DNA of 64,000 nucleotides, taken from positions 3,318,483 to 3,382,482 of the forward strand of contig NZ_JAEACF010000001.1 of NCBI RefSeq assembly GCF_016401385.1, read 5' to 3'. The translations under genes were made by a program, and so were the position numbers. Below are positions 1 through 64,000 of this stretch, piece after piece. The stretch comes from Fictibacillus halophilus. Lineage in GTDB: Bacteria > Bacillota > Bacilli > Bacillales > Fictibacillaceae. The notes beneath the pieces were generated by a model, which was not told the origin of the DNA, made no database searches, and saw only the letters and a list, made by a program, of their open reading frames with translations. The number at the start of each line of letters is the position of its first letter. Position 1 is the first letter of the stretch.

Positions 1-618
1 AAAAAAGGGAAAATCAAAATTGGGATTCCCCCGTTGATCGGCTTCTTATTTTTCCCTAAAATCATCAAGAAATTCAAAGCTTCTTACCCTGAAATACAGA
101 TTCAGCTCGTTGAACATGGGGCGAATCGTGTGCAGCGAGAAGTGAATGACGGTCTCTTAGATCTCGGGGTTGTCGTCATGCCCTTAAATGAAGATAAACT
201 CGAGATCGTTTCTTTCTTAACCGAGCACCTCATGTTGTTTGTTCATCACTCACATCCACTCGCGAATAGAGAAAAAGTATCGATGAAAGAATTGGAGGAA
301 GAATCTTTTATTATCTTTAAAGAAGGCTTCACCCTGCATGATCGTGTAATCGAAGAGTGTATTACAGCTGGATTTCATCCGAAGATTTCCTATGAAAGCT
401 CACAATGGGACTTCATCAGCGGCATGATCGGGGAGAACTTAGGAGTTTCTATCTTTCCAGAATCCATCGCAAAAAAGGTAGACCAAAATTTGATTAAAGC
501 CATTCCGATCGTTGATCCTTCACTACCTTATAAGCTAGGTATTATAAAAAAGAAAGATAAATATGTTACGTATGCGACTCGGGAATTTATAAAGATGCTC
601 TCGCCGTTTAGCGAGTAG
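1..618 (+). CDS. LysR-family regulator, C-terminal effector-binding part (5' end outside window)
   Basis: The frame is open from base 1 and reads KIKIGIPPLIGFLFFPKII into a LysR-type substrate-binding domain, so this is the C-terminal two thirds of a transcriptional regulator whose HTH is cut off by the window edge. The TTG at 34 lies inside the first beta strand and is not a real start. The two-lobed periplasmic-binding fold is recognisable from VEHGANRVQREV, LDLGVVVMP and the SIFPESIAKKV stretch. About 205 residues remain of a usual 295-300. The lobe-1 motif resembles the CidR/YwbI type that controls holin-like cidAB genes, but the effector and target cannot be read from this fragment. A strong terminator follows at 700-738. 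Confidence 0.85.
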   Translation, partial: KKGKIKIGIPPLIGFLFFPKIIKKFKASYPEIQIQLVEHGANRVQREVNDGLLDLGVVVMPLNEDKLEIVSFLTEHLMLFVHHSHPLANREKVSMKELEEESFIIFKEGFTLHDRVIEECITAGFHPKISYESSQWDFISGMIGENLGVSIFPESIAKKVDQNLIKAIPIVDPSLPYKLGIIKKKDKYVTYATREFIKMLSPFSE

Positions 619-699
619 GACTTGTTTAACGCGTTAACGATTGCGAAGAAGTTTTTTCAATGCGTGATGAAGAAGCGATTGAATCACAGGCATATTAAG

Positions 700-738
700 A
701 AAAAGTAGCTATCCTTTTTACAGGGTAGCTACTTTTTT
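700..738 (+). terminator. Rho-independent terminator after LysR gene
   Basis: A roughly 15-bp stem built from AAAAAGTAGCTATCC and its complement, with one G-T pair and a short loop, is followed by a T run. It ends the LysR transcript about 80 bp after the stop codon. Confidence 0.8.
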
Positions 739-761
739 GTTATATCTAGAAGTCTTGAGAG

Positions 762-848
762 AGGCTGCTTTTGCGCTTCAGTATGCTCGCTTTCCTGGGG
801 GCGTGCGGTGAGCCCCCAGGAGTCTCACACCTTACGCTCCAAGCAACT
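762..848 (-). repeat. Long palindromic intergenic repeat, short variant (copy 1 of 8)
   Basis: Contains the family hallmarks GCTCGCTTTCC, GCGGTGAGCC, AGGAGTCTC and a CTCCAA-type end, in the orientation opposite to copies 2-5 and 8. The central arms are shortened. It lies between the LysR terminator and the convergent secreted-protein gene. The rest of the 619-910 gap holds only the terminator. Confidence 0.6.
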
Positions 849-910
849 TATACATGGAGTCTTATAGAAGTCTATGTCTTAGCACTAACTAAAACCCACT
901 TCATTTGCAA

Positions 911-1525
911 TTACAAGAAATCGCCTTCCTCTGTTTGCTCCAATTGCTCTGGCTTACTAGGAGCGTCTTTATATTCAATTTCGTATTTTTTGCTCAACAA
1001 CTCCATCTCTGCGTGATAAGCATCTACCAACTGAAAGTATTCTTTTAATTTTAGATTAGACTGTGTCATCAGGTTTTCGTCTTGTTGTTCTAACGCTTGT
1101 CGCTGCAGAATTAAGCTTTCGTAAAAAGTTTCGGTAGCTTTTACGATTTGCTTCTTCATTCCTACTAATTCTTCTCCTTGAACATCGATGGTTTTCGCTT
1201 TTGCCACTGCTTTTTCATAGGCAGGGATCGTCGTTTCCACCAACTCCAAATACATGGTCTCGTCGTCTGTATAATTTCCGCCTGAAACGCTAGCCAAAGA
1301 ATCAAAGGCTTGTACTTCGTAGGTAGAGACTGCTGCCACATCCACATTGATAAATTTCAAAACAGCATCTTGCTGTTTCTCCGTATCGATCGGCTCAGAA
1401 ATGCTTTGTGTTTCCTCTTCATTCTGCGTTACTTCATTGCTCGTCCGATTCAAGGCCATTTCGCTCGAGTTCGCACCTGTCACAATGGAACTCACTAAAA
1501 AAGAAACTAAGAAAAGTGTATTCAC
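911..1525 (-). CDS. Predicted secreted protein of unknown function
   Basis: I do not recognise the family. The GTG start at 1525 is chosen because AAGGAG lies 8-10 bases upstream. The first 18 residues form a short hydrophobic segment ending in TGANSS, consistent with a cleaved signal peptide; no lipobox cysteine is present, and the protein has no cysteine at all. Residues 30-50 are Glu/Gln/Ser rich. From about residue 50 to 185 the sequence is helical and charged, with heptad-like spacing (YEKAVAKAKTID, YESLILQRQALEQQ, LVDAYHAEMELLSKKY), suggesting a helical-bundle extracytoplasmic domain. It ends in an acidic tail. No operon partner is visible; a hairpin at 1648 separates it from the Mur ligase gene. 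Confidence 0.6.
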   Translation of the reverse strand: MNTLFLVSFLVSSIVTGANSSEMALNRTSNEVTQNEEETQSISEPIDTEKQQDAVLKFINVDVAAVSTYEVQAFDSLASVSGGNYTDDETMYLELVETTIPAYEKAVAKAKTIDVQGEELVGMKKQIVKATETFYESLILQRQALEQQDENLMTQSNLKLKEYFQLVDAYHAEMELLSKKYEIEYKDAPSKPEQLEQTEEGDFL

Positions 1526-1647
1526 GCTGTCAGCTCCTTCGACATTTTGTAAGTAATAACCAATACCCGGCTTGTTCAGGGGTTATGCCATATAACTGTA
1601 AAATCAGCGTGTTTGATGCTTCGTTTACTGTAAAAACAACGACTAAA

Positions 1648-1675
1648 AACCCCGCTATCACGATAACGGGGTTAA
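1648..1675 (-). terminator. Terminator after MurE-like gene
   Basis: AACCCCG pairs with CGGGGTT around a nearly self-complementary TATCACGATA centre. On the minus strand it is followed by TTTTTAG. It lies 15 bases past the ligase stop. Confidence 0.75.
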
Positions 1676-1690
1676 AATTTTCTATCTTTT

Positions 1691-3253
1691 TTACAGAATG
1701 TTTCGCTTTTTGGGTGCAGCCCATTTTATCTTAGAAGAAGCAAACATTCTCCCACTCTTCGCAACTTTTTTACTTCTAAAGAAGTCTGCAATAATGTCTT
1801 TATCAGAGTGAGGAATCTTCTCTCCTTTAACAATTTGAGCACCATTGATGCAGCCACTTGTGAGAAGAACAATGTCATTTTCTTCACTCAGAGACAATGC
1901 CTTAATCACTGCATCATGACGGGTAAGTTCTGAGTGAATGTTTGGTGCGTCTGGATTTTTGAATCCCTTCATCACGTGACCAACGATCTCACTCGGGTCG
2001 TTGTATCCTGGATGATCAACAGATACGACGATTTCATCTGCTTGATTCTCAATCGTTTCCGCCATTTTGGGCATCTTTTCTTTATCTCTAATACCTATTC
2101 CCATTACTAACACAATCAGTCGACTGTATGGCAGCTTTTTCACTTCTGTTACAAGGTTTTGTAATGCAACCGGTGTGTGCGCGTAATCCAAAATAATCTT
2201 GCGCTTTTGCTTATGAATGATTTCAAATCTTCCTTCAGGTCCTGTCATTTCAGGTAGAACATGAAGCATTTTTTCTAATGAAATTCCGATATGCAAACCT
2301 GTACAGATTGCAGAAAGCAGATTCGCGATATTATAAGATCCGTAAAAAGGTGTTATTACAGAATAACGTTTTCCTTGAAGTGATAAAGTGAATGAAGTAC
2401 CGTTCGCTACCTGTTTAACATCCGTTGCGATCACATCTGCACCGCTCTCTTCATTCATGCTGTACGTTAGCAAAGGACCTGTAAATAGTTGTACGATTTC
2501 TTTCCCCATACCCTCGTCATCAATGTTCACAACCGCTTTTTTAGCTTGTTTAAATAACTTCAACTTCGCTCGTTTGTAGTTTTCAAAGGTATGATGAAAC
2601 TCCAAATGTTCTGGCGATAAGTTTGTGTGAATCGCTACATCAAATTGGATGCCTGCCGTTCTTTTTTGTTCGATTCCTACAGAAGTGACCTCCATCGCAG
2701 CGAGTTGATCTCCATTCTCTACAAACTGTTTGAAGATGTGATGAAGATCGGGTGCTTCAGGTGTTGTTGGTGTAGACTGTTTCATATTTAGGTTTCCTGT
2801 TGAGGAAATCATACCGGTAGTTCCAATCGAACCGGATTTAACACCACATAGGTTCATCAACGATCTAACATACGCCGCGACCGTCGTTTTACCATTCGTA
2901 CCTGTAATACCAACTGTAATTAATTTTTCATGTATACGGTTATTAAATAGGATAGACAATTGAGCCATAAATACACGAGCATCCTGAACGAGTAAGAATG
3001 TAACATCACGATAGGCTTCGCTCGCCTCTTTTAAAATCGTTTTATTTTCACCAGCCACCACAACAGCACCGTTCCCGATAGCACTTTCGATAAAGGTGTG
3101 ACCATCAAATTGTTCTCCAGTTATACAGACAAAGGAAGAGTTATTGGTTACGTTTCTGGAATCAAAGCAGACAGAAGAAATGGTTTGCTGTTTGCTTCCC
3201 CAAATTTCCCGAATACCTAATTGCTGCTTCTTTTGTTCAAAATGTATATTCAT
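1691..3253 (-). CDS. MurE-like Mur ligase paralogue with altered amino-acid motifs
   Basis: This 520-residue protein has the three-domain Mur ligase layout: an N-terminal MurE-type UDP-sugar domain with FDSRNV at 30-35, the ATP loop ITGTNGKTT at 116-124, TTPEAPDL near 163-170, YKRAKLKLF at 226-234 carrying the lysine that is carbamylated in this family, and DYAHTP at 356-361. Real MurE enzymes add diaminopimelate or lysine to UDP-MurNAc-dipeptide. Here the diaminopimelate signature DNPR is DHPG (413-416), the GKGHE segment is SGCIN (466-470), and the SSHAL histidine is valine (TSVGI). The gene stands alone, far from a division cluster. The ATG start has AAAGGAGAGG upstream. It is probably an ATP-dependent amino-acid ligase acting on a different acceptor or amino acid; true MurE function is doubtful. 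Confidence 0.8.
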   Translation of the reverse strand: MNIHFEQKKQQLGIREIWGSKQQTISSVCFDSRNVTNNSSFVCITGEQFDGHTFIESAIGNGAVVVAGENKTILKEASEAYRDVTFLLVQDARVFMAQLSILFNNRIHEKLITVGITGTNGKTTVAAYVRSLMNLCGVKSGSIGTTGMISSTGNLNMKQSTPTTPEAPDLHHIFKQFVENGDQLAAMEVTSVGIEQKRTAGIQFDVAIHTNLSPEHLEFHHTFENYKRAKLKLFKQAKKAVVNIDDEGMGKEIVQLFTGPLLTYSMNEESGADVIATDVKQVANGTSFTLSLQGKRYSVITPFYGSYNIANLLSAICTGLHIGISLEKMLHVLPEMTGPEGRFEIIHKQKRKIILDYAHTPVALQNLVTEVKKLPYSRLIVLVMGIGIRDKEKMPKMAETIENQADEIVVSVDHPGYNDPSEIVGHVMKGFKNPDAPNIHSELTRHDAVIKALSLSEENDIVLLTSGCINGAQIVKGEKIPHSDKDIIADFFRSKKVAKSGRMFASSKIKWAAPKKRNIL

Positions 3254-3476
3254 TCTGCCTCTCCTTTTGCGACCAATCTATGAATAATTACTATAGTAGA
3301 ATACAAAGTTTGAATTTAAAATTTTTATGCACACATACTTTCTTTAAATACCCTAAGTATTCGATTGTTAACCTTTTTTTATTTATGTTTCTCCATCTTT
3401 TTTTGAGAAAAAATAAGCGTTAAATACTGGAAGGACGGGGATTAACGAGTTAGGCAGGCTCAATTCGCGAAAAAAA

Positions 3477-3502
3477 ATAACCACCGGGGAATGGTGGTTA
3501 TT
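3477..3502 (-). terminator. Terminator after PhnA-like gene
   Basis: AATAACCACC and GGTGGTTATT form a perfect 10-bp stem with a 6-base loop. On the minus strand it runs directly into eight T residues. It lies 9 bases past the stop. Confidence 0.85.
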
Positions 3503-3510
3503 CAAACATG

Positions 3511-3846
3511 CTATATCTTTTTTACAAATTCAGATTTCAGTTTCATCGCGCCAAATCCGTCGATCTTACAATCAATATCATGATCGCCTTCAACGAGACG
3601 AATGCCTTTTACTTTCGTGCCGATCTTAATCACAGAAGATGTACCTTTGACTTTAAGATCTTTAATAACAGATACAGAGTCACCTTCTTGAAGGATGTTT
3701 CCGTTTGAATCTTTCACAACTTTTTCGTCAGATTGACTCTCTGTTTCGGGAGACCATTCATGAGCACATTCGGGGCAAACGAGAAAAGCTCCATCCTCAT
3801 ACACATAAGCAGAGCTGCATTTCGGACAGTTTGGTAATTTAGACAT
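3511..3846 (-). CDS. PhnA/YjdM-family zinc-ribbon protein
   Basis: The 111-residue protein starts with a zinc ribbon: [10 protein letters not shown], then CPECAHEW, giving the CxxC...CxxC pairs at about residues 7-10 and 24-27. It continues into the small beta-barrel domain of the PhnA family ([43 protein letters not shown]). The family takes its name from a gene near the E. coli phosphonate operon, but it is not the phosphonoacetate hydrolase and its role is unclear. The length is typical. The ATG start is preceded by a weak AGGACC-like site and the gene has its own terminator. It is transcribed divergently from katG, with about 240 bases between them. Confidence 0.85.
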
Positions 3847-3971
3847 CTAGGTGGTCCTCATTTCTTATAGTTATTGTTCATTTTACCATAGTTAGTTAAG
3901 GCTCTAGATTTCTTTCAGAGCAATCGTTTTATACATAATCCTTAATGTGAACATCAAAAGTGCATTACGCT

Positions 3972-4018
3972 TTGAATCCACCTACCTGTCCTCTATAATT
4001 GAGTTATCATAATAATCA
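3972..4018 (+). promoter_or_regulatory. katG sigma-A promoter with candidate PerR box
   Basis: TTGAAT at 3972-3977 and TATAAT at 3994-3999 are separated by 16 bases. TTATCATAATAATCA at 4004-4018 sits at the predicted transcription start and resembles the 7-1-7 PerR box TTATAATNATTATAA. This is the expected place for peroxide-responsive repression of a catalase gene. The operator match is imperfect. Confidence 0.5.
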
Positions 4019-4058
4019 AATATTTAACATCTTGGCTTTTCGTGTTTTGCAATTTTAA

Positions 4059-6308
<2,250 letters not shown>

Positions 6309-6316
6309 ATAAATGA

Positions 6317-6380
6317 AAACACCTAATCAGATGTCTGAGGCAAAACATTGCTAGGGACAAGCTGGATTAGGTGTTTTTTC
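6317..6380 (+). terminator. Long-loop terminator after katG
   Basis: A 13-bp stem, AAAACACCTAATC with GATTAGGTGTTTT, encloses an unusually long loop of about 36 bases and runs into TTTTTT. It may also stop the convergent transporter gene, which ends at 6396. Confidence 0.7.
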
Positions 6381-6395
6381 TTAATATTGATCTCT

Positions 6396-7313
6396 TTATC
6401 CCTTATTGCTCATTCTTGTCTCACTAATCTTTGCACTTATTTGGTACTTAGATATCGGTGCGTTTTTACCCATGTATACAGAAACGACGACAATGATAGC
6501 AGTGACGATTGTCATCGTCGTGATGGATTCTTCTAAAAAAAGGGCTGAAAACATTATCATCAGAAACGGTTGTAAATATTGCAGCTGGCTAATCCGCGCA
6601 ATTCCCCCTAATGCCATGCCCGCGTACCAGGCGACATATGCTAAAAACTGGCTCACCACCGCCAAATAGATTAAACTGCCCCAAGCTTGTACGGGAGCAT
6701 GTAACATCTCGGCAGAAATACTCAGCCCTACTGGAATGACAAAAAAAGGCGCTCCTATCACGATAGCCCATGCAATGACTTGCCAGCTTCCGATCTCCTT
6801 TGACAGCTTGCCTCCTTCTGCATAACTAAGACCTAAGATGATGACGGCAGCTAAGATTCCTGCATCCTCAACTTGAAGAGAACCAAAGCCTAAAGAACCT
6901 GCATATAAAATAACTGCTCCTGAACCAATCATACTAGATATCCAGAACCGTACAGATGGTCTCTCTCCTGCTCTGTACATAGCGATGCCGGCAGTTGCTA
7001 ATGGCAATAGCGCTACTTCCACCGCGCCGTGTGAAACCGGCAGCGTCTTCATTGCCCATGAAGTGAGTAAAGGAAAACCTAAAACTGCACCTGCTGCAAC
7101 AATCAGGATGCTTTTAAACTGCTGTAGATTAGGCGCTTTTTCCCGTTTTGCAATCAGTATGATCCCTACAAGCAATGCAGCAAGCACCGTTCTTCCTAAC
7201 CCAACGACCGTCGTCCCGAAATTTTCAACAGCGATAGTCGTCGCAGGCAAGGTAAGGCTAAAGCAGATCACACCTGCTAAGCCTAGATATAACCCTATCT
7301 TTTCTTTTTCCAA
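6396..7313 (-). CDS. EamA/DMT-superfamily membrane transporter
   Basis: About 305 residues with ten predicted transmembrane helices in two EamA repeats (first repeat from IGLYLGLAGVICFSLTLPA; second from about AGILAAVIILGLSYAEGG). These proteins export or import small metabolites; the substrate is not readable. The start is placed at TTG 7313 because GGGGAGG lies 7 bases upstream and the protein then opens with EKEKIGLYLG. Upstream in-frame sequence to 7565 overlaps the divergent promoter region and is not conserved-looking. The gene is divergent from a MocR-type regulator, a common arrangement in which the regulator controls the transporter, so PLP- or amino-acid-related cargo is a reasonable inference. 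It ends near the katG terminator. Confidence 0.88.
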   Translation of the reverse strand: MEKEKIGLYLGLAGVICFSLTLPATTIAVENFGTTVVGLGRTVLAALLVGIILIAKREKAPNLQQFKSILIVAAGAVLGFPLLTSWAMKTLPVSHGAVEVALLPLATAGIAMYRAGERPSVRFWISSMIGSGAVILYAGSLGFGSLQVEDAGILAAVIILGLSYAEGGKLSKEIGSWQVIAWAIVIGAPFFVIPVGLSISAEMLHAPVQAWGSLIYLAVVSQFLAYVAWYAGMALGGIARISQLQYLQPFLMIMFSALFLEESITTMTIVTAIIVVVSVYMGKNAPISKYQISAKISETRMSNKG

Positions 7314-7428
7314 TTTCCTTCCTCCCCGACTATAATGGATATAATCACATACTATTAGAACGTGATAGATGATACTATCGCTGTTTTCATCCACTGTCAG
7401 GGTACAGTTAGAGGAGAGTGAAGCACGA

Positions 7429-8796
7429 TTGAGTCCAAAATACAGGATCATTTTAGAGGCCATTAAGCAGCAGCTAATAGACGGGAAACTAGCAGCCGGC
7501 CATAAGCTGCCCTCTATCCGGCAGCTATCTGATAGGTATAACTGTAGCAAGAATACAATTATCAAAGCTTACAATGAGCTGGAAAAAGAGCATTTGATTT
7601 ATACGGTGCCTCAAAAGGGCTATTATATCGTTAATGAATTTCGACGTTCTGAAGATCAGCCCGAAGTTATTGATTTCTTATCTGCTGGACCGGATAAAAC
7701 GCTGTTGCCTTACACAGAATTTCAACACTGTTTAAATCAAGCGATCGAACACTATAAAGAAGAAATTTTCACCTATACCGATCAACAAGGTCTTCCTTCA
7801 TTGCGAACCCAAATTACTAAAAATCTTCAATCTTCTCAAGTGTTTACCGATCCTAGCCATGTCGTCATCGTTTCCGGATCACAGCAAGCGATTCATATAT
7901 TAACTTCCCTCTCTTTTCCTAACAACAAAAAGAATATTTTAATAGAACAACCAACCTATTTCGGGATGATTGAAACGCTTAAACTTAACAAAGTGAAGAC
8001 CTTTGGCATTGAACTATCCATGAACGGGATCGACTTAGAACGTCTTGAATTTATATTTAAAAATAACGAGATTAAGTTCTTCTATGTCATTCCTAGATTT
8101 CAGAATCCTCTTGGCCATTCCTATACAAATAGTGAGAAGAAAAGAATCGTAGAGCTGGCAGCTAAATATGATGTATATATCGTAGAAGACGATTTTTTAG
8201 GCGAATTAGAGCGTGATAAGAAAGCCGATCCGTTTTTCGCTTTTGATACATTAGGAAGAGTCATCTATATACAAAGCTTTTCAAAAGTCTTTCTCCCCGG
8301 GCTCCGAATTGCGAGTGTTGTCTTGCCGAACAGCATGATCGAAAGCTTTTTGCGTAATAAGTTTAGTGCCGACTTTAACAGTCCCGTTCTCTCACAAGGT
8401 GCATTAGACATTTATTTAAAAAGCGGAATGTATTACAACCACCTGAAAAAGATTAAGGACATCTATTTTCATAAGATAAATGAACTAAAAAGGGCATGTG
8501 AACAGTTACTTCCTGAAGGGACGCACTATACGAAGCCTGATACGGGTTTTTACCTTTCCATCTATTTGCCTCCTCACGTATCAGCCAAAAAGCTTACAAC
8601 TCAATTAAATAAACAACACCTTTTACTTGATGATGGCGAAAGAATGTTTCTGCCTGAATTTAATCAAGATAACCTCATTCGCTTGTGCATTTCTCAAGTT
8701 GAAAAACATCAAATACAACCCGGAATAGAAAAAATAGCTCACACCATTCGTGAAATGAAAGACAGCAGACATTTTCATCAAATATCGCTGATTTAA
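7429..8796 (+). CDS. MocR-type regulator: GntR helix-turn-helix fused to aminotransferase fold
   Basis: Residues 1-70 from the chosen start are a GntR winged helix (AAGHKLPSIRQLSDRYNCSK, then KAYNELEKEHLIYTVPQKGYYIV). Residues 95-455 are a class I aminotransferase-like domain with the PLP lysine in YIQSFSKVFLPGLR, and the VEDDFL and NPLGHSY regions. MocR proteins sense PLP or PLP-amino-acid adducts and regulate transport, vitamin B6 or amino-acid genes. Two starts are possible: ATG at 7369, without a clear ribosome-binding site, or TTG at 7429, with GAGGAG 12 bases upstream and an N-terminus matching the family. I prefer TTG. It faces the DMT transporter across a short shared promoter region, its most likely target. 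Confidence 0.9.
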   Translation: MSPKYRIILEAIKQQLIDGKLAAGHKLPSIRQLSDRYNCSKNTIIKAYNELEKEHLIYTVPQKGYYIVNEFRRSEDQPEVIDFLSAGPDKTLLPYTEFQHCLNQAIEHYKEEIFTYTDQQGLPSLRTQITKNLQSSQVFTDPSHVVIVSGSQQAIHILTSLSFPNNKKNILIEQPTYFGMIETLKLNKVKTFGIELSMNGIDLERLEFIFKNNEIKFFYVIPRFQNPLGHSYTNSEKKRIVELAAKYDVYIVEDDFLGELERDKKADPFFAFDTLGRVIYIQSFSKVFLPGLRIASVVLPNSMIESFLRNKFSADFNSPVLSQGALDIYLKSGMYYNHLKKIKDIYFHKINELKRACEQLLPEGTHYTKPDTGFYLSIYLPPHVSAKKLTTQLNKQHLLLDDGERMFLPEFNQDNLIRLCISQVEKHQIQPGIEKIAHTIREMKDSRHFHQISLI

Positions 8797-8825
8797 TGCT
8801 GTAATTTAAGATAGCCTTACATGCT

Positions 8826-8868
8826 AAAAGGACAGAAACACAGGAGTAAATGCGTTTCTGCCCTTTTA
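8826..8868 (+). terminator. Terminator after MocR gene
   Basis: AAAAGGaCAGAAAC pairs with GTTTCTGcCCTTTT (one mismatch), followed by ATTTAT. It lies about 30 bases past the stop. Confidence 0.75.
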
Positions 8869-8885
8869 TTTATGGATTCATGAAA

Positions 8886-8912
8886 CAAAGGGACGGTTCT
8901 GCCGCTTCCTTC
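8886..8912 (+). repeat. Solo copy of the GGGACGGTTCT repeat
   Basis: CAAAGGGACGGTTCTGCCGC followed by TTCCTT is nearly identical to the left arm of the inverted-repeat element at 9953-10051. It sits just upstream of the second EamA gene. Confidence 0.6.
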
Positions 8913-9022
8913 CCCTCGTTTCACAAGAACTTTCTTGACCCTAGCTAACTTCTCATCCTCATGTTTTTTCGAGGACAAGCATAAGATGGTAGAACAATTG
9001 ACTGGGAAAGGAAAGCCTATCT

Positions 9023-9946
9023 ATGATTTCATTTCGAAAAATGCTAGGAGCCTCATTGTATGCCACCATGTCCATCAGCCTTTGGGGAATATCCTTTGTC
9101 TCGACTAAAGCGGTACTGGACAAGCTTGATCCCTTTACTCTTCTGGTCATCCGTTTTGGTATAGGTGCATTATTTTTATTAGTACTTATCCTTGTAAAAA
9201 AGGAACATTCCATGAAGCTGCCGATACAGTATATCCCTCACTTAATCGTATTAGGGATTCTTGGTGTTTTTCTTCATCAAGTTATTCAGGCAAGCGCGCT
9301 TTTATCCATTGATGCATCCTCTGCAGGCTGGCTCATTACGTTATCCCCGATTTTCACCGTCGTTCTTTCCATGGTCTTTCTGCATGAAAAGATGACATTT
9401 TCAAAGGCTATTGGAATTATTTTGGCCATTAGTGGTGTGTTGCTGGTCACAACAGTAGGTGGAGACAGGTCATTAGGATTCTCGATCAACATCGGGTATC
9501 TACTGATGGTTCTCAGTACCTTAAATTGGGCCATTTATTCAGTTTTACTAAAAAGCCTAAAAGTGCCATTGCCTGCATTGGTCCTCACCTTTTACATGAG
9601 TACTTTGGGACTTTTGCTTACTCTCCCATTCATCTATCAGAACAAAAGCTGGGAAAAGCTTACTCTTCTAGATGGAGTAGAATGGGCTCATCTTATCTTC
9701 CTTGGAGTCTTTGTATCCGGTATTGCCTACTGGTACTGGGCAAAAGCATTAGAGGTGTTGGAGGCCACTCAAGTATCTGTTTTCTTATACCTTGAACCAG
9801 TCTCTACACTGATAGCAGCCGTGCTACTTCTACATGAAAAGGTTATTTATACCAGTATTCTAGGTGGAGCAATCATTATCCTTGGGGTTATTTTCGTAAA
9901 TGGTCATCTAGTTGGACTGATAAATCGATGGAGTGCGAGGCGGTAG
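9023..9946 (+). CDS. EamA/DMT-superfamily membrane transporter
   Basis: 307 residues, ten predicted transmembrane helices in two EamA halves: TMSISLWGISFVSTKAVLDK starts the first repeat, and MVLSTLNWAIYSVLLKSLKV starts the second with its characteristic WAIYSVL. The QASALLSIDASSAGWLITLSPIF and FLYLEPVSTLIAAVLLLHEK segments are typical of the family. Substrate unknown; likely amino-acid or drug/metabolite efflux. ATG at 9023 has a GGGAAAGGAAAG site upstream; ATG at 9041 is a possible alternative. It is not close to the other transporter in sequence. The gene stands alone between two copies of the GGGACGG repeat and has no obvious regulator of its own. Confidence 0.88.
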   Translation: MISFRKMLGASLYATMSISLWGISFVSTKAVLDKLDPFTLLVIRFGIGALFLLVLILVKKEHSMKLPIQYIPHLIVLGILGVFLHQVIQASALLSIDASSAGWLITLSPIFTVVLSMVFLHEKMTFSKAIGIILAISGVLLVTTVGGDRSLGFSINIGYLLMVLSTLNWAIYSVLLKSLKVPLPALVLTFYMSTLGLLLTLPFIYQNKSWEKLTLLDGVEWAHLIFLGVFVSGIAYWYWAKALEVLEATQVSVFLYLEPVSTLIAAVLLLHEKVIYTSILGGAIIILGVIFVNGHLVGLINRWSARR

Positions 9947-9956
9947 GGAAAGCAAA

Positions 9957-10051
9957 GGGACGGTTCTGCTGCTTCCTAACTTACAACTGTAAACACTAAA
10001 GGATTTACCTTTCCATCTAATAATATAATAAGAAGCACGAGAACCGTCCCC
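9957..10051. repeat. MITE-like element with 19-bp terminal inverted repeats
   Basis: GGGACGGTTCTGCTGCTTC at 9957 and its complement GAAGCACGAGAACCGTCCC at 10033-10051 match in 17 of 19 positions and enclose a 57-bp AT-rich, non-coding centre. A solo arm lies at 8886. There is no transposase nearby. Confidence 0.5.
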
Positions 10052-10104
10052 GCGCCCCTAAACTAAAAAACTAAAAGATACGCGCTGATGAATAGAATAA
10101 CTGA

Positions 10105-10140
10105 AACAAGCCAGAGATTTAAAAAAATCTCTGACTTGTT
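10105..10140 (-). terminator. Hairpin after AHSA1 gene
   Basis: AACAAGcCAGAGATTT pairs with AAATCTCTGaCTTGTT. The stem is long, but the downstream T run on the minus strand is weak. Confidence 0.5.
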
Positions 10141-10165
10141 AATCCGATAAATTTCATGTGTCTGT

Positions 10166-10645
10166 TTACAATTTCTCAGTAAAAGCAGCAAGATTTTCTA
10201 ACGTGGACCTTAGTCCAGTGTCGTGATCTTCCTTACGAATACCTTCTGGTACGTTTTCACAAACGATGGTAACATTAGTGCCTCCCGAAACATCTTCCAA
10301 TATCCATTTCTGTATCATCTCACCCGAGAAAGCAGGATCTTCGGAATTGAAGTTAACAGATTGGACAATTCGCTGGTTTGGGACCAGCTCCAAAAATGTT
10401 CCTTCCGCCACATCGGTGTTGTCCGACGTTTTGCCAAGAATCAACTCATCCAATTCATACGTAAGCGTCATTTTATAAGCTCCTTCTTCACGGCAATCAT
10501 AGGTATCAATTTTACCCGACATCCCTTCAGGCGGAAGCCATTGAATGAGTGAATCCGGATTTATAATAGCTAGATAGACGATTTGAGGTGGAACTGGGAT
10601 GACTTTTGAAGCAGTATCTGTTCTCCGATTTCTTGACAAATTCAC
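10166..10645 (-). CDS. SRPBCC/AHSA1-family protein
   Basis: 159 residues of the helix-grip START/AHSA1 fold: VIPVPPQIVYLAIINPDSLIQWLPPEGM at the beginning is the classic opening of the family (here split by proline pairs), followed by the beta-sheet segments YKMTLTYE, EGTFLELVPNQRIVQSVNF and WILEDVSGGTNVTIVCENVP, and a C-terminal helix RSTLENLAAFTEKL. Bacterial members are often unlinked to Hsp90 and are thought to bind small hydrophobic ligands; no ligand can be inferred here. GTG start at 10645 with AAGGAGG nine bases upstream. Single gene with a hairpin downstream, followed in the same direction by no partner. Confidence 0.88.
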   Translation of the reverse strand: MNLSRNRRTDTASKVIPVPPQIVYLAIINPDSLIQWLPPEGMSGKIDTYDCREEGAYKMTLTYELDELILGKTSDNTDVAEGTFLELVPNQRIVQSVNFNSEDPAFSGEMIQKWILEDVSGGTNVTIVCENVPEGIRKEDHDTGLRSTLENLAAFTEKL

Positions 10646-10784
10646 CCTAAAAAACCTCCTTGTAATTAACTCTAAAGGAAAATTCGTCGCTTCCTGCTTA
10701 TCACCTGCTTAAAGATGCTACTTATAAAATGTAAGATGTCTCTAAAGATCCAGATCAATGATGCATTCCAAATAACCAATCCTT

Positions 10785-12131
10785 TTATTTCAGCATAGGT
10801 TTTTTAAAAGCATACAAGAAAAATAATAAAATAAACCAAATGGGTGTCAGCAATAACGCCGGACGTGTAGCTTCTGCCACGAGCAGCACAATTAAAATGA
10901 TCCCGAACAGCGCAAGCACCACATAGTTAATGAATGGAGCAAAAGGTGCTTTGAACGCCGACTTTTTGTGCAAATCAGATCGTGTCTTACGGTATTTAAT
11001 ATGGCTGATCAAGATCACGCTCCACACCCAAATGAAACAGATGGCACTGATGGTCGTTACGATGCCAAAAGCCTGCTCTGGAAGTAGCTTACTGAGAAGC
11101 GCTCCTACTGAAACAACAACAGCCGAAACCCAAAGCGCGTTTCCAGGCACAGAATTTTTCGTTAGTTTCTTAAAAGATCGAGGAGCCTGCTCACTCTTGC
11201 TTAATGTGAATAGAATGCGGCTCGTTGAAAATAACCCGCTGTTGCAAGCAGATGCCGCCGAAGTTAGCACAACAAAATTAATGATTCCAGCTGCAAGCGG
11301 AATTCCTATTAAGCTGAACGTTTTAACAAATGGACTTTCCGTCGCGTTCAATTGTGTCCAAGGATTGATGCATAGCAGCACGATCAATGCACCCACATAG
11401 AAAAATAGAATTCGAAGTGGAATCTTATTGATCGCAGATGGAATATTCTTTCTAGGATCAGATGTTTCTGCTGCCGCCACTCCGACCAACTCCACTCCGA
11501 CAAACGCGAACACGACCATCTGGAACGAGAGTAAGAACCCAGTCATCCCGTTAGGAAACAAACCTCCATGATCCCACAGGTTGTTTATAGAGACTGTACC
11601 CGCATCCGTTTGGTAACCAATGACGAGTAGGACAACGCCAATCACAATCAACGCTAGAATCGTAATCACCTTGATCAAAGCGAACCAAAACTCCAATTCC
11701 CCGAAAAGCTTTACCGTTAACAGATTCAGCCCAAGTAAAAGAAGCAAACAGACAATCGCCGGGACCCACTGCGGTATGTCAAACCAATATTGAACATAGA
11801 CACCGACCGCAATCACATCGGCCATCGCTGTCATGATCCAGCAGAACCAATACGTCCATCCTGTGATAAACGCAGCTCGCGGACCAAGATAGTCCTCCGC
11901 AATATCGGTAAACGACTCATAGCCTTCCTTTGAAAGCAGCAGTTCTCCTAACGCTCTCATCATAAAAAACAACGCGATCCCAACGATTAAATAAGCAAAT
12001 ATAACAGACGGTCCGGCAAGCTGAATCGCTTTTCCTGAACCTAAAAATAACCCAGTTCCAATCGTTCCGCCAATGGCAATCAGCTGCACATGGCGGTTAG
12101 CTAAATCTCTCTTCAACTCTTGCTGTGACAC
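10785..12131 (-). CDS. APC-family amino-acid permease, probably glycine/alanine/serine type
   Basis: 448 residues with twelve predicted membrane helices. The start LANRHVQLIAIGGTIGTGLF is the substrate-binding helix-1 motif of the amino-acid transporter (AAT) group, and FVGVELVGVAAAETSDPRKN is the conserved helix-6/loop region. Closest by eye to the CycA/AapA branch that imports D-alanine, D-serine and glycine. That reading fits the glycine riboswitch in the leader. GTG start at 12131 with AAGGAGG eight bases upstream. The gene is monocistronic and regulated by transcription attenuation: a glycine aptamer (12271-12362) followed by an intrinsic terminator (12167-12200) just before the ribosome-binding site. 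Exact cargo is inferred. Confidence 0.92.
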   Translation of the reverse strand: MSQQELKRDLANRHVQLIAIGGTIGTGLFLGSGKAIQLAGPSVIFAYLIVGIALFFMMRALGELLLSKEGYESFTDIAEDYLGPRAAFITGWTYWFCWIMTAMADVIAVGVYVQYWFDIPQWVPAIVCLLLLLGLNLLTVKLFGELEFWFALIKVITILALIVIGVVLLVIGYQTDAGTVSINNLWDHGGLFPNGMTGFLLSFQMVVFAFVGVELVGVAAAETSDPRKNIPSAINKIPLRILFFYVGALIVLLCINPWTQLNATESPFVKTFSLIGIPLAAGIINFVVLTSAASACNSGLFSTSRILFTLSKSEQAPRSFKKLTKNSVPGNALWVSAVVVSVGALLSKLLPEQAFGIVTTISAICFIWVWSVILISHIKYRKTRSDLHKKSAFKAPFAPFINYVVLALFGIILIVLLVAEATRPALLLTPIWFILLFFLYAFKKPMLK

Positions 12132-12166
12132 GTATGAATCCTCCTTCTAAGATGCAAATCAAACGC

Positions 12167-12200
12167 AAAAAAAAGAGACTGGAAGAATCTCCAATCTCTT
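12167..12200 (-). terminator. Attenuator terminator of the glycine riboswitch
   Basis: AGAGATTGGA and TCCAGTCTCT form a 10-bp stem (one G-T pair), followed by eight T residues on the minus strand. It sits between the aptamer and the permease ribosome-binding site, the expected expression platform. Confidence 0.85.
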
Positions 12201-12270
12201 GTACATTAGAATATGAAAAAAGCATTCACTGCGCTATAAATGACAGGCACAACAATGTCAAAATTCAATA

Positions 12271-12362
12271 CTCTTCTGTCCGTTTGCCTGAGATGGTGAA
12301 CCCTTCGGCGCCGCTAACAAAGCGGTCTCTCCAGAAGCTGCTCCTGCTGTAATACGACCTAC
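12271..12362 (-). promoter_or_regulatory. Glycine riboswitch, apparently a single aptamer
   Basis: Read on the minus strand, CTTCTGGAGAGACC, then GCGCCGAAGGGTTCACC, then CTCAGGCAAACGGACAGAAG match the conserved core of the glycine riboswitch, with CTTCTG and CAGAAG closing P1. Only one complete core is present. A short hairpin just 5' of it (CTGTA...TACAG, 12346-12362) may be the remnant partner seen in single-aptamer versions. It controls the downstream permease. Confidence 0.9.
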
Positions 12363-12558
12363 AGCGATCATAGCTTGCTATCTATAAGTTTTTAGTAGTT
12401 CTAAATATAATTTTCAATACTATTACGGAGTTGAGGTTTTGTCAACTGTACAATACTGGTTAAAGGTTTTAACTTTTACCATTTGCTCATAAATATTGGG
12501 TTGGCTTGAAACTAACAGACCAAAGCCTAAAGATGCATAGGAACATTTCTCTTACCCT

Positions 12559-13266
12559 TCATTGCACTCTTCTTTTTTGTACGAAAGCTATGAAAATTGA
12601 TAGGAAGAACAAGCTATAAAGTATAATCCATCCAAACTTTTCATAAGCCTGAACAGGAAATACATTTATTTGATTGTCATCTATACTCATAATTTCCAAA
12701 CAATAACGTAAAGGTGGTGTAATCCAGCTAATAAATTGTAGGATCTCGATTTTTGCCACAGCTATTACTAATGTTCCTATAAGAACACTACTTACACCCC
12801 ACCAAGTGTTTGCATTACTTCTCACAAGGTCTCTCGTAAAAAAAGATGAAAGTGCTACAGAAAGGATAGCCAGGCTAAAATGTGCTAAAAATCCCATAGC
12901 AATATGAGCATTATTTAATCCTGGGGAAAAGGCATTAAAAGTAACAGGATATAAAACAGCTAAAATACTTAGTACCACACTGATTAGTATACAAACTAAT
13001 TCAAGTGCAATATAATATGTCTTCTTATTCTTAAGATGCATTATAGTAATATTTTTTTGCCCCTCATCCTCTGCATGAAAAATAGTAATAGTAAACCATC
13101 CCATAATAAAAAAGAGCAAAATTGAAGTATAAGCGTAGCTATCTAAGATTGGATTGGGTACGTAGGTATAGTTAATTACAAGCATCATAATAAACACTGA
13201 AAATGGCGGAATATACTTATATGTTCGGAAATAAGTGGAAAAGTGGTATAAAATCAAACCCTTCAC
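12559..13266 (-). CDS. ABC transporter permease (ABC-2-like), six-helix
   Basis: 235 residues with six hydrophobic segments (about 18-32, 46-62, 88-108, 122-142, 155-172 and 212-230), short loops and a basic C-terminus QKRRVQ. No catalytic motif. It is the membrane partner of the ATPase at 13283-14158, whose stop lies 16 bases before this GTG start; AAGGAGG precedes it. Substrate unknown. Together with the EcsC-domain gene upstream it makes a three-gene unit reminiscent of ecsABC, but the permease does not resemble EcsB by eye. The coding sequence is AT-richer than its neighbours, as are the other two genes of the cassette, suggesting acquisition. Confidence 0.8.
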   Translation of the reverse strand: MKGLILYHFSTYFRTYKYIPPFSVFIMMLVINYTYVPNPILDSYAYTSILLFFIMGWFTITIFHAEDEGQKNITIMHLKNKKTYYIALELVCILISVVLSILAVLYPVTFNAFSPGLNNAHIAMGFLAHFSLAILSVALSSFFTRDLVRSNANTWWGVSSVLIGTLVIAVAKIEILQFISWITPPLRYCLEIMSIDDNQINVFPVQAYEKFGWIILYSLFFLSIFIAFVQKRRVQ

Positions 13267-13282
13267 TGTTTAAATTTCCTCC

Positions 13283-14158
13283 TTAAAACTGCTTAAAGAA
13301 TTCATTTTCTCTCTTATGTAAAGGCGCTAACAGCCTTATTAAAGCACCGCGGTCCAGAAATTCACTAACTATTTTATTTGTTTGTTTTTGACTCACATTC
13401 AGTTCTATCAATCTTCTTCCGGCATCAATTTCCTTTTCATAGGTAATAATATGTTTCAATGCATCGATGGAAACAGCTTTCGGTAATTCGAATACGAGTC
13501 TATTTAAAGGTTCACTATGTTCTTGTTGATTATCGATTTGAATAATCCTACAATCTTGAATGACATTTATTTGGTCCGCAACCTCTTCTAGTAGCTTGGT
13601 TTCATGACACGTTAAAACTATACTAATATTGCTCTTCTTTAAGGAAATTAATAACTCTTCCAAATCATTTTGTGCCTTTAAATCCAGGCCTGAAAGCGGT
13701 TCGTCCATAATTAACAAATCAGATTCTTCTAACATTGCTTGCATAATAATAACTTTTTGTTTCATTCCTTTTGAAAAATGAGTGATTCGAGTATTTCTTT
13801 CGTCTTCCAAGTGAAAAACTTCAAGTAAGCTATCAATACGTTTTTTCAGCCACTTAATAGGTAATCCTCTAATCGTTCCCATATGTATGAGATATTCAGT
13901 CGGTGTAAAAGGTAAAAACACAGGGGTTTGCTCAGGTACATAACCAATTTTAATAGGCGGATCGTTCCGATATAGGATTTGACCGCTATCAGGTTTTATT
14001 ATTCCGCCAATCATCTTCAACAATGTACTCTTTCCCGAACCATTTGCTCCGACAATTGCCGTTACCTTGTTAGGTGGAATTGAAAGCGATACATTATCTA
14101 AGATCATTTTCTTTTGAAACGATTTGCTTACTATCTGTAGATCAACAATTGTGTCCAA
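13283..14158 (-). CDS. ABC transporter ATP-binding protein
   Basis: 291 residues. Nucleotide-binding domain with Walker A GANGSGKS (about 38-45), a Q-loop in YVPEQTPVF, signature FSKGMKQK, Walker B LLIMDEPLSGLD and the H-loop TCHE. After about residue 210 comes an 80-residue C-terminal extension (from NRLVFELPKAVSIDALK) like those of bacitracin/lantibiotic-type and EcsA-like exporters. It energises the permease encoded immediately downstream. The cargo could be a peptide or lipid; nothing in the sequence fixes it. The gene starts 17 bases after the EcsC-like gene, so the three are probably co-transcribed. Confidence 0.9.
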   Translation of the reverse strand: MDTIVDLQIVSKSFQKKMILDNVSLSIPPNKVTAIVGANGSGKSTLLKMIGGIIKPDSGQILYRNDPPIKIGYVPEQTPVFLPFTPTEYLIHMGTIRGLPIKWLKKRIDSLLEVFHLEDERNTRITHFSKGMKQKVIIMQAMLEESDLLIMDEPLSGLDLKAQNDLEELLISLKKSNISIVLTCHETKLLEEVADQINVIQDCRIIQIDNQQEHSEPLNRLVFELPKAVSIDALKHIITYEKEIDAGRRLIELNVSQKQTNKIVSEFLDRGALIRLLAPLHKRENEFFKQF

Positions 14159-14175
14159 TCAAACACACCCTTTAC

Positions 14176-14799
14176 CTATTGAAATACTTTCTTCGCTGTC
14201 TTTCCTATTGTATTAGTACCTATACCATCAACCGCCCCGCCAATTAATCCACCTACTAAAGGTACAGCTTTTCCTAAGTTAATAATTCCTTTTTCTCCGA
14301 ATTTCGTTACTAATCTGACGCCTACAGCTTTATTTATTGCTTTTATAACTTCTCCAGGTATTTTTTTTATGGCCTCTTTAGCGATAGCAGTTCCGAATTT
14401 AACTCCAGCCTGTTTAAAAATATCTGTAGCAGCTTGTCCAGTCAGACATACAAATACAAAAGTCTTTACTTGGTCATCTTTTAACTCGTAACCTCTCATG
14501 TAGGCTATAGTAGCTATCATCCTAATTTGCACATACATAACTGATGCAATATTTGATGGAACGGCTACAGGTAATGTTATTAAACCTCCTAATCCAGTTA
14601 CAAAACCACTTGTTACACCTTTAGCATTTTGCCATCGGATTAAGCTATCAATAGCATCATCTACAGAAGTATGCTTTCTTAAATAGTTTTCTGCTAGCTC
14701 TGCTGCCGTGTCGGTTCCAGGTAATCCATTTACTGCTTTTTCATAGGCCCAATCTAATACTTGAGTTATTTTACTTTCTGTTAAACTATTTTTGGACAA
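14176..14799 (-). CDS. EcsC-family protein
   Basis: 207 residues belonging to the EcsC family. The central glycine-rich stretch GVTSGFVTGLGGLITLPVAVPSNIA is likely membrane-active, and VMYVQIRMIATIAYMRGYELKDD is the family's most conserved segment. B. subtilis EcsC accompanies the EcsAB ABC transporter and its function is unknown. TTG start at 14799 with GGAGAG six bases upstream. It leads an operon with an ABC ATPase and a permease, so functional association with the exporter is likely. The hydrophobic C-terminal third (VPLVGGLIGGAVDGIGTN) is also glycine rich. It is divergent from the nuclease-helicase gene. Confidence 0.85.
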   Translation of the reverse strand: MSKNSLTESKITQVLDWAYEKAVNGLPGTDTAAELAENYLRKHTSVDDAIDSLIRWQNAKGVTSGFVTGLGGLITLPVAVPSNIASVMYVQIRMIATIAYMRGYELKDDQVKTFVFVCLTGQAATDIFKQAGVKFGTAIAKEAIKKIPGEVIKAINKAVGVRLVTKFGEKGIINLGKAVPLVGGLIGGAVDGIGTNTIGKTAKKVFQ

Positions 14800-15011
14800 G
14801 ATGATCTCTCCTATATCGATTCTTTAAATAGAAAAATATGTAAAATGCAAGTATTATTTTATCATAAAAGCGACAAAACCCATCAAATAAAAATAAAACT
14901 GAGTTTAATTATACTCACATTAAACTTTTACAAATTTTTGAATGATAACTCTGTTCCTTTTAGTAAAGTGATAAAATATATGGAGAAGAATTCCAAAGAG
15001 GTGACGCTAAC

Positions 15012-16943
15012 TTGATTATTTACGAAGCGACCAAGACTGAATTTATATCCGATGTTACAAACGAGCTTCTCGTCGAACGTCTTTACGAGTCATACCAACA
15101 GAAAATCGGCCGTACTTCTAAAAGTGAAATCCACTCATGGGAGAATTCTCTTCACCGCATGTCAAATGTGATGCAGGATAACGAGATTCCAGATGATACA
15201 TCTGTCGCGATAGAATTCAAGATTCCAAATACATCTAAACGTGTCGACTTTTTAATAGCTGGCCATGACGGTGCTCAAGATCATGTGGTGATTGTAGAGT
15301 TAAAACAATGGTCTGAGGTTGAAAAGGTAACGTCTAAAGATGCACTTGTGTCTACCTATCTTGGAGGAAAAATGAGAACGGTCACGCATCCATCTTATCA
15401 AGCTTGGTCATACGCTGCTTTAATTGAAGATTTTAATCAGAATGTACAAGATCAACATATTGCATTGAAACCGTGTGCCTATTTACATAACTATCGAAAG
15501 TTAGAAAATGACCCATTGATGGATCCTCACTATTCAGATCATCTCGCTAAAGCACCTGTGTTTGCAAAAGGTGAGATACAGAAATTAAGAGATTTTATAA
15601 AGAAATATGTTCGTTACGGTGACCATAACCAATTGATTTATCAGATTGAGCGAGGTAAAATTCGGCCGTCTAAATCCTTACAAAATTCACTCGCAAGCTT
15701 ATTAAAAGGTAATCAAGAATTTGTGCTTATTGATGAACAAAAAGTGTTTTACGAAGATGCCTTTCACTTAGCAATTGAGAGTATCAAAAGCAATCAGAAG
15801 ACAGTAATGGTAATTGAAGGAGGACCAGGAACCGGGAAATCCGTTATGGCTATAAATCTTCTTGTCAATCTTATCAATGAAGACTTAACAGCATTATATG
15901 TCTCAAAAAATTCAGCTCCACGTAGCGTTTATGCTTCTAAACTGAAAGGCACCATCAAGAAAACACAAATCGATAATCTATTTAAAGGTTCAGGCAGTTT
16001 CTATGAATCAGAAAAAAATGAGTTTGACGTACTCATAGTAGATGAAGCTCATCGTTTGAATGAAAAGTCAGGATTGTTCAGCAACTTAGGCGAAAACCAG
16101 ATAAAAGAAGTAATCCATTCATCTAAATTTACTATTTTCTTTATAGATGAAAACCAAAAAGTGACTCTAAAAGATATTGGCAGTATAGATTTAATTAAAA
16201 AGTTTGCCAATGAGTTAGATGCTGAAATAGTACAAGGCAAACTCACTTCACAATTTCGATGTGATGGATCTGATGCATATATGGCCTGGTTGGATGACGT
16301 ACTTCAAATTAGAAAAACGGCGAATGCAAATGATAGAGGCGTTGATTATGATTTTAGAGTGTACGATGACCCGAATAATATGCTGCAGGAAATTGAAGAG
16401 CTAAATAAGAAAAACAATAAATCACGTATGCTTGCCGGTTACTGCTGGGAGTGGCCAAAAAATGGCCGAACGAATACTCTTCATAAAGACATTGTTATTC
16501 CGGAATATAATTTTAATATCAGCTGGAACCTCTCTGACAGTATATGGGCAATACATCAGGATTCTGTCTCTGAAGCAGGCTGTATTCACACATCTCAAGG
16601 ACTTGAATTTGATTATGTAGGTGTTATTATTGGGCCAGACCTTGCCTTTCAGGATGACCAGGTAATGACCGACTACACAAAACGCGCAAAAACTGATCAA
16701 TCTCTTAAAGGTATTAAGACGCTAGCAAAAGAAAATCCAGAAAAAGCTCATGAGCTGGCAGATCAAATTATTAGGAATACATACCGTACACTAATGACTA
16801 GAGGACAAAAGGGATGTTTCATCTTCTGTACAGATCCAGATTTAAATGAGTATTTTAGAGAACGACTGAAAAAATCAGTTGTTTATCAGGATTTGTCACC
16901 TCGTCAGGCAGAAGTAGCTGCGGAAGATCGGGGTAAGTATTAA
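15012..16943 (+). CDS. Nuclease-helicase: PD-(D/E)XK domain fused to DUF2075 SF1-like ATPase
   Basis: 643 residues. The N-terminal 130 contain a restriction-endonuclease-like core, RVDFLIAG followed by VVIVELKQW, supplying D79 and E96-x-K98. The rest is a DUF2075 helicase/ATPase: Walker A GGPGTGKS (270-277), Walker B LIVDEAHR (341-348), motif III FFIDENQK, SQFR (413-416), motif V-like HTSQGLEFDYVGVIIG (526-541) and the arginine-finger region LMTRGQKG. All catalytic motifs look intact. The architecture resembles single-protein nuclease-helicase antiphage proteins (Nhi-like) of staphylococci, but that is inference. TTG start with AGAGGTGA upstream. It lies 41 bases before a MazG-like gene, probably one transcript, in an AT-rich patch beside rlmH. 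Confidence 0.85.
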   Translation: MIIYEATKTEFISDVTNELLVERLYESYQQKIGRTSKSEIHSWENSLHRMSNVMQDNEIPDDTSVAIEFKIPNTSKRVDFLIAGHDGAQDHVVIVELKQWSEVEKVTSKDALVSTYLGGKMRTVTHPSYQAWSYAALIEDFNQNVQDQHIALKPCAYLHNYRKLENDPLMDPHYSDHLAKAPVFAKGEIQKLRDFIKKYVRYGDHNQLIYQIERGKIRPSKSLQNSLASLLKGNQEFVLIDEQKVFYEDAFHLAIESIKSNQKTVMVIEGGPGTGKSVMAINLLVNLINEDLTALYVSKNSAPRSVYASKLKGTIKKTQIDNLFKGSGSFYESEKNEFDVLIVDEAHRLNEKSGLFSNLGENQIKEVIHSSKFTIFFIDENQKVTLKDIGSIDLIKKFANELDAEIVQGKLTSQFRCDGSDAYMAWLDDVLQIRKTANANDRGVDYDFRVYDDPNNMLQEIEELNKKNNKSRMLAGYCWEWPKNGRTNTLHKDIVIPEYNFNISWNLSDSIWAIHQDSVSEAGCIHTSQGLEFDYVGVIIGPDLAFQDDQVMTDYTKRAKTDQSLKGIKTLAKENPEKAHELADQIIRNTYRTLMTRGQKGCFIFCTDPDLNEYFRERLKKSVVYQDLSPRQAEVAAEDRGKY

Positions 16944-16984
16944 AGCTAGATACTAAACAAACAAACTTAAAAGGGATGAACAAC

Positions 16985-17293
16985 ATGAATGAAATTAAGC
17001 AGCTAATAAACGCTATCAATGAATTTCGAGATGAAAGAGGATGGAAACCTCACCACAATCCAAAAGATCTTGCTATTTCTATTTCCATTGAAGCAGCTGA
17101 ACTATTAGAAGATTTTCAGTGGAAAAGCAGTGAAGAGGCTGTAGAACAAAACATTGAAAATATTAAAGAAGAAATCGCTGATGTTTTCATCTACGGACTT
17201 ATGCTCTGCAATGAACTGGATTTGGATGTTGAAACAATTATTAAAGATAAGATTAAGAAAAATGGGTTGAAGTATCCTGTTTCAAATAGTTAA
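16985..17293 (+). CDS. MazG-like nucleotide pyrophosphohydrolase
   Basis: About 102 residues of the all-alpha NTP pyrophosphatase superfamily. The metal site is E36-x2-E39 in SIEAAELLEDF and E63-x2-D66 in KEEIADVFIY, the complete EX2E...EX2D pattern. Such enzymes cleave (d)NTPs or modified nucleotides to monophosphates. Of two ATGs (16976, 16985) the second is chosen because AAGGG ends nine bases before it and would abut the first. It follows the nuclease-helicase gene and precedes a terminator, making a two-gene unit. In this setting it may deplete or sanitise nucleotides during phage infection, or detoxify a damaged nucleotide; the sequence cannot decide. Confidence 0.85.
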   Translation: MNEIKQLINAINEFRDERGWKPHHNPKDLAISISIEAAELLEDFQWKSSEEAVEQNIENIKEEIADVFIYGLMLCNELDLDVETIIKDKIKKNGLKYPVSNS

Positions 17294-17318
17294 ATACTAA
17301 AAAAATACAATATGCAAG

Positions 17319-17356
17319 AGGAAACAGCACCTTCTTTATTAGGTGCTGTTTCTTTA
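17319..17356 (+). terminator. Terminator between MazG-like gene and rlmH
   Basis: GAAACAGCACCT and AGGTGCTGTTTC form a perfect 12-bp stem with an 8-base loop followed by TTT. It may serve both convergent genes, since the rlmH stop is 8 bases away. Confidence 0.8.
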
Positions 17357-17364
17357 AGAAATAA

Positions 17365-17844
17365 TTATTTGTGATACGGTTCCCCTCGATTAATCCGAAA
17401 CGCACGATAAATCTGCTCCACCAAAACAAGCTTCATCAACTGATGCGGATAAGTAATCTTACCAAAAGAAATCTTCTCATTCGCACGTTTCATGACAGCA
17501 TCACTTAACCCTAATGACCCTCCAATGACAAATGCCACTTTGCTTTTCCCATAAGTCGCAAGCTGATCTAAATTCTTAGCCAAATCCTCAGATGAAACAG
17601 CCTTTCCTTCGATCGCCATTGCAATCACATGAACATCTTGGCCGATCTTTGCTAGAATTCTTTCACCTTCAGCGTTTTTTACCATGATCATCTCTTGATC
17701 ACTTAGTGTTTCAGGTGCTTTTTCATCAGGAACCTCGATGATTTCTACTTTTGCATAAGGTCCTAGTCGCTTTAAGTATTCATCAATACCTAGTTTTAAG
17801 TATTTTTCTTTTAATTTCCCTACGGAAACGATTGAAATATTCAC
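17365..17844 (-). CDS. rlmH: 23S rRNA pseudouridine1915 N3-methyltransferase RlmH
   Basis: SPOUT-class methyltransferase that modifies pseudouridine 1915 in helix 69 of 23S rRNA. The SAM-binding knot is evident from [10 protein letters not shown] and the C-terminal [18 protein letters not shown]. With the GTG at 17844 the protein is 159 residues and begins [14 protein letters not shown], the exact family length and start; the ATG at 17865 would add seven unconserved residues. In staphylococci the 3' end of this gene is the SCC insertion site. The last codons here (encoding GEPYHK) are intact, and accessory genes lie directly beyond. Confidence 0.96.
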
Positions 17845-17870
17845 TTGTTGAAAACTTCCTTTCAAATAAG

Positions 17871-18183
17871 TTATCCCCAGAACTTATCCACATATGCACA
17901 ATTAGTGCTATATCTTGTAGGCGTTCATATGTTCGATACTTTATATGCACCTTTGTTATCGCAGTATTCACAACCTGTTGATAACTCGTCATTCTCTGTT
18001 AGTAACTCTACAACTGGTGGCGTTTCAAACTCATCCACAATGATGTCAATCGCAAGCTCAGCATGGTCTTTGCAGCAAATAATAACCAAATCTTTTCACT
18101 CCTAACTTATCCACAATCCTTCTTCTTACACTAACGAATTTACAGCTATGTGTAAACAATCCGCTTAAATAAAGTTGTCCACA
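17871..18183. other. DnaA-box cluster around the rlmH / CxxH gene starts
   Basis: Perfect TTATCCACA boxes occur at 17884-17892 and 18107-18115, with one-mismatch boxes TTATCCCCA at 17871-17879 and TTGTCCACA at 18175-18183. All are in the same orientation and flank the small CxxH/CxxC gene, about 35 kb from oriC. From memory, B. subtilis has a DnaA-box cluster at the same gene (yydA); it helps titrate DnaA. Confidence 0.6.
17925..18089 (-). CDS. Small CxxH/CxxC protein, YyzF-like
   Basis: A 54-residue protein found by reading the minus strand between rlmH and htrC. It begins VIICCKDHAELAIDIIVDEF and ends CEYCDNKGAYKVSNI. It carries C5/C6, H9 and the C40-x2-C43 pair, a probable zinc-binding set. 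A family of such proteins (CxxH/CxxC, BA_5709-like) is known immediately upstream of rlmH in Bacillaceae; function unknown. TTG start at 18089 with AGGAG eight bases upstream. A perfect DnaA box lies just before it and another between it and rlmH. Confidence 0.85.
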   Translation of the reverse strand: MVIICCKDHAELAIDIIVDEFETPPVVELLTENDELSTGCEYCDNKGAYKVSNI

Positions 18184-18263
18184 TGTTGAATCAACTATTA
18201 GTTCTTTTCTTAAATGGTGGGGACGTTTTTCTTCTCTTTATCTTTTATTTTCCTTCACCGATA

Positions 18264-18392
18264 AGTTGATTGTAGTGTAAGGTGCGAGACTCCTGCGGGA
18301 CAGGTGGGCAGGTGAGACACTTAAGAGTGAAACGTACGAATGTGGCTCACCGCCTGCCCCGCGGAAAGCGAGCAACCTGTAACGAAAATTAA
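18264..18392 (+). repeat. Long palindromic intergenic repeat (copy 2 of 8)
   Basis: Full-length form: GTTGATTGTAGTG, GGTGCGAGACTCCTGCGGGA, the inner palindrome around GTGAGACACTTAAG and GTGGCTCACCGCC, then GCGGAAAGCGAGCAACC and a closing ATTAAC. It fills most of the 18090-18466 gap. Confidence 0.75.
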
Positions 18393-18426
18393 CTCACTCT
18401 CAAAGTCACCTAAGCACCATCTAACA

Positions 18427-18461
18427 TAAAAAAACAGGAGACCCTAAAGCCCCCTGTTTCC
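18427..18461 (-). terminator. Terminator of htrC
   Basis: AAACAGG and CCTGTTT close a hairpin with an inner partial stem (GGGC/GTCT region). On the minus strand it continues as TTTTTTT. Confidence 0.75.
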
Positions 18462-18466
18462 CACTT

Positions 18467-19675
18467 TTATTGAGATTGCTTCCCGCCGCTCAATTCAACT
18501 TTCACGGTCTTCTTCTTACCATCACGGTAATACGTCACATCCACCTCATCACCAATCTTCGCTTTTGTATAAAGGAACTTACGAAGAGCGATTGGGTCTT
18601 TGATCTTCTCTCCACCCATCTCGACAATAACGTCCATTTCCTTAATACCCGCACGCGCTGCTGGTGAAGCTGACGTGATCTCCATAACAACGACACCTTC
18701 TTTTACGCTGTCTGGGATCTTTAGTGTTTGCTCACGCTGATACGTGTTCACTTGAGAAAGCGGGATGATGTTAACGCCTAAGAAAGGTCTGCGTGTCTCA
18801 CCATATTTCTCAAGGTCTTCAATGATCGGTTTTGCCACATCAGATGGAATGGCGAACCCGATTCCTTCTACTTCGTTCTGTGCGATTTTAGAAGAGTTGA
18901 TTCCAATCACCTGACCGGAGATATTTATTAAAGCACCACCGCTGTTACCAGGGTTGATCGCTGCATCTGTTTGGATGACTTCAGCTTGCCAATCTGGGTT
19001 TCCGTCTTGATCGAGATCAACTGGAATCGAACGGTCCGCACTAGATACAACACCTTGTGTCACGGAACCAGGGAAGTTTCCGAGTGGGTTACCGATGGCA
19101 ATGGCAGGTTCTCCACGTTTTAAATCACCGGATACCCCAAACTCCGCTACACTATCAACTTTGCTGCCGTCAATTTCAACTACAGCTAGATCCATCAGAG
19201 GATCTGTTCCGCGTAGTGTTCCTTTAAGCTTCGTACCGTTGCTAAGCGTGATCTCAATCTGGTTCGCGTCCGCAACAACGTGATCGTTTGTTACTACGTA
19301 CGCTTTGTTGCCTTCTTTTTTATAAATAACACCTGATCCTGTGCCCGCAGGCTGCTGGCTCCAAAAATCAGTCTGCTGAATGTTGATAACTTCCACTACG
19401 GCTCCAGATGCTTTATCAACGGCATCCGTTACATTCGTAGTCAAATCGACATCCACTTTTCGCTGTTCTACATTTTCGTCAGTACCCAGCCCATTTTCCT
19501 CTTCGTTCGGAGGATACAGATTATCTGGTAAAAGACCAGCTCCTCCTAGTGCAGGCACTGTAAATAAGACAAGCAAACCGCCTAGAATGGCTCCTAGCAA
19601 CGCTGGTAGAAACTTTCCTCCGCGGTTTCCTTTTTGTCGAGATGGTGATTGATAATCATCATCGTAATAGCCCAT
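18467..19675 (-). CDS. htrC: HtrA-type membrane-anchored serine protease/chaperone
   Basis: 402 residues from the ATG at 19675 (GGTGAGGAG upstream); an upstream ATG would add 20 unconserved residues. A short acidic, polar cytoplasmic start (GYYDDDYQSPS) is followed by one transmembrane anchor (about 22-45, FLPALLGAILGGLLVLFTVP). The trypsin-like domain has the triad His in VTNDHVVADA, Asp in MDLAVVEID and Ser in NPGNSGGALIN; a PDZ domain follows from about 300. It degrades or refolds damaged proteins outside the membrane. The position after walJ matches B. subtilis yyxA/htrC. There are about 155 bases to walJ, so it may be read from the wal operon or from its own promoter. Confidence 0.93.
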   Translation of the reverse strand: MGYYDDDYQSPSRQKGNRGGKFLPALLGAILGGLLVLFTVPALGGAGLLPDNLYPPNEEENGLGTDENVEQRKVDVDLTTNVTDAVDKASGAVVEVINIQQTDFWSQQPAGTGSGVIYKKEGNKAYVVTNDHVVADANQIEITLSNGTKLKGTLRGTDPLMDLAVVEIDGSKVDSVAEFGVSGDLKRGEPAIAIGNPLGNFPGSVTQGVVSSADRSIPVDLDQDGNPDWQAEVIQTDAAINPGNSGGALINISGQVIGINSSKIAQNEVEGIGFAIPSDVAKPIIEDLEKYGETRRPFLGVNIIPLSQVNTYQREQTLKIPDSVKEGVVVMEITSASPAARAGIKEMDVIVEMGGEKIKDPIALRKFLYTKAKIGDEVDVTYYRDGKKKTVKVELSGGKQSQ

Positions 19676-19831
19676 ATGCTCCTCACCGTTCCTTTCAACA
19701 ATTAAATGGATGAAGTCATAACCTAGTATAAGCAATTAGTCCTGAAATTATGGACATTTTGGGTTATTTTTCATAATTTCCCACACTTATTGTTATTTCC
19801 GGAAACGGCTTACTTTAAACAAGTAAGTATT

Positions 19832-20629
19832 TTATACTAAAGCGAGCTTTGTTGGCTGACTCGCATCTGTATCGTGCAGAATCACTTGTTCACCCGCTGA
19901 GATATCATACGTTTTTAACGTTTGCTCCACAGCTAAGCGAGCAATATCCTTCATATTGTTATCTTTACTCAAGTGAGCAAGATAGATATGTTTCGTCCCA
20001 TCACCGATTACATCAGCAAGAGCATGTCCACAATCCTCGTTCGAAATGTGACCATGGTCCCCTAGAATACGGCGTTTAATATTCCACGGATATCGTCCCA
20101 TCATGAGCATGTTGATGTCATGGTTAGATTCGATCACAAGCGAGTGGCTGTCACGGATAATTCCTTTCATACGATCACTCACATAGCCTGTATCCGTCAT
20201 AAGAGCAAGCTTTCGGCCGTTGTGATGGAACACATAAAACATGGGCTCCGCCGCATCATGAGACACGCCAAAAGATTCAACTTCTAGATCGTTGAACGTT
20301 TTCACACTTTCCATTTCAAACTCAAACTTTTGCTCGGTCGCCACTTCTCCAATCAAGCCGTTCATGGCATTCCACGTGTTTTTGTTCGCATAGATCGGCA
20401 GCTTGAACTTCCGAGCCAGCACACCGAGTCCTTTTATGTGATCGCTATGCTCGTGCGTGACGAGGATTCCATCAATGTCAGCCACCTCACCACATGCTGC
20501 TTTTTCAAATAAAATCTGAATCTGTTTGGCACTTAAGCCTGCATCCACAAGCAAGCGTGTTTGTTCGGTTTCAACGTAAACAGCGTTTCCCGAACTGCCG
20601 CTTGCAAGAACGCTAAATTTTAAACTCAT
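19832..20629 (-). CDS. walJ: Metallo-beta-lactamase-fold protein WalJ (YycJ)
   Basis: 265 residues. The metallo-hydrolase motif [10 protein letters not shown] (HxHxDH) is at about 58-67, with further ligands in [21 protein letters not shown] and YLAHLSKDN. WalJ homologues are thought to act as nucleases or in coordinating cell division with replication; the substrate is not settled. It is the last gene of the conserved walRKHIJ operon, 16 bases after walI, with an ATG start. Confidence 0.93.
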
Positions 20630-20645
20630 AACCGCATGTTCCTCT

Positions 20646-21485
20646 CTACTCTGCCTTTTCCGTCAAAACTTGAATGGAACTGTCAGTCGCATTAACTAAA
20701 TACTGTCCGTCCTTGGTTTCTATGAACCATGTAGGGGTATAAACTTGAACTTCCCCTTCACCTACAAGGCTATAGTGGCCAAGCTCTACTTTTTGTATAT
20801 GATCACCTTTTTGAAGGTTCGTTTCTAATAGTTTCTCAAGCGCCTTACTAGGTGAGATGATCTGTTGAAAAGCTCCCTGTCTCGTAATAAAGAGATAGGT
20901 TTGCGTAAAACTAGTAAGATTTCCTTTGTCATCAAGCTTAAACTTGATCATTCCGTTCGGTACATCAAAATCTTTTCCATCCGCGACAATACCAAAATTA
21001 GTAGGGTTATAGAAGACCTTCTTCTCTTGATAGACTTGCGTAAACCACACTGTGTTGCTTTCTTTATCCCATTCGTAAAAAGCGTATTCTTTACCGCGGG
21101 TAATGTTCTCTTCTGCAAACTGATTAAGCTCTGAGATCAAATCTTTTGAATCCTTTTTCGGAAGATCCATCGGTTTACTAAGATCATATTGAAGAGTGAT
21201 GTCGGTGCTCGCTTCACTATCAAGCGATACATTTTTTGCAGGAGATTTCTTCTCTTCTTCAGAAAACTTGTAACGCTGTGCACTGATCAAGGTTTGTTTT
21301 TCTTTATATTTCGGCAGCTTTTCCGAAAGTGAAATTTCGTTATTCGCTAACCGCTCTTCTAAAGGCTGATCCGTAAGTCTCGAGATGTTGTTAATGTCGT
21401 TCTTTTGATAAAGCTGATACCCCAAGAATAGATTTAAGACAAGAAAGGTAAGGATAAAAATGCTTTTTGTTCTTTGCCAATTCAA
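20646..21485 (-). CDS. walI: WalK regulatory membrane protein WalI (YycI)
   Basis: 279 residues with one N-terminal transmembrane helix ([19 protein letters not shown]) and an extracytoplasmic domain made of two YycI/YycH-type repeats. In B. subtilis WalH and WalI bind WalK in the membrane and restrain its kinase activity. TTG start at 21485, immediately after the walH stop, with AAGGAAGG inside the walH 3' end, suggesting translational coupling. Confidence 0.93.
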
Positions 21486-22889
21486 TTAAAATCCTTCCTT
21501 TCCTGTCTGTGAAAATAATGGCTGCCATCCTTTAGCATCATAGTTAATAAACCATTGTGGTTCTAGCTTATATACGTGTGGTTCTTTTTGCTTTTTTATC
21601 GTGAATCCAATACGAACATCTTGAACATAGTTCTTGTTGTAATCTTTTTCTTCAAGCTCTTTAATAACGTCGAGCCCTGACTGAATGTTAACCTTTTGTG
21701 AGAGATAAGACTTTTGATCGAGTTGTAACTGAACGAGTGAACGCTGATATTCCTTAAGCTCGTTTTCATACCACACTAGGTTCATCTGCATCTCAGGATC
21801 CAACACAGGCAGGTTCTCAACAAACAGCCAGAAGTTTGCTGAATACGTTGATAGATTGGAAAGGATAAATGGGTTGCCCCAGCCAGCATGCGTATTGATG
21901 TAGTCTAAGGATTGATAGAGTGGTGAAATGTTTGGTGTTGTATTAGGGTTCCGATTTCCTGCAAAGTTTGTGAACGTGAAACGATTTTGCACCTCATTCA
22001 CAACCATTGCAGCTGTTCCATCAGCATACGTGATCTGATTTTTATCAGAAGCACTTTTAACGGCTAACGGATCTTTGAACAGCGCTTTTTTATACATTTC
22101 ATACGTATCCTCACCTGTTGCTTTTGAAAAGTACGTATGGCGAGTTAAGGCTAGAGACTCTTTAGGAAAGTAAAACTTTCTTAAGATTTCTCCTTGACCT
22201 TCTTGTCCGTCACCCTCAATGTCATACTCGATATAAGGAATCAAGTTCCCTGTATCGACCCACTTATCCATATCTCTTATTAACGGATTTAGCTGATTAT
22301 TAGTGGCCCTAATCTTTTGCATCTTTTTTTGTTGATAAGAAACAAGATAGCCTTCAATACTATCTGTCAACTTATCTTGATACAAGAAGATTCGATCCAC
22401 ATTTTGTGGTTTAGTTGCTTGGATCTCGGATTCAATCGAGAAGATCTCTTTGTAGATATCCTGACTCATGCCTACTGGAAAAATAATCTCCACATACTTG
22501 TTATCTCGTAGGAATTTTTCTTCCGGATCGAAAGCCCGATTATTCTTAGAGCCTGTATCAAGCGTAAATTTTGTTTCGTTCAAGCCCATATGGAACTCTT
22601 TCAATAAGTTGTTCGCTTCAAGTCCATATAACTCATCTCCACTGTGGTAGATTACCTGTGTTGGGTAGACGAGTTGTTTCACGCCAGCTTCGACATCTAC
22701 TTCCTGCTTCTTAACGATACGAGCTCCCTCTAGTGATGGATAGCTTGGTTTGAATGTCCATAAGCTCCATGTGAGGACAAGGCTCAATCCGATCAAAAAA
22801 GTGAGCGCGATCGACTTGATATGCTCATAATTCTTCTTGAAAAAAGTGATTACTTCTTTTGCATGTGTAATCCACTTTAACCAGTTCAT
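21486..22889 (-). CDS. walH: WalK regulatory membrane protein WalH (YycH)
   Basis: 467 residues with one transmembrane helix at about 27-46 (SIALTFLIGLSLVLTWSLW) and a large extracytoplasmic region. It partners WalI in controlling WalK. The N-terminus carries some 20 residues (NWLKWITHAKEVITFFKKN) ahead of the usual YEHIKS start. The ATG overlaps the walK stop as ATGA and has AAGGAGG upstream, so this longer start is supported. The middle contains FTNFAGNRNPN-type polar segments characteristic of YycH. Confidence 0.93.
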   Translation of the reverse strand: MNWLKWITHAKEVITFFKKNYEHIKSIALTFLIGLSLVLTWSLWTFKPSYPSLEGARIVKKQEVDVEAGVKQLVYPTQVIYHSGDELYGLEANNLLKEFHMGLNETKFTLDTGSKNNRAFDPEEKFLRDNKYVEIIFPVGMSQDIYKEIFSIESEIQATKPQNVDRIFLYQDKLTDSIEGYLVSYQQKKMQKIRATNNQLNPLIRDMDKWVDTGNLIPYIEYDIEGDGQEGQGEILRKFYFPKESLALTRHTYFSKATGEDTYEMYKKALFKDPLAVKSASDKNQITYADGTAAMVVNEVQNRFTFTNFAGNRNPNTTPNISPLYQSLDYINTHAGWGNPFILSNLSTYSANFWLFVENLPVLDPEMQMNLVWYENELKEYQRSLVQLQLDQKSYLSQKVNIQSGLDVIKELEEKDYNKNYVQDVRIGFTIKKQKEPHVYKLEPQWFINYDAKGWQPLFSQTGKEGF

Positions 22890-24724
22890 TGCAGCCCCTC
22901 CTTAACCTTTTTTAAAGGAAGAGTGAAGTGGATGGTCGTTCCTTGGCCCCATTCACTTTCTGCCCAAATGTCTCCGCCATGCGCAAGTACGATTTCTTTT
23001 GCGATCGCAAGACCAAGGCCAGTGCCTCCAATATCTCTTGAACGAGCACGATCCACTCTAAAGAATCGATCAAAGATCTTAGAAACGTTGTTCTTTGGAA
23101 TCCCAACACCTTGATCTGAAATACTTACCTTCACTTTTCGCCCGATTACGGAAGCTTTGAAGGTGATCGTTCCACCTTCAGGAGAATATTTCATCGCGTT
23201 CGAGATGATATTATCGAGCACTTGTGTCATCTTATCGGTATCCAATTGAACGTTGATCTTTTGCTTAGGTAGCGATCGAGATAGTTCAATGTTCTCTTTT
23301 TCAAGCATCTCAAAGCGATCGATGATGCCGTTTAAGAATTCGACAAGATCAATTTCAAAAAAGTTAAATCGGTAATCTTTGCTGTCCATTTTTGATAATT
23401 GAAGCAGATCGGTTACGAGTCTGATCATTCGTTCTGTCTCATTCTGAGTAACCTCAAGGAAACGCGGAGCGATGTTCTCATCTTGCCACGCCCCTTCAGC
23501 TAGCGCCTCCAGATAACTTCTCATCGTCGTAAGCGGTGTTCGTAGCTCATGTGAAACGTTAAATACAAACTCTCTTCGTTCGTTATCGATCTGTTCTTGC
23601 TCTGTAACATCATGAAGAACACAAATAAGACCATTGATTGGCCCGTCATCTTTTTGTATCGTTGAGAAGTTTGCTCTCACGACATAATGCATATCGTCCG
23701 TACTAAAATCGAGCAGCATGGATTCGTATTCGTTATAAAGCTCTTCCCACGTATATTCTGTATTTAAGCGCAATAGCTCCATAAGAGGCGTTCCTAGAGC
23801 GTTCTGCCTAGAGATGTTCAGCATCTCTTCAGAACGGTCATTCATCAGGATGATGGCACCGTCACGATCTGTCGCGATCACACCATCTGTCATGTACGTA
23901 AGAACGGAACGCAGCTTTCTTCGTTCACTCTCTGTAATGGCCGTTGCTTCTTGCAGCTTTGTTGTTAAGTTGTTAAAAGTCATCGCAAGCTGACCGATCT
24001 CATCATCTCCATACAGCTGAACTTTACGAGAAAAGTCCCCTCTCGCCATAACAAGAGCTTGCTTTCTCATATCTGCCATAGGCCGTGTGATCGTACGCGC
24101 CAAAAAGACACCTAGAAGTCCTGTAATAATAAGAGCGATCACTGTTCCGGTCACTAGGATGCTATTGATACGTGCAATCTGTTTAAAGATGCCTTCAATA
24201 GAAGCTACTAAATAGATAGCACCAATGTTTTCACCGGTATCATCAATTTTGATCGGTTTTGCGAGCACCATGACCCGCTCTCCTTCATGAAGCATGATCT
24301 CATCATCGACCGTTCCTTCAAGAGCAAGCTTGATCTTAGGGTTGAAGCTGATCTGCCCCACTAGCTGCGGTTTATTGCTCGCAAGAACCATACCTTCATC
24401 ATTAAGTACTTGAATCTCTTTCTCTTCGAACTCCTCATCAATTAACGCTTGAATATCTTTTCGAAGCAATAATGCTGGTTCACCGTCTATATCATTTTCA
24501 GACTTATATCTACCCTTATCTTTATCCTTCATCTTTTGCTCAACGTTAAACTCTAATAAATTGACTCTATCGTAAAGTGATTTAGAGAAGCTCTGCCGTA
24601 GATCAGATTCTAGATTATTAATAAAATAAACGCTGATCACTTGCATGGCTATTAAGATGAGCAACACATAAATCAATACAAACTTAACGTGTATTGATTT
24701 AAAAAAATTGACTTTATCCATCAT
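22886..24724 (-). CDS. walK: Essential cell-wall sensor histidine kinase WalK
   Basis: 612 residues in the standard order: transmembrane 1 (about 14-35), an extracytoplasmic PDC/Cache sensor (36-180), transmembrane 2 (about 188-209), HAMP (210-262), PAS (270-370), HisKA with phosphoacceptor H392 in FNVSHELRTPLTT, and HATPase with NAMKYSPEGG, DQGVGIPK and GGTGLGLAIAKE. It phosphorylates WalR in response to wall status and controls murein hydrolases. The ATG at 24724 follows walR by two bases; a second ATG is adjacent. All catalytic boxes are intact. Confidence 0.97.
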   Translation of the reverse strand: MMDKVNFFKSIHVKFVLIYVLLILIAMQVISVYFINNLESDLRQSFSKSLYDRVNLLEFNVEQKMKDKDKGRYKSENDIDGEPALLLRKDIQALIDEEFEEKEIQVLNDEGMVLASNKPQLVGQISFNPKIKLALEGTVDDEIMLHEGERVMVLAKPIKIDDTGENIGAIYLVASIEGIFKQIARINSILVTGTVIALIITGLLGVFLARTITRPMADMRKQALVMARGDFSRKVQLYGDDEIGQLAMTFNNLTTKLQEATAITESERRKLRSVLTYMTDGVIATDRDGAIILMNDRSEEMLNISRQNALGTPLMELLRLNTEYTWEELYNEYESMLLDFSTDDMHYVVRANFSTIQKDDGPINGLICVLHDVTEQEQIDNERREFVFNVSHELRTPLTTMRSYLEALAEGAWQDENIAPRFLEVTQNETERMIRLVTDLLQLSKMDSKDYRFNFFEIDLVEFLNGIIDRFEMLEKENIELSRSLPKQKINVQLDTDKMTQVLDNIISNAMKYSPEGGTITFKASVIGRKVKVSISDQGVGIPKNNVSKIFDRFFRVDRARSRDIGGTGLGLAIAKEIVLAHGGDIWAESEWGQGTTIHFTLPLKKVKEGLQ

Positions 24725-24726
24725 GA

Positions 24727-25431
24727 CTACTCCTGATCAGGATTTCTTAGGTAATACCCCACTCCGCGTCTTGTAATAATCCATAATGGGTGACTCGGAT
24801 TATCTTCTACTTTCTCACGCAAACGACGAACCGTTACATCGACCGTTCTTACATCGCCAAAGTAGTCGTATCCCCATACGGTTTGAAGCAAGTGTTCACG
24901 GGTCATCACTTGTCCGATATGTTTTGCTAGATAGTGCAGCAGTTCAAATTCACGATGTGTTAACTCTATCGTTTCACCACGTTTGGTCACGATATAAGCA
25001 TCAGGATGAATCGTTAGAGACCCAATTGTAATCTCATTGTTCTCATCTACTTCACGCTCTGATTCCTGCTGATGACGGCGCAGGTTGGCCTTAACACGTG
25101 CAATTAGTTCACGCGTGCTGAACGGCTTTGTCACGTAATCGTCAGCACCAAGCTCTAAACCTAATACTTTATCAATTTCTGAATCTTTTGCCGTTAGCAT
25201 AATGATCGGCATATCATACTTTTTACGGATCTCACGGCAAACTTCCATGCCATCTTTTAAAGGAAGCATGATGTCGAGCAAAATCATATCCGGCTTCTCT
25301 TTTTCTACCTTTTCTAATGCACTAATGCCGTCATATGCACAGTTTACAGTGAATCCCTCTTTTTCAAGATTAAACTGCAGAATATCTGCAATGGGTTTTT
25401 CATCATCCACAACGAGAATTTTCTTATCCAT
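24727..25431 (-). CDS. walR: Essential response regulator WalR
   Basis: 234 residues. Receiver domain with acidic pair D9/D10, phosphoacceptor D53 (MILLDIMLP), T80 and K102 (TKPF); T101, a PrkC phosphorylation site in B. subtilis, is present. The OmpR/PhoB winged helix occupies about 130-230 ([28 protein letters not shown]). It binds paired TGTWAH hexamers to control autolysins. First gene of the operon, ATG start with GGAGCG-type site upstream. The 25432-25590 leader is AT rich; I did not identify a confident promoter. Confidence 0.98.
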
Positions 25432-25590
25432 GGGAACGCTCCTTCTTTCAGAAACTCTATTTTATATATAGCAGAATATTTTGTAGTATCGATTATATGG
25501 TATCTCTACTATTTTATCACAGTTGAAACTTTCTCCATACTACTAGCAAAACCTTCTAATTTTAGACAAAGAAAAGTTATACTCTGCATG

Positions 25591-25630
25591 AAAAACCTCC
25601 CAGGAATTAATTATTCCTGAGAGGTCTTTG
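25591..25630 (-). terminator. Terminator after M23 hydrolase gene
   Basis: ACCTCcCAGGAAT pairs with ATTCCTGaGAGGT. On the minus strand the stem is followed by TTTTTC. It separates the hydrolase transcript from walR. Confidence 0.75.
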
Positions 25631-25661
25631 ACATGTGTTTATTCCTTAGCATCATTGAGAG

Positions 25662-25791
25662 GTTGATTGGAGTGGAAGGTGCGAGACTCCTAGGGGATCA
25701 GCGGGACAGGTGAGACTCTTAACAGCGCAGAGCGCTAAGAGGCTCACCGCACGCCCCCTGGAAAGCGAGCAACCTGAAACGGAAATCAACC
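25662..25791 (+). repeat. Long palindromic intergenic repeat (copy 3 of 8)
   Basis: GTTGATTGGAGTGGAAGGTG start and ATCAACC end, with the inner palindrome GTGAGACTCTTAACAGCGCA and GCGCTAAGAGGCTCACC. It lies between the M23 gene stop and its terminator, so it is probably transcribed as part of the 3' untranslated region. Confidence 0.75.
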
Positions 25792-25805
25792 ATCCCTAAT
25801 ATTCT

Positions 25806-27266
25806 TTAATTAACACTTACAAAATCAGCTGGATCTTTAAGCACACCGTTCTCATACACTTCAAAATGCAGATGCACACCAGTCGATTGACCCGTTGAAC
25901 CCATCACACCGATCTTAGACCCCTTCTGCACCACATCACCTGCAGTTACAGACATTGAATCAAGATGAGCATAAATAGTTCTCATGCCGTTATTGTGATC
26001 AATGATGATCTTGTTCCCATAATCTCCATCCCAACCTGCAGAAACAACTCTACCGTTGTCAGCAGCTAAGATTGAGCGTTCTGAAGGTCGAGCAATATCC
26101 ATCCCTTTATGCTCTTTACCCCATCGCGTGCCTTTATGACTAGAAATATATCCACCTACAGCCGGCCATGAAAGAGTGCCTGTCCCTTTAGAAGGAATCA
26201 CTTTTGTTCCAATCTTTTGGATCTCCGTAACTGGCGCCTTCACTTGCTTCTTCTCTAAAATCTCTTTTTGAAGCACTTTGTTATCGGCTTTTCTTGTTGT
26301 ATACGTAATATCTTCAAATCCAAGTTGTCCTTTTTGAACCGTTTTGATCTGTCCTTTTTCAAGCGTACTGTCTTCTTGTTTCTCAACCTGGAAAGGAAGC
26401 TCATTTTGAACACGCGTTGCTTCGTACACGAGTACTTCAGTAAAAGGTTTTTTCTCTGTAACTGTTACAGACTGTCCAGCACGAATAACCGGTACAAACA
26501 TGAGTCTCGTATTAAGCGTATAGAACTGATCCATCGTTAAGTGATACTTCTCAGCAATCGACTTAACCGTTTCTCCTTTTTGAACAACATGCTCTTTTTT
26601 ATGGAGACTGCCTTCTTTTAGAGAAGAAATCGCATCATCTACCGTAACAAGCTCACTGATGGATGTTTGCGCTTTTTGAATAAGAACCGGTGCTGAAAAG
26701 TCGATATCTACTACTTTACGTTCTCCAGGCTTTAAGTCCGGTACTTCAAGCTTTTCGTTCTCAGCTTTCTTTTTTTCAATTGTATCTAGCTCAGCCTTCG
26801 AGACATGCTCGAGCTTTAGCTTCAGCAAGGTATCTTTTGCTTCTTTTTTACTGGAAACATACGCAACAGTTTGCCCGCCAACGACTAAACGATAAGCCTC
26901 AACTTCAACCGTTAGCTGCTTTCTTAAATTCTCTCTGACTTCCTGATTATCGAACTCTGGTCTGAACATCTTTTCAGGCTTAAGCTCGATAGATTCCCTT
27001 ACAGCAAAAGCAAAGTTGCTCTTTCTGCCTTTTGCCTGCTGTAGGATTTGTTCAACTGTCTCATGAACAACACCCTCTTCACGGACCGTTCCGATCTTCT
27101 TTCCATCTACATACACGTGATACACCGTTTTGATCAACTGGTTATCGTCGTTACTAGCGGATGTGTTCGATGGATTCATCGTGAATGCTGATACTATTAG
27201 AATCACTGCAACAAACGGCAGTGCAATATATTTAATAAATCTTTCAGTGGTTTTTCGACTATTCAC
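25806..27266 (-). CDS. Secreted murein hydrolase: LysM, G5 and M23 endopeptidase domains
   Basis: 486 residues. An N-terminal membrane/signal segment (YIALPFVAVILIVSAFTM, about 13-30) is followed by a helical region, a LysM domain (HVVQKGETVKSIAEKYHLTM, about 227-275), a G5-like domain (EVLVYEATRVQNELPF to KKQVKAPVTE), and a C-terminal M23 peptidase (about 365-484) with EHKGMDIA, YGNKIIIDH and VHLHFEV, i.e. the HxnD and HxH zinc ligands. It likely cleaves peptidoglycan cross-bridges during growth. It lies directly upstream of the wal operon, and a consensus WalR box precedes it. ATG start; a roughly CTGACA-N18-TAGGAT promoter is possible near 27345-27381. Confidence 0.93.
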   Translation of the reverse strand: MNSRKTTERFIKYIALPFVAVILIVSAFTMNPSNTSASNDDNQLIKTVYHVYVDGKKIGTVREEGVVHETVEQILQQAKGRKSNFAFAVRESIELKPEKMFRPEFDNQEVRENLRKQLTVEVEAYRLVVGGQTVAYVSSKKEAKDTLLKLKLEHVSKAELDTIEKKKAENEKLEVPDLKPGERKVVDIDFSAPVLIQKAQTSISELVTVDDAISSLKEGSLHKKEHVVQKGETVKSIAEKYHLTMDQFYTLNTRLMFVPVIRAGQSVTVTEKKPFTEVLVYEATRVQNELPFQVEKQEDSTLEKGQIKTVQKGQLGFEDITYTTRKADNKVLQKEILEKKQVKAPVTEIQKIGTKVIPSKGTGTLSWPAVGGYISSHKGTRWGKEHKGMDIARPSERSILAADNGRVVSAGWDGDYGNKIIIDHNNGMRTIYAHLDSMSVTAGDVVQKGSKIGVMGSTGQSTGVHLHFEVYENGVLKDPADFVSVN

Positions 27267-27398
27267 TTTTTCTATTTCCCCCTAAAGATTCTCTCTGCGA
27301 TCTCTATATCGTGTCTAAAGTCCTATCTCTATTTATGTCTTTAGCACCTCTAGTATCCTATCATAAGGAATTTCGCTTTGTCAGAATTTCAGGGATTT

Positions 27399-27415
27399 TG
27401 TAATGCAACTGTAAA
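27399..27415 (+). promoter_or_regulatory. Candidate WalR-binding site
   Basis: TGTAAT-N5-TGTAAA fits the WalR consensus TGTWAH-N5-TGTWAH at every position. It is on the plus strand, about 130-150 bases upstream of the minus-strand hydrolase gene, so its orientation is reversed relative to that gene. Confidence 0.5.
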
Positions 27416-27425
27416 TAAACGACAT

Positions 27426-27463
27426 AAAAAAGAGTATAAAATCACCGATTTATACCCTTTTTT
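27426..27463 (-). terminator. Terminator after PlsY-like gene
   Basis: AAAGaGTATAAA and TTTATACcCTTT form the stem, with A and T tracts on both sides, so it could work in either direction. It lies just past the stop codon of the acyltransferase gene. Confidence 0.8.
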
Positions 27464-27468
27464 AACAC

Positions 27469-28044
27469 CTATTCCGTTAATTTGATGCGTTCTTTAATAT
27501 CTTCTTTTTGAACATAAACAACAAGAAAACTGATCGGAATCAGAAGCAACGTCTCTAGCCACTGCTTTTCAAACAGCCAATAGAAGAAAGGAGTGAGTGC
27601 AAAAGCAAAGAGTCCCGCTACGGTTAGACTTCTTTTTATTCCGTAAAAGAGTAGAAACGCAGCAGCTACAAGAACGGCAGATATGGGGTGAAAGATGATC
27701 ATCCCTCCGATAAAAGAAGCCACTCCCTTTCCACCATGAAAACGAAGAAAGATGGGATAGAGATGTCCGAGAATTACTGCTAAAAAACCGAGAAGCTGAA
27801 TATATGGTGGATATTGAAATTGTATACCTGCCCAAACGACCGCAGCCGCTTTTAAGATGTCACCAGCTAACGTGAGTACAAACCCCGATGGTCCTAACAC
27901 TCTGCCGGCATTCCGAGCTCCTATATTTCCGCTGCCTAATAATCGTAAATCTACGCCTTTTATAAGCTTTGCTACAAGAAACCCTGTCATGATTCCTCCA
28001 ACAAGGTAACTCGCGATCAAATACAGCGCCCATTGAAATTCCAT
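27469..28044 (-). CDS. PlsY-family glycerol-3-phosphate acyltransferase paralogue
   Basis: About 191 residues with five or six membrane helices. PlsY transfers an acyl group from acyl-phosphate to glycerol-3-phosphate. Motif 1 reads GSGNIGARNAGR, where typical PlsY has GSGNxGATNxxR, so the threonine is arginine. Motif 2, GHLYPIFLRFHGGKGVA, is intact. This is probably a paralogue beside a standard plsY elsewhere. The start is taken at ATG 28044 because GGTAGTGATC eight bases upstream matches the 16S tail; ATG 28068 is an alternative without a good site. Single gene with its own terminator. Confidence 0.8.
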   Translation of the reverse strand: MEFQWALYLIASYLVGGIMTGFLVAKLIKGVDLRLLGSGNIGARNAGRVLGPSGFVLTLAGDILKAAAVVWAGIQFQYPPYIQLLGFLAVILGHLYPIFLRFHGGKGVASFIGGMIIFHPISAVLVAAAFLLFYGIKRSLTVAGLFAFALTPFFYWLFEKQWLETLLLIPISFLVVYVQKEDIKERIKLTE

Positions 28045-28283
28045 CTGTATGATCACTACCTTCCTCATCCCGATTGATACACTATATTCGAACGATTGAG
28101 TACTTATCCCTCTTTGTCAGCATTAAAAGTCTATAGTAGGTGTAAAATGTTGCAAAAGTGAGTGTGTAGATGCTGATATGTGCTGTTCATTCATTTGCGC
28201 AAGCTTTTTTGGAGGCAAATCAGTGGTGTTTTCGCTGCTTGGAAGGAGTCTGCACAGATACCTAAGGGGGTACTTGAGCTGTT

Positions 28284-28355
28284 AATTAAGTCTAATCTTG
28301 ATGTAATTAAGTTTAATTGAAAAAAATTAAGTCTAAATCGCTAGCAATTAAGTCA
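28284..28355 (+). repeat. Four phased AATTAAGTYTAA repeats
   Basis: AATTAAGT occurs at 28284, 28305, 28325 and 28346, i.e. steps of 21, 20 and 21 bases, about two helical turns. Three of the four continue as CTAA or TTAA. No gene is evident in the 28069-28452 gap apart from this array. Confidence 0.6.
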
Positions 28356-28452
28356 CGGAGACAAAATAAAGGCGATTCGATCATTCTCGACAAAGATGTC
28401 CCCGCTCTATACCCTCACCAAGGCCTACCTAACAGCAACCATACACAAATGC

Positions 28453-28486
28453 AAAAAAAAGCATGCTCCCTTTTCAAGGAACATGC
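28453..28486 (-). terminator. Terminator of the tRNA operon
   Basis: On the minus strand GCATGTTCC pairs with GGGAGCATGC around TTGAAAA and is followed by eight T residues, downstream of tRNA-Phe. Confidence 0.85.
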
Positions 28487-28512
28487 AACATGTTTTAGGA
28501 TTTAAAGTAAAA

Positions 28513-28588
28513 TGGTGGCTCGAGACGGAATCGAACCGCCGACACGAGGATTTTCAGTCCTCTGCTCTACCATCTGAGCTATCGAGCC
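28513..28588 (-). tRNA. tRNA-Phe (GAA)
   Basis: 76 nt with encoded CCA. The acceptor stem GGCTCGA pairs with TCGAGCC. The anticodon loop CTGAAAA gives anticodon GAA, and the T-loop is GGTTCGATTCC. Last of four tRNAs in this operon. Confidence 0.97.
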
Positions 28589-28595
28589 ATAAAAG

Positions 28596-28671
28596 TGGCG
28601 GACCCGACCGGGGTCGAACCGGCGATCTCCTGCGTGACAGGCAGGCATGTTAACCACTACACCACGAGTCC
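28596..28671 (-). tRNA. tRNA-Asp (GTC)
   Basis: 76 nt with encoded CCA. The anticodon loop CTGTCAC gives anticodon GTC. The T-arm is GGTTCGACCCC and the acceptor stem is GGACTCG with CGGGTCC. It lies 7 bases before tRNA-Phe. Confidence 0.96.
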
Positions 28672-28709
28672 ACTTAAAATGCTTTTATTTACTTTACTTA
28701 AAGAAAAAA

Positions 28710-28784
28710 TGGTGACCCGTACGGGATTCGAACCCGTGTTACCGCCGTGAAAGGGCGGTGTCTTAACCGCTTGACCAACGGGCC
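28710..28784 (-). tRNA. tRNA-Glu (TTC)
   Basis: 75 nt with encoded CCA. The anticodon loop CTTTCAC gives TTC. The T-arm GGGTTCGAATCCC and the acceptor GGCCCGT with ACGGGTC are intact. Confidence 0.96.
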
Positions 28785-28801
28785 ACTTTTTTAAAAAAAA
28801 G

Positions 28802-28877
28802 TGGTGAGCCATGAAGGACTCGAACCTTCGACCCTCTGATTAAAAGTCAGATGCTCTACCGACTGAGCTAATGGCTC
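28802..28877 (-). tRNA. tRNA-Lys (TTT)
   Basis: 76 nt with encoded CCA. The anticodon loop CTTTTAA gives TTT. Acceptor GAGCCAT pairs with ATGGCTC. First tRNA of the operon; a copy of its 5' end is found 117 bases upstream at 28978-28999. Confidence 0.96.
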
Positions 28878-28977
28878 GTGCTAAAATTTCGTCGGACCCT
28901 GTCTCTTCCTCTACGAGTTTAGAGTTCAGTTTATCCGTCGAGACAACTCGTAGTTCAATCACGATGAATCGCTCGTG

Positions 28978-28999
28978 ACTGAGCTAATGGCTCGTGCTT
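28978..28999 (-). repeat. Duplicated 5' fragment of tRNA-Lys
   Basis: These 22 bases are identical to 28861-28882, which covers the acceptor strand and D-stem start of tRNA-Lys plus five upstream bases. The rest of the tRNA is absent. Between the two copies (28883-28977) there is only a weak inverted repeat (CTACGAGTT...AACTCGTAG). Nothing coding is seen in 28878-29152. Confidence 0.7.
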
Positions 29000-29037
29000 T
29001 GTTTTAAAACGTTTGTCGTTTTTTCACGACAAGTGTT

Positions 29038-29066
29038 ACTTTATCACGTTATAAAAGCTTTGGCAA
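29038..29066 (-). promoter_or_regulatory. Likely sigma-A promoter of the tRNA operon
   Basis: TTGCCA and TAAAGT are 17 bases apart on the minus strand. A hairpin TTGTCGT...ACGACAA follows just downstream (29016-29035). Confidence 0.45.
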
Positions 29067-29152
29067 TATGTTTTCGATATATTTTTCAAAAAAACTTTCA
29101 AATGCTCACTAAAGCCTTCAAAATCCCCTCAAAAAGGCGCGATTTAACCCCC

Positions 29153-29184
29153 AAAAAAAGAAAGCCCCTCGTTCCCAAGGGGCC
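29153..29184 (-). terminator. Terminator of purA
   Basis: GCCCCTT and AGGGGC form the hairpin, with TTTCTTTTTTT following on the minus strand, ten bases past the purA stop. Confidence 0.85.
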
Positions 29185-29193
29185 ACAAAATAT

Positions 29194-30498
<1,305 letters not shown>

Positions 30499-30542
30499 TT
30501 AACGATTGACGAATTTATCATCTAATCTTGAAAACCATGCTT

Positions 30543-30622
30543 AGTTTAGCAATATATCTGATAGAAGTCAATTAAAAACACGAACAATTAAAGATAAATT
30601 GATTTTTTCGTTCGTGATAATT
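30543..30622 (-). promoter_or_regulatory. purA promoter with two inverted PurBox-like sites
   Basis: On the minus strand TTGACT and TAAACT are 17 bases apart (30543-30571). Just upstream of the -35, CGAAC motifs occur in inverted orientation at 30581-30585 and 30610-30614 within A/T-rich flanks, matching the PurBox core. The spacing of about 18 bases between 13-mers is close to that of known PurR control sites. Confidence 0.55.
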
Positions 30623-30698
30623 TTACATTTCTATAGCCAGAAGATCTAAAACCTTATCGTATCCTGTAGTATTCACCTTTTTTAGGAGGTACGATTAC

Positions 30699-31103
30699 TT
30701 GCTTATCGAAAAATTAATGGTGGCTTATATGGATACAAAAGCGAACCACATCTATTATTTAGACAAAAATGAACAAACGATACTGCTTGATGCGATCGAG
30801 CCGGGTGGTCTTCCCAACCTAGAATTTTTAGATGCCGATGAACCAGAGCGATTTATTGAGATTCCAAAGGTGATGAACGTTGAATCCTTCAGCTGGATGG
30901 TTGAATTTGAGAGCTTTCATCAAAACAGCGAACTGCTACACGCGTTAAATGAGGATGAGCCTTTTGAACGTTTTACCGAAAAAGTGAGTGAACTTAATCT
31001 CCATGAAAAATGGCAGACGTTTCAAAAAGATAAAGTAAAAAGCAGAATAGAAATGTGGTTAACTGAAAATAAAGTCAAAGAAATACAAAAGCAGCCGGAA
31101 TAA
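30699..31103 (+). CDS. UPF0158-family protein
   Basis: 134 residues. MVAYMDTKANHIYYLDK and the following FIEIPK and SWMVEFESF segments identify the UPF0158 family, whose function is unknown. The C-terminal half is charged and helical (EKWQTFQKDKVKSRIEMWL). TTG start at 30699 with AGGAGGT eight bases upstream. It is one of few plus-strand genes in this stretch, convergent with the replicative helicase gene and sharing its terminator. Confidence 0.82.
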   Translation: MLIEKLMVAYMDTKANHIYYLDKNEQTILLDAIEPGGLPNLEFLDADEPERFIEIPKVMNVESFSWMVEFESFHQNSELLHALNEDEPFERFTEKVSELNLHEKWQTFQKDKVKSRIEMWLTENKVKEIQKQPE

Positions 31104-31123
31104 TAATTCCAGCTGCTTTTTTT
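31088..31123. terminator. Bidirectional terminator between UPF0158 gene and dnaC
   Basis: AAAAGCAGCcGGAAT and ATTCCaGCTGCTTTT form a long stem overlapping the end of the plus-strand gene and touching the dnaC stop, with A/T tracts on both sides. Confidence 0.8.
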
Positions 31124-32486
31124 ATGCGCCTGGTGGTATGGCACTTTCATCGTGCCGCCGGTCCAGGTTAACGAACTTGTTATATTCTTTTACGAAAGCG
31201 AGCTCTACCGTCCCAGTAGGACCGTTACGCTGCTTAGCGATGATGATCTCGATGATGTTCTTCGCTTCTGTTTCTTTGTCGTAATAATCATCACGATATA
31301 AAAAGGCTACGATATCGGCATCCTGCTCGATGGAACCTGATTCACGAATATCGGACATCATCGGACGCTTGTCCTGACGAGATTCAACTCCACGTGATAA
31401 CTGTGAAAGGGCAATAACTGGCACTTCCAGCTCACGAGCAAGTGCTTTAAGGGAACGAGAGATCTCAGAAACCTCCTGTTGGCGGTTTTCGCCTGATTTC
31501 CCGCTACCCATAATGAGCTGCAAGTAATCGATCAGGATCATTCCTAGGCCTTTCTCCTGCTTCAGACGACGGCATTTCGCACGAATATCGTTAATACGGA
31601 TACCCGGCGTGTCATCGATATAGATACCAGCCGCAGACAAGCTTCCCATAGCCATCGTAAGCTTCTGCCAGTCTTCAGGCAAAAGTGACCCTGTACGAAG
31701 ACGCTGTGCATCTAGATTCCCCTCTGCACAAAGCATACGCATAACAAGCTGCTCAGCACCCATCTCTAGACTGAATATCGCCACATTCTCATCTGTCTTT
31801 GTCGCAACGTTCTGTGCGATGTTCAGAGCAAACGCGGTTTTACCTACCGATGGACGAGCGGCCACGATGATCAGGTCGTTTCGCTGAAATCCGGCCGTCA
31901 TTCGGTCTAGGTCGTTAAAGCCCGTCGGTATCCCCGTTATATCACCTTTACGGTTATGAAGAGCTTCAATGTTGTCGTAAGCGTGAACCAAGACATCCTT
32001 AATCGCTGTAAAAGCGCTCGTGTTCTTACGGTTCGCTACTTCTAAAATCGACTTCTCCGCTTCGTTCAGAATCGCTTCTACTTCTTCTTCACGCGCATAG
32101 CTGTTCGCGGTAATATCAGTCGCTGTACGGATCAAACGGCGAAGCAGAGATTTCTCTTCAACGATCTTGCTGTAATACTCAATGTTCGCAGCCGTCGGAG
32201 AACTATCCGCCAACTCTGTTAAGAAGGATAAGCCGCCGACTTCATCCAGCTGGTTCTTGTCCTGAAGCTCTGACGTAACAGTAATGAGATCGACCGGCTC
32301 GCCTTTTGCGTTCAGGTCGAGCATCACGCGATAGATTCTTTGATGAGTGGCACGATAAAAATCTTCCGGAAGCAGAATCTCAGATGCCGTAATAAGAGCT
32401 TCGGGCTCTAAAAAGATCGCACCAAGAACAGCCTGCTCCGCTTCAATATTTTGCGGCGGTATACGATCAGCAAATAAATCACTCAT
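31122..32486 (-). CDS. dnaC: Replicative DNA helicase (DnaB family; DnaC in Bacillus naming)
   Basis: 454 residues from the ATG at 32486, which has AAAGGAGG upstream; the ATG at 32507 would put the ribosome-binding site inside the gene. The N-terminal DnaB domain (about 1-110, PPQNIEAEQAVLGAIFL) is joined by a linker to the RecA-like motor: Walker A ARPSVGKTAFALN (about 208-220), Walker B GMILIDYLQLI, and the C-terminal QDADIVAFLYRDDYY. Hexameric 5'-3' helicase at the fork, loaded by DnaI at oriC. No intein or frameshift is seen. It follows rplI with a repeat between. Confidence 0.97.
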   Translation of the reverse strand: MSDLFADRIPPQNIEAEQAVLGAIFLEPEALITASEILLPEDFYRATHQRIYRVMLDLNAKGEPVDLITVTSELQDKNQLDEVGGLSFLTELADSSPTAANIEYYSKIVEEKSLLRRLIRTATDITANSYAREEEVEAILNEAEKSILEVANRKNTSAFTAIKDVLVHAYDNIEALHNRKGDITGIPTGFNDLDRMTAGFQRNDLIIVAARPSVGKTAFALNIAQNVATKTDENVAIFSLEMGAEQLVMRMLCAEGNLDAQRLRTGSLLPEDWQKLTMAMGSLSAAGIYIDDTPGIRINDIRAKCRRLKQEKGLGMILIDYLQLIMGSGKSGENRQQEVSEISRSLKALARELEVPVIALSQLSRGVESRQDKRPMMSDIRESGSIEQDADIVAFLYRDDYYDKETEAKNIIEIIIAKQRNGPTGTVELAFVKEYNKFVNLDRRHDESAIPPGA

Positions 32487-32570
32487 AGTAGTTCCTCCTT
32501 TCTTCACTAGTAATGGTTTGTATATGGTTTAAGAGCTTTAAATTAGTTTGGTTTTTGGCTCCAAGTATAG

Positions 32571-32659
32571 GTTGATCGGAGTGTAAGATGCGAGACTCCT
32601 GGGGGATCAGCGGGACAGGTGAGCCCCCCGGAAAGCGAGCATCTGAAACGGAGATCAAC
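32571..32659 (+). repeat. Long palindromic intergenic repeat, short variant (copy 4 of 8)
   Basis: GTTGATCGGAGTGTAAG start and GGAGATCAAC end are retained, but the inner palindrome is deleted: GGACAGGTGAGCC joins directly to CCCCGGAAAGCGAGC. It lies between rplI and dnaC. Confidence 0.75.
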
Positions 32660-32673
32660 GCTTTCTATCCCCG

Positions 32674-32702
32674 CAAAAAAACCGGGAAAACCCGGCTTTT
32701 TA
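32674..32702 (-). terminator. Terminator of rplI
   Basis: On the minus strand GCCGGG pairs with CCCGGT around TTTT and is followed by TTTTTTT. It starts at the rplI stop codon. Confidence 0.85.
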
Positions 32703-33143
32703 TTCTTCTGTTACGTGTACTTTTACAGTTGCCGTAACCTGTTGGTGCACCTTAATCGAAACATTCGTGTAACCAAGTGCTTTAATCGGCTCAGCAAGCT
32801 CGATCTTACGCTTATCGATCTTAATTCCTTGCTCTTTCAAGCCATCAGCAATCTGTTTACTTGTCACAGATCCGAAAACGCGGCCACCTTCACCTGTTTT
32901 CGTTTTAATCGTAACGGTCATCTCAGCAAGTTTTGCTTTTAACGCTTCAGCCTCTTCTAATTGAGCTTGTTGCTTCTTCTCTTCGCTCTTCTGTTGGCCT
33001 TGAAGTGTTGCCATAGCGCCTGACGTAGCTTCTGAAGCTAAGTTCTTCGGAAATAAGAAGTTACGTGCATAGCCTTCAGAAACGTTCTTAACTTCGCCTT
33101 TTTTGCCTTTACCCTTTACATCTTGAAGAAAAATTACTTTCAT
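32700..33143 (-). CDS. rplI: 50S ribosomal protein L9
   Basis: 147 residues. N-terminal rRNA-binding domain [20 protein letters not shown] with [10 protein letters not shown], a long central helix (about 45-78), and a C-terminal domain containing [16 protein letters not shown]. Normal length. The ATG overlaps the gdpP stop (ATGA), so the two are translationally coupled, as in other Bacillus. Confidence 0.98.
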
Positions 33144-35113
33144 TCCTCTTCTCCCCCTTCAATATACTCATCAATAATACGTTTTAAATGTATTTCCGCT
33201 TCATCAATCGAGCTGTTTTCAATCTGGCAGGCCGCGTTTGTAAGATGTCCTCCGCCTTCCAGTCTCTCCATGATCATCTGCACGTTGATGTCCCCAAGTG
33301 AACGAGCACTGATGCTTACTCTGCCGTCAATGCGATTTGCAATAACAAAGGATGCTTGAATCCCGTTCATGGTTAATAGTATATCTGCCGCCTGAGCGAT
33401 GACTACTTGATTGTATGCATCCTCAGGAGAGCTCTTGGCAATTACGATGCCTTTTTTATAAACATCCGCACTCTCAATGAGCTTCGAACGTCTTGTATAC
33501 GTGTTTAAATCTTCTTTTAAAAACTTTTGAACAAGGATCGTGTCTGCACCATGCGCTCTTAAATAAGATGCAGCATCAAACGTACGAGATCCTGTTCTGA
33601 GGGTGAAACTCTTCGTATCAACGATAATACCCGCAAGAAGGGCTGTTGCTTCAAGCATACGCATCTTCAATCGCTTCGGCTGGTATTCGAGTAGTTCGGT
33701 TACAAGCTCAGCTGTAGATGAAGCATATGGCTCCATGTACACAAGCACCGGATCTTTAATGAACTCCTCACCACGGCGATGGTGATCGATGACCACGACA
33801 TGATCAAGCTTGAATAACAGTTTTTCTTCAATAACCATCGTCGGTTTATGTGTATCAACTACGACTAAAAGTGTATCTCGCGATGCGAGCTCCAGCGCTT
33901 CCTCAGGCGAGATAAAGAACTTCCAGATCGATTCTGTTTCTTTTAGTTCATCCATCAAGCGCTGAACGCCGATGTCGATATTGGCTTGGTCGAGTACGAT
34001 ATACCCGTCTTTTCCATTCACTTGAGCGACCTTTAAGATCCCGATTGCAGAACCGATGGAGTCCATATCCGGATTCTTATGCCCCATGATGATGACCTTG
34101 TCACTATCTGCCACCAATTCACTCAATGCATGTGAGATGACGCGAGCACGTACGCGGGTACGTTTTTCAACAGGATTTGTTTTCCCTCCATAGAAACGTA
34201 CTTTTCCATTCGTCTGCTTGATCGCAACTTGGTCGCCTCCGCGTCCAAGAGCAAGATCTAGACTCGATTGAGACAGCTGTCCTAGCTCAGGAAGTGACGA
34301 TGTTCCCGCCGCAACCCCAATACTGAGCGTAAGGGAGATATTCTGCTTAGCTGTTGATTCTCTAACCTCATCTAGTACGCTAAACTTATTTTTCTCCAAC
34401 TCATAAAGGATGCGCTGGTTAAATACAGCTAAAAACCGCTCCGAAGACGTTCGTTTAAGGAAGATGCCGTGTACGTTCGCCCATTCATTCAACACAGACG
34501 TCACTTTTGAGTTGATCGTAGAACGAAACTGGTCATCTAGTCCTTGCGTTACTTCTTCATAGTTATCGAGATAGATAATCGCCATGACCGTTTGTTCTTC
34601 ATCGTACAAACGCTCAAGATCTAACTGCTCGGTTACATCAAAAAAGTAAAGCAGTCTATCTTCTTTTTTAAAGTTCACTTGAAATCTATGTGTATTGATC
34701 TTTATAACTTCTTCCTTCGCATCACTCTTGATATAAGGAATCAGTTCTTCTGAAACATGGTTTAGAGAATGGCCGATAAAGGACTCTTCTTCAATTAGGG
34801 ATCCCATGTATGGATTCGCCCATTCGATCTTAAAATCCTCATCATACAAAATAATCCCGATCGGCATTTCCATCAACGCTTCTTCTCCCACCTTCTTTAA
34901 GCGGTGAGAAAGCGTAGAAATATAATCGCCCAGCTCCTCTTGAAAACTAGCTTCGGCTTTCATGGCATAATAAAACAAACCACCTAGCAGCACGAAGCCT
35001 GCCATTCCGATCATCCAATGAAAATACGTGATGATGCTTACCAGAACAACAGAAGTTACAAATAAGGCGATGACGGGATAACCATGCCACCGTTTTAGTA
35101 AAAACTTTGGCAT
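33140..35113 (-). CDS. gdpP: Cyclic-di-AMP phosphodiesterase GdpP
   Basis: 657 residues. Two membrane helices at about 12-50, a PAS-like domain (about 80-160), a degenerate GGDEF domain (about 170-300) and a DHH/DHHA1 phosphodiesterase. Catalytic motifs are [13 protein letters not shown] (344 on), DTHKP (420-424) and IDHHRRG (DHH at 443-445), and the C-terminal [12 protein letters not shown] is the DHHA1 signature. It hydrolyses c-di-AMP to pApA and so affects potassium, wall and beta-lactam responses. ATG start 11 bases after yybS, in the conserved yybS-gdpP-rplI-dnaC order. All catalytic residues are present. Confidence 0.96.
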
Positions 35114-35124
35114 ACTTTCAGCTC

Positions 35125-36069
35125 CTACTGTTTTGGTTTCAACCGTTTTTTGATCATAAATCCTAAATCAATTATACCTAAGAATTTAACGACTTCCAGA
35201 GGAATCGGCAGGAAAGAGTTCAGTAAAAACAAGAGTATAATCAACAATATGATTCTTTTTCTCTTCCAATTCTTTATCCAGGCATAATAAAAAATAACTG
35301 TGAAACCTTGTAATATAAGTACAAACGATAATATCATATACAAATTTATCGTTACAATATATAAAGACGTACCCTTTTCAGGCATACTAAATGTTAAAAC
35401 AATCGCTATAATATAATACCACAAAAACGATTTTGGCAGGTTCCACTCACGAAATGGAGGGAACGATGGCACATCATAACGCATTCTTTTCATCAGCATT
35501 CTTGCGGCGATATGCGTTAAGAAGGCAAGGATGACAGCTCCTCCAATAATATATGTCGGAAGCATCATCGGGATCAATTCTGCCTGCTCTTTAAATCTTT
35601 CAATCTGGGTAGGATCTTGTCCACCCGATTTATAAAAATCTTCTGCTGTTCCTATCGCACTTTGAAACTGAGTCTCTAATTCTTTTACAAAATTGATGCC
35701 CATGAATACTTGAGCGATAGCGAGCGTTCCTAACATGTTCACAATGTTAGACAGACTCGCACCGAGCAGAACCGCAAACGCGGGTTTTTTTCTTCTATAA
35801 AGTTCCCCCATCACGATTCCAGTCAAACCAGCAAACAGGGTGACAATAATACCGTTAAGCCCCGCAAATGCTAATGAAACACCAAACGTGACCGCCCATA
35901 AAAGCAAACCCGCTTTAAGATCTTGCCGGTACAAGTAGATGATAAACGGAAGCGGCAAAATAAATAACGAGACCAAGCTAAATAACGGTATGTACATACT
36001 GATCAAAAAAAGAAGCGTATAAATGCCCGAAACAACGGCACCTTCCACCAATACTTTAGTATTGCGCAT
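35125..36069 (-). CDS. yybS: DUF2232 multi-spanning membrane protein YybS
   Basis: 314 residues with about eight predicted membrane helices and a basic tail (KKRLKPKQ). The helix-1 region VEGAVVSGIYTLLFLISMYIP and the GLNGIIVTLFAGLTGIVMGELY segment fit the DUF2232/YybS family. Its position ahead of gdpP is conserved in Bacillaceae. The fold resembles S-component-like membrane proteins, but no substrate is known. Start ATG at 36069 with GAGGTGAATC upstream. Confidence 0.9.
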   Translation of the reverse strand: MRNTKVLVEGAVVSGIYTLLFLISMYIPLFSLVSLFILPLPFIIYLYRQDLKAGLLLWAVTFGVSLAFAGLNGIIVTLFAGLTGIVMGELYRRKKPAFAVLLGASLSNIVNMLGTLAIAQVFMGINFVKELETQFQSAIGTAEDFYKSGGQDPTQIERFKEQAELIPMMLPTYIIGGAVILAFLTHIAARMLMKRMRYDVPSFPPFREWNLPKSFLWYYIIAIVLTFSMPEKGTSLYIVTINLYMILSFVLILQGFTVIFYYAWIKNWKRKRIILLIILLFLLNSFLPIPLEVVKFLGIIDLGFMIKKRLKPKQ

Positions 36070-36344
36070 GATTCACCTCATAAAATTCTTCATATGTTCT
36101 AATTGTAGTGACATAACCACCGTAATTCAACTTAAACGATAATTCTAGCATAGACGTACTTGAAGCGAAGTAAACAAATTATGGAAGGTTGTTGAGTATT
36201 GGGTCGAATTTAAGGGGAATACACCTGTTTTTAGGGAGATTTTGTGTGAAAAAGTGATTGGGGTAGCCTTGGAAGCTACTACGGTGATTCAATACAGGGG
36301 GTTCGGTCCTTTCGCAGCCGATTTTTCAAGGGACATGAAGAGGA

Positions 36345-36449
36345 ATCCAAAAATTTTGAGGTCCAATCCACGAATTTTATACCTGAATCCTAAAGTTTTA
36401 GCTGTTTATCCACGAGTTTTAGTCTTTTATCCGCAAGTCTACAATCCTC
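36345..36449 (+). repeat. 21-bp phased tandem array, locus A
   Basis: ATCC begins units at 36345, 36366, 36387, 36408 and 36429, exactly 21 bases apart, with a consensus like ATCCACGARTTTTANNNNTTT. The last unit changes to ATCCGCAAGTCTACAATCC. In one frame it would read as the heptapeptide NPRILYL-type repeat. The rest of the 36070-36486 gap shows nothing else. Confidence 0.7.
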
Positions 36450-36486
36450 GACAAAAGTCGACGCGCCTGCAACCTTCTATTATCAC

Positions 36487-36519
36487 AAAAAACGCAGCCA
36501 GGAAAACCCAGCTGCGCTC
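36487..36519 (-). terminator. Terminator of the rpsF-ssb-rpsR operon
   Basis: On the minus strand GCGCAGCTGGG and CCTGGCTGCG pair around TTTT, followed by TTTTTTG, 11 bases past the rpsR stop. Confidence 0.85.
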
Positions 36520-36530
36520 TTTAAACGATC

Positions 36531-36764
36531 TTATTCAGATACATATGGTAACAATGCCATATGACGAGAGCGTTTGATCGCACGAGTCAATTGACGTTGA
36601 TATTTAGCAGATGTACCAGTTACACGACGAGGAAGAATCTTACCGCGCTCAGAAACGAAACGCTTTAAAAGATCAGTGTCCTTGTAGTCGATGTAAGTGA
36701 TTTTGTTTACAGTGAAGAAACAAACCTTACGACGCTTTTGGCGTCCACCACGACGTCCAGCCAT
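36531..36764 (-). CDS. rpsR: 30S ribosomal protein S18
   Basis: 77 residues, full length. The basic start [15 protein letters not shown] and the highly conserved [18 protein letters not shown] identify bS18. A single cysteine remains in the former zinc-ribbon position (the zinc-free form). It pairs with S6 on the 30S platform. Third gene of rpsF-ssb-rpsR, 57 bases after ssb; AAAGGAGGGG ribosome-binding site. Confidence 0.98.
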
Positions 36765-36821
36765 AGTTGGTCCCCTCCTTTAGATTTATTTTATATATTC
36801 CGATTCATAGTTTACGTTAGT

Positions 36822-37367
36822 TTAAAATGGCAAATCGTCATCAGAGATGTCGATTGGCGTGCCATCATTTGCAAACGGGTCATCGTTGAAGTTATTACGT
36901 TTTGGATTCTGCTGTTGTTGCTGTCCTCCAAAGCCGTTGTCACTTCCATAGCTGCGGTTCTGATTTTGCTGCCCAAATCCGCGGTCATTTGATGGTCCAC
37001 CAAAGTTGTTGCTGTTGCCTTGATATTGCTGGCCTCCAGCATTAGCGTTTTTAGGTTCAAGGAATTGAACACTTTCTGCCATTACTTCAGTAACATACAC
37101 TCTTTGACCCTGCTGGTTCTCGTAAGAACGAGTTTGCAAACGTCCATCCACTCCTGCAAGCGATCCCTTTTTCAAGAAGTTCGCTACATTTTCAGCGGGC
37201 TTACGCCATACGACACAGTTAATGAAATCTGCTTCGCGCTCACCTTGCTGATTCGAAAAAGGTCGATTGACAGCAAGTGTGAAATTAGCAACAGCCACAC
37301 CGTTTGGAGTGTACTTTAATTCTGGGTCTTTTGTTAAACGTCCCACCAGTACTACTCGATTTAGCAT
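36822..37367 (-). CDS. ssb: Single-stranded DNA-binding protein
   Basis: 181 residues. OB fold in the first 105 ([33 protein letters not shown]), then a low-complexity Gln/Asn/Gly linker, then the acidic tip DISDDDLPF that recruits replication and repair proteins. The tail and length are normal for the essential SsbA. Genes for S6 and S18 flank it in the usual order, 21 bases after rpsF. Confidence 0.98.
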
Positions 37368-37388
37368 TCAGAACCACTCCTTAAAGGA

Positions 37389-37679
37389 TTAATTTCTTTC
37401 GTCTACGATTGTCATGAAACGAAGAACATCTTCGTTGATCTTCATAAGACGGTCGAATTCATTAATCGCTTCGTTTGGAGCGTTAACTTCCAATAGCGTG
37501 TAATATCCATCGCGGAAGTCATTGATTTCGTAAGCTAAACGCTTTTTACCCATTTCCTTTTCGTTCGCGATCTCCGCACCGTTGTCAGTTAGGATGCTTT
37601 TCGCACGCTCTTTCGTTGCCTTAAGAGCTTCCTCTTCGATATTCGGACGGACGATGTACATAATTTCGTACTTTTTCAT
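37389..37679 (-). CDS. rpsF: 30S ribosomal protein S6
   Basis: 96 residues from ATG 37679, which has AAGGAGGTGAAC upstream; the longer frame to 37832 is not part of the protein. [12 protein letters not shown], the KKRLAYEI motif and [12 protein letters not shown] are typical of bS6. It binds S18 and 16S rRNA. First gene of the operon, with a leader hairpin overlapping the ribosome-binding site that probably mediates S6:S18 feedback. Confidence 0.98.
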
Positions 37680-37687
37680 TCCGTTCA

Positions 37688-37714
37688 CCTCCTTTTGGTC
37701 TAAGCGGCCCAAAA
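37688..37714 (-). promoter_or_regulatory. Candidate S6:S18 autoregulatory leader hairpin
   Basis: On the minus strand TTTTGG and CCAAAA close a stem with loop GCCGCTTAGA that exposes CCG, and the 3' strand runs into the AAGGAGG site of rpsF. This matches the known S6:S18-binding leader design, in which a loop CCG mimics helix 22 of 16S rRNA. Confidence 0.5.
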
Positions 37715-37835
37715 ACAAATATTTAAGGGCAAGGAGAAAATCATCATAACAAGATTTGTTGACAATTAACTCACAATAAAGAATTATATCAAAACATCTT
37801 GCATAAAACAAGCATCTCTTAAGAGAAAGCATAAA

Positions 37836-37862
37836 AAAGAGGAAAAGCGATTGCTTTTCCTT
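37836..37862 (-). terminator. Terminator downstream of ychF
   Basis: GGAAAAGC and GCTTTTCC pair around a 4-base loop. On the minus strand CTCTTTTTTA follows. It lies beyond the palindromic repeat, about 220 bases after the ychF stop. Confidence 0.75.
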
Positions 37863-37936
37863 CGATTTTCTATATTACTTAGGTTGTATTAAAAAATGCA
37901 TTTGAATTGATTTTTTTTAAAAACTTCACTGACTAG

Positions 37937-38064
37937 TTGAATGGAGTGTAAGGTGCAAGACTCCTGCGGGACAAGCGGTCAGGTGAGACCCTTAATGGCA
38001 CGAAGCGGTAAGGGGCTCACCGCCTGCCCCGCGGAAAGCGAAGCACCTGCAACGGAAATCAACC
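37937..38064 (+). repeat. Long palindromic intergenic repeat (copy 5 of 8)
   Basis: GTTGAATGGAGTGTAAGGTG start, GTGAGACCCTTAATGGCACG and GGTAAGGGGCTCACC inner palindrome, and GGAAATCAACC end. It lies in the ychF 3' untranslated region. Confidence 0.75.
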
Positions 38065-38083
38065 TTTTCACAGCAGTCTTTTA

Positions 38084-39181
38084 TTAAACATTAAAACGGA
38101 AATGAACAACATCTCCATCTTTCATCTCATATTCCTTACCTTCAAGACGAACTTTACCTTTTTCTTTAGCAGCTGCCATGTTTCCTGCAGCCATCAGGTC
38201 ATCATAAGCTACAATCTCTGCACGGATAAATCCTCTTTCAAAATCCGTGTGAATGATTCCCGCACAAGCAGGAGCCTTCATGCCTTTACGGAACGTCCAA
38301 GCACGTACTTCTTGAACACCCGCTGTAAAGTAAGTAGCTAGACCTAGGAGTGAATAAGAAGCACGGATCAATTTATCAAGACCCGCTTCTTCAATACCTA
38401 GCTCACCTAAGAATGCCATCTTTTCGTCGCCATCAAGCTCTGCGATTTCTTCTTCAACTTTTGCACAAATTACGATAACTTCAGCATTTTCACGAGCCGC
38501 ATATTCTTTTACCGCTTCAACGTGCTCGTTCGTTCCTTCTAAAAGCTCATCTTCACTTACGTTAGCAACGTAAAGGATCGGCTTCATTGTAAGAAGGTGC
38601 ATCGTGTGAACAATCTTCTTCTCTTCAGGCGTCAGATCAACACTGCGTGCAGGAAGTTCTTGCATAAGAGCTTCTTTAATCTTTGAAAGAACAGCAAACT
38701 CAGCTACAGCTTCTTTGTCTTTAGACTTTGCAAGCTTTTCAACACGTGCAACACGCTTATCGATTGACTCTAGATCAGCAAAAATCAGCTCAAGGTTGAT
38801 TACTTCAATATCATCGATCGGATTCACTTTTCCGTGAACGTGCGTGATGTTTTCATCATCAAAACAACGAACAACCTGAAGAATCGCATCTGTTTGACGG
38901 ATGTGAGATAAGAATTTGTTTCCTAATCCTTCTCCTTTGCTCGCACCTTTTACGATTCCAGCGATATCTGTAAATTCAAAAGTTGTAGGAACTACTTTTT
39001 TCGGCTGTACCATCTCTGTTAATTTTTGAAGACGGTTGTCAGGTACTTCAACGATCCCAACGTTCGGATCAATCGTACAGAACGGATAGTTTGCAGATTC
39101 AGCACCTGCTTGTGTAATAGCGTTAAACAATGTGGATTTACCAACGTTCGGTAAACCAACGATTCCAGTTGTAAGAGCCAC
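38084..39181 (-). CDS. ychF: Redox-regulated translation-factor GTPase/ATPase YchF
   Basis: 365 residues. G1 loop GLPNVGKSTLFNA at about 8-20, G3 DIAGIVKGASKGEGLGNKFLSH, and an unusual NVSED in place of NKxD, consistent with the ATP preference of the Obg-like OLA1/YchF group. A coiled-coil helical insertion spans about 130-200, and the C-terminal TGS domain ends with DGDVVHFRFNV. It associates with ribosomes and stress responses. B. subtilis name yyaF. ATG start; single gene. Confidence 0.96.
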   Translation of the reverse strand: MALTTGIVGLPNVGKSTLFNAITQAGAESANYPFCTIDPNVGIVEVPDNRLQKLTEMVQPKKVVPTTFEFTDIAGIVKGASKGEGLGNKFLSHIRQTDAILQVVRCFDDENITHVHGKVNPIDDIEVINLELIFADLESIDKRVARVEKLAKSKDKEAVAEFAVLSKIKEALMQELPARSVDLTPEEKKIVHTMHLLTMKPILYVANVSEDELLEGTNEHVEAVKEYAARENAEVIVICAKVEEEIAELDGDEKMAFLGELGIEEAGLDKLIRASYSLLGLATYFTAGVQEVRAWTFRKGMKAPACAGIIHTDFERGFIRAEIVAYDDLMAAGNMAAAKEKGKVRLEGKEYEMKDGDVVHFRFNV

Positions 39182-39279
39182 TGTTCATTCACTCCTCTGT
39201 TTTATATAAAGCTTAGAAAACCTAAGACTTTTCATTCTAATAAAAAAATATCCTTCCCAATTATAGGTTTTATCATCTT

Positions 39280-39316
39280 AAAAAACAAGAAGAACCGGGT
39301 CGTGTAACCCGGTTCA
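39280..39316 (-). terminator. Terminator after the mscS-DUF951 pair
   Basis: GAACCGGGT and ACCCGGTTC form a perfect 9-bp stem with a 6-base loop; on the minus strand CTTCTTGTTTTTT follows. Confidence 0.8.
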
Positions 39317-39355
39317 AACGTTTAATCATTTTCGGAAATTCGTTCGCGTGTTTTT

Positions 39356-39371
39356 TGTTTCACGTGAAACA
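39356..39371. other. parS site (perfect)
   Basis: TGTTTCACGTGAAACA is a perfect 16-bp palindrome matching the ParB-binding consensus TGTTNCACGTGAAACA. It lies just past the DUF951 stop codon, about 3.8 kb from spo0J. Confidence 0.92.
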
Positions 39372-39378
39372 GGAATTG

Positions 39379-39576
39379 TTACTCTCCTGGAGAGGATAAG
39401 ACCTTCTTAATTTTTTTAGCAAATTCAGCTCTTGGCAGCATCACGCTATGCTGACAGCCCATACATTTAATCCTAATATCAGCACCCATCCGAATCACTT
39501 TCCAACGATTCGTTCCACATGGATGCTGTTTTTTCATTTCTACTTCATCGTGAAGTTGAAATTCTTTTTGCTGCAT
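39379..39576 (-). CDS. yyzM: DUF951 small protein, YyzM-like
   Basis: 65 residues. LHDEVEMKKQHPCGTNRWKV and RMGADIRIKCMGC are diagnostic of DUF951, a small beta-rich protein with conserved cysteines (here HPCG and KCMGC), function unknown. It follows mscS by 14 bases and has GGAGAGC upstream of its ATG, so the two form an operon. The mscS-yyzM-ychF order is conserved near parB in Bacillaceae. Confidence 0.88.
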   Translation of the reverse strand: MQQKEFQLHDEVEMKKQHPCGTNRWKVIRMGADIRIKCMGCQHSVMLPRAEFAKKIKKVLSSPGE

Positions 39577-39590
39577 CTTTCAGCTCTCCC

Positions 39591-40475
39591 TTATTTATTT
39601 TCTTTTGGAACTGGTTCTTTTTGATACGTGACCATTTTAGGATATGGAATTTCGATCCCTGCTACTTCAAGTTCATGTTTTAACGTTTTACGAAGTTCAC
39701 GTGCGATCTTAAAGTGTGTCATCGGAAGCACCTCTGCTGTTACACGGATTACAACTTCTGATGCACCAAGCATCTGAACACCTAATACTTCTGGTTCTTT
39801 AACCATCTCAGGATAGTTCGGCTTAGCGTTTTTCACTACATCCTCAATAATTTTTTGAGCTTTATCGATATCCTCTTCATAAGCAATGCTCAAGTCAACG
39901 ACTGCGATGCTGTTATGAACAGAAAAATTCGTAACTTCTGTGATAGACGAATTCGGCAGGATATGCAATTCTCCTGTCCAGCTTTTAATTTTTGTCGTTC
40001 TTAATCCAATTTCTTCAACGGTTCCTTCAAAGTTTGTGATCCGTACCGTGTCTCCGACAGAGAACTGGTTCTCGAAGATAATGAAGAAGCCTGTAATGAT
40101 ATCTTTTACAAGACTTTGGGCACCAAAACCAATCGCTAGTCCAACCACTCCGGCACCGGCAAGAATCGCTTTAATATCTACACCGAACTCCGTTAATATG
40201 GTCAAGATCGCTACAAAATAAATAACATAAGAAGCAACATTATCTAACAGTCTAAATAGCGTGTTCTCTCTTCTCTCACTTAAACGTAGAGGAGATTTCA
40301 GTCGAACTTTAAAAACATTAGCAATCGCTGCTTTTACGATATATTTGAAAATAATTGCGAGTATTATGATTCCTACGATCTTTACGCTCGTAGTAGCAAT
40401 GCCTGTCCACCATTCTTTATCGGAAAAAAATGTGACAGCTTTTTCTGCAGTTTCCGGTAAGTTAGCACCTGCCAA
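39591..40475 (-). CDS. MscS-family mechanosensitive channel
   Basis: 294 residues. Three N-terminal membrane helices (about 25-45, 70-90 and 95-125). The pore helix is the Gly/Ala-rich AGAGVVGLAIGFGAQSLVKD, followed by the beta domain GDTVRITNFEGTVEEIGLRTTKI and a C-terminal alpha/beta domain. It opens on hypo-osmotic shock to release solutes. TTG start at 40475 with AGAGGAAG about ten bases upstream. It is co-transcribed with the DUF951 gene. The last ten residues are lysine/glutamate rich. Confidence 0.93.
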   Translation of the reverse strand: MAGANLPETAEKAVTFFSDKEWWTGIATTSVKIVGIIILAIIFKYIVKAAIANVFKVRLKSPLRLSERRENTLFRLLDNVASYVIYFVAILTILTEFGVDIKAILAGAGVVGLAIGFGAQSLVKDIITGFFIIFENQFSVGDTVRITNFEGTVEEIGLRTTKIKSWTGELHILPNSSITEVTNFSVHNSIAVVDLSIAYEEDIDKAQKIIEDVVKNAKPNYPEMVKEPEVLGVQMLGASEVVIRVTAEVLPMTHFKIARELRKTLKHELEVAGIEIPYPKMVTYQKEPVPKENK

Positions 40476-40699
40476 TGGATCATCTTCCTCTCTTTGATTA
40501 TGAAATTATTTAATCAGCTTTTGCTGAGAATATCAAATGTAAATATGTGATCTGTTTTTGAGAAAAACTTCTAGAGTTACGAGTGCACGTGAAACGGGTA
40601 TAGACTTTAAACAAAAGTCTGTGATTATTGTATTCTACCATGTATAAGAAAAGGAATTCTTCCGTATACTAGTAGAACCATTATAAAGGAGAGGATGTC

Positions 40700-41332
40700 A
40701 TGTTCCTCAAACGGAAGCTGGGATTAGGGAAACCCATTCAATATAAATTGCACCACGAAGACAAGGAAGCGATGCTCAGAATCACCGAACAAATTTTACC
40801 TATGCTTCCGGAATCAACTCATCAGCCAGTTGTCGTTGTCTGTATAGGAACAGACAGATCGACAGGCGATGCATTAGGACCTCTTGTTGGTACAAAATTG
40901 CACAACAAAGATACATTCCCGTTCTTCGTGTACGGCACACTAGATGACCCCGTTCATGCGGTGAATCTAGAAGAAAAGTTAAAGATGATTGCGACCGAGC
41001 ATCCAGGTGCTTTTGTTATAGGAATTGATGCTTGCTTAGGCCGATTAAACCACGTTGGCATGGTTTCGATCAACGATGGTCCTGTTAAACCAGGAGCTGG
41101 CGTTAACAAACAGCTTCCGCCTGTTGGTGATATGCACATTACAGGTATCGTCAACGTTAGTGGATTTATGGAATACTTCGTCCTTCAAAACACACGACTC
41201 AGCATTGTAATGAAGATGGCTGATCTGATTGCTGATTCTCTTCATATGGCTTGTTTACGTAAAAAGATTCAACAAAAAAACATGATAGCAAGCACAGAAT
41301 CTCGTTCACAAGACATTTATAAAATTCAATAG
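40700..41332 (+). CDS. yyaC: Sporulation protein YyaC (GPR-like fold, DUF1256)
   Basis: 210 residues. VVVVCIGTDRSTGDALGPLVG and VIGIDACLGRLNHVGMVSI identify the YyaC family, related in fold to the germination protease GPR; the acidic residues of a metal/protease site are recognisable (GTDRSTGD, GIDACLG). Expressed in the forespore in B. subtilis; its target is unknown. ATG with AAAGGAGAGG upstream. It supports a spore-forming host. I could not confidently place a SigF promoter in 40600-40690. Confidence 0.92.
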   Translation: MFLKRKLGLGKPIQYKLHHEDKEAMLRITEQILPMLPESTHQPVVVVCIGTDRSTGDALGPLVGTKLHNKDTFPFFVYGTLDDPVHAVNLEEKLKMIATEHPGAFVIGIDACLGRLNHVGMVSINDGPVKPGAGVNKQLPPVGDMHITGIVNVSGFMEYFVLQNTRLSIVMKMADLIADSLHMACLRKKIQQKNMIASTESRSQDIYKIQ

Positions 41333-41334
41333 CA

Positions 41335-41373
41335 AAAGCCGCTTCTAATATCAAAATAGAAGCGGCTTTTTTT
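41335..41373. terminator. Bidirectional terminator between yyaC and DUF554 gene
   Basis: AAAAGCCGCTTCTA and TAGAAGCGGCTTTT pair perfectly over 14 bp with a 9-base loop, flanked by A and T tracts. Confidence 0.88.
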
Positions 41374-42106
41374 ACATCAATCCTTGCGAGAACGCTAATA
41401 TGCTTTCCCATTTTTCAACGATACACACTAGAATTGTTGCGATGAGTAAACCTGGCAGAAGATTTGCGACTCGAATTTTAGCAATGCCAAGCAAATTCAG
41501 TCCGATCGCAACGATCATGATGCCACCCGTTCCAGTTATCTCTACAATTAAAGCATCCATTAATTCTTGAGAAACGAAGCGATCGATCTGTGTAGCCATC
41601 AAGGCGATCACTCCTTGATATAAAACGACCGGTATAGCAGAGAACATAACACCGATGCCAAGCGTAGAAGTAAATAGGATCGCACAGAATCCATCGATCA
41701 ACGCTTTTGTATACAGAACATCATGCTGTTGTCTAAGGCCGCTATCGAGCGCACCTACGATCGACATAGCTCCTACAACAAAAACGAGTGTAGCTGTTAC
41801 AAAACCGGTTGCAACTGAGCCCTTATCTTGTTTTCCTACCTTCGTCTCGAGCCACTTACCGATCGCGTTCAATCGCTCTTCAAGATTCCACCACTCACCT
41901 AGAGCGCCGCCGACCGCTAAGCTTGCGATCACGATTAAGAACTGCTCGCTCTTCAGCCCCATTCCGATTCCCAAAATCGTAACAGCCAGAGCCATCGCTT
42001 GTAAGATCGTATCTTTATAACGATCAGAAATATTTGTCCAAAACAGTCCTAAAAAGCTTCCTGCAATAATTGCAATACCGTTAACTATCGTACCTAACAG
42101 TGACAT
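41372..42106 (-). CDS. DUF554 membrane protein
   Basis: 244 residues with about seven hydrophobic helices. The opening GTIVNGIAIIAGSFLGLFW and the GLKSEQFLIVIASLAVGGALGEWWNLEERLN region are hallmarks of DUF554; the glycine-rich MIVAIGLNLLGIAKIRVANLLPGL closes the domain. A transporter role is presumed but no substrate is known. ATG start at 42106. It sits between yyaC (convergent) and spo0J, as in several Bacillus species. Confidence 0.9.
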   Translation of the reverse strand: MSLLGTIVNGIAIIAGSFLGLFWTNISDRYKDTILQAMALAVTILGIGMGLKSEQFLIVIASLAVGGALGEWWNLEERLNAIGKWLETKVGKQDKGSVATGFVTATLVFVVGAMSIVGALDSGLRQQHDVLYTKALIDGFCAILFTSTLGIGVMFSAIPVVLYQGVIALMATQIDRFVSQELMDALIVEITGTGGIMIVAIGLNLLGIAKIRVANLLPGLLIATILVCIVEKWESILAFSQGLM

Positions 42107-42202
42107 TTTTTTATGCTCTCCTATCTAAGTAGGTCATCACTAACCATTTAATGAGCTAGATTCAAGATGCTTACTCTCGTTTATACTTTAGCTTTGAAAG
42201 TG

Positions 42203-42266
42203 GTTGATCTCCGTTCCAGACGCTCCCTTCCCGCAGGAGTCTCGCATCTTGCACTCCAATCAACTT
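42203..42266 (-). repeat. Long palindromic intergenic repeat, truncated (copy 6 of 8)
   Basis: Only the outer arms remain: GTTGATCTCCGTTCCAG joined to CCCGCAGGAGTCTCGCATC and CACTCCAATCAAC. Reverse orientation, between DUF554 and spo0J. Confidence 0.65.
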
Positions 42267-42328
42267 CAATGGTGCATTTTAAAACACAAATTTAGAAGCT
42301 TTTAGTGACACAAACTCTTAAAGAAATA

Positions 42329-42362
42329 GCAAAAAAGAAAACCACCTTAGCGATGGTTTTCT
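42329..42362 (-). terminator. Terminator of the soj-spo0J operon
   Basis: GAAAACCA and TGGTTTTC pair around a 9-base loop. On the minus strand TTTTTTG follows the stem. It starts 3 bases past the spo0J stop. Confidence 0.78.
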
Positions 42363-42364
42363 GC

Positions 42365-43207
42365 TTACTTTTCTAACAGCTCTAAAATGCGCTCTAAATC
42401 GTCTTGTGAAAAGAATTCGATCTCGATCTTCCCTTTTCGTTTTGATTTCTTAATCGAAACAGAAGTACCAAAACGATCACGGAGAGAAGATTCTTTTTCC
42501 TGGAAGAAAACGTTCGCTGGTACTGTTTTTTTCTTTGTTCCACGTGAAACATTCAAATTAATATCAGAAATTAACTTTTCAAGCTGTCTCACGTTTAAGT
42601 TTTCATTCAATACCCGTTCAATGACTGGCTGCATTTTTGTCTTTTTCTTAAGGCCAAGCAATGCACGTCCATGCCCCATTGATAATTGTCCATTGGATAA
42701 GAGTTCAAGAACAGGTTTTGGAAGCTGAAGCAAACGAATATGGTTTGCGATATGAGGTCTGCTCTTTCCAACTCGAGATGCTAACTCTTCTTGCGTGAGT
42801 TTTAAGTGTTCCATCAGCTTCTGATACGCTTGAGCCTCTTCAACAGGGTTCAAATCTTCACGTTGCAAGTTCTCAATAAGAGCAACTTCCATCATTTTTT
42901 GTTCGTCATAATCTTTTACGATTACAGGGATTACTTTCAATCCAGCTTCTGAAGCTGCGCGGAATCGTCTTTCACCTAGAACGATTTCAAATCCTTTGAT
43001 ACTTTTCCGTACAACAATGGGTTGAAGAATGCCATGTTCGATAATGGATTCTTTTAGTTCTTCAATGGCTTTTTGGTCAAAAACTTTTCTGGGCTGATAC
43101 GGATTTGGCCTTAGCTCTGATATACTGACTTCTTTTATCTGCTCTTCTTCCCCTGCTTCTGTTGGCGGAAAGAAGGCATGCAGCCCTTTACCTAACCCTT
43201 TCACCAA
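42365..43207 (-). CDS. spo0J: Chromosome-partitioning protein ParB/Spo0J
   Basis: 280 residues. N-terminal CTPase/ParB domain with ELRPNPYQPRK, GILQPIVVR and GERRFRAA, a helix-turn-helix around LTQEELASRVGKSRPHIANH, and a C-terminal dimerisation domain. It loads at parS as a CTP-dependent sliding clamp and recruits SMC. TTG at 43207 (GGAAGTGATC upstream) overlaps the end of soj by 20 bases; GTG three bases later is equally possible. A perfect parS lies inside the gene, as in B. subtilis. Confidence 0.97.
   Translation of the reverse strand: MVKGLGKGLHAFFPPTEAGEEEQIKEVSISELRPNPYQPRKVFDQKAIEELKESIIEHGILQPIVVRKSIKGFEIVLGERRFRAASEAGLKVIPVIVKDYDEQKMMEVALIENLQREDLNPVEEAQAYQKLMEHLKLTQEELASRVGKSRPHIANHIRLLQLPKPVLELLSNGQLSMGHGRALLGLKKKTKMQPVIERVLNENLNVRQLEKLISDINLNVSRGTKKKTVPANVFFQEKESSLRDRFGTSVSIKKSKRKGKIEIEFFSQDDLERILELLEK
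42536..42551. other. parS site inside spo0J (perfect)
   Basis: TGTTCCACGTGAAACA matches the ParB-binding consensus exactly and lies within the coding sequence, the same location as a major B. subtilis parS. Confidence 0.95.
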
Positions 43208-43961
43208 TGCCGATCACTTCCTTCGCAAAATCTAAATAAACATCAGCACCTCGGGATTTTGGATCGTAGATGATGATCGGTTTCCCGTGACTCGGCGCTT
43301 CTGATAGTCTAACGTTTCTTGGTATGATGGTTTCATACACTTTATCTTGAAAATATTTTTTTACTTCTTCAATGACTTGAATACCTAAGTTTGTACGTGC
43401 ATCGAGCATGGTGAGCAGTACACCATCAATCATCAAATCAGTATTTAAATGCTTTTGTACAAGTCGTACTGTGTTTAAAAGCTGGCTTAATCCTTCTAGT
43501 GCGTAATATTCGCACTGAACAGGTATGATGACTGAGTCGGAGGCTGTTAATGAATTAATGGTAAGCAGCCCTAATGATGGCGGGCAATCAATGATAATAA
43601 AATCATAATTTGAACTTACCTTTTCTAACGCCCTCTTTAACCGAACTTCGCGAGAAATCGTGGGTACGAGTTCAATCTCAGCTCCAGCAAGCTGTATCGT
43701 CGAAGGGAGGATATGTAAACCTTCACAGATGGTCTCGACGATCACATCTTTTACTTCCACATCCTCGACAAGAACGTTGTAGATACATTGGTCAATATCC
43801 CCTTTATCTACTCCCACACCACTTGTTGCGTTCCCTTGAGGATCTATGTCTACGAGCAATACTTTTTTACCGAAATATGCTAAGCATGCACCAAGGTTGA
43901 CCGACGTAGTCGTTTTTCCGACTCCGCCTTTCTGGTTGGCTACTGCAATGGTCTTGGCCAC
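43188..43961 (-). CDS. soj: Chromosome-partitioning ATPase ParA/Soj
   Basis: 257 residues from the GTG at 43961 (AGGTAGGTGAC upstream), giving AKTIAVANQKGGVGKTTTS at the N-terminus; nine earlier in-frame residues are not part of the family. Deviant Walker A KGGVGKTT, Walker B FIIIDCPPSLG, and the C-terminal RNVRLSEAPSHGKPI are typical. Cycles between monomer and DNA-bound dimer, interacts with ParB and regulates DnaA. Co-transcribed with spo0J. Confidence 0.97.
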   Translation of the reverse strand: MAKTIAVANQKGGVGKTTTSVNLGACLAYFGKKVLLVDIDPQGNATSGVGVDKGDIDQCIYNVLVEDVEVKDVIVETICEGLHILPSTIQLAGAEIELVPTISREVRLKRALEKVSSNYDFIIIDCPPSLGLLTINSLTASDSVIIPVQCEYYALEGLSQLLNTVRLVQKHLNTDLMIDGVLLTMLDARTNLGIQVIEEVKKYFQDKVYETIIPRNVRLSEAPSHGKPIIIYDPKSRGADVYLDFAKEVIGIGERVR

Positions 43962-44191
43962 GTTGTCACCTACCTCACTTAAAAACATTCATTATCTATT
44001 ATTCTATCATGAAGAAAATAAAATGACGTACGGAATTATAGAAAAATAAGGATTTATTTTGTCCGGTTCTCTACTGATTGCTTCTAAAATCCAGCCACTG
44101 CAGGAATTTAAGCTGAAAAAAGTCAACGAAGGGGAAGTTTGGCTCTTAAAGCTGGTTGGTCATTATACGGAGCGGGGTATTTTCCCTAAGA

Positions 44192-44300
44192 ATCCCTGAA
44201 ATTCTTGTATCGATTCAGGAAATTTCCGACTTAATCCCGCGAGTTTTGGCTATAATTCCGCGAATTCTTACCATTTATCCGCGAGTCTACAATAATCGAC
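44192..44300 (+). repeat. 21-bp phased tandem array, locus B
   Basis: Five units begin at 44192, 44213, 44234, 44255 and 44276, exactly 21 bases apart, with a consensus like ATYCCGCGARTTYTNNCNATT. The final unit ATCCGCGAGTCTACAAT and the following TCGACAA match the end of locus A at 36429. Nothing else is recognised in 43989-44369. Confidence 0.7.
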
Positions 44301-44369
44301 AATTGCTGATTGCCATATACCCCACACCCACTCCATTTCAGCCTGCCCCCAGCACCATCAAACCAACAA

Positions 44370-44408
44370 AAAAAACCACCAGCTCCCATTCAAGCTGATG
44401 GCCTTTTC
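44370..44408 (-). terminator. Terminator of noc
   Basis: On the minus strand GCCATCAGCT pairs with AGCTGGTGG and is followed by eight T residues, just past the noc stop. Confidence 0.8.
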
Positions 44409-44409
44409 T

Positions 44410-45273
44410 TTATTTCTTAGGAATGCGAATCGTGAACTGATAGAACTCCTCATGCTCTTCTTCTTCTGTATCGATAGATAGTCCGCTTTGCACGACCATG
44501 TCAACCGACTGTCTTACCGTATTGATCGCTAGTCGCATATCTTTGCTATAGGATTTACGGCGTGACTGAGGTTTCTTTTCCGCTGTCTCAGATTCGATCA
44601 TTCGTTTCACACGTTCTTCTGTTTGCTTTACATTCAATTGCTTTTCGATGATCTCTTGAAGAACGGCCTCCATCTTTTCAGGAGACTTCAAAACGATCAA
44701 TGCACGAGCATGACGTTCTGTTACTTTTTTCTGCAAAAGGGCATCTTGAATAGACTGCGGAAGCTTTAACAGACGAAGCTTATTCGCAATGGTAGACTGA
44801 CCTTTGCCTAACTTTTGAGCAAGGCCTTCTTGTGTAAGTCCGTGCAATTCTAGAAGCTTAGCATACGCCATCGCTTCTTCAATAGCGGTCAACTCTTCTC
44901 GCTGAAGGTTCTCAATAAGAGCTACAGAGGCCGTTTGAGAGTCGTCCATCTCTTTAATAATGGCAGGAATCTTTTCCCACCCGAGCTTTTGGACAGCACG
45001 CCACCTACGTTCGCCCGCGATCAGCTCGTATTTGTCGTCGCCTATACCTCGAACAACAATGGGCTGGATGATTCCGTGAGCTTCAATCGTCTGTGATAAC
45101 TCTTCAATTCGTTCATCTATAAAAACCGTACGAGGCTGAAACCGGTTGGGTATGATTCTTTGAACCGGAAGTTGAAGTACTTCTTCGTTGTCGTTTTTTT
45201 CAGCTGGTTCTGGATCTAAGGTTTGCTGGCTCTTTTCGCCGATGCCGAATAAACGTGAAAAAGGATGCTTCAT
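44410..45273 (-). CDS. noc: Nucleoid occlusion protein Noc
   Basis: 287 residues of the ParB family. The N-terminal [14 protein letters not shown] is the amphipathic membrane-targeting helix that distinguishes Noc. The ParB core includes [22 protein letters not shown] and GERRWRAV, followed by the helix-turn-helix [20 protein letters not shown]. It binds Noc sites and blocks Z-ring assembly over the nucleoid. No ATTTCCCGGGAAAT Noc site was seen in this window. The gene lies between soj and rsmG as in B. subtilis. Confidence 0.96.
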
Positions 45274-45369
45274 GCGAATACACCACCTTTTGTAATCTGC
45301 CTGTTAACTAATTCTTCTCTCTAGTTCAATAATCCTGCAAGTCTGTAAAAATCTTTCTTTTATGTAACA

Positions 45370-45393
45370 GCTGTGTTTCACACAGAAACACAG
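45370..45393 (-). terminator. Hairpin downstream of rsmG
   Basis: GCTGTGTTTC and GAAACACAGC pair perfectly around a 4-base loop, 8 bases past the rsmG stop. The following T run is weak. Confidence 0.6.
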
Positions 45394-45400
45394 CATAAGA

Positions 45401-46117
45401 TTATGAAATAGGAGACTTGTTTGGCGTACCTGGTTTACGCGGAAACTTCTTTGGTGTTTCTTTAACTTTATCAATCACAATGATATTGCGTTCACTCTCT
45501 TCGATCGGCAATAAGAACGAATGAATATCTTTTACTTTGCCGCCTAAAAGTTTGACTGCTTTTTCTCCGTCTTTTACTTCTTCAGGAAGGTTAGCGCCTT
45601 TCATTCCTAAGAAATGTCCACCCACTTTCACAAGTGGTAAACAGAGTTCAGATAGTACAGATAGTCTAGCAACCGCACGAGCTGTCACAAGATCGAACGT
45701 CTGTCTAAACTCTGGACGGTGAGCAAAAGTTTCTGCACGGTCATGATACAGAGACACTTCTTCTAAACCAAGTTCATCAACCACGTGCTGCAAAAAGCCG
45801 ATGCGTTTATTCAGAGAATCAACAACAGTTAGCTTGATCTCTGGAAAAGCGATCTTCAGTGGGATTGCCGGAAATCCTGCTCCAGCCCCCACGTCGCACA
45901 CCGTGATGTTTTGATTAAAATCAAAATAAAAACCTGCCGTCACAGAATCATAAAAGTGTTTCAGATAAACTTCTTCTTTTTCCGTGATCGCTGTAAGATT
46001 CATTTTTTCGTTCCACTCAACAAGCAGGTTAAAATACGTTTCGAACTGTGAAAGCTGCTTTTCTGATAATTCGACTCCCTTTTCCTTTAAGGAAGTTTGA
46101 AACAATTCTATATTCAT
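45401..46117 (-). CDS. rsmG: 16S rRNA (guanine527-N7)-methyltransferase RsmG
   Basis: 238 residues from ATG 46117 ([10 protein letters not shown]), matching the family start; the in-frame TTG at 46138 abuts the mnmG stop. SAM-binding motif [19 protein letters not shown] at about 73-91, and [19 protein letters not shown] is the RsmG signature. Methylates G527 of 16S rRNA, and loss gives low-level streptomycin resistance. Ends with [14 protein letters not shown]. Downstream member of the mnmE-mnmG-rsmG cluster. Confidence 0.96.
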
Positions 46118-46134
46118 GATTTTCACGTTCCCCC

Positions 46135-48021
46135 TCAACGGGCGATCTTCGCCAGTTTACCTTGTTCGAGATAGATCAACAGAATGGAGATGTCTGCTGG
46201 GTTTACCCCTGATACACGTGATGCCTGCCCGACAGAAAGAGGCCGAACTTCGTGAAGTTTTTGTTTTGCTTCTGTCGCTAGTCCATTGATTGCCATGTAA
46301 TCAAGATCTACCGGAAGCTTTTTATTTTCCATCTTGCGCATCTTTTCAACTTGTGCGAGCTGTTTATCGATATATCCTGAATATTTCACTTGAATCTCAA
46401 CCTGCTCCATTACCGTCTCTGGTAATGCTGTTTCTGCTGGCACGAGTTTATGAATGACCGGATATGTGATTTCAGGACGCTTTAACAAGCTTGCAGCAGA
46501 CATCGGTTCTTTTAATGAAGTCGATTGTGACTCTGCAAGAACTTGCTGCACCATTTCACTCGGTTTGATCGAAACATGCTCGAGTCGATCTATTTCCTGC
46601 GCAATTAATGCTTTCTTCTCTTCAAAGCGTTCGTAACGATCTTGTGGTATCAGTCCGATTTCATGACCTTTTTTCGTTAAGCGCAGATCTGCGTTGTCGT
46701 GTCTAAGAAGTAAACGGTACTCTGCACGCGATGTTAGAAGGCGATACGGTTCGTTCGTTCCTTTTGTGATTAAGTCGTCAATCAATACTCCGATGTACGC
46801 TTCTGAACGATCAAGCACAAGAGGCTCTTTATCTTGAACTTTTAACGCAGCGTTGATTCCCGCCATGAGTCCTTGACCCGCTGCTTCTTCATATCCGCTC
46901 GTTCCGTTCAACTGTCCTGCTGTAAAAAGACCATTCACGCGTTTTGTTTCAAGAGATGGCCAAAGTTGTGTAGGCACGATCGCATCATACTCAATCGCAT
47001 ATCCTGCACGCATCAGCTCTGCTTTTTCAAGACCAGGAATCGTTGCTAAGATTCGCTTCTGTACATCTTCCGGAAGACTCGTAGAAAGACCTTGAACGTA
47101 TACTTCTTCTGTGTTGCGTCCTTCAGGCTCTAAGAAGATCTGATGTCTTGGCTTATCATTGAATCGTACGATTTTATCCTCGATCGATGGACAATATCTC
47201 GGTCCAGTACCTTCTATCATGCCAGAATACATCGGTGAACGATGAAGATTTCCGTTGATCAACTGATGCGTTTCGTCACCAGTATAAGTTAGCCAGCAAG
47301 GAAGCTGATCTGTGATGTACTCGGTGGTTTCATAAGAAAAAGCACGAGGTACATCATCACCAGGCTGAATTTCTGTTTTTGAATAATCAATCGTCTTGCT
47401 GTTCACGCGCGGCGGTGTTCCTGTTTTGAAACGTACCATATCAAAGCCTAACTCTTGCAGATGATAAGACAAGTTGATAGAAGGAGCCATGTTGTTCGGT
47501 CCGCTCTCATAAGCAAGCTCTCCGATGATGATCTTCCCTCTTAAGTACGTTCCTGTAGTAAGTACGACCGCTTTTGCCGCGTACTCAGCTCCGGTTTTTG
47601 TAATAACCCCTCTACATTCACCGTCTTCGATGATCAGACGCTCTACCATCCCTTGACGTAACGTAAGGTTCTCTGTGTTTTCCATCGTTTTTTTCATTTC
47701 ATGCTGATACAGATATTTATCCGCTTGCGCGCGCAGCGCACGTACCGCCGGACCTTTTCCTGTGTTCAGCATACGCATTTGAATATGTGTTTTGTCGATG
47801 TTACGTGCCATCTCTCCGCCAAGTGCATCGACTTCACGAACGACGATCCCTTTAGCCGGTCCACCAACGGACGGATTACACGGCATATAGGCAACTGTAT
47901 CTAGGTTCAGTGTTAAACATAACGTTTTAGCGCCCATACGTGCAGAAGCAAGTGCCGCTTCAACACCGGCATGTCCAGCACCTACAACGATCACATCAAA
48001 CGTATCTGCTTTATATCCCAT
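46135..48021 (-). CDS. mnmG: tRNA uridine-34 carboxymethylaminomethyl modification enzyme MnmG (GidA)
   Basis: 628 residues. FAD-binding [19 protein letters not shown] at about 11-29, GidA signatures [13 protein letters not shown] and GPKYCPS-type [34 protein letters not shown], and a C-terminal helical domain. With MnmE it makes cmnm5U at tRNA wobble positions. ATG with AAAGGAGG upstream, 18 bases after mnmE. Confidence 0.97.
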
Positions 48022-48039
48022 CGTTTTTACCTCCTTTTT

Positions 48040-49416
48040 TTATTTTCCTAAACAGAATTGAGAGAACAATTGATCGATCAGACTCTCTGAAACCGTATCT
48101 CCTACGATTTCTCCGAGTATCTCCCAAGCTCTTGTAATATCGATCTGTACCATGTCTATAGGTAGATCCGCTTCAATACCGCCCAGTGCCTCATCGATAT
48201 GATGAATCGTCTGCTGCAGAAGTGCGATATGCCTAGAATTCGATACATATGTTAAGTCTTGCGCTTCGATGCCGCCTGCAAAGAACAGGTTTGCGATCGC
48301 TTGCTCTAGTTCATCTATTCCCTCTTCTTTGACTAAAGATGTTGAGATAACAGGTGAATTCTCTGCAAGTTCCTTTATTCGATCCATATCTGCTTTCAAT
48401 TCAAGATCTGTTTTATTGATAATGACGATCTTATCTAATCCCGCAGCTGCACGAAACAAGTTCTCATCTTCAAGCGAGAGCGCTTCGTTCCCATTGATAA
48501 CAAGCAAGATCAGATCTGCTTCTTTTAAGACTTTACGTGATTTCTCAACACCGATCTTTTCCACGATGTCTTCTGTCTCACGAATTCCTGCTGTATCAAC
48601 CAGTCTTAACGGAACGCCTCTTACGTTCACGTACTCTTCAATAACGTCGCGTGTCGTTCCCGCTATATCCGTAACGATCGCTTTATTCTCGTGAACGAGT
48701 GCATTCATGAGTGACGACTTACCTACATTCGGTCTTCCGATGATCGCCGTAGACAACCCTTCACGAAGGATCTTTCCTTGGCTTGCCGTCTGCAAAATGG
48801 ATTCTACTTCTTTCTTCACAGTGAGAAGGTTGTTATTCAATAAAGAATGAGTCATCTCTTCTGCGTCATACTCTGGATAATCGATGTTCACTTCTACATG
48901 GGCGATCGTTTCTAATAGCGTTTGTCTAAGACGCATAACAAGTGAAGATAAACGACCTTCCATCTGGTTGAGGGCAACGTTCATCGCACGGTCTGTCTTC
49001 GCTCGAATCAAATCCATGACCGCTTCCGCTTGAGATAGATCGATCCTGCCGTTTAAGAAAGCTCGCTTCGTAAATTCTCCTGGTTCCGCTAAGCGCGCTC
49101 CCTGCTGAAGAATCAATTGAAGGACTCTGTTCACAGAAACTAAGCCTCCGTGACAGTTGATCTCAACAACATCTTCCCGCGTAAACGTTCGTGGTGCACG
49201 CATGACGCTGATCATCACTTCTTCTACCGCTTGATCGAGTTTCGGATCGATCAATTTTCCGTAATGAATCGTATGTGTATCAACCTCAGCGAGACGTTTT
49301 GTCCCACTATAGACTTTATCCGCAATGGCTACTGCTTCAGGTCCGCTCAAACGAACGATCGCAATCGCTCCTTCTCCCATTGGAGTGGAGATCGCTGTAA
49401 TCGTATCAAATTCCAT
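48040..49416 (-). CDS. mnmE: tRNA modification GTPase MnmE (TrmE)
   Basis: 458 residues. N-terminal tetrahydrofolate-binding domain ([22 protein letters not shown]), a helical domain, and the inserted G domain: [14 protein letters not shown] (about 228-241), [16 protein letters not shown] and NKTD. It ends with the invariant FCLGK, whose cysteine is required for modification. Forms the MnmEG complex. ATG start with GAGGTGAACAAC upstream. Confidence 0.97.
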
Positions 49417-49655
49417 TGTTGTTCACCTCGGCTTTCCTCTTTCTTACGCTCTATATAAAATTACCTTTAGTATGGCCTTAATCCGTTGCTGTGATAAGGG
49501 TTAAGTAAAAATGGACATAAATATCCACAATAAAAAATAGTGTATCGCATAATGTGCTCACAGTAAAGAAAACGTGGCTGAAATCAGCCTATAATACCGA
49601 CCTTAAATGTGCTCGTCGATCCGCTCAACAGCAGTGGCTGTTAGATGAGGCAAAC

Positions 49656-49692
49656 AAAAAGCCTCAGAGGATAAACCTCTGAAGCTTTTTTA
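49656..49692 (-). terminator. Terminator overlapping the jag stop
   Basis: AAAAAGC-CTCAGAGG and CCTCTGA-GCTTTTTT pair around ATAAA, with T tracts on the minus strand. It begins at the jag stop codon. The rest of 49417-49655 shows no gene. Confidence 0.82.
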
Positions 49693-50322
49693 TCTTTTGC
49701 TTGAGGACGTCGGGCGGATTACTACCTTACGAAAAGGTTCTACCCCTTCAGACGTCGTCTCAACATCTCTGTTTTCTTTGAGTGCTAAATGAATCACTTT
49801 TCGTTCGTTAGCAGGCATCGGCTCAAAAGCAAAGCTTTTCTTTGTAAAAAACACCTTTTGTGCAGAATGCTCGGCCAAACGTTCGAGTGATTCTTGTCTT
49901 CTGGTACGATAGTTTTCAGCATCAAGCACAATTTTCACATGCTTGCTTGCAGGATCTGAGTTTGCAACCATATTCGTTAAAAGCTGTAGCGCATTAAGCG
50001 TTTGTCCACGTTTTCCAATTAAAATCGCAATTTTGTCACCGGATAAATCCAGCACAAGATGATCATTTTCCTGTCGCTGTGTGATGGTAACGGGCACTCC
50101 CATTTTGGATGTAACATCCTCGAGGTAGTCGATCGCGGATTTAACAGGATCAGCTTTCACTGTTACTTCAACAACTGCTGGCTTCCCGCCAAGTCCAAAG
50201 AAACCTTTTTTGGAATCTTCAAGAACGGATATCTCTACTTGATCTTTTGAAGTCTGAAGTTGTTCTAGTGCTGCTGCTACTGCTTCTTCAACCGTTTTCC
50301 CTGTTACCTGTACCTTTTTCAC
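49690..50322 (-). CDS. jag: RNA-binding protein Jag/KhpB
   Basis: 210 residues: Jag-N domain ([20 protein letters not shown] with [10 protein letters not shown]), a KH domain ([20 protein letters not shown]) and an R3H domain ([18 protein letters not shown]). Forms the KhpA-KhpB RNA-binding complex influencing elongation and division. GTG start overlapping the spoIIIJ stop (GTGA), with GGGGGAG upstream: translational coupling. Confidence 0.96.
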
Positions 50323-51089
50323 TTTTTAGCTCCCCCATCAACTTGGTTTTCTTTCTTTTTCATTGGGGTCGTAATGAAATATGTCTGTCCAATCATGAAT
50401 ATGTTACCGATCACCCAATATAGAGATAGTGCAGCTGGGAAATTAATCGCAAATACAACGATCATAACTGGCATGATGTATAAAAGCATCTTCATCTGCG
50501 GGTTTGGATTGTCCATTCCACCCATCATGATCTTCTGTTGTAAGAATGTCGTTAAACCAGCTACTAACGGTAAGATATAAAATGGATCCGGATCTCCTAA
50601 GTCAAACCATAGGAAATTATGGTTTGCGATTTCACCCGTACGCATGATCGCGTGGTAAAAACCTAAAAGAATTGGCATTTGAATCAATAAAGGTAAACAA
50701 CCAGCAAGCGGGTTAACTCCGTTTTTCTGGAATAACGCCATCGTTTCTTGCTGTAATTTCTGTTGAGTGTTCGCATCTTTCGACTTGTACTTTTCACGAA
50801 GCTTTTGAATTTCAGGTTGGATCTCTTGCATCGCTTTTGAACTGCGTGTTTGCTTAATCATTAATGGAAGAAGCGCAGTACGGATGATCAACGTAACGAT
50901 AATGATCGCTAATCCGTAGTTTTCACCAGTTAAGGTCGCAAAGTATGTGATCAACCATGATAACGGATATACAAAATATGTGTCCCAAATTCCGGTTCTG
51001 TCTTCTGTGATGGGATCCATCGTCCCACAACCTGATAGGACAGCCATGAGTGCGAAAAGGGCAATCAGTAAACCTATTTTCTTACGCAA
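50319..51089 (-). CDS. spoIIIJ: Membrane protein insertase YidC1/SpoIIIJ
   Basis: 256 residues. Lipoprotein signal with lipobox LSGC (C21). Five membrane helices, with the family motif [20 protein letters not shown] and the catalytic-groove arginine in [16 protein letters not shown] segment [18 protein letters not shown] is conserved. Inserts membrane proteins, and is also needed for SpoIIIA/Q communication in sporulation. Ends in a basic tail. Operon with rnpA, yidD and jag. Confidence 0.96.
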
Positions 51090-51126
51090 ACTCTTATCCT
51101 CCTTAAAATCATAAATCTTATCTCAA

Positions 51127-51354
51127 TTATTTATTGTCTCTTTTTTCAGGCACGAGGTCAACGCCTCCGGGATGAAAAGGATGGCACTTAGAAATTCTGA
51201 CAAAAGTTAGCCACATTCCTTTAAAAACACCGTGACGCCTGAAAGCTTCTATGCCGTAATGTGAGCAAGTAGGATAAAAGCGGCATGAAGGCGGTGTTAG
51301 CGGAGAAATCCATAGCTGGTAAAAACGAATAATCCCTATAAATAAGGACCTCAT
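51127..51354 (-). CDS. yidD: Membrane protein insertion efficiency factor YidD
   Basis: 75 residues. [30 protein letters not shown] and [11 protein letters not shown] are the full family signature, including the three conserved cysteines. Small amphipathic membrane-associated protein assisting YidC. Starts 5 bases after the rnpA stop. Confidence 0.95.
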
Positions 51355-51359
51355 TTTTC

Positions 51360-51707
51360 TTACACCCTCTTTTTTAATACGTTCGCTCTGTTCAAAACAT
51401 GAAGCAGACTTTTTTCCATCTCGTGAAAGTCCATATTAGCAGTAGGTATTCTCGCGATAACCACGTAATCCCTGCCTGAAAGAAGCTGTTCACTATATTT
51501 ATGGAAGATTTCTTTAACCGATCGTTTAATTCTGTTTCTCGTAACGGCTTTTCCAACTTTCTTGCTAACAGAAAGACCGATTCGAAAAACAGACTGATCT
51601 TCTTTTCTTAAACTGTATATTACAAATTGGCGATTAGCCGTTGATTTTCCTTTTTTGAAGACTTCTTGAAATTCCTCATTTTTTTTGATGCGTTGTTCTT
51701 TCTTCAT
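51360..51707 (-). CDS. rnpA: Ribonuclease P protein component
   Basis: 115 residues. [20 protein letters not shown] at the N-terminus and the RNA-binding signature [14 protein letters not shown] (RNR motif) identify RnpA. It is the protein subunit of RNase P, which trims tRNA 5' ends. ATG start; a transcription terminator lies upstream, between it and rpmH. Confidence 0.97.
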
Positions 51708-51871
51708 TCATTTAACACTCCATCAATTATGCAATCTCATTCCAAAGTCTTTTTGTTGCGATCATCACCCAGTATCGGCCTGTTTTGTTCATATAAAACC
51801 TTTAACTTCGAAAAAACGACCTCGTACAGAAAATACTGACTCGGAGTGAGCAAAATTCTCTCTATAAAAGT

Positions 51872-51897
51872 AAAAAAAGACCACTGATGTCAGTGGC
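51872..51897 (-). terminator. Terminator between rpmH and rnpA
   Basis: CCACTG and CAGTGG pair around a 4-base loop (extended by flanking pairs), with TTTTTTT on the minus strand. It begins right at the rpmH stop and should reduce read-through into rnpA. Confidence 0.8.
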
Positions 51898-52032
51898 CTA
51901 TGCGGATAACACTTTTCTTCCCTTTTGACGACGGCGAGCTAGAACTTTACGACCGTTCTTAGTAGCCATACGTGCACGGAAACCATGTACCTTCTTACGC
52001 TTACGGTTGTTTGGTTGAAATGTAGGTTTCAT
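51898..52032 (-). CDS. rpmH: 50S ribosomal protein L34
   Basis: 44 residues, read directly from the minus strand: starts [20 protein letters not shown] and ends [12 protein letters not shown]. Very basic, full length for bL34. ATG at 52032 with GGAGGTG nine bases upstream. First gene leftward of oriC, as in nearly all bacteria with this origin layout. Confidence 0.97.
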
Positions 52033-52203
52033 GTATATTACACCTCCCTGAGGATATCTCTTATAAAAGACAGTCTAATAAAGTATAATGACTGACCCAT
52101 AAATTTGTCAAGCTGGATTTTAAGTTTATGATTTTTTGCAAGTTTTTTGCCTTTGAAAGTGGATGATCTCTGTTTCAAAATGCTTGTGTAGTTCTTGAAA
52201 GTA

Positions 52204-52331
52204 GTTGATTTCCATTCCAGGCTGCTCGCTTTCCGCGGGGCAGGCGGTGAGCCACTTGCCGCTTTGCGCCCTTAAGTGTCTCACCTGACCGCTTGTCCCG
52301 CAGGAGTCTCGCACCTTTCACTCCAATCAAC
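52204..52331 (-). repeat. Long palindromic intergenic repeat (copy 7 of 8)
   Basis: Reverse-oriented full-length copy: GTTGATTTCCATTCCAG, GCTCGCTTTCCGCGGGGCAG, inner palindrome GTGAGCCACTTGCC and AAGTGTCTCACC, and a CACTCCAATCAAC end. A degraded outer-arm fragment (GTGGATGATCTCTGTTTC) precedes it at about 52159. It lies between rpmH and the DnaA boxes. Confidence 0.75.
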
Positions 52332-52528
52332 AAACTAAAGAAGTTAATAAAAGAAATAAAAGCTAATCCCTCTGTCTGTTAAAAATCAAGTCTAAGCTTG
52401 CAGAGCTGACGTCGACCACAGCTCCTCAATTTATCACAGGACAACAATAGCTCCATTTAATCCTTCTACAAACTTCACCAAAATCTTCATGACCTAACCT
52501 GTGGACATCTTTTTCGACATGGTTTTCA

Positions 52529-52818
52529 TTATCCACACCAATTATCGACACGTTTTACACAAAATCTAGTGTTGTGGACAACTTTTCTACACAAGGTATG
52601 GGCGTTGTGGATAAGTAACAATAACTCGTTGCCAAGCCTGATTATTTTTGATATGCTAGTTGTGTTTTAACTCGTTAACAACCTGCACCACCAATAAAGT
52701 TATTCACAACCTGTGGATAAACTTGTGGACAGGTTTCAAAAGCTGTTATAAAAGTTGTCCACAGACAAGGTTTTACTGTTCATAATCCTATTATCTACTA
52801 TATTAATTATCATTCACA
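52529..52818. other. oriC: oriC, left DnaA-box cluster (upstream of dnaA)
   Basis: Perfect TTATCCACA boxes lie at 52529-52537 (+), 52616-52624 (-) and 52712-52720 (-), and TTATTCACA at 52700-52708 (+). One-mismatch boxes occur at 52542, 52573, 52755 and 52810. This is the dnaA-upstream half (incA/incB type) of a bipartite Bacillus origin and also the dnaA promoter region. Confidence 0.9.
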
Positions 52819-52935
52819 TAAGGTGTGGACTTTTTATTTTTATTCATAGGTATTCACTGGGTGTACAATTCTTATACAACAGGGAAATGACTGCTGAAAT
52901 AGGATGATTCGAAAGAGATAAGGGGGGTAAATTGG

Positions 52936-54291
52936 TTGGAAAACATAAACGACCTATGGTCCAAAGCACTTGCTGCGATCGAAACAAAAGTCAGTAAGCC
53001 TAGCTTTGAGACTTGGTTAAAATCAACAACGGCACATGCATTACAAAATGATACGCTCGTAATTACTGCGCCAAATGAGTTTGCCCGTGACTGGCTGGAA
53101 TCCAGATATGCAGGTATCATTTCTGAGACGCTGCTGGACGTAACAGGAGCAGCACTTGACGTAAAGTTCATCATTCCACAAAATCAGACAGAACTAGACT
53201 TAGATCTGGAACTTTCAATGAAAAAAGCCCCAAAAGCAGCAAATGAGCCTCACGAAGAAGTTTCTCAAAGTATGTTGAATCCAAAATATACGTTTGACCG
53301 ATTCGTTATCGGTTCAGGAAACCGTTTTGCTCATGCCGCTTCATTAGCTGTTGCTGAAGCACCAGCAAAAGCTTATAATCCGCTATTTATATACGGGGGC
53401 GTTGGTTTAGGAAAAACGCATTTAATGCATGCGATCGGCCATTATGTATTGGAACATAATCCTGGGGCGAAGGTTGTTTACCTGTCGTCAGAAAAATTTA
53501 CGAACGAGTTCATCAACTCGATTCGTGACAATAAAACCGTTGAGTTTCGCAACAAATTTCGCAGCGTGGACGTGCTTTTAATAGATGATATTCAGTTCCT
53601 TGCAGGAAAAGAACAAACGCAAGAGGAATTTTTCCATACGTTTAATGCACTTCATGAAGAAAGTAAACAGATTGTCATCTCTAGTGATCGACCTCCAAAG
53701 GAGATTCCGACATTAGAAGACAGACTTCGTTCCCGCTTTGAATGGGGACTTATTACGGATATTACACCTCCTGACTTAGAAACGCGTATCGCAATTCTGC
53801 GTAAAAAAGCGAAAGCAGAAGGCCTTGATATTCCAAACGAAGTGATGCTTTATATCGCTAATCAAATTGATACGAACATTCGAGAACTAGAAGGAGCACT
53901 CATTCGTGTAGTCGCTTATTCTTCTCTCATTAACCAAGATATGAATGCAGATCTTGCAGCAGAAGCGCTTCGAGACATTATTCCTTCTGCAAAGCCAAGA
54001 ACTTTGACCATTCATCATATACAAGAAGTAGTTGGTAAGCATTACAATGTGAAGTTAGAAGATTTTACGGCAAAGAAACGAACAAAATCTGTTGCTTTTC
54101 CTAGACAGATCGCGATGTATCTTTCTCGTGAACTAACGGATAATTCTTTACCTAAAATCGGTGAGGAATTTGGTGGTCGTGATCATACAACGGTTCTTCA
54201 TGCTCATGAAAAGATTTCGACAATGCTGATTACTGATCATGTTTTACAGAGAAAAGTGCAAGAAATTCACGATCAGCTGAAATCGAATTAA
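52936..54291 (+). CDS. dnaA: Chromosomal replication initiator DnaA
   Basis: 451 residues. Domain I ([20 protein letters not shown]), a short linker, AAA+ domain III with Walker [10 protein letters not shown] (about 155-163) and Walker [11 protein letters not shown], and the domain IV DNA-binding signature [18 protein letters not shown] start at 52936 behind AAGGGGGG. Autoregulated by the flanking DnaA boxes; begins the rightward arm. Confidence 0.98.
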
Positions 54292-54308
54292 ATAAGCACA
54301 CTGAATAC

Positions 54309-54450
54309 TGTGAATAACTGCAGTTACTTTATACACAGTCTGTCCACATGTGGATAGGCTGTTCTATCTTTGTTTTATAGGGTTATCCACACATTCACAG
54401 CGCCTAGTACTATTACTACTATTTTTTTAAAAGATTTTAATAAATATCAG
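54309..54450 (+). other. oriC: oriC, right cluster with DnaA-trio and unwinding element
   Basis: DnaA boxes: TTATTCACA at 54309-54317 (-), TTATACACA at 54329-54337 (+), a one-mismatch box at 54349-54357 (-) and TTATCCACA at 54383-54391 (+). Fifteen bases further comes the trio stretch CTATTACTACTATTTTTTT (54410 on) and AT-rich DNA to the dnaN ribosome-binding site. This order matches the basal unwinding system of B. subtilis. Confidence 0.88.
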
Positions 54451-54462
54451 GGGGGCAAAATA

Positions 54463-55605
54463 ATGAAAGTTAAGATTCAATTAAACCAGTTGATCGAAGC
54501 TGTTCAAGATGTAATGAAAGCTGTATCCTCTAGAACGACAATTCCAATTCTAACGGGAATCAAAATGGAAGTGACATATGACGGTGTTCATCTGACTGGT
54601 AGTGATTCTGATATTTCAATTGAACGACTGATACCGGTTGAAGAAGGAGATCTTGTACATATCGAAGTGAAGCAAGAAGGAAGTGTTGTACTTCCAGCTC
54701 GTTATTTTTCAGAGATCGTTAAAAAACTTCCGAATGATTCTGTTGAGATTGAAGTAGGTGAGCGTTTTGAAACGACTCTTCGCTCAGGCGCTTCTGAATT
54801 CAGCCTTTTAGGATTAGATCCTGAAGAATACCCTAGATTACCGCAAATTGAAGAGAACTTAGTCTTTGAAATTCAGAGTGATCTTTTAAAAGCAATGATT
54901 CGCCAAACTGTCTTTGCGGTGTCCACCTCAGAAACACGCCCTATCTTAACAGGTGTCAACTGGACGTTATCTGACGGTGTTCTAAACTGTATTGCAACAG
55001 ATAGTCATCGCTTGGCTGAACGTAAAATGCCGATCGATTCTCAAAGTGAAGAGCTTTCTTTTCAGAACGTCGTAATTCCTGGAAAGAGTTTGAACGAACT
55101 TTCAAAGATTCTTGATGAGAATGCTGAAAAAGTTCAAATCGTTGTAACGAACAATCAGATCTTGTTCAAAGCAAAAAATATCTTATTGTTCTCAAGATTA
55201 TTAGACGGCAACTATCCAGATACATCAAAGCTGATTCCTTCAGAGAGCAAAACAACTTTCGTCTTGAAGACAAAAGAATTCTTACAAGCGATCGACCGTG
55301 CTTCTTTATTAGCGAGAGAAGGAAGAAACAACGTCGTGAAACTAGCAACACTCGATAACCAAACAATCGAACTTTCTTCAAATTCTCCAGAGATCGGTAA
55401 AGTATTTGAACACATGATCGCAGAGGAGATTGAAGGGGAAGAGCTAAAGATCTCATTCAACGCAAAATATGTGATGGAAGCTCTAAAAGTTATGGACTGC
55501 ACAGAGATCAGCATCCTGTTCACAGGTGCGATGAGACCGTTCCTGATCCAACCCGTATCAGACGATTCGATCCGACAATTAATCTTGCCTGTAAGAACTT
55601 ACTAA
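54463..55605 (+). CDS. dnaN: DNA polymerase III sliding clamp (beta subunit)
   Basis: 380 residues from ATG 54463 (AGGGGGG upstream); the longer frame from 54370 runs through the unwinding element. Three clamp domains, beginning MKVKIQLNQLIEAVQDVMKA and with SSRTTIPILTGI, TDSHRLAERKMPI and a C-terminal PFLIQPVSDDSIRQLILPVRTY. Ring-shaped processivity factor. Full length and intact. Confidence 0.98.
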   Translation: MKVKIQLNQLIEAVQDVMKAVSSRTTIPILTGIKMEVTYDGVHLTGSDSDISIERLIPVEEGDLVHIEVKQEGSVVLPARYFSEIVKKLPNDSVEIEVGERFETTLRSGASEFSLLGLDPEEYPRLPQIEENLVFEIQSDLLKAMIRQTVFAVSTSETRPILTGVNWTLSDGVLNCIATDSHRLAERKMPIDSQSEELSFQNVVIPGKSLNELSKILDENAEKVQIVVTNNQILFKAKNILLFSRLLDGNYPDTSKLIPSESKTTFVLKTKEFLQAIDRASLLAREGRNNVVKLATLDNQTIELSSNSPEIGKVFEHMIAEEIEGEELKISFNAKYVMEALKVMDCTEISILFTGAMRPFLIQPVSDDSIRQLILPVRTY

Positions 55606-55610
55606 AATAT

Positions 55611-55640
55611 AAAGCTGCCGGAATCACCGGTGGCTTTCTT
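55611..55640 (+). terminator. Terminator of dnaA-dnaN
   Basis: AAAGCTGCCGG and CCGGTGGCTTT pair (two wobble pairs) around AATCA, followed by CTTTTCTTTC. Confidence 0.8.
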
Positions 55641-55761
55641 TTCTTTCTAAGTCCAACGTTTTTTGGAGAAACTAGTAAGAGCGACATGTTTTTACTAATA
55701 TTTTCACTAACAGATTTTTGGATTTTAATTTTGAATTTTTGTTTATTTCACATCATCGAAT

Positions 55762-55890
55762 ATTGATCGGAGTGGAAGGTGCGAGACTCCTGCGGGACAA
55801 GCGGTCAGGTGAGACACTTAATGGCGCATAGCGGCAAGTGGCTCACCGCCTGCCCCGCGGAAAGCGAGCAACCTGGAACGCAGATCAACC
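55762..55890 (+). repeat. Long palindromic intergenic repeat (copy 8 of 8)
   Basis: ATTGATCGGAGTGGAAGGTG start, GTGAGACACTTAATGGCGCA and GCGGCAAGTGGCTCACC inner palindrome, GCAGATCAACC end. Its sequence is open in the yaaA frame but is not part of that gene, whose ribosome-binding site follows. It fills most of the 55641-55931 gap. Confidence 0.78.
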
Positions 55891-55931
55891 TTTCAAACAC
55901 ACAAGAGAAACAACCAGGAGGTTTTTTAAAA

Positions 55932-56147
55932 ATGGAAAACGTAAAGATCAACACCGAATTCATCACCCTTCAACAACTGTTGAAAACTACCGATGTCATC
56001 CAATCGGGAGGAATGGTAAAATGGTATTTAGCAGAACATGAAGTTCTTGTGAACGGAGAACATGAAACACGCCGAGGTAAGAAACTATATGCGGGTGATG
56101 TCGTGTCCATTCCAGAAGTAGGAGAGTTTAAGGTAACAACGGAATAG
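55932..56147 (+). CDS. yaaA: S4-domain RNA-binding protein YaaA (RlbA)
   Basis: 71 residues with an S4-type RNA-binding fold: [38 protein letters not shown]. Homologous to B. subtilis YaaA, implicated in 50S assembly. ATG at 55932 has AGGAGG about eleven bases upstream. It is 11 bases before recF, in the conserved dnaN-yaaA-recF order. Confidence 0.93.
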
Positions 56148-56158
56148 GGGGTATCCCT

Positions 56159-57280
56159 TTGCATATTGAAAAGCTTCAGCTTAGGAATTACAGAAACTAT
56201 AAAGAACAGTCTCTGGAGTTCGAGAATAAGGTCAACGTTTTTCTAGGTGAGAATGCACAAGGAAAAACAAATGTCATGGAATCTATCTATGTTTTGGCCA
56301 TGGCACGATCATATCGAACAGCAAAAGATAAAGAGTTGATATCTTGGGACGAAGAATATGCTAAAATAGAGGGTAGCATCAAAAAGAGAAACAGTTCTTT
56401 TGATTTAAGTCTCGTCATCTCACAAAAAGGAAAAAAAGCGAAAATCAGCCGCATTGAACAACGTCGGTTAACCGATTACGTTGGACATCTAAATGTGGTT
56501 ATGTTTGCACCTGAGGATCTTAATCTTGTAAAAGGCAGTCCACAGGTGCGTCGTCGTTTTATTGACATGGAAATCGGACAGGTTAACGCCGTTTATTTAA
56601 ATGACCTATCTGTGTACCAAAAGATTTTATCTCAGCGAAACTCTTTATTAAGAGAGATGTACCGCAACAAAAGTCAGCAGAACATGACGATGCTCGAGAT
56701 CTTAACCGAACAGCTTATTGATAAAGCAGCCAGAGTGACGTTGAAACGCCTGAAATACATGGAGAAGCTTCAAAGTTGGGCAGAACCGATCCATCACGGG
56801 ATATCCAGAGGGTTGGAAACTTTAAAAATTCATTACAAACCGACTATAGAGGTATGTGATGAGCTCGACTTGTCGAAAATGATAGAAGCGTTTCATCTGA
56901 AGTTTGGTAAAATAAAAGAAAAAGAGATTGACCGAGGAACTTCTTTATTTGGTCCTCATCGGGACGATCTGCTTTTTTCAGTGAACGGAAAAGACGTGCA
57001 GACATTCGGATCTCAAGGACAACAGAGAACGACTGCTCTTTCTTTGAAGCTCGCTGAGATTGATCTGATTCATTCAGAAGTCGGGGAATACCCGATACTA
57101 TTGTTGGATGATGTGTTATCTGAACTAGACGATTTCAGACAATCACATCTTTTAAATACGATTCAAGGTAAAGTACAAACCTTTGTTACAACGACTAGTG
57201 TGGAAGGGATACACCACGAAACACTCGAGAAAGCCGCGACTTACAAAGTTCATGCAGGCTCTATAGAACGTTTGAAATGA
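56159..57280 (+). CDS. recF: DNA repair and recombination protein RecF
   Basis: 373 residues. SMC-like ATPase with N-terminal [14 protein letters not shown] and Walker [17 protein letters not shown] (about 33-48), signature [18 protein letters not shown], and Walker [13 protein letters not shown]. Loads RecA at gaps with RecO/RecR. TTG start at 56159 behind AGGGGGT. Intact. Confidence 0.97.
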
Positions 57281-57290
57281 GGTGAGGACA

Positions 57291-57560
57291 TTGCTTTTGC
57301 ATTTAGGTGATGAAGAAGTTATTCATTCAAAAGATGTGCTGGCGATATTGGATATCAATGCGTTAAAGGCTTCTGAGTTAGCAAAGGAGTTTCTTAAAAA
57401 GCATGAGAACAATCAGACATTGACCGATTTAAGCGGAAATGCTGCAAAATCCGTAATCATTACAGATAAAACGATCTATCTATCTCCTCTTTCTGCCTCT
57501 ACGTTAAAAAAGAGAGCCTCTGATCGCCTCGAACTTGAAAATGGCTGGAATATAAAATAA
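57291..57560 (+). CDS. remB: DUF370 DNA-binding regulator RemB (YaaB)
   Basis: 89 residues from TTG 57291 (GAGGTGAGG upstream); GTG at 57282 is an in-frame alternative overlapping that site. LLHLGDEEVIHSKDVLAILD and the C-terminal YLSPLSASTLKKRA are the DUF370 signature. RemA/RemB proteins act in extracellular-matrix gene control in B. subtilis. Lies between recF and gyrB as in Bacillus. Confidence 0.92.
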   Translation: MLLHLGDEEVIHSKDVLAILDINALKASELAKEFLKKHENNQTLTDLSGNAAKSVIITDKTIYLSPLSASTLKKRASDRLELENGWNIK

Positions 57561-57586
57561 AGGTTTTATAAATAAAGCGTTTTTAA

Positions 57587-59539
<1,953 letters not shown>

Positions 59540-59740
59540 GTGAGGCACGCATGCGGTATGCAAGCCATGAATCACTTTTAAGCAAATAGAGATTTTCATA
59601 TAAAACGCTTTAGCGCTTAATGCTGCAAAAGCTGAACATAAAAGATACTGAAGCTGGACAAGGTCCAGTTTCGGTGCGTTTAAGCGCCGAATTAGGGGGC
59701 TTTAAAAACCTGTTCTAAAGAGGTTATGGAGGTAAAATGA

Positions 59741-62293
59741 ATGTCTGAAATGGAACGTTCCCGGATTAAAGAAATTAATATTAGTACGGAAATGAAAGCA
59801 TCATTCATGGATTATGCCATGAGTGTTATTGTCAGCCGAGCTTTGCCAGATGTGCGTGACGGATTAAAGCCTGTTCACAGACGTATTCTTTATGCGATGA
59901 ACGATCTTGGCATGACGGCTGATAAAGCATACAAAAAGTCTGCTCGTATCGTTGGTGAAGTAATCGGTAAGTACCACCCTCACGGTGACTCCGCTGTATA
60001 CGACACGATGGTTCGTATGGCACAGGATTTCAACTTCCGCCACATGCTGATCGACGGTCATGGTAACTTTGGTTCGGTCGACGGCGATGCAGCGGCAGCG
60101 ATGCGTTACACAGAAGCCCGTATGTCTAAGATCGCTATGGAGATGGTACGTGACATCAACAAAGACACGATCGGCTACAAAGACAACTACGATGGATCTG
60201 AACAAGAACCGGTTGTATTACCTGCTCGTTTCCCTAACTTGCTCGTTAACGGTGCTGCGGGGATCGCGGTTGGTATGGCAACGAACATTCCGCCGCATCA
60301 ATTAGGTGAAGTCATCGACGGAATTTTAGCCGTAAGTGAAAATCCGGATATCACGATTCCTGAGCTGATGGAAATTATCCCAGGTCCAGACTTTCCGACG
60401 GCAGGTGAAATTCTAGGACGTGAAGGAATTCGTAAAGCTTACACAACTGGAAGAGGTTCTATCATTATCCGCGCAAAAGCTGAGATCGAAGAGATGCCTA
60501 GCGGAAAACAAGCGATTATCGTAACGGAACTTCCTTATCAAGTAAACAAAGCTCGTTTGATCGAAAAGATCGCTGAGCTCGTTCGTGATAAGAAGATCGA
60601 GGGCATCACGGACCTTCGTGATGAGTCTGACCGTAACGGTATGCGTATCGTGATGGAGATACGCCGTGATGCGAATGCAAATGTTATTTTAAATAATTTA
60701 TATAAACAGACAGCTCTACAGACAAGCTTTGGTATCAATATGCTTGCACTTGTTGATGGACATCCAAAAGTTCTTAACATTAAAGAATGTTTGTATCATT
60801 ACCTGAAGCATCAGCAAGTCATCATCCGTCGCCGTACGGAGTTTGATCTTAAAAAAGCAGAAGCAAGAGCTCATATTTTAGAAGGTCTCCGTATCGCACT
60901 GGATCACCTGGATGAAGTTATTGCACTTATCCGTGGATCAAGAACAACAGACCTTGCGCGTGAAGGCTTAATGGAAAAGTTTGAATTAAGCTACGAGCAA
61001 TCACAAGCGATCTTAGATATGCGTTTGCAGCGCTTAACAGGTTTAGAGCGAGACAAGATCGAGAACGAATACAACGATCTTGTTGCATTAATCTCTGAAT
61101 TGAGAGCGATTCTTGCAGATGAAGAAAAAATCTTGGAGATCATTCGTACAGAGCTTATCGAGATCAAAGAGAAGTACGACAACCCTAGACGTACGATCAT
61201 CTCAGTAGGATTTAATAGTATCGAAGACGAGGATCTGATTCCTCGTTCAAATATCGTTATTACACTAACGAACAAAGGCTACATCAAGCGCCTTCCGATT
61301 TCTACTTATCGTTCACAGCGTCGTGGTGGTAAAGGTATACAAGGAATGGGCACGAGTGAGGATGACTTTGTTGAACAGTTGTTTACGACAAATACGCACA
61401 ACTATATTCTCTTCTTTACGAATAAAGGGAAGGCTTATAGGCTAAAAGGCTACGAGATTCCTGAATACGGAAGAACAGCGAAAGGTATTCCGATCATCAA
61501 CTTGTTGCAGATCGAGCAAGGTGAAACCATCTCTGCTGTCATTCCTGTAGAAGATATGGAAAGTGATGAGATCTACCTTAACTTCATGACGAAGCAAGGA
61601 ATCACAAAGCGTTCTCCGTTATCAGCTTATAGCAACATCCGTAAAGGTGGTCTTTTCGCGATCAACCTTCGTGAAGAAGATGAGCTGATGGGCGTTCGTT
61701 TAACAGATGGATCAAAAGATATCATCGTCGGAACGAAGCAAGGGATGTCGATCCGTTATCAAGAGACAGACGTTCGATCAATGGGTAGAACAGCTACGGG
61801 TGTTAAAGCGATTACCCTTGGTGATGACGATGCTGTTGTAGGTATGGAAGTCTTAGATGAGACGCAAGACATCTTGATCGTTACAGATAGAGGTTATGGA
61901 AAACGTACACCTATGAGTGAATACCGTCTTCAATCACGTGGTGGTAAAGGGATCAAAACGGTAAACATCACTGAAAAGAATGGTCCGGTTGTTACCCTTA
62001 AGACTGTAACGGATGAAGAAGACCTCATGATCATTACAGCAAAAGGAATCATCATTCGAATGAACATCTCAGGCATCTCTCAAATGGGACGAAACACACA
62101 AGGTGTTAGATTGATGACCATGAATGATACGAATCATGTAGCAACAGTAGCTGTTGTAGAACGTGAAGAAGAAACAGATGAGTTATTAGATGAGAATGGG
62201 GATCCAATCATCACAGAAGGTGTAGAAGATACTACACCAGCTGAAGAAACTACTGCTCCAGAAACAGATACAAACGAAGAGAATAACGAATAA
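59741..62293 (+). CDS. gyrA: DNA gyrase subunit A
   Basis: 850 residues. The breakage-reunion domain has the quinolone-pocket segment [19 protein letters not shown] with serine and alanine unmodified, and the catalytic tyrosine in [11 protein letters not shown]. The C-terminal six-bladed beta-pinwheel carries the GyrA-box QRRGGKGIQ. It ends in a long acidic, Thr/Glu-rich tail (about 35 residues). ATG with GGAGGT upstream. A 201-base gap with palindromes separates it from gyrB, so it may have its own promoter. Confidence 0.97.
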
Positions 62294-62298
62294 TTTCT

Positions 62299-62335
62299 AA
62301 AAAGAGGAAAATGAATCTACATTTTCCTCTTTTTT
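62299..62335 (+). terminator. Terminator of gyrA
   Basis: AAAAAGAGGAAAATG and CATTTTCCTCTTTTTT pair perfectly around AATCTA. Confidence 0.9.
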
Positions 62336-62383
62336 ATATGTAAAATAAAATCATGACCTTCCAAATAAAAGGAGCTTTTTTGT

Positions 62384-63502
62384 ATGAAGATAAAAACGAG
62401 TCAAGCTAAGGCCGGGCAGATGCTGGTTCAGGATGTCTTCTCGATGACTAATCAGCCGATCGTAAATAAAAACACGAGATTGAATGCCGAGCATCTGCGC
62501 GTACTCACTCGTTTTCAAATCGAAGAGATAGATGTGTTGAATGAATCAACGTCTGGTGTGAACACAACACATCGAGTAAAAGATCCACAGGACTCACTGA
62601 ATAATAGAAGTGATGAGACGAAATCTGAAAAACAAATACATACCCAAAAAGAAGAGCTCTCTTTTCCAGCACTATACATGCAAACAGTAAAACGTTATAA
62701 AAGACTGTTCACAAACTGGCAATCTGGCAGTCCGATCGATATGCTCGAAGTGCGTCAAAGTGTTCTACCTGTATTAGAGAAAGGATCGAGTGTACCAAAA
62801 GAGATCCTATTGCTGCACCACTACGCTACGAGTGCAGATTATATGTATCACCATTCAATAGCTGTAGGCATCTTAAGCACGTTCTTAGCTAAAAAATTAA
62901 ACTTCTCTAGCGGAGACTGCATACAGATCGGCCTAGCGGGCGTGCTGTCCGATTGCGGCATGGCAAAAGTCCAGCCCACTTTATTAAAAAAGAGCGGGTC
63001 ATTAACGACAGCTGAATTTGATGAAGTGAAGAAACACACGATTCAAGGCTACAACATGCTGAAAAAGATTCCCTCTATTAAAGAAGGTGTTCTTCTCGGT
63101 GTTCTCCAACATCACGAACGAATAGATGGATCAGGCTATCCTCTAAAAGTACAAGGAAACAAGCTTCATCCCTTTAGTAAAGTTCTAGCGGTTGCAGATG
63201 TTTACTTAGCGATGACTGCGGAACGACCTTACCGAAGCAAGCAATCTCCATTCAAAGTCCTAGAGATGATGATGAAAGATCAGTTTGGTAAATTTGATCA
63301 CCAAGTGATGCAAGCGATGTTAGCAGGACTATCTACTTTATCAGTCGGCAGCCGTGTTAGACTTACAAACTATGATATTGGTGAGATCGTATTTATAGAA
63401 GACAGCCAACCGACTCGACCGATGATTAAGTTAGAAACAAACGGTGATATCATCGCGCTTAAAAACCGCAATGATCTCTTTATAGAGGAGCTTTTATCCT
63501 AG
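62384..63502 (+). CDS. HD-GYP-domain protein with a degenerate HD motif
   Basis: 372 residues. The N-terminal 90 are the DUF3391-like lead often found before HD-GYP domains, followed by a polar linker. From about 140 comes the HD-GYP domain: YHHSIAVG (H156/H157), then GVLSDCGMAK (187-195), where the canonical HDIGK has lost its histidine (S189-D190), then HHERIDGSGYP (243-253) and ADVYLAMTAERPYR. The GYP and HHE parts are intact. HD-GYP proteins hydrolyse c-di-GMP; here activity may be lost or altered. ATG with AAAGGAGC upstream. It lies between gyrA and rRNA. Confidence 0.88.
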   Translation: MKIKTSQAKAGQMLVQDVFSMTNQPIVNKNTRLNAEHLRVLTRFQIEEIDVLNESTSGVNTTHRVKDPQDSLNNRSDETKSEKQIHTQKEELSFPALYMQTVKRYKRLFTNWQSGSPIDMLEVRQSVLPVLEKGSSVPKEILLLHHYATSADYMYHHSIAVGILSTFLAKKLNFSSGDCIQIGLAGVLSDCGMAKVQPTLLKKSGSLTTAEFDEVKKHTIQGYNMLKKIPSIKEGVLLGVLQHHERIDGSGYPLKVQGNKLHPFSKVLAVADVYLAMTAERPYRSKQSPFKVLEMMMKDQFGKFDHQVMQAMLAGLSTLSVGSRVRLTNYDIGEIVFIEDSQPTRPMIKLETNGDIIALKNRNDLFIEELLS

Positions 63503-63518
63503 GATAGAAGCTTTTTTA
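63489..63518 (+). terminator. Terminator of the HD-GYP gene
   Basis: AGCTTtTATCC and GGATAgAAGCT pair around TA and run into TTTTTT. The stem overlaps the last codons and the stop. Confidence 0.75.
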
Positions 63519-63648
63519 ATTTAGGTATTGCCACGGGTTGGTAGCCGTGGTAAACTAATCAAGCTGTATCAGAAACAGCACAATATAAACTGTTAGCACG
63601 ATGAAATGTTTCATAATGAAATGTTTTTGAAAAAGTTTTAAAAAGCTA

Positions 63649-63677
63649 TTGACTCTAGTGCTTCAGCGTGGTATATT
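63649..63677 (+). promoter_or_regulatory. rRNA operon sigma-A promoter
   Basis: TTGACT and TATATT are 17 bases apart, preceded by an A/T-rich upstream element (TTTTTGAAAAAGTTTTAAAAAG). The standard leader TTTGAAAACTGAACAAAAG follows at 63722. The 63503-63648 stretch holds only a short hairpin CCACGG...CCGTGG (63531-63550). Confidence 0.85.
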
Positions 63678-63798
63678 ATTAAAGTCGCCAAAACAAAACG
63701 GCGCACGAAACAAACAGTTCTTTGAAAACTGAACAAAAGAAATAGGTAAGGAATTAAGAATTAATTCCGTCAGTTTTAAAATCGAGCAAGACAAACAC

Positions 63799-64000
<202 letters not shown>

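Follow-up and report, generated by a model that had tools for sequence, protein, structure and literature searches.

A nuclease-helicase gene and a MazG-like gene that adjoin each other in Fictibacillus halophilus (contig NZ_JAEACF010000001.1) probably form a two-gene modular antiphage system, in which a nuclease-helicase is combined with a nucleotide-pool pyrophosphatase. We infer the defense role from gene context. The pairing is conserved in bacteria and archaea in both gene orders and is also found on plasmids and a few viral contigs, and this recurrent adjacency in distant microbes, together with the frequent company of antivirus genes, suggests that the two products act jointly against viruses. 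Nuclease-helicase defense and nucleotide-depletion defense are known separately; here both kinds of genes recur as neighbors. With two intact genes and evident catalytic residues to mutate, the locus is a compact test case. No report of a pairing of DUF2075/nuclease-helicase with MazG was found in the literature searched, which covered few preprints or subscription papers.

The pair lies in a 64,000-nucleotide stretch of the contig, hereafter the window (Table 1). A first-pass annotation had described one protein that joins a PD-(D/E)XK-type core to SF1-like ATPase motifs (DUF2075), followed by a complete MazG-like protein and a terminator, and our results confirm this description. Its functional interpretation is supported in part: the pairing is conserved and the N-terminal 130 residues do carry nuclease motifs, two points on which it could have failed. 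An intact MazG-like gene follows the nuclease-helicase gene on the same strand after 41 bases, and a strong hairpin comes next. The MazG-like reading frame is open from an ATG at 16976, with the best start at 16985. The hairpin was absent from the list given by a scan for consensus-type terminators.

Table 1. Features of the pair and its surroundings, in window positions.
Feature	Position	Strand	Basis or remark
Membrane protein without Pfam match, beyond ABC ATPase	12559-13266	same as EcsC-family gene	
ABC ATPase, next after EcsC-family gene	13283-14158	same as EcsC-family gene	
EcsC-family gene, divergent from pair	14176-14799	-	PADLOC candidate PDC-S29, E 7e-90
Ribosome-binding site AAAGAGGTG	14995..15003	+	8 nt ahead of TTG start; read from sequence
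Nuclease-helicase gene, 643 aa	15012..16943	+	ORF; PF09848 E 4e-106
N-terminal PD-(D/E)XK (NERD-like) nuclease region, residues 1-158	15012..15485	+	Motifs, topology
Schlafen-group-3 SF1 helicase domain, residues 263-608; Walker A GGPGTGKS at 270-277	15798..16835	+	PF09848
Ribosome-binding site AAAGGG, second gene	16970..16975	+	Read from sequence
MazG-like all-alpha NTP pyrophosphatase, 102 aa	16985..17293	+	PF12643 E 2e-18
15-pair hairpin, terminator-like, between convergent MazG and rlmH genes	17318..17355	.	-23.6 kcal/mol, z -6.7
rlmH, hotspot edge, outside module	17365..17865	-	PF02590 E 2e-56; interval compared within genus

The first gene product is predicted to be a nuclease-helicase with a PD-(D/E)XK (NERD-like) N-terminus and a Schlafen-group-3 SF1 helicase, the fold-search support for the nuclease being moderate. 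Its helicase matched the whole of the Pfam profile PF09848 (SLFN-g3_helicase; positions 1-354 of 354) with 355.6 bits against a cut-off of 24. The homologues share the same MIIY-type start. Residues D79, E96, K98, Q130, and Y134 are invariant across the 82 rows of our alignment, and a separate alignment kept the D...E-x-K signature (D79, E96, K98) in 60 of 60. The N-terminal 130 residues, for which a nuclease fold had been proposed, carry the PD-(D/E)XK motifs and probably the topology of the superfamily (an alpha-beta-beta-beta-alpha-beta core), but Foldseek returned no match at 0.001 for the N-terminal domain alone. No Pfam family scored above cut-off in the first 250 residues, and PDB sequence searches with the whole protein and with its N-terminus found no relative. 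For the model of the whole protein, the best Foldseek match was SLFN11 (E 4.8e-10), and Dna2 and RecD2 were among the fold neighbors. Three helicase relatives (P0229, P0236, and P0237) carry a C-terminal S24/LexA-like domain (PF00717), a hint of control via DNA damage or self-cleavage.

The second product matched PF12643 with 67 bits (cut-off 27), and its EXXE...EXXD metal motif is present in all 64 rows of the MazG-like alignment. The nearest solved relatives are the pyrophosphatase 4qgp (E 2e-24) and dCTP pyrophosphatase 1 / RS21-C6 (E 5e-10), which belong to the same all-alpha NTP-PPase family; no tie of either to a nuclease-helicase was found in this analysis. Among characterized enzymes the protein is closest, by sequence, to dCTP pyrophosphatase. 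The family suggests dCTP or a modified dCTP as its substrate, which is a guess.

Conserved adjacency of DUF2075 proteins and MazG-like genes, which the first-pass annotation had put forward as a check, was found in several collections of loci. Of 100 helicase loci selected by hand from the match lists for relatives, order, and phylum (omitting short fragments and weak matches but retaining the broken genes L074, L122, and L145), 53 had a same-strand MazG-like gene no more than 300 bp away, namely 12 of 24 loci of helicase type A, 5 of 26 of type A', 5 of 10 of type B, and 31 of 40 of type C. It was downstream at 34 of the paired loci and upstream at 19, and four further loci had one farther off or on the opposite strand. 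A second set consisted of 80 named loci, the best among 537 relatives and in part shared with the 100. Of these, 40 had a MazG-like gene (22 upstream, 18 downstream), and the paired ones include two Woesearchaeota, two Saccharibacteria, and one Fibrobacter record. In the reverse test, 60 genomes gave 26 MazG matches, 13 of which adjoin a helicase; genomes with a match mostly have one MazG-like gene each. Within 1.5 kb of the helicase, 102 of 185 loci had a MazG-like gene, nine a PRA-PH-like gene, and seven a NUDIX gene, so that 111 had any of these and 74 had none. None of 640 overlapping control windows contained a MazG-like gene. The paired genes are separated by short gaps or overlap, in both orders and with all four helicase types.

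A same-strand MazG-like gene within 300 bp was lacking at 47 of the 100 loci, and type A' is mostly without one (21 of 26), which indicates that the helicase does not always depend on MazG in cis. Because about half of the loci have no partner, the helicase may work by itself or rely on a MazG gene located elsewhere. At five named loci (L260, L278, L282, L284, and L302), a same-strand gene of varying size stands between MazG and helicase, and some modules may therefore have a third gene.

Searches with the helicase gave matches in 22 of the 60 relatives and in 122 of the 397 genomes from the order, some of them weak, and in 14 of 199 genomes from the phylum, most of them weak. Within the genus, 10 of 18 genomes carry the helicase, and in all 10 carriers (the window, L063-L070, and L072) the MazG gene begins at most 60 bp after it, overlapping the helicase gene as called in L067. 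A scan of viral contigs gave only three helicase relatives. Two of these records (L337 and L338) hold full-length relatives of 32-35% identity with MazG immediately upstream, and a Microcystis phage record likewise has MazG upstream of its helicase relative. We did not accept L339 as a true relative: its match, at 24%, covers a part of the helicase, and the 722-aa protein was taken for RecD-like. The idea of a phage replication gene was rejected on the three viral-scan relatives and on the phage records, of which only 4 of 50,697 matched the helicase.

Enrichment near defense genes, likewise suggested for checking by the first-pass annotation, was pronounced. At a threshold of 1e-20, 140 helicase neighbors matched 93 PADLOC families and 140 control proteins matched three (mad3, SspA, and DndA), where the counts are of families rather than distinct proteins and a single protein can match many. 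The test proteins were 140 of 199 neighbors from 20 helicase loci, paired and unpaired, of types A, A', and B only, and as controls we took 140 of the 269 proteins encoded in stretches chosen arbitrarily from those 20 genomes. In a separate set of 20 neighbors, 15 had PADLOC matches; the set was picked by hand, so this fraction is no statistic. Within the genus, the 3' side of rlmH opens on an interval that varies up to the conserved genes and holds unrelated defense genes (L212, L215, L216, and L064). G011 has type I restriction-modification in this interval. Between the pair and rlmH, G007 carries Wadjet JetDABC and G015 two type II methyltransferases. PADLOC candidates are present in G005 (PDC-M26A) and in the window (the EcsC-type PDC-S29). 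G002 keeps MazG beside rlmH without the helicase (L208), and G014 has just a broken piece of MazG that contains a stop (L213). On a Priestia plasmid, the pair stands between MutT/DUF3578 and HsdM/HsdS-like genes. An SCC-like insertion at rlmH was considered and rejected, since the 3'-terminal 20 bases of rlmH do not recur elsewhere in the window when up to three mismatches are allowed, and no attachment-site repeat was therefore found. The stretch of the EcsC-family gene beside the pair is low in GC (34%).

Alternatively, the pair could be an island-borne operon for DNA repair and house-cleaning, not directed at phages, which would process damaged forks and remove damaged or non-canonical dNTPs. 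MazG-like and DCTPP1-like enzymes are house-cleaning pyrophosphatases, and the Pfam and PDB matches of the second gene product are of this type. Stand-alone MazG-like genes adjoin ordinary genes, and the Dna2 and RecD2 fold neighbors also agree with a repair role. A MutT-type NUDIX gene at seven of the 185 loci would fit as well, but this number is not clearly above background, given one NUDIX-motif gene in 300 kb of control sequence, and we rejected NUDIX as a partner for want of a clear excess. However, the patchy presence in the genus, the variable island location, and the strong enrichment of restriction and other defense genes nearby are unlike a core repair operon. We consider the repair reading unlikely, though it retains some weight.

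For the antiphage system that we favor, we infer the joint action, the substrates, and the order of events as follows. The Schlafen-group-3 SF1 motor would engage DNA that is free or single-stranded, for instance intermediates of phage replication, and feed it into its own N-terminal PD-(D/E)XK nuclease. The MazG-like protein may hydrolyze dNTPs, most likely dCTP or 5-modified dCTP, to the monophosphate and pyrophosphate, which would starve or clean the pool of nucleotides on which the phage depends. Forks might stall on the depleted pool and expose DNA to the nuclease-helicase. The guess of dCTP or modified dCTP would fit depriving a phage of masked nucleotides. In a more specific version, the hydrolase would strip modified (e.g., 5-modified) dNTPs that mask phage DNA, the phage would be forced to make plain DNA, and this would then be cut by the nuclease-helicase and neighboring restriction enzymes, which could be why two nuclease folds were repeatedly joined to nucleotide-sanitizing hydrolases. 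Nucleotide-pool policing joined to DNA attack would in that case be a general modular principle of defense. We regard this version as speculative and rather improbable.

Two parts of the module can be exchanged: the nuclease domain and the family of the pyrophosphatase. The nuclease domain of the helicases is either PD-(D/E)XK or GIY-YIG, which are unrelated to each other, and related MazG proteins are found as partners of both; GIY-YIG replaces PD-(D/E)XK in type C helicases (26-30% identity). Four of five type C proteins scanned matched Pfam PF01541, three of them above cut-off, and the GIY-YIG motif VY...Y[IV]G is present in 33 of 39 type C rows. The helicase tree (99 rows, with those shorter than 400 aa, L074 and L145, excluded) has at least 17 changes of pairing and, among the paired rows, five of gene order. 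The MazG tree (64 rows and 106 columns, with many unresolved forks) has at least 11 changes of helicase type and four of gene order. All four helicase types (A, A', B, and C) are represented among the partners of one supported MazG clade (100/99; 19 rows), and MazG phylogeny tracks helicase type less than it does gene order and lineage. The MazG of L088, on the opposite strand at an A' locus, shares 84% identity with the MazG of L132 (type C), and the MazG of L120, 339 bp off at a B locus, shares 86% with the MazG of L128 (type C). A PRA-PH-like protein is the neighbor at L104, L106, L240, and L255, the PRA-PH Pfam profile scoring above cut-off for L104 and just below it for L106; among the 80 named loci, two have a PRA-PH-like gene downstream.

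The MazG-like protein could instead be a host safeguard, clearing toxic nucleotides or a signal that arise from the action of a nuclease-helicase that is the sole defense enzyme. The 47 helicases without an adjacent MazG would suit this, as the helicase may act alone, and so would five short type C helicases (L131, L147, L155, L156, and L160) that have neither a nuclease motif nor an adjacent MazG, all from one genus and hence one lineage only. The MazG that G002 keeps at rlmH without a helicase argues against it, and we think the safeguard role distinctly unlikely. That both genes are simply frequent island passengers with no joint function is very improbable: each does occur without the other and the MazG phylogeny reflects helicase type less than gene order and lineage, but the empty control windows, the mostly single MazG-like gene per matching genome, and the recurrence of close pairs in both orders and four helicase types speak against it.

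The link to Nhi drawn by the first-pass annotation was recovered as a PADLOC profile match of 55.6 bits, but it is not specific, since AbiO (59.4 bits) and PDC-S41 (58.2 bits) scored alike. As these scores are similar and low, we claim membership in none of the three. Nhi is described as a single nuclease-helicase (PMC11811056). It resembles our protein in joining a nuclease to an SF1-type helicase in an island or plasmid setting. However, its profile matches in two stretches, the better of which (257-418) lies in the helicase core, and it is described as a lone enzyme, whereas a pyrophosphatase gene is a recurrent neighbor here. AbiO has a related helicase core, with its best stretch confined to 234-419. 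The best stretch for PDC-S41 (3-301) covers the N-terminal domain, but the score is weak for a profile of 657 positions, and PDC-S41 is a PADLOC candidate without a known mechanism. The MazG-like protein matched no PADLOC model. Human SLFN11 and SLFN14 share the helicase domain, to which Pfam gives the name Schlafen group 3, and the match is confined to it. The N-terminal nuclease of Schlafen proteins is the Schlafen RNase core, whereas that of the proteins described here is PD-(D/E)XK or GIY-YIG. Hachiman HamAB and AbpAB are also nuclease and helicase defense systems. Hachiman is reported to sense DNA damage, its HamA nuclease and HamB helicase are said to be separate proteins, and the abstracts on these systems mention no pyrophosphatase. 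MazG is among the defense domains that were predicted in a recent machine-learning study and still await validation (PMC13092281). Passages on a GIY-YIG single-protein defense enzyme mention neither a helicase nor MazG (PMC12923530), and passages that place Schlafen RNases in BREX loci do not mention MazG (PMC12839542).

Other arrangements were seen around some helicase relatives. Two tandem helicase genes occupy 5001-8987 of L310, a Hymenobacter plasmid, and pieces of two such genes (5155-8742 of L307) adjoin a MazG gene on a Marivirga plasmid. Near L335, L261, L274, L240, and L282, genes for PRA-PH-like proteins, MutT-type NUDIX proteins, and large helicases (of the PLD-helicase type, as read from their sequences) are clustered.
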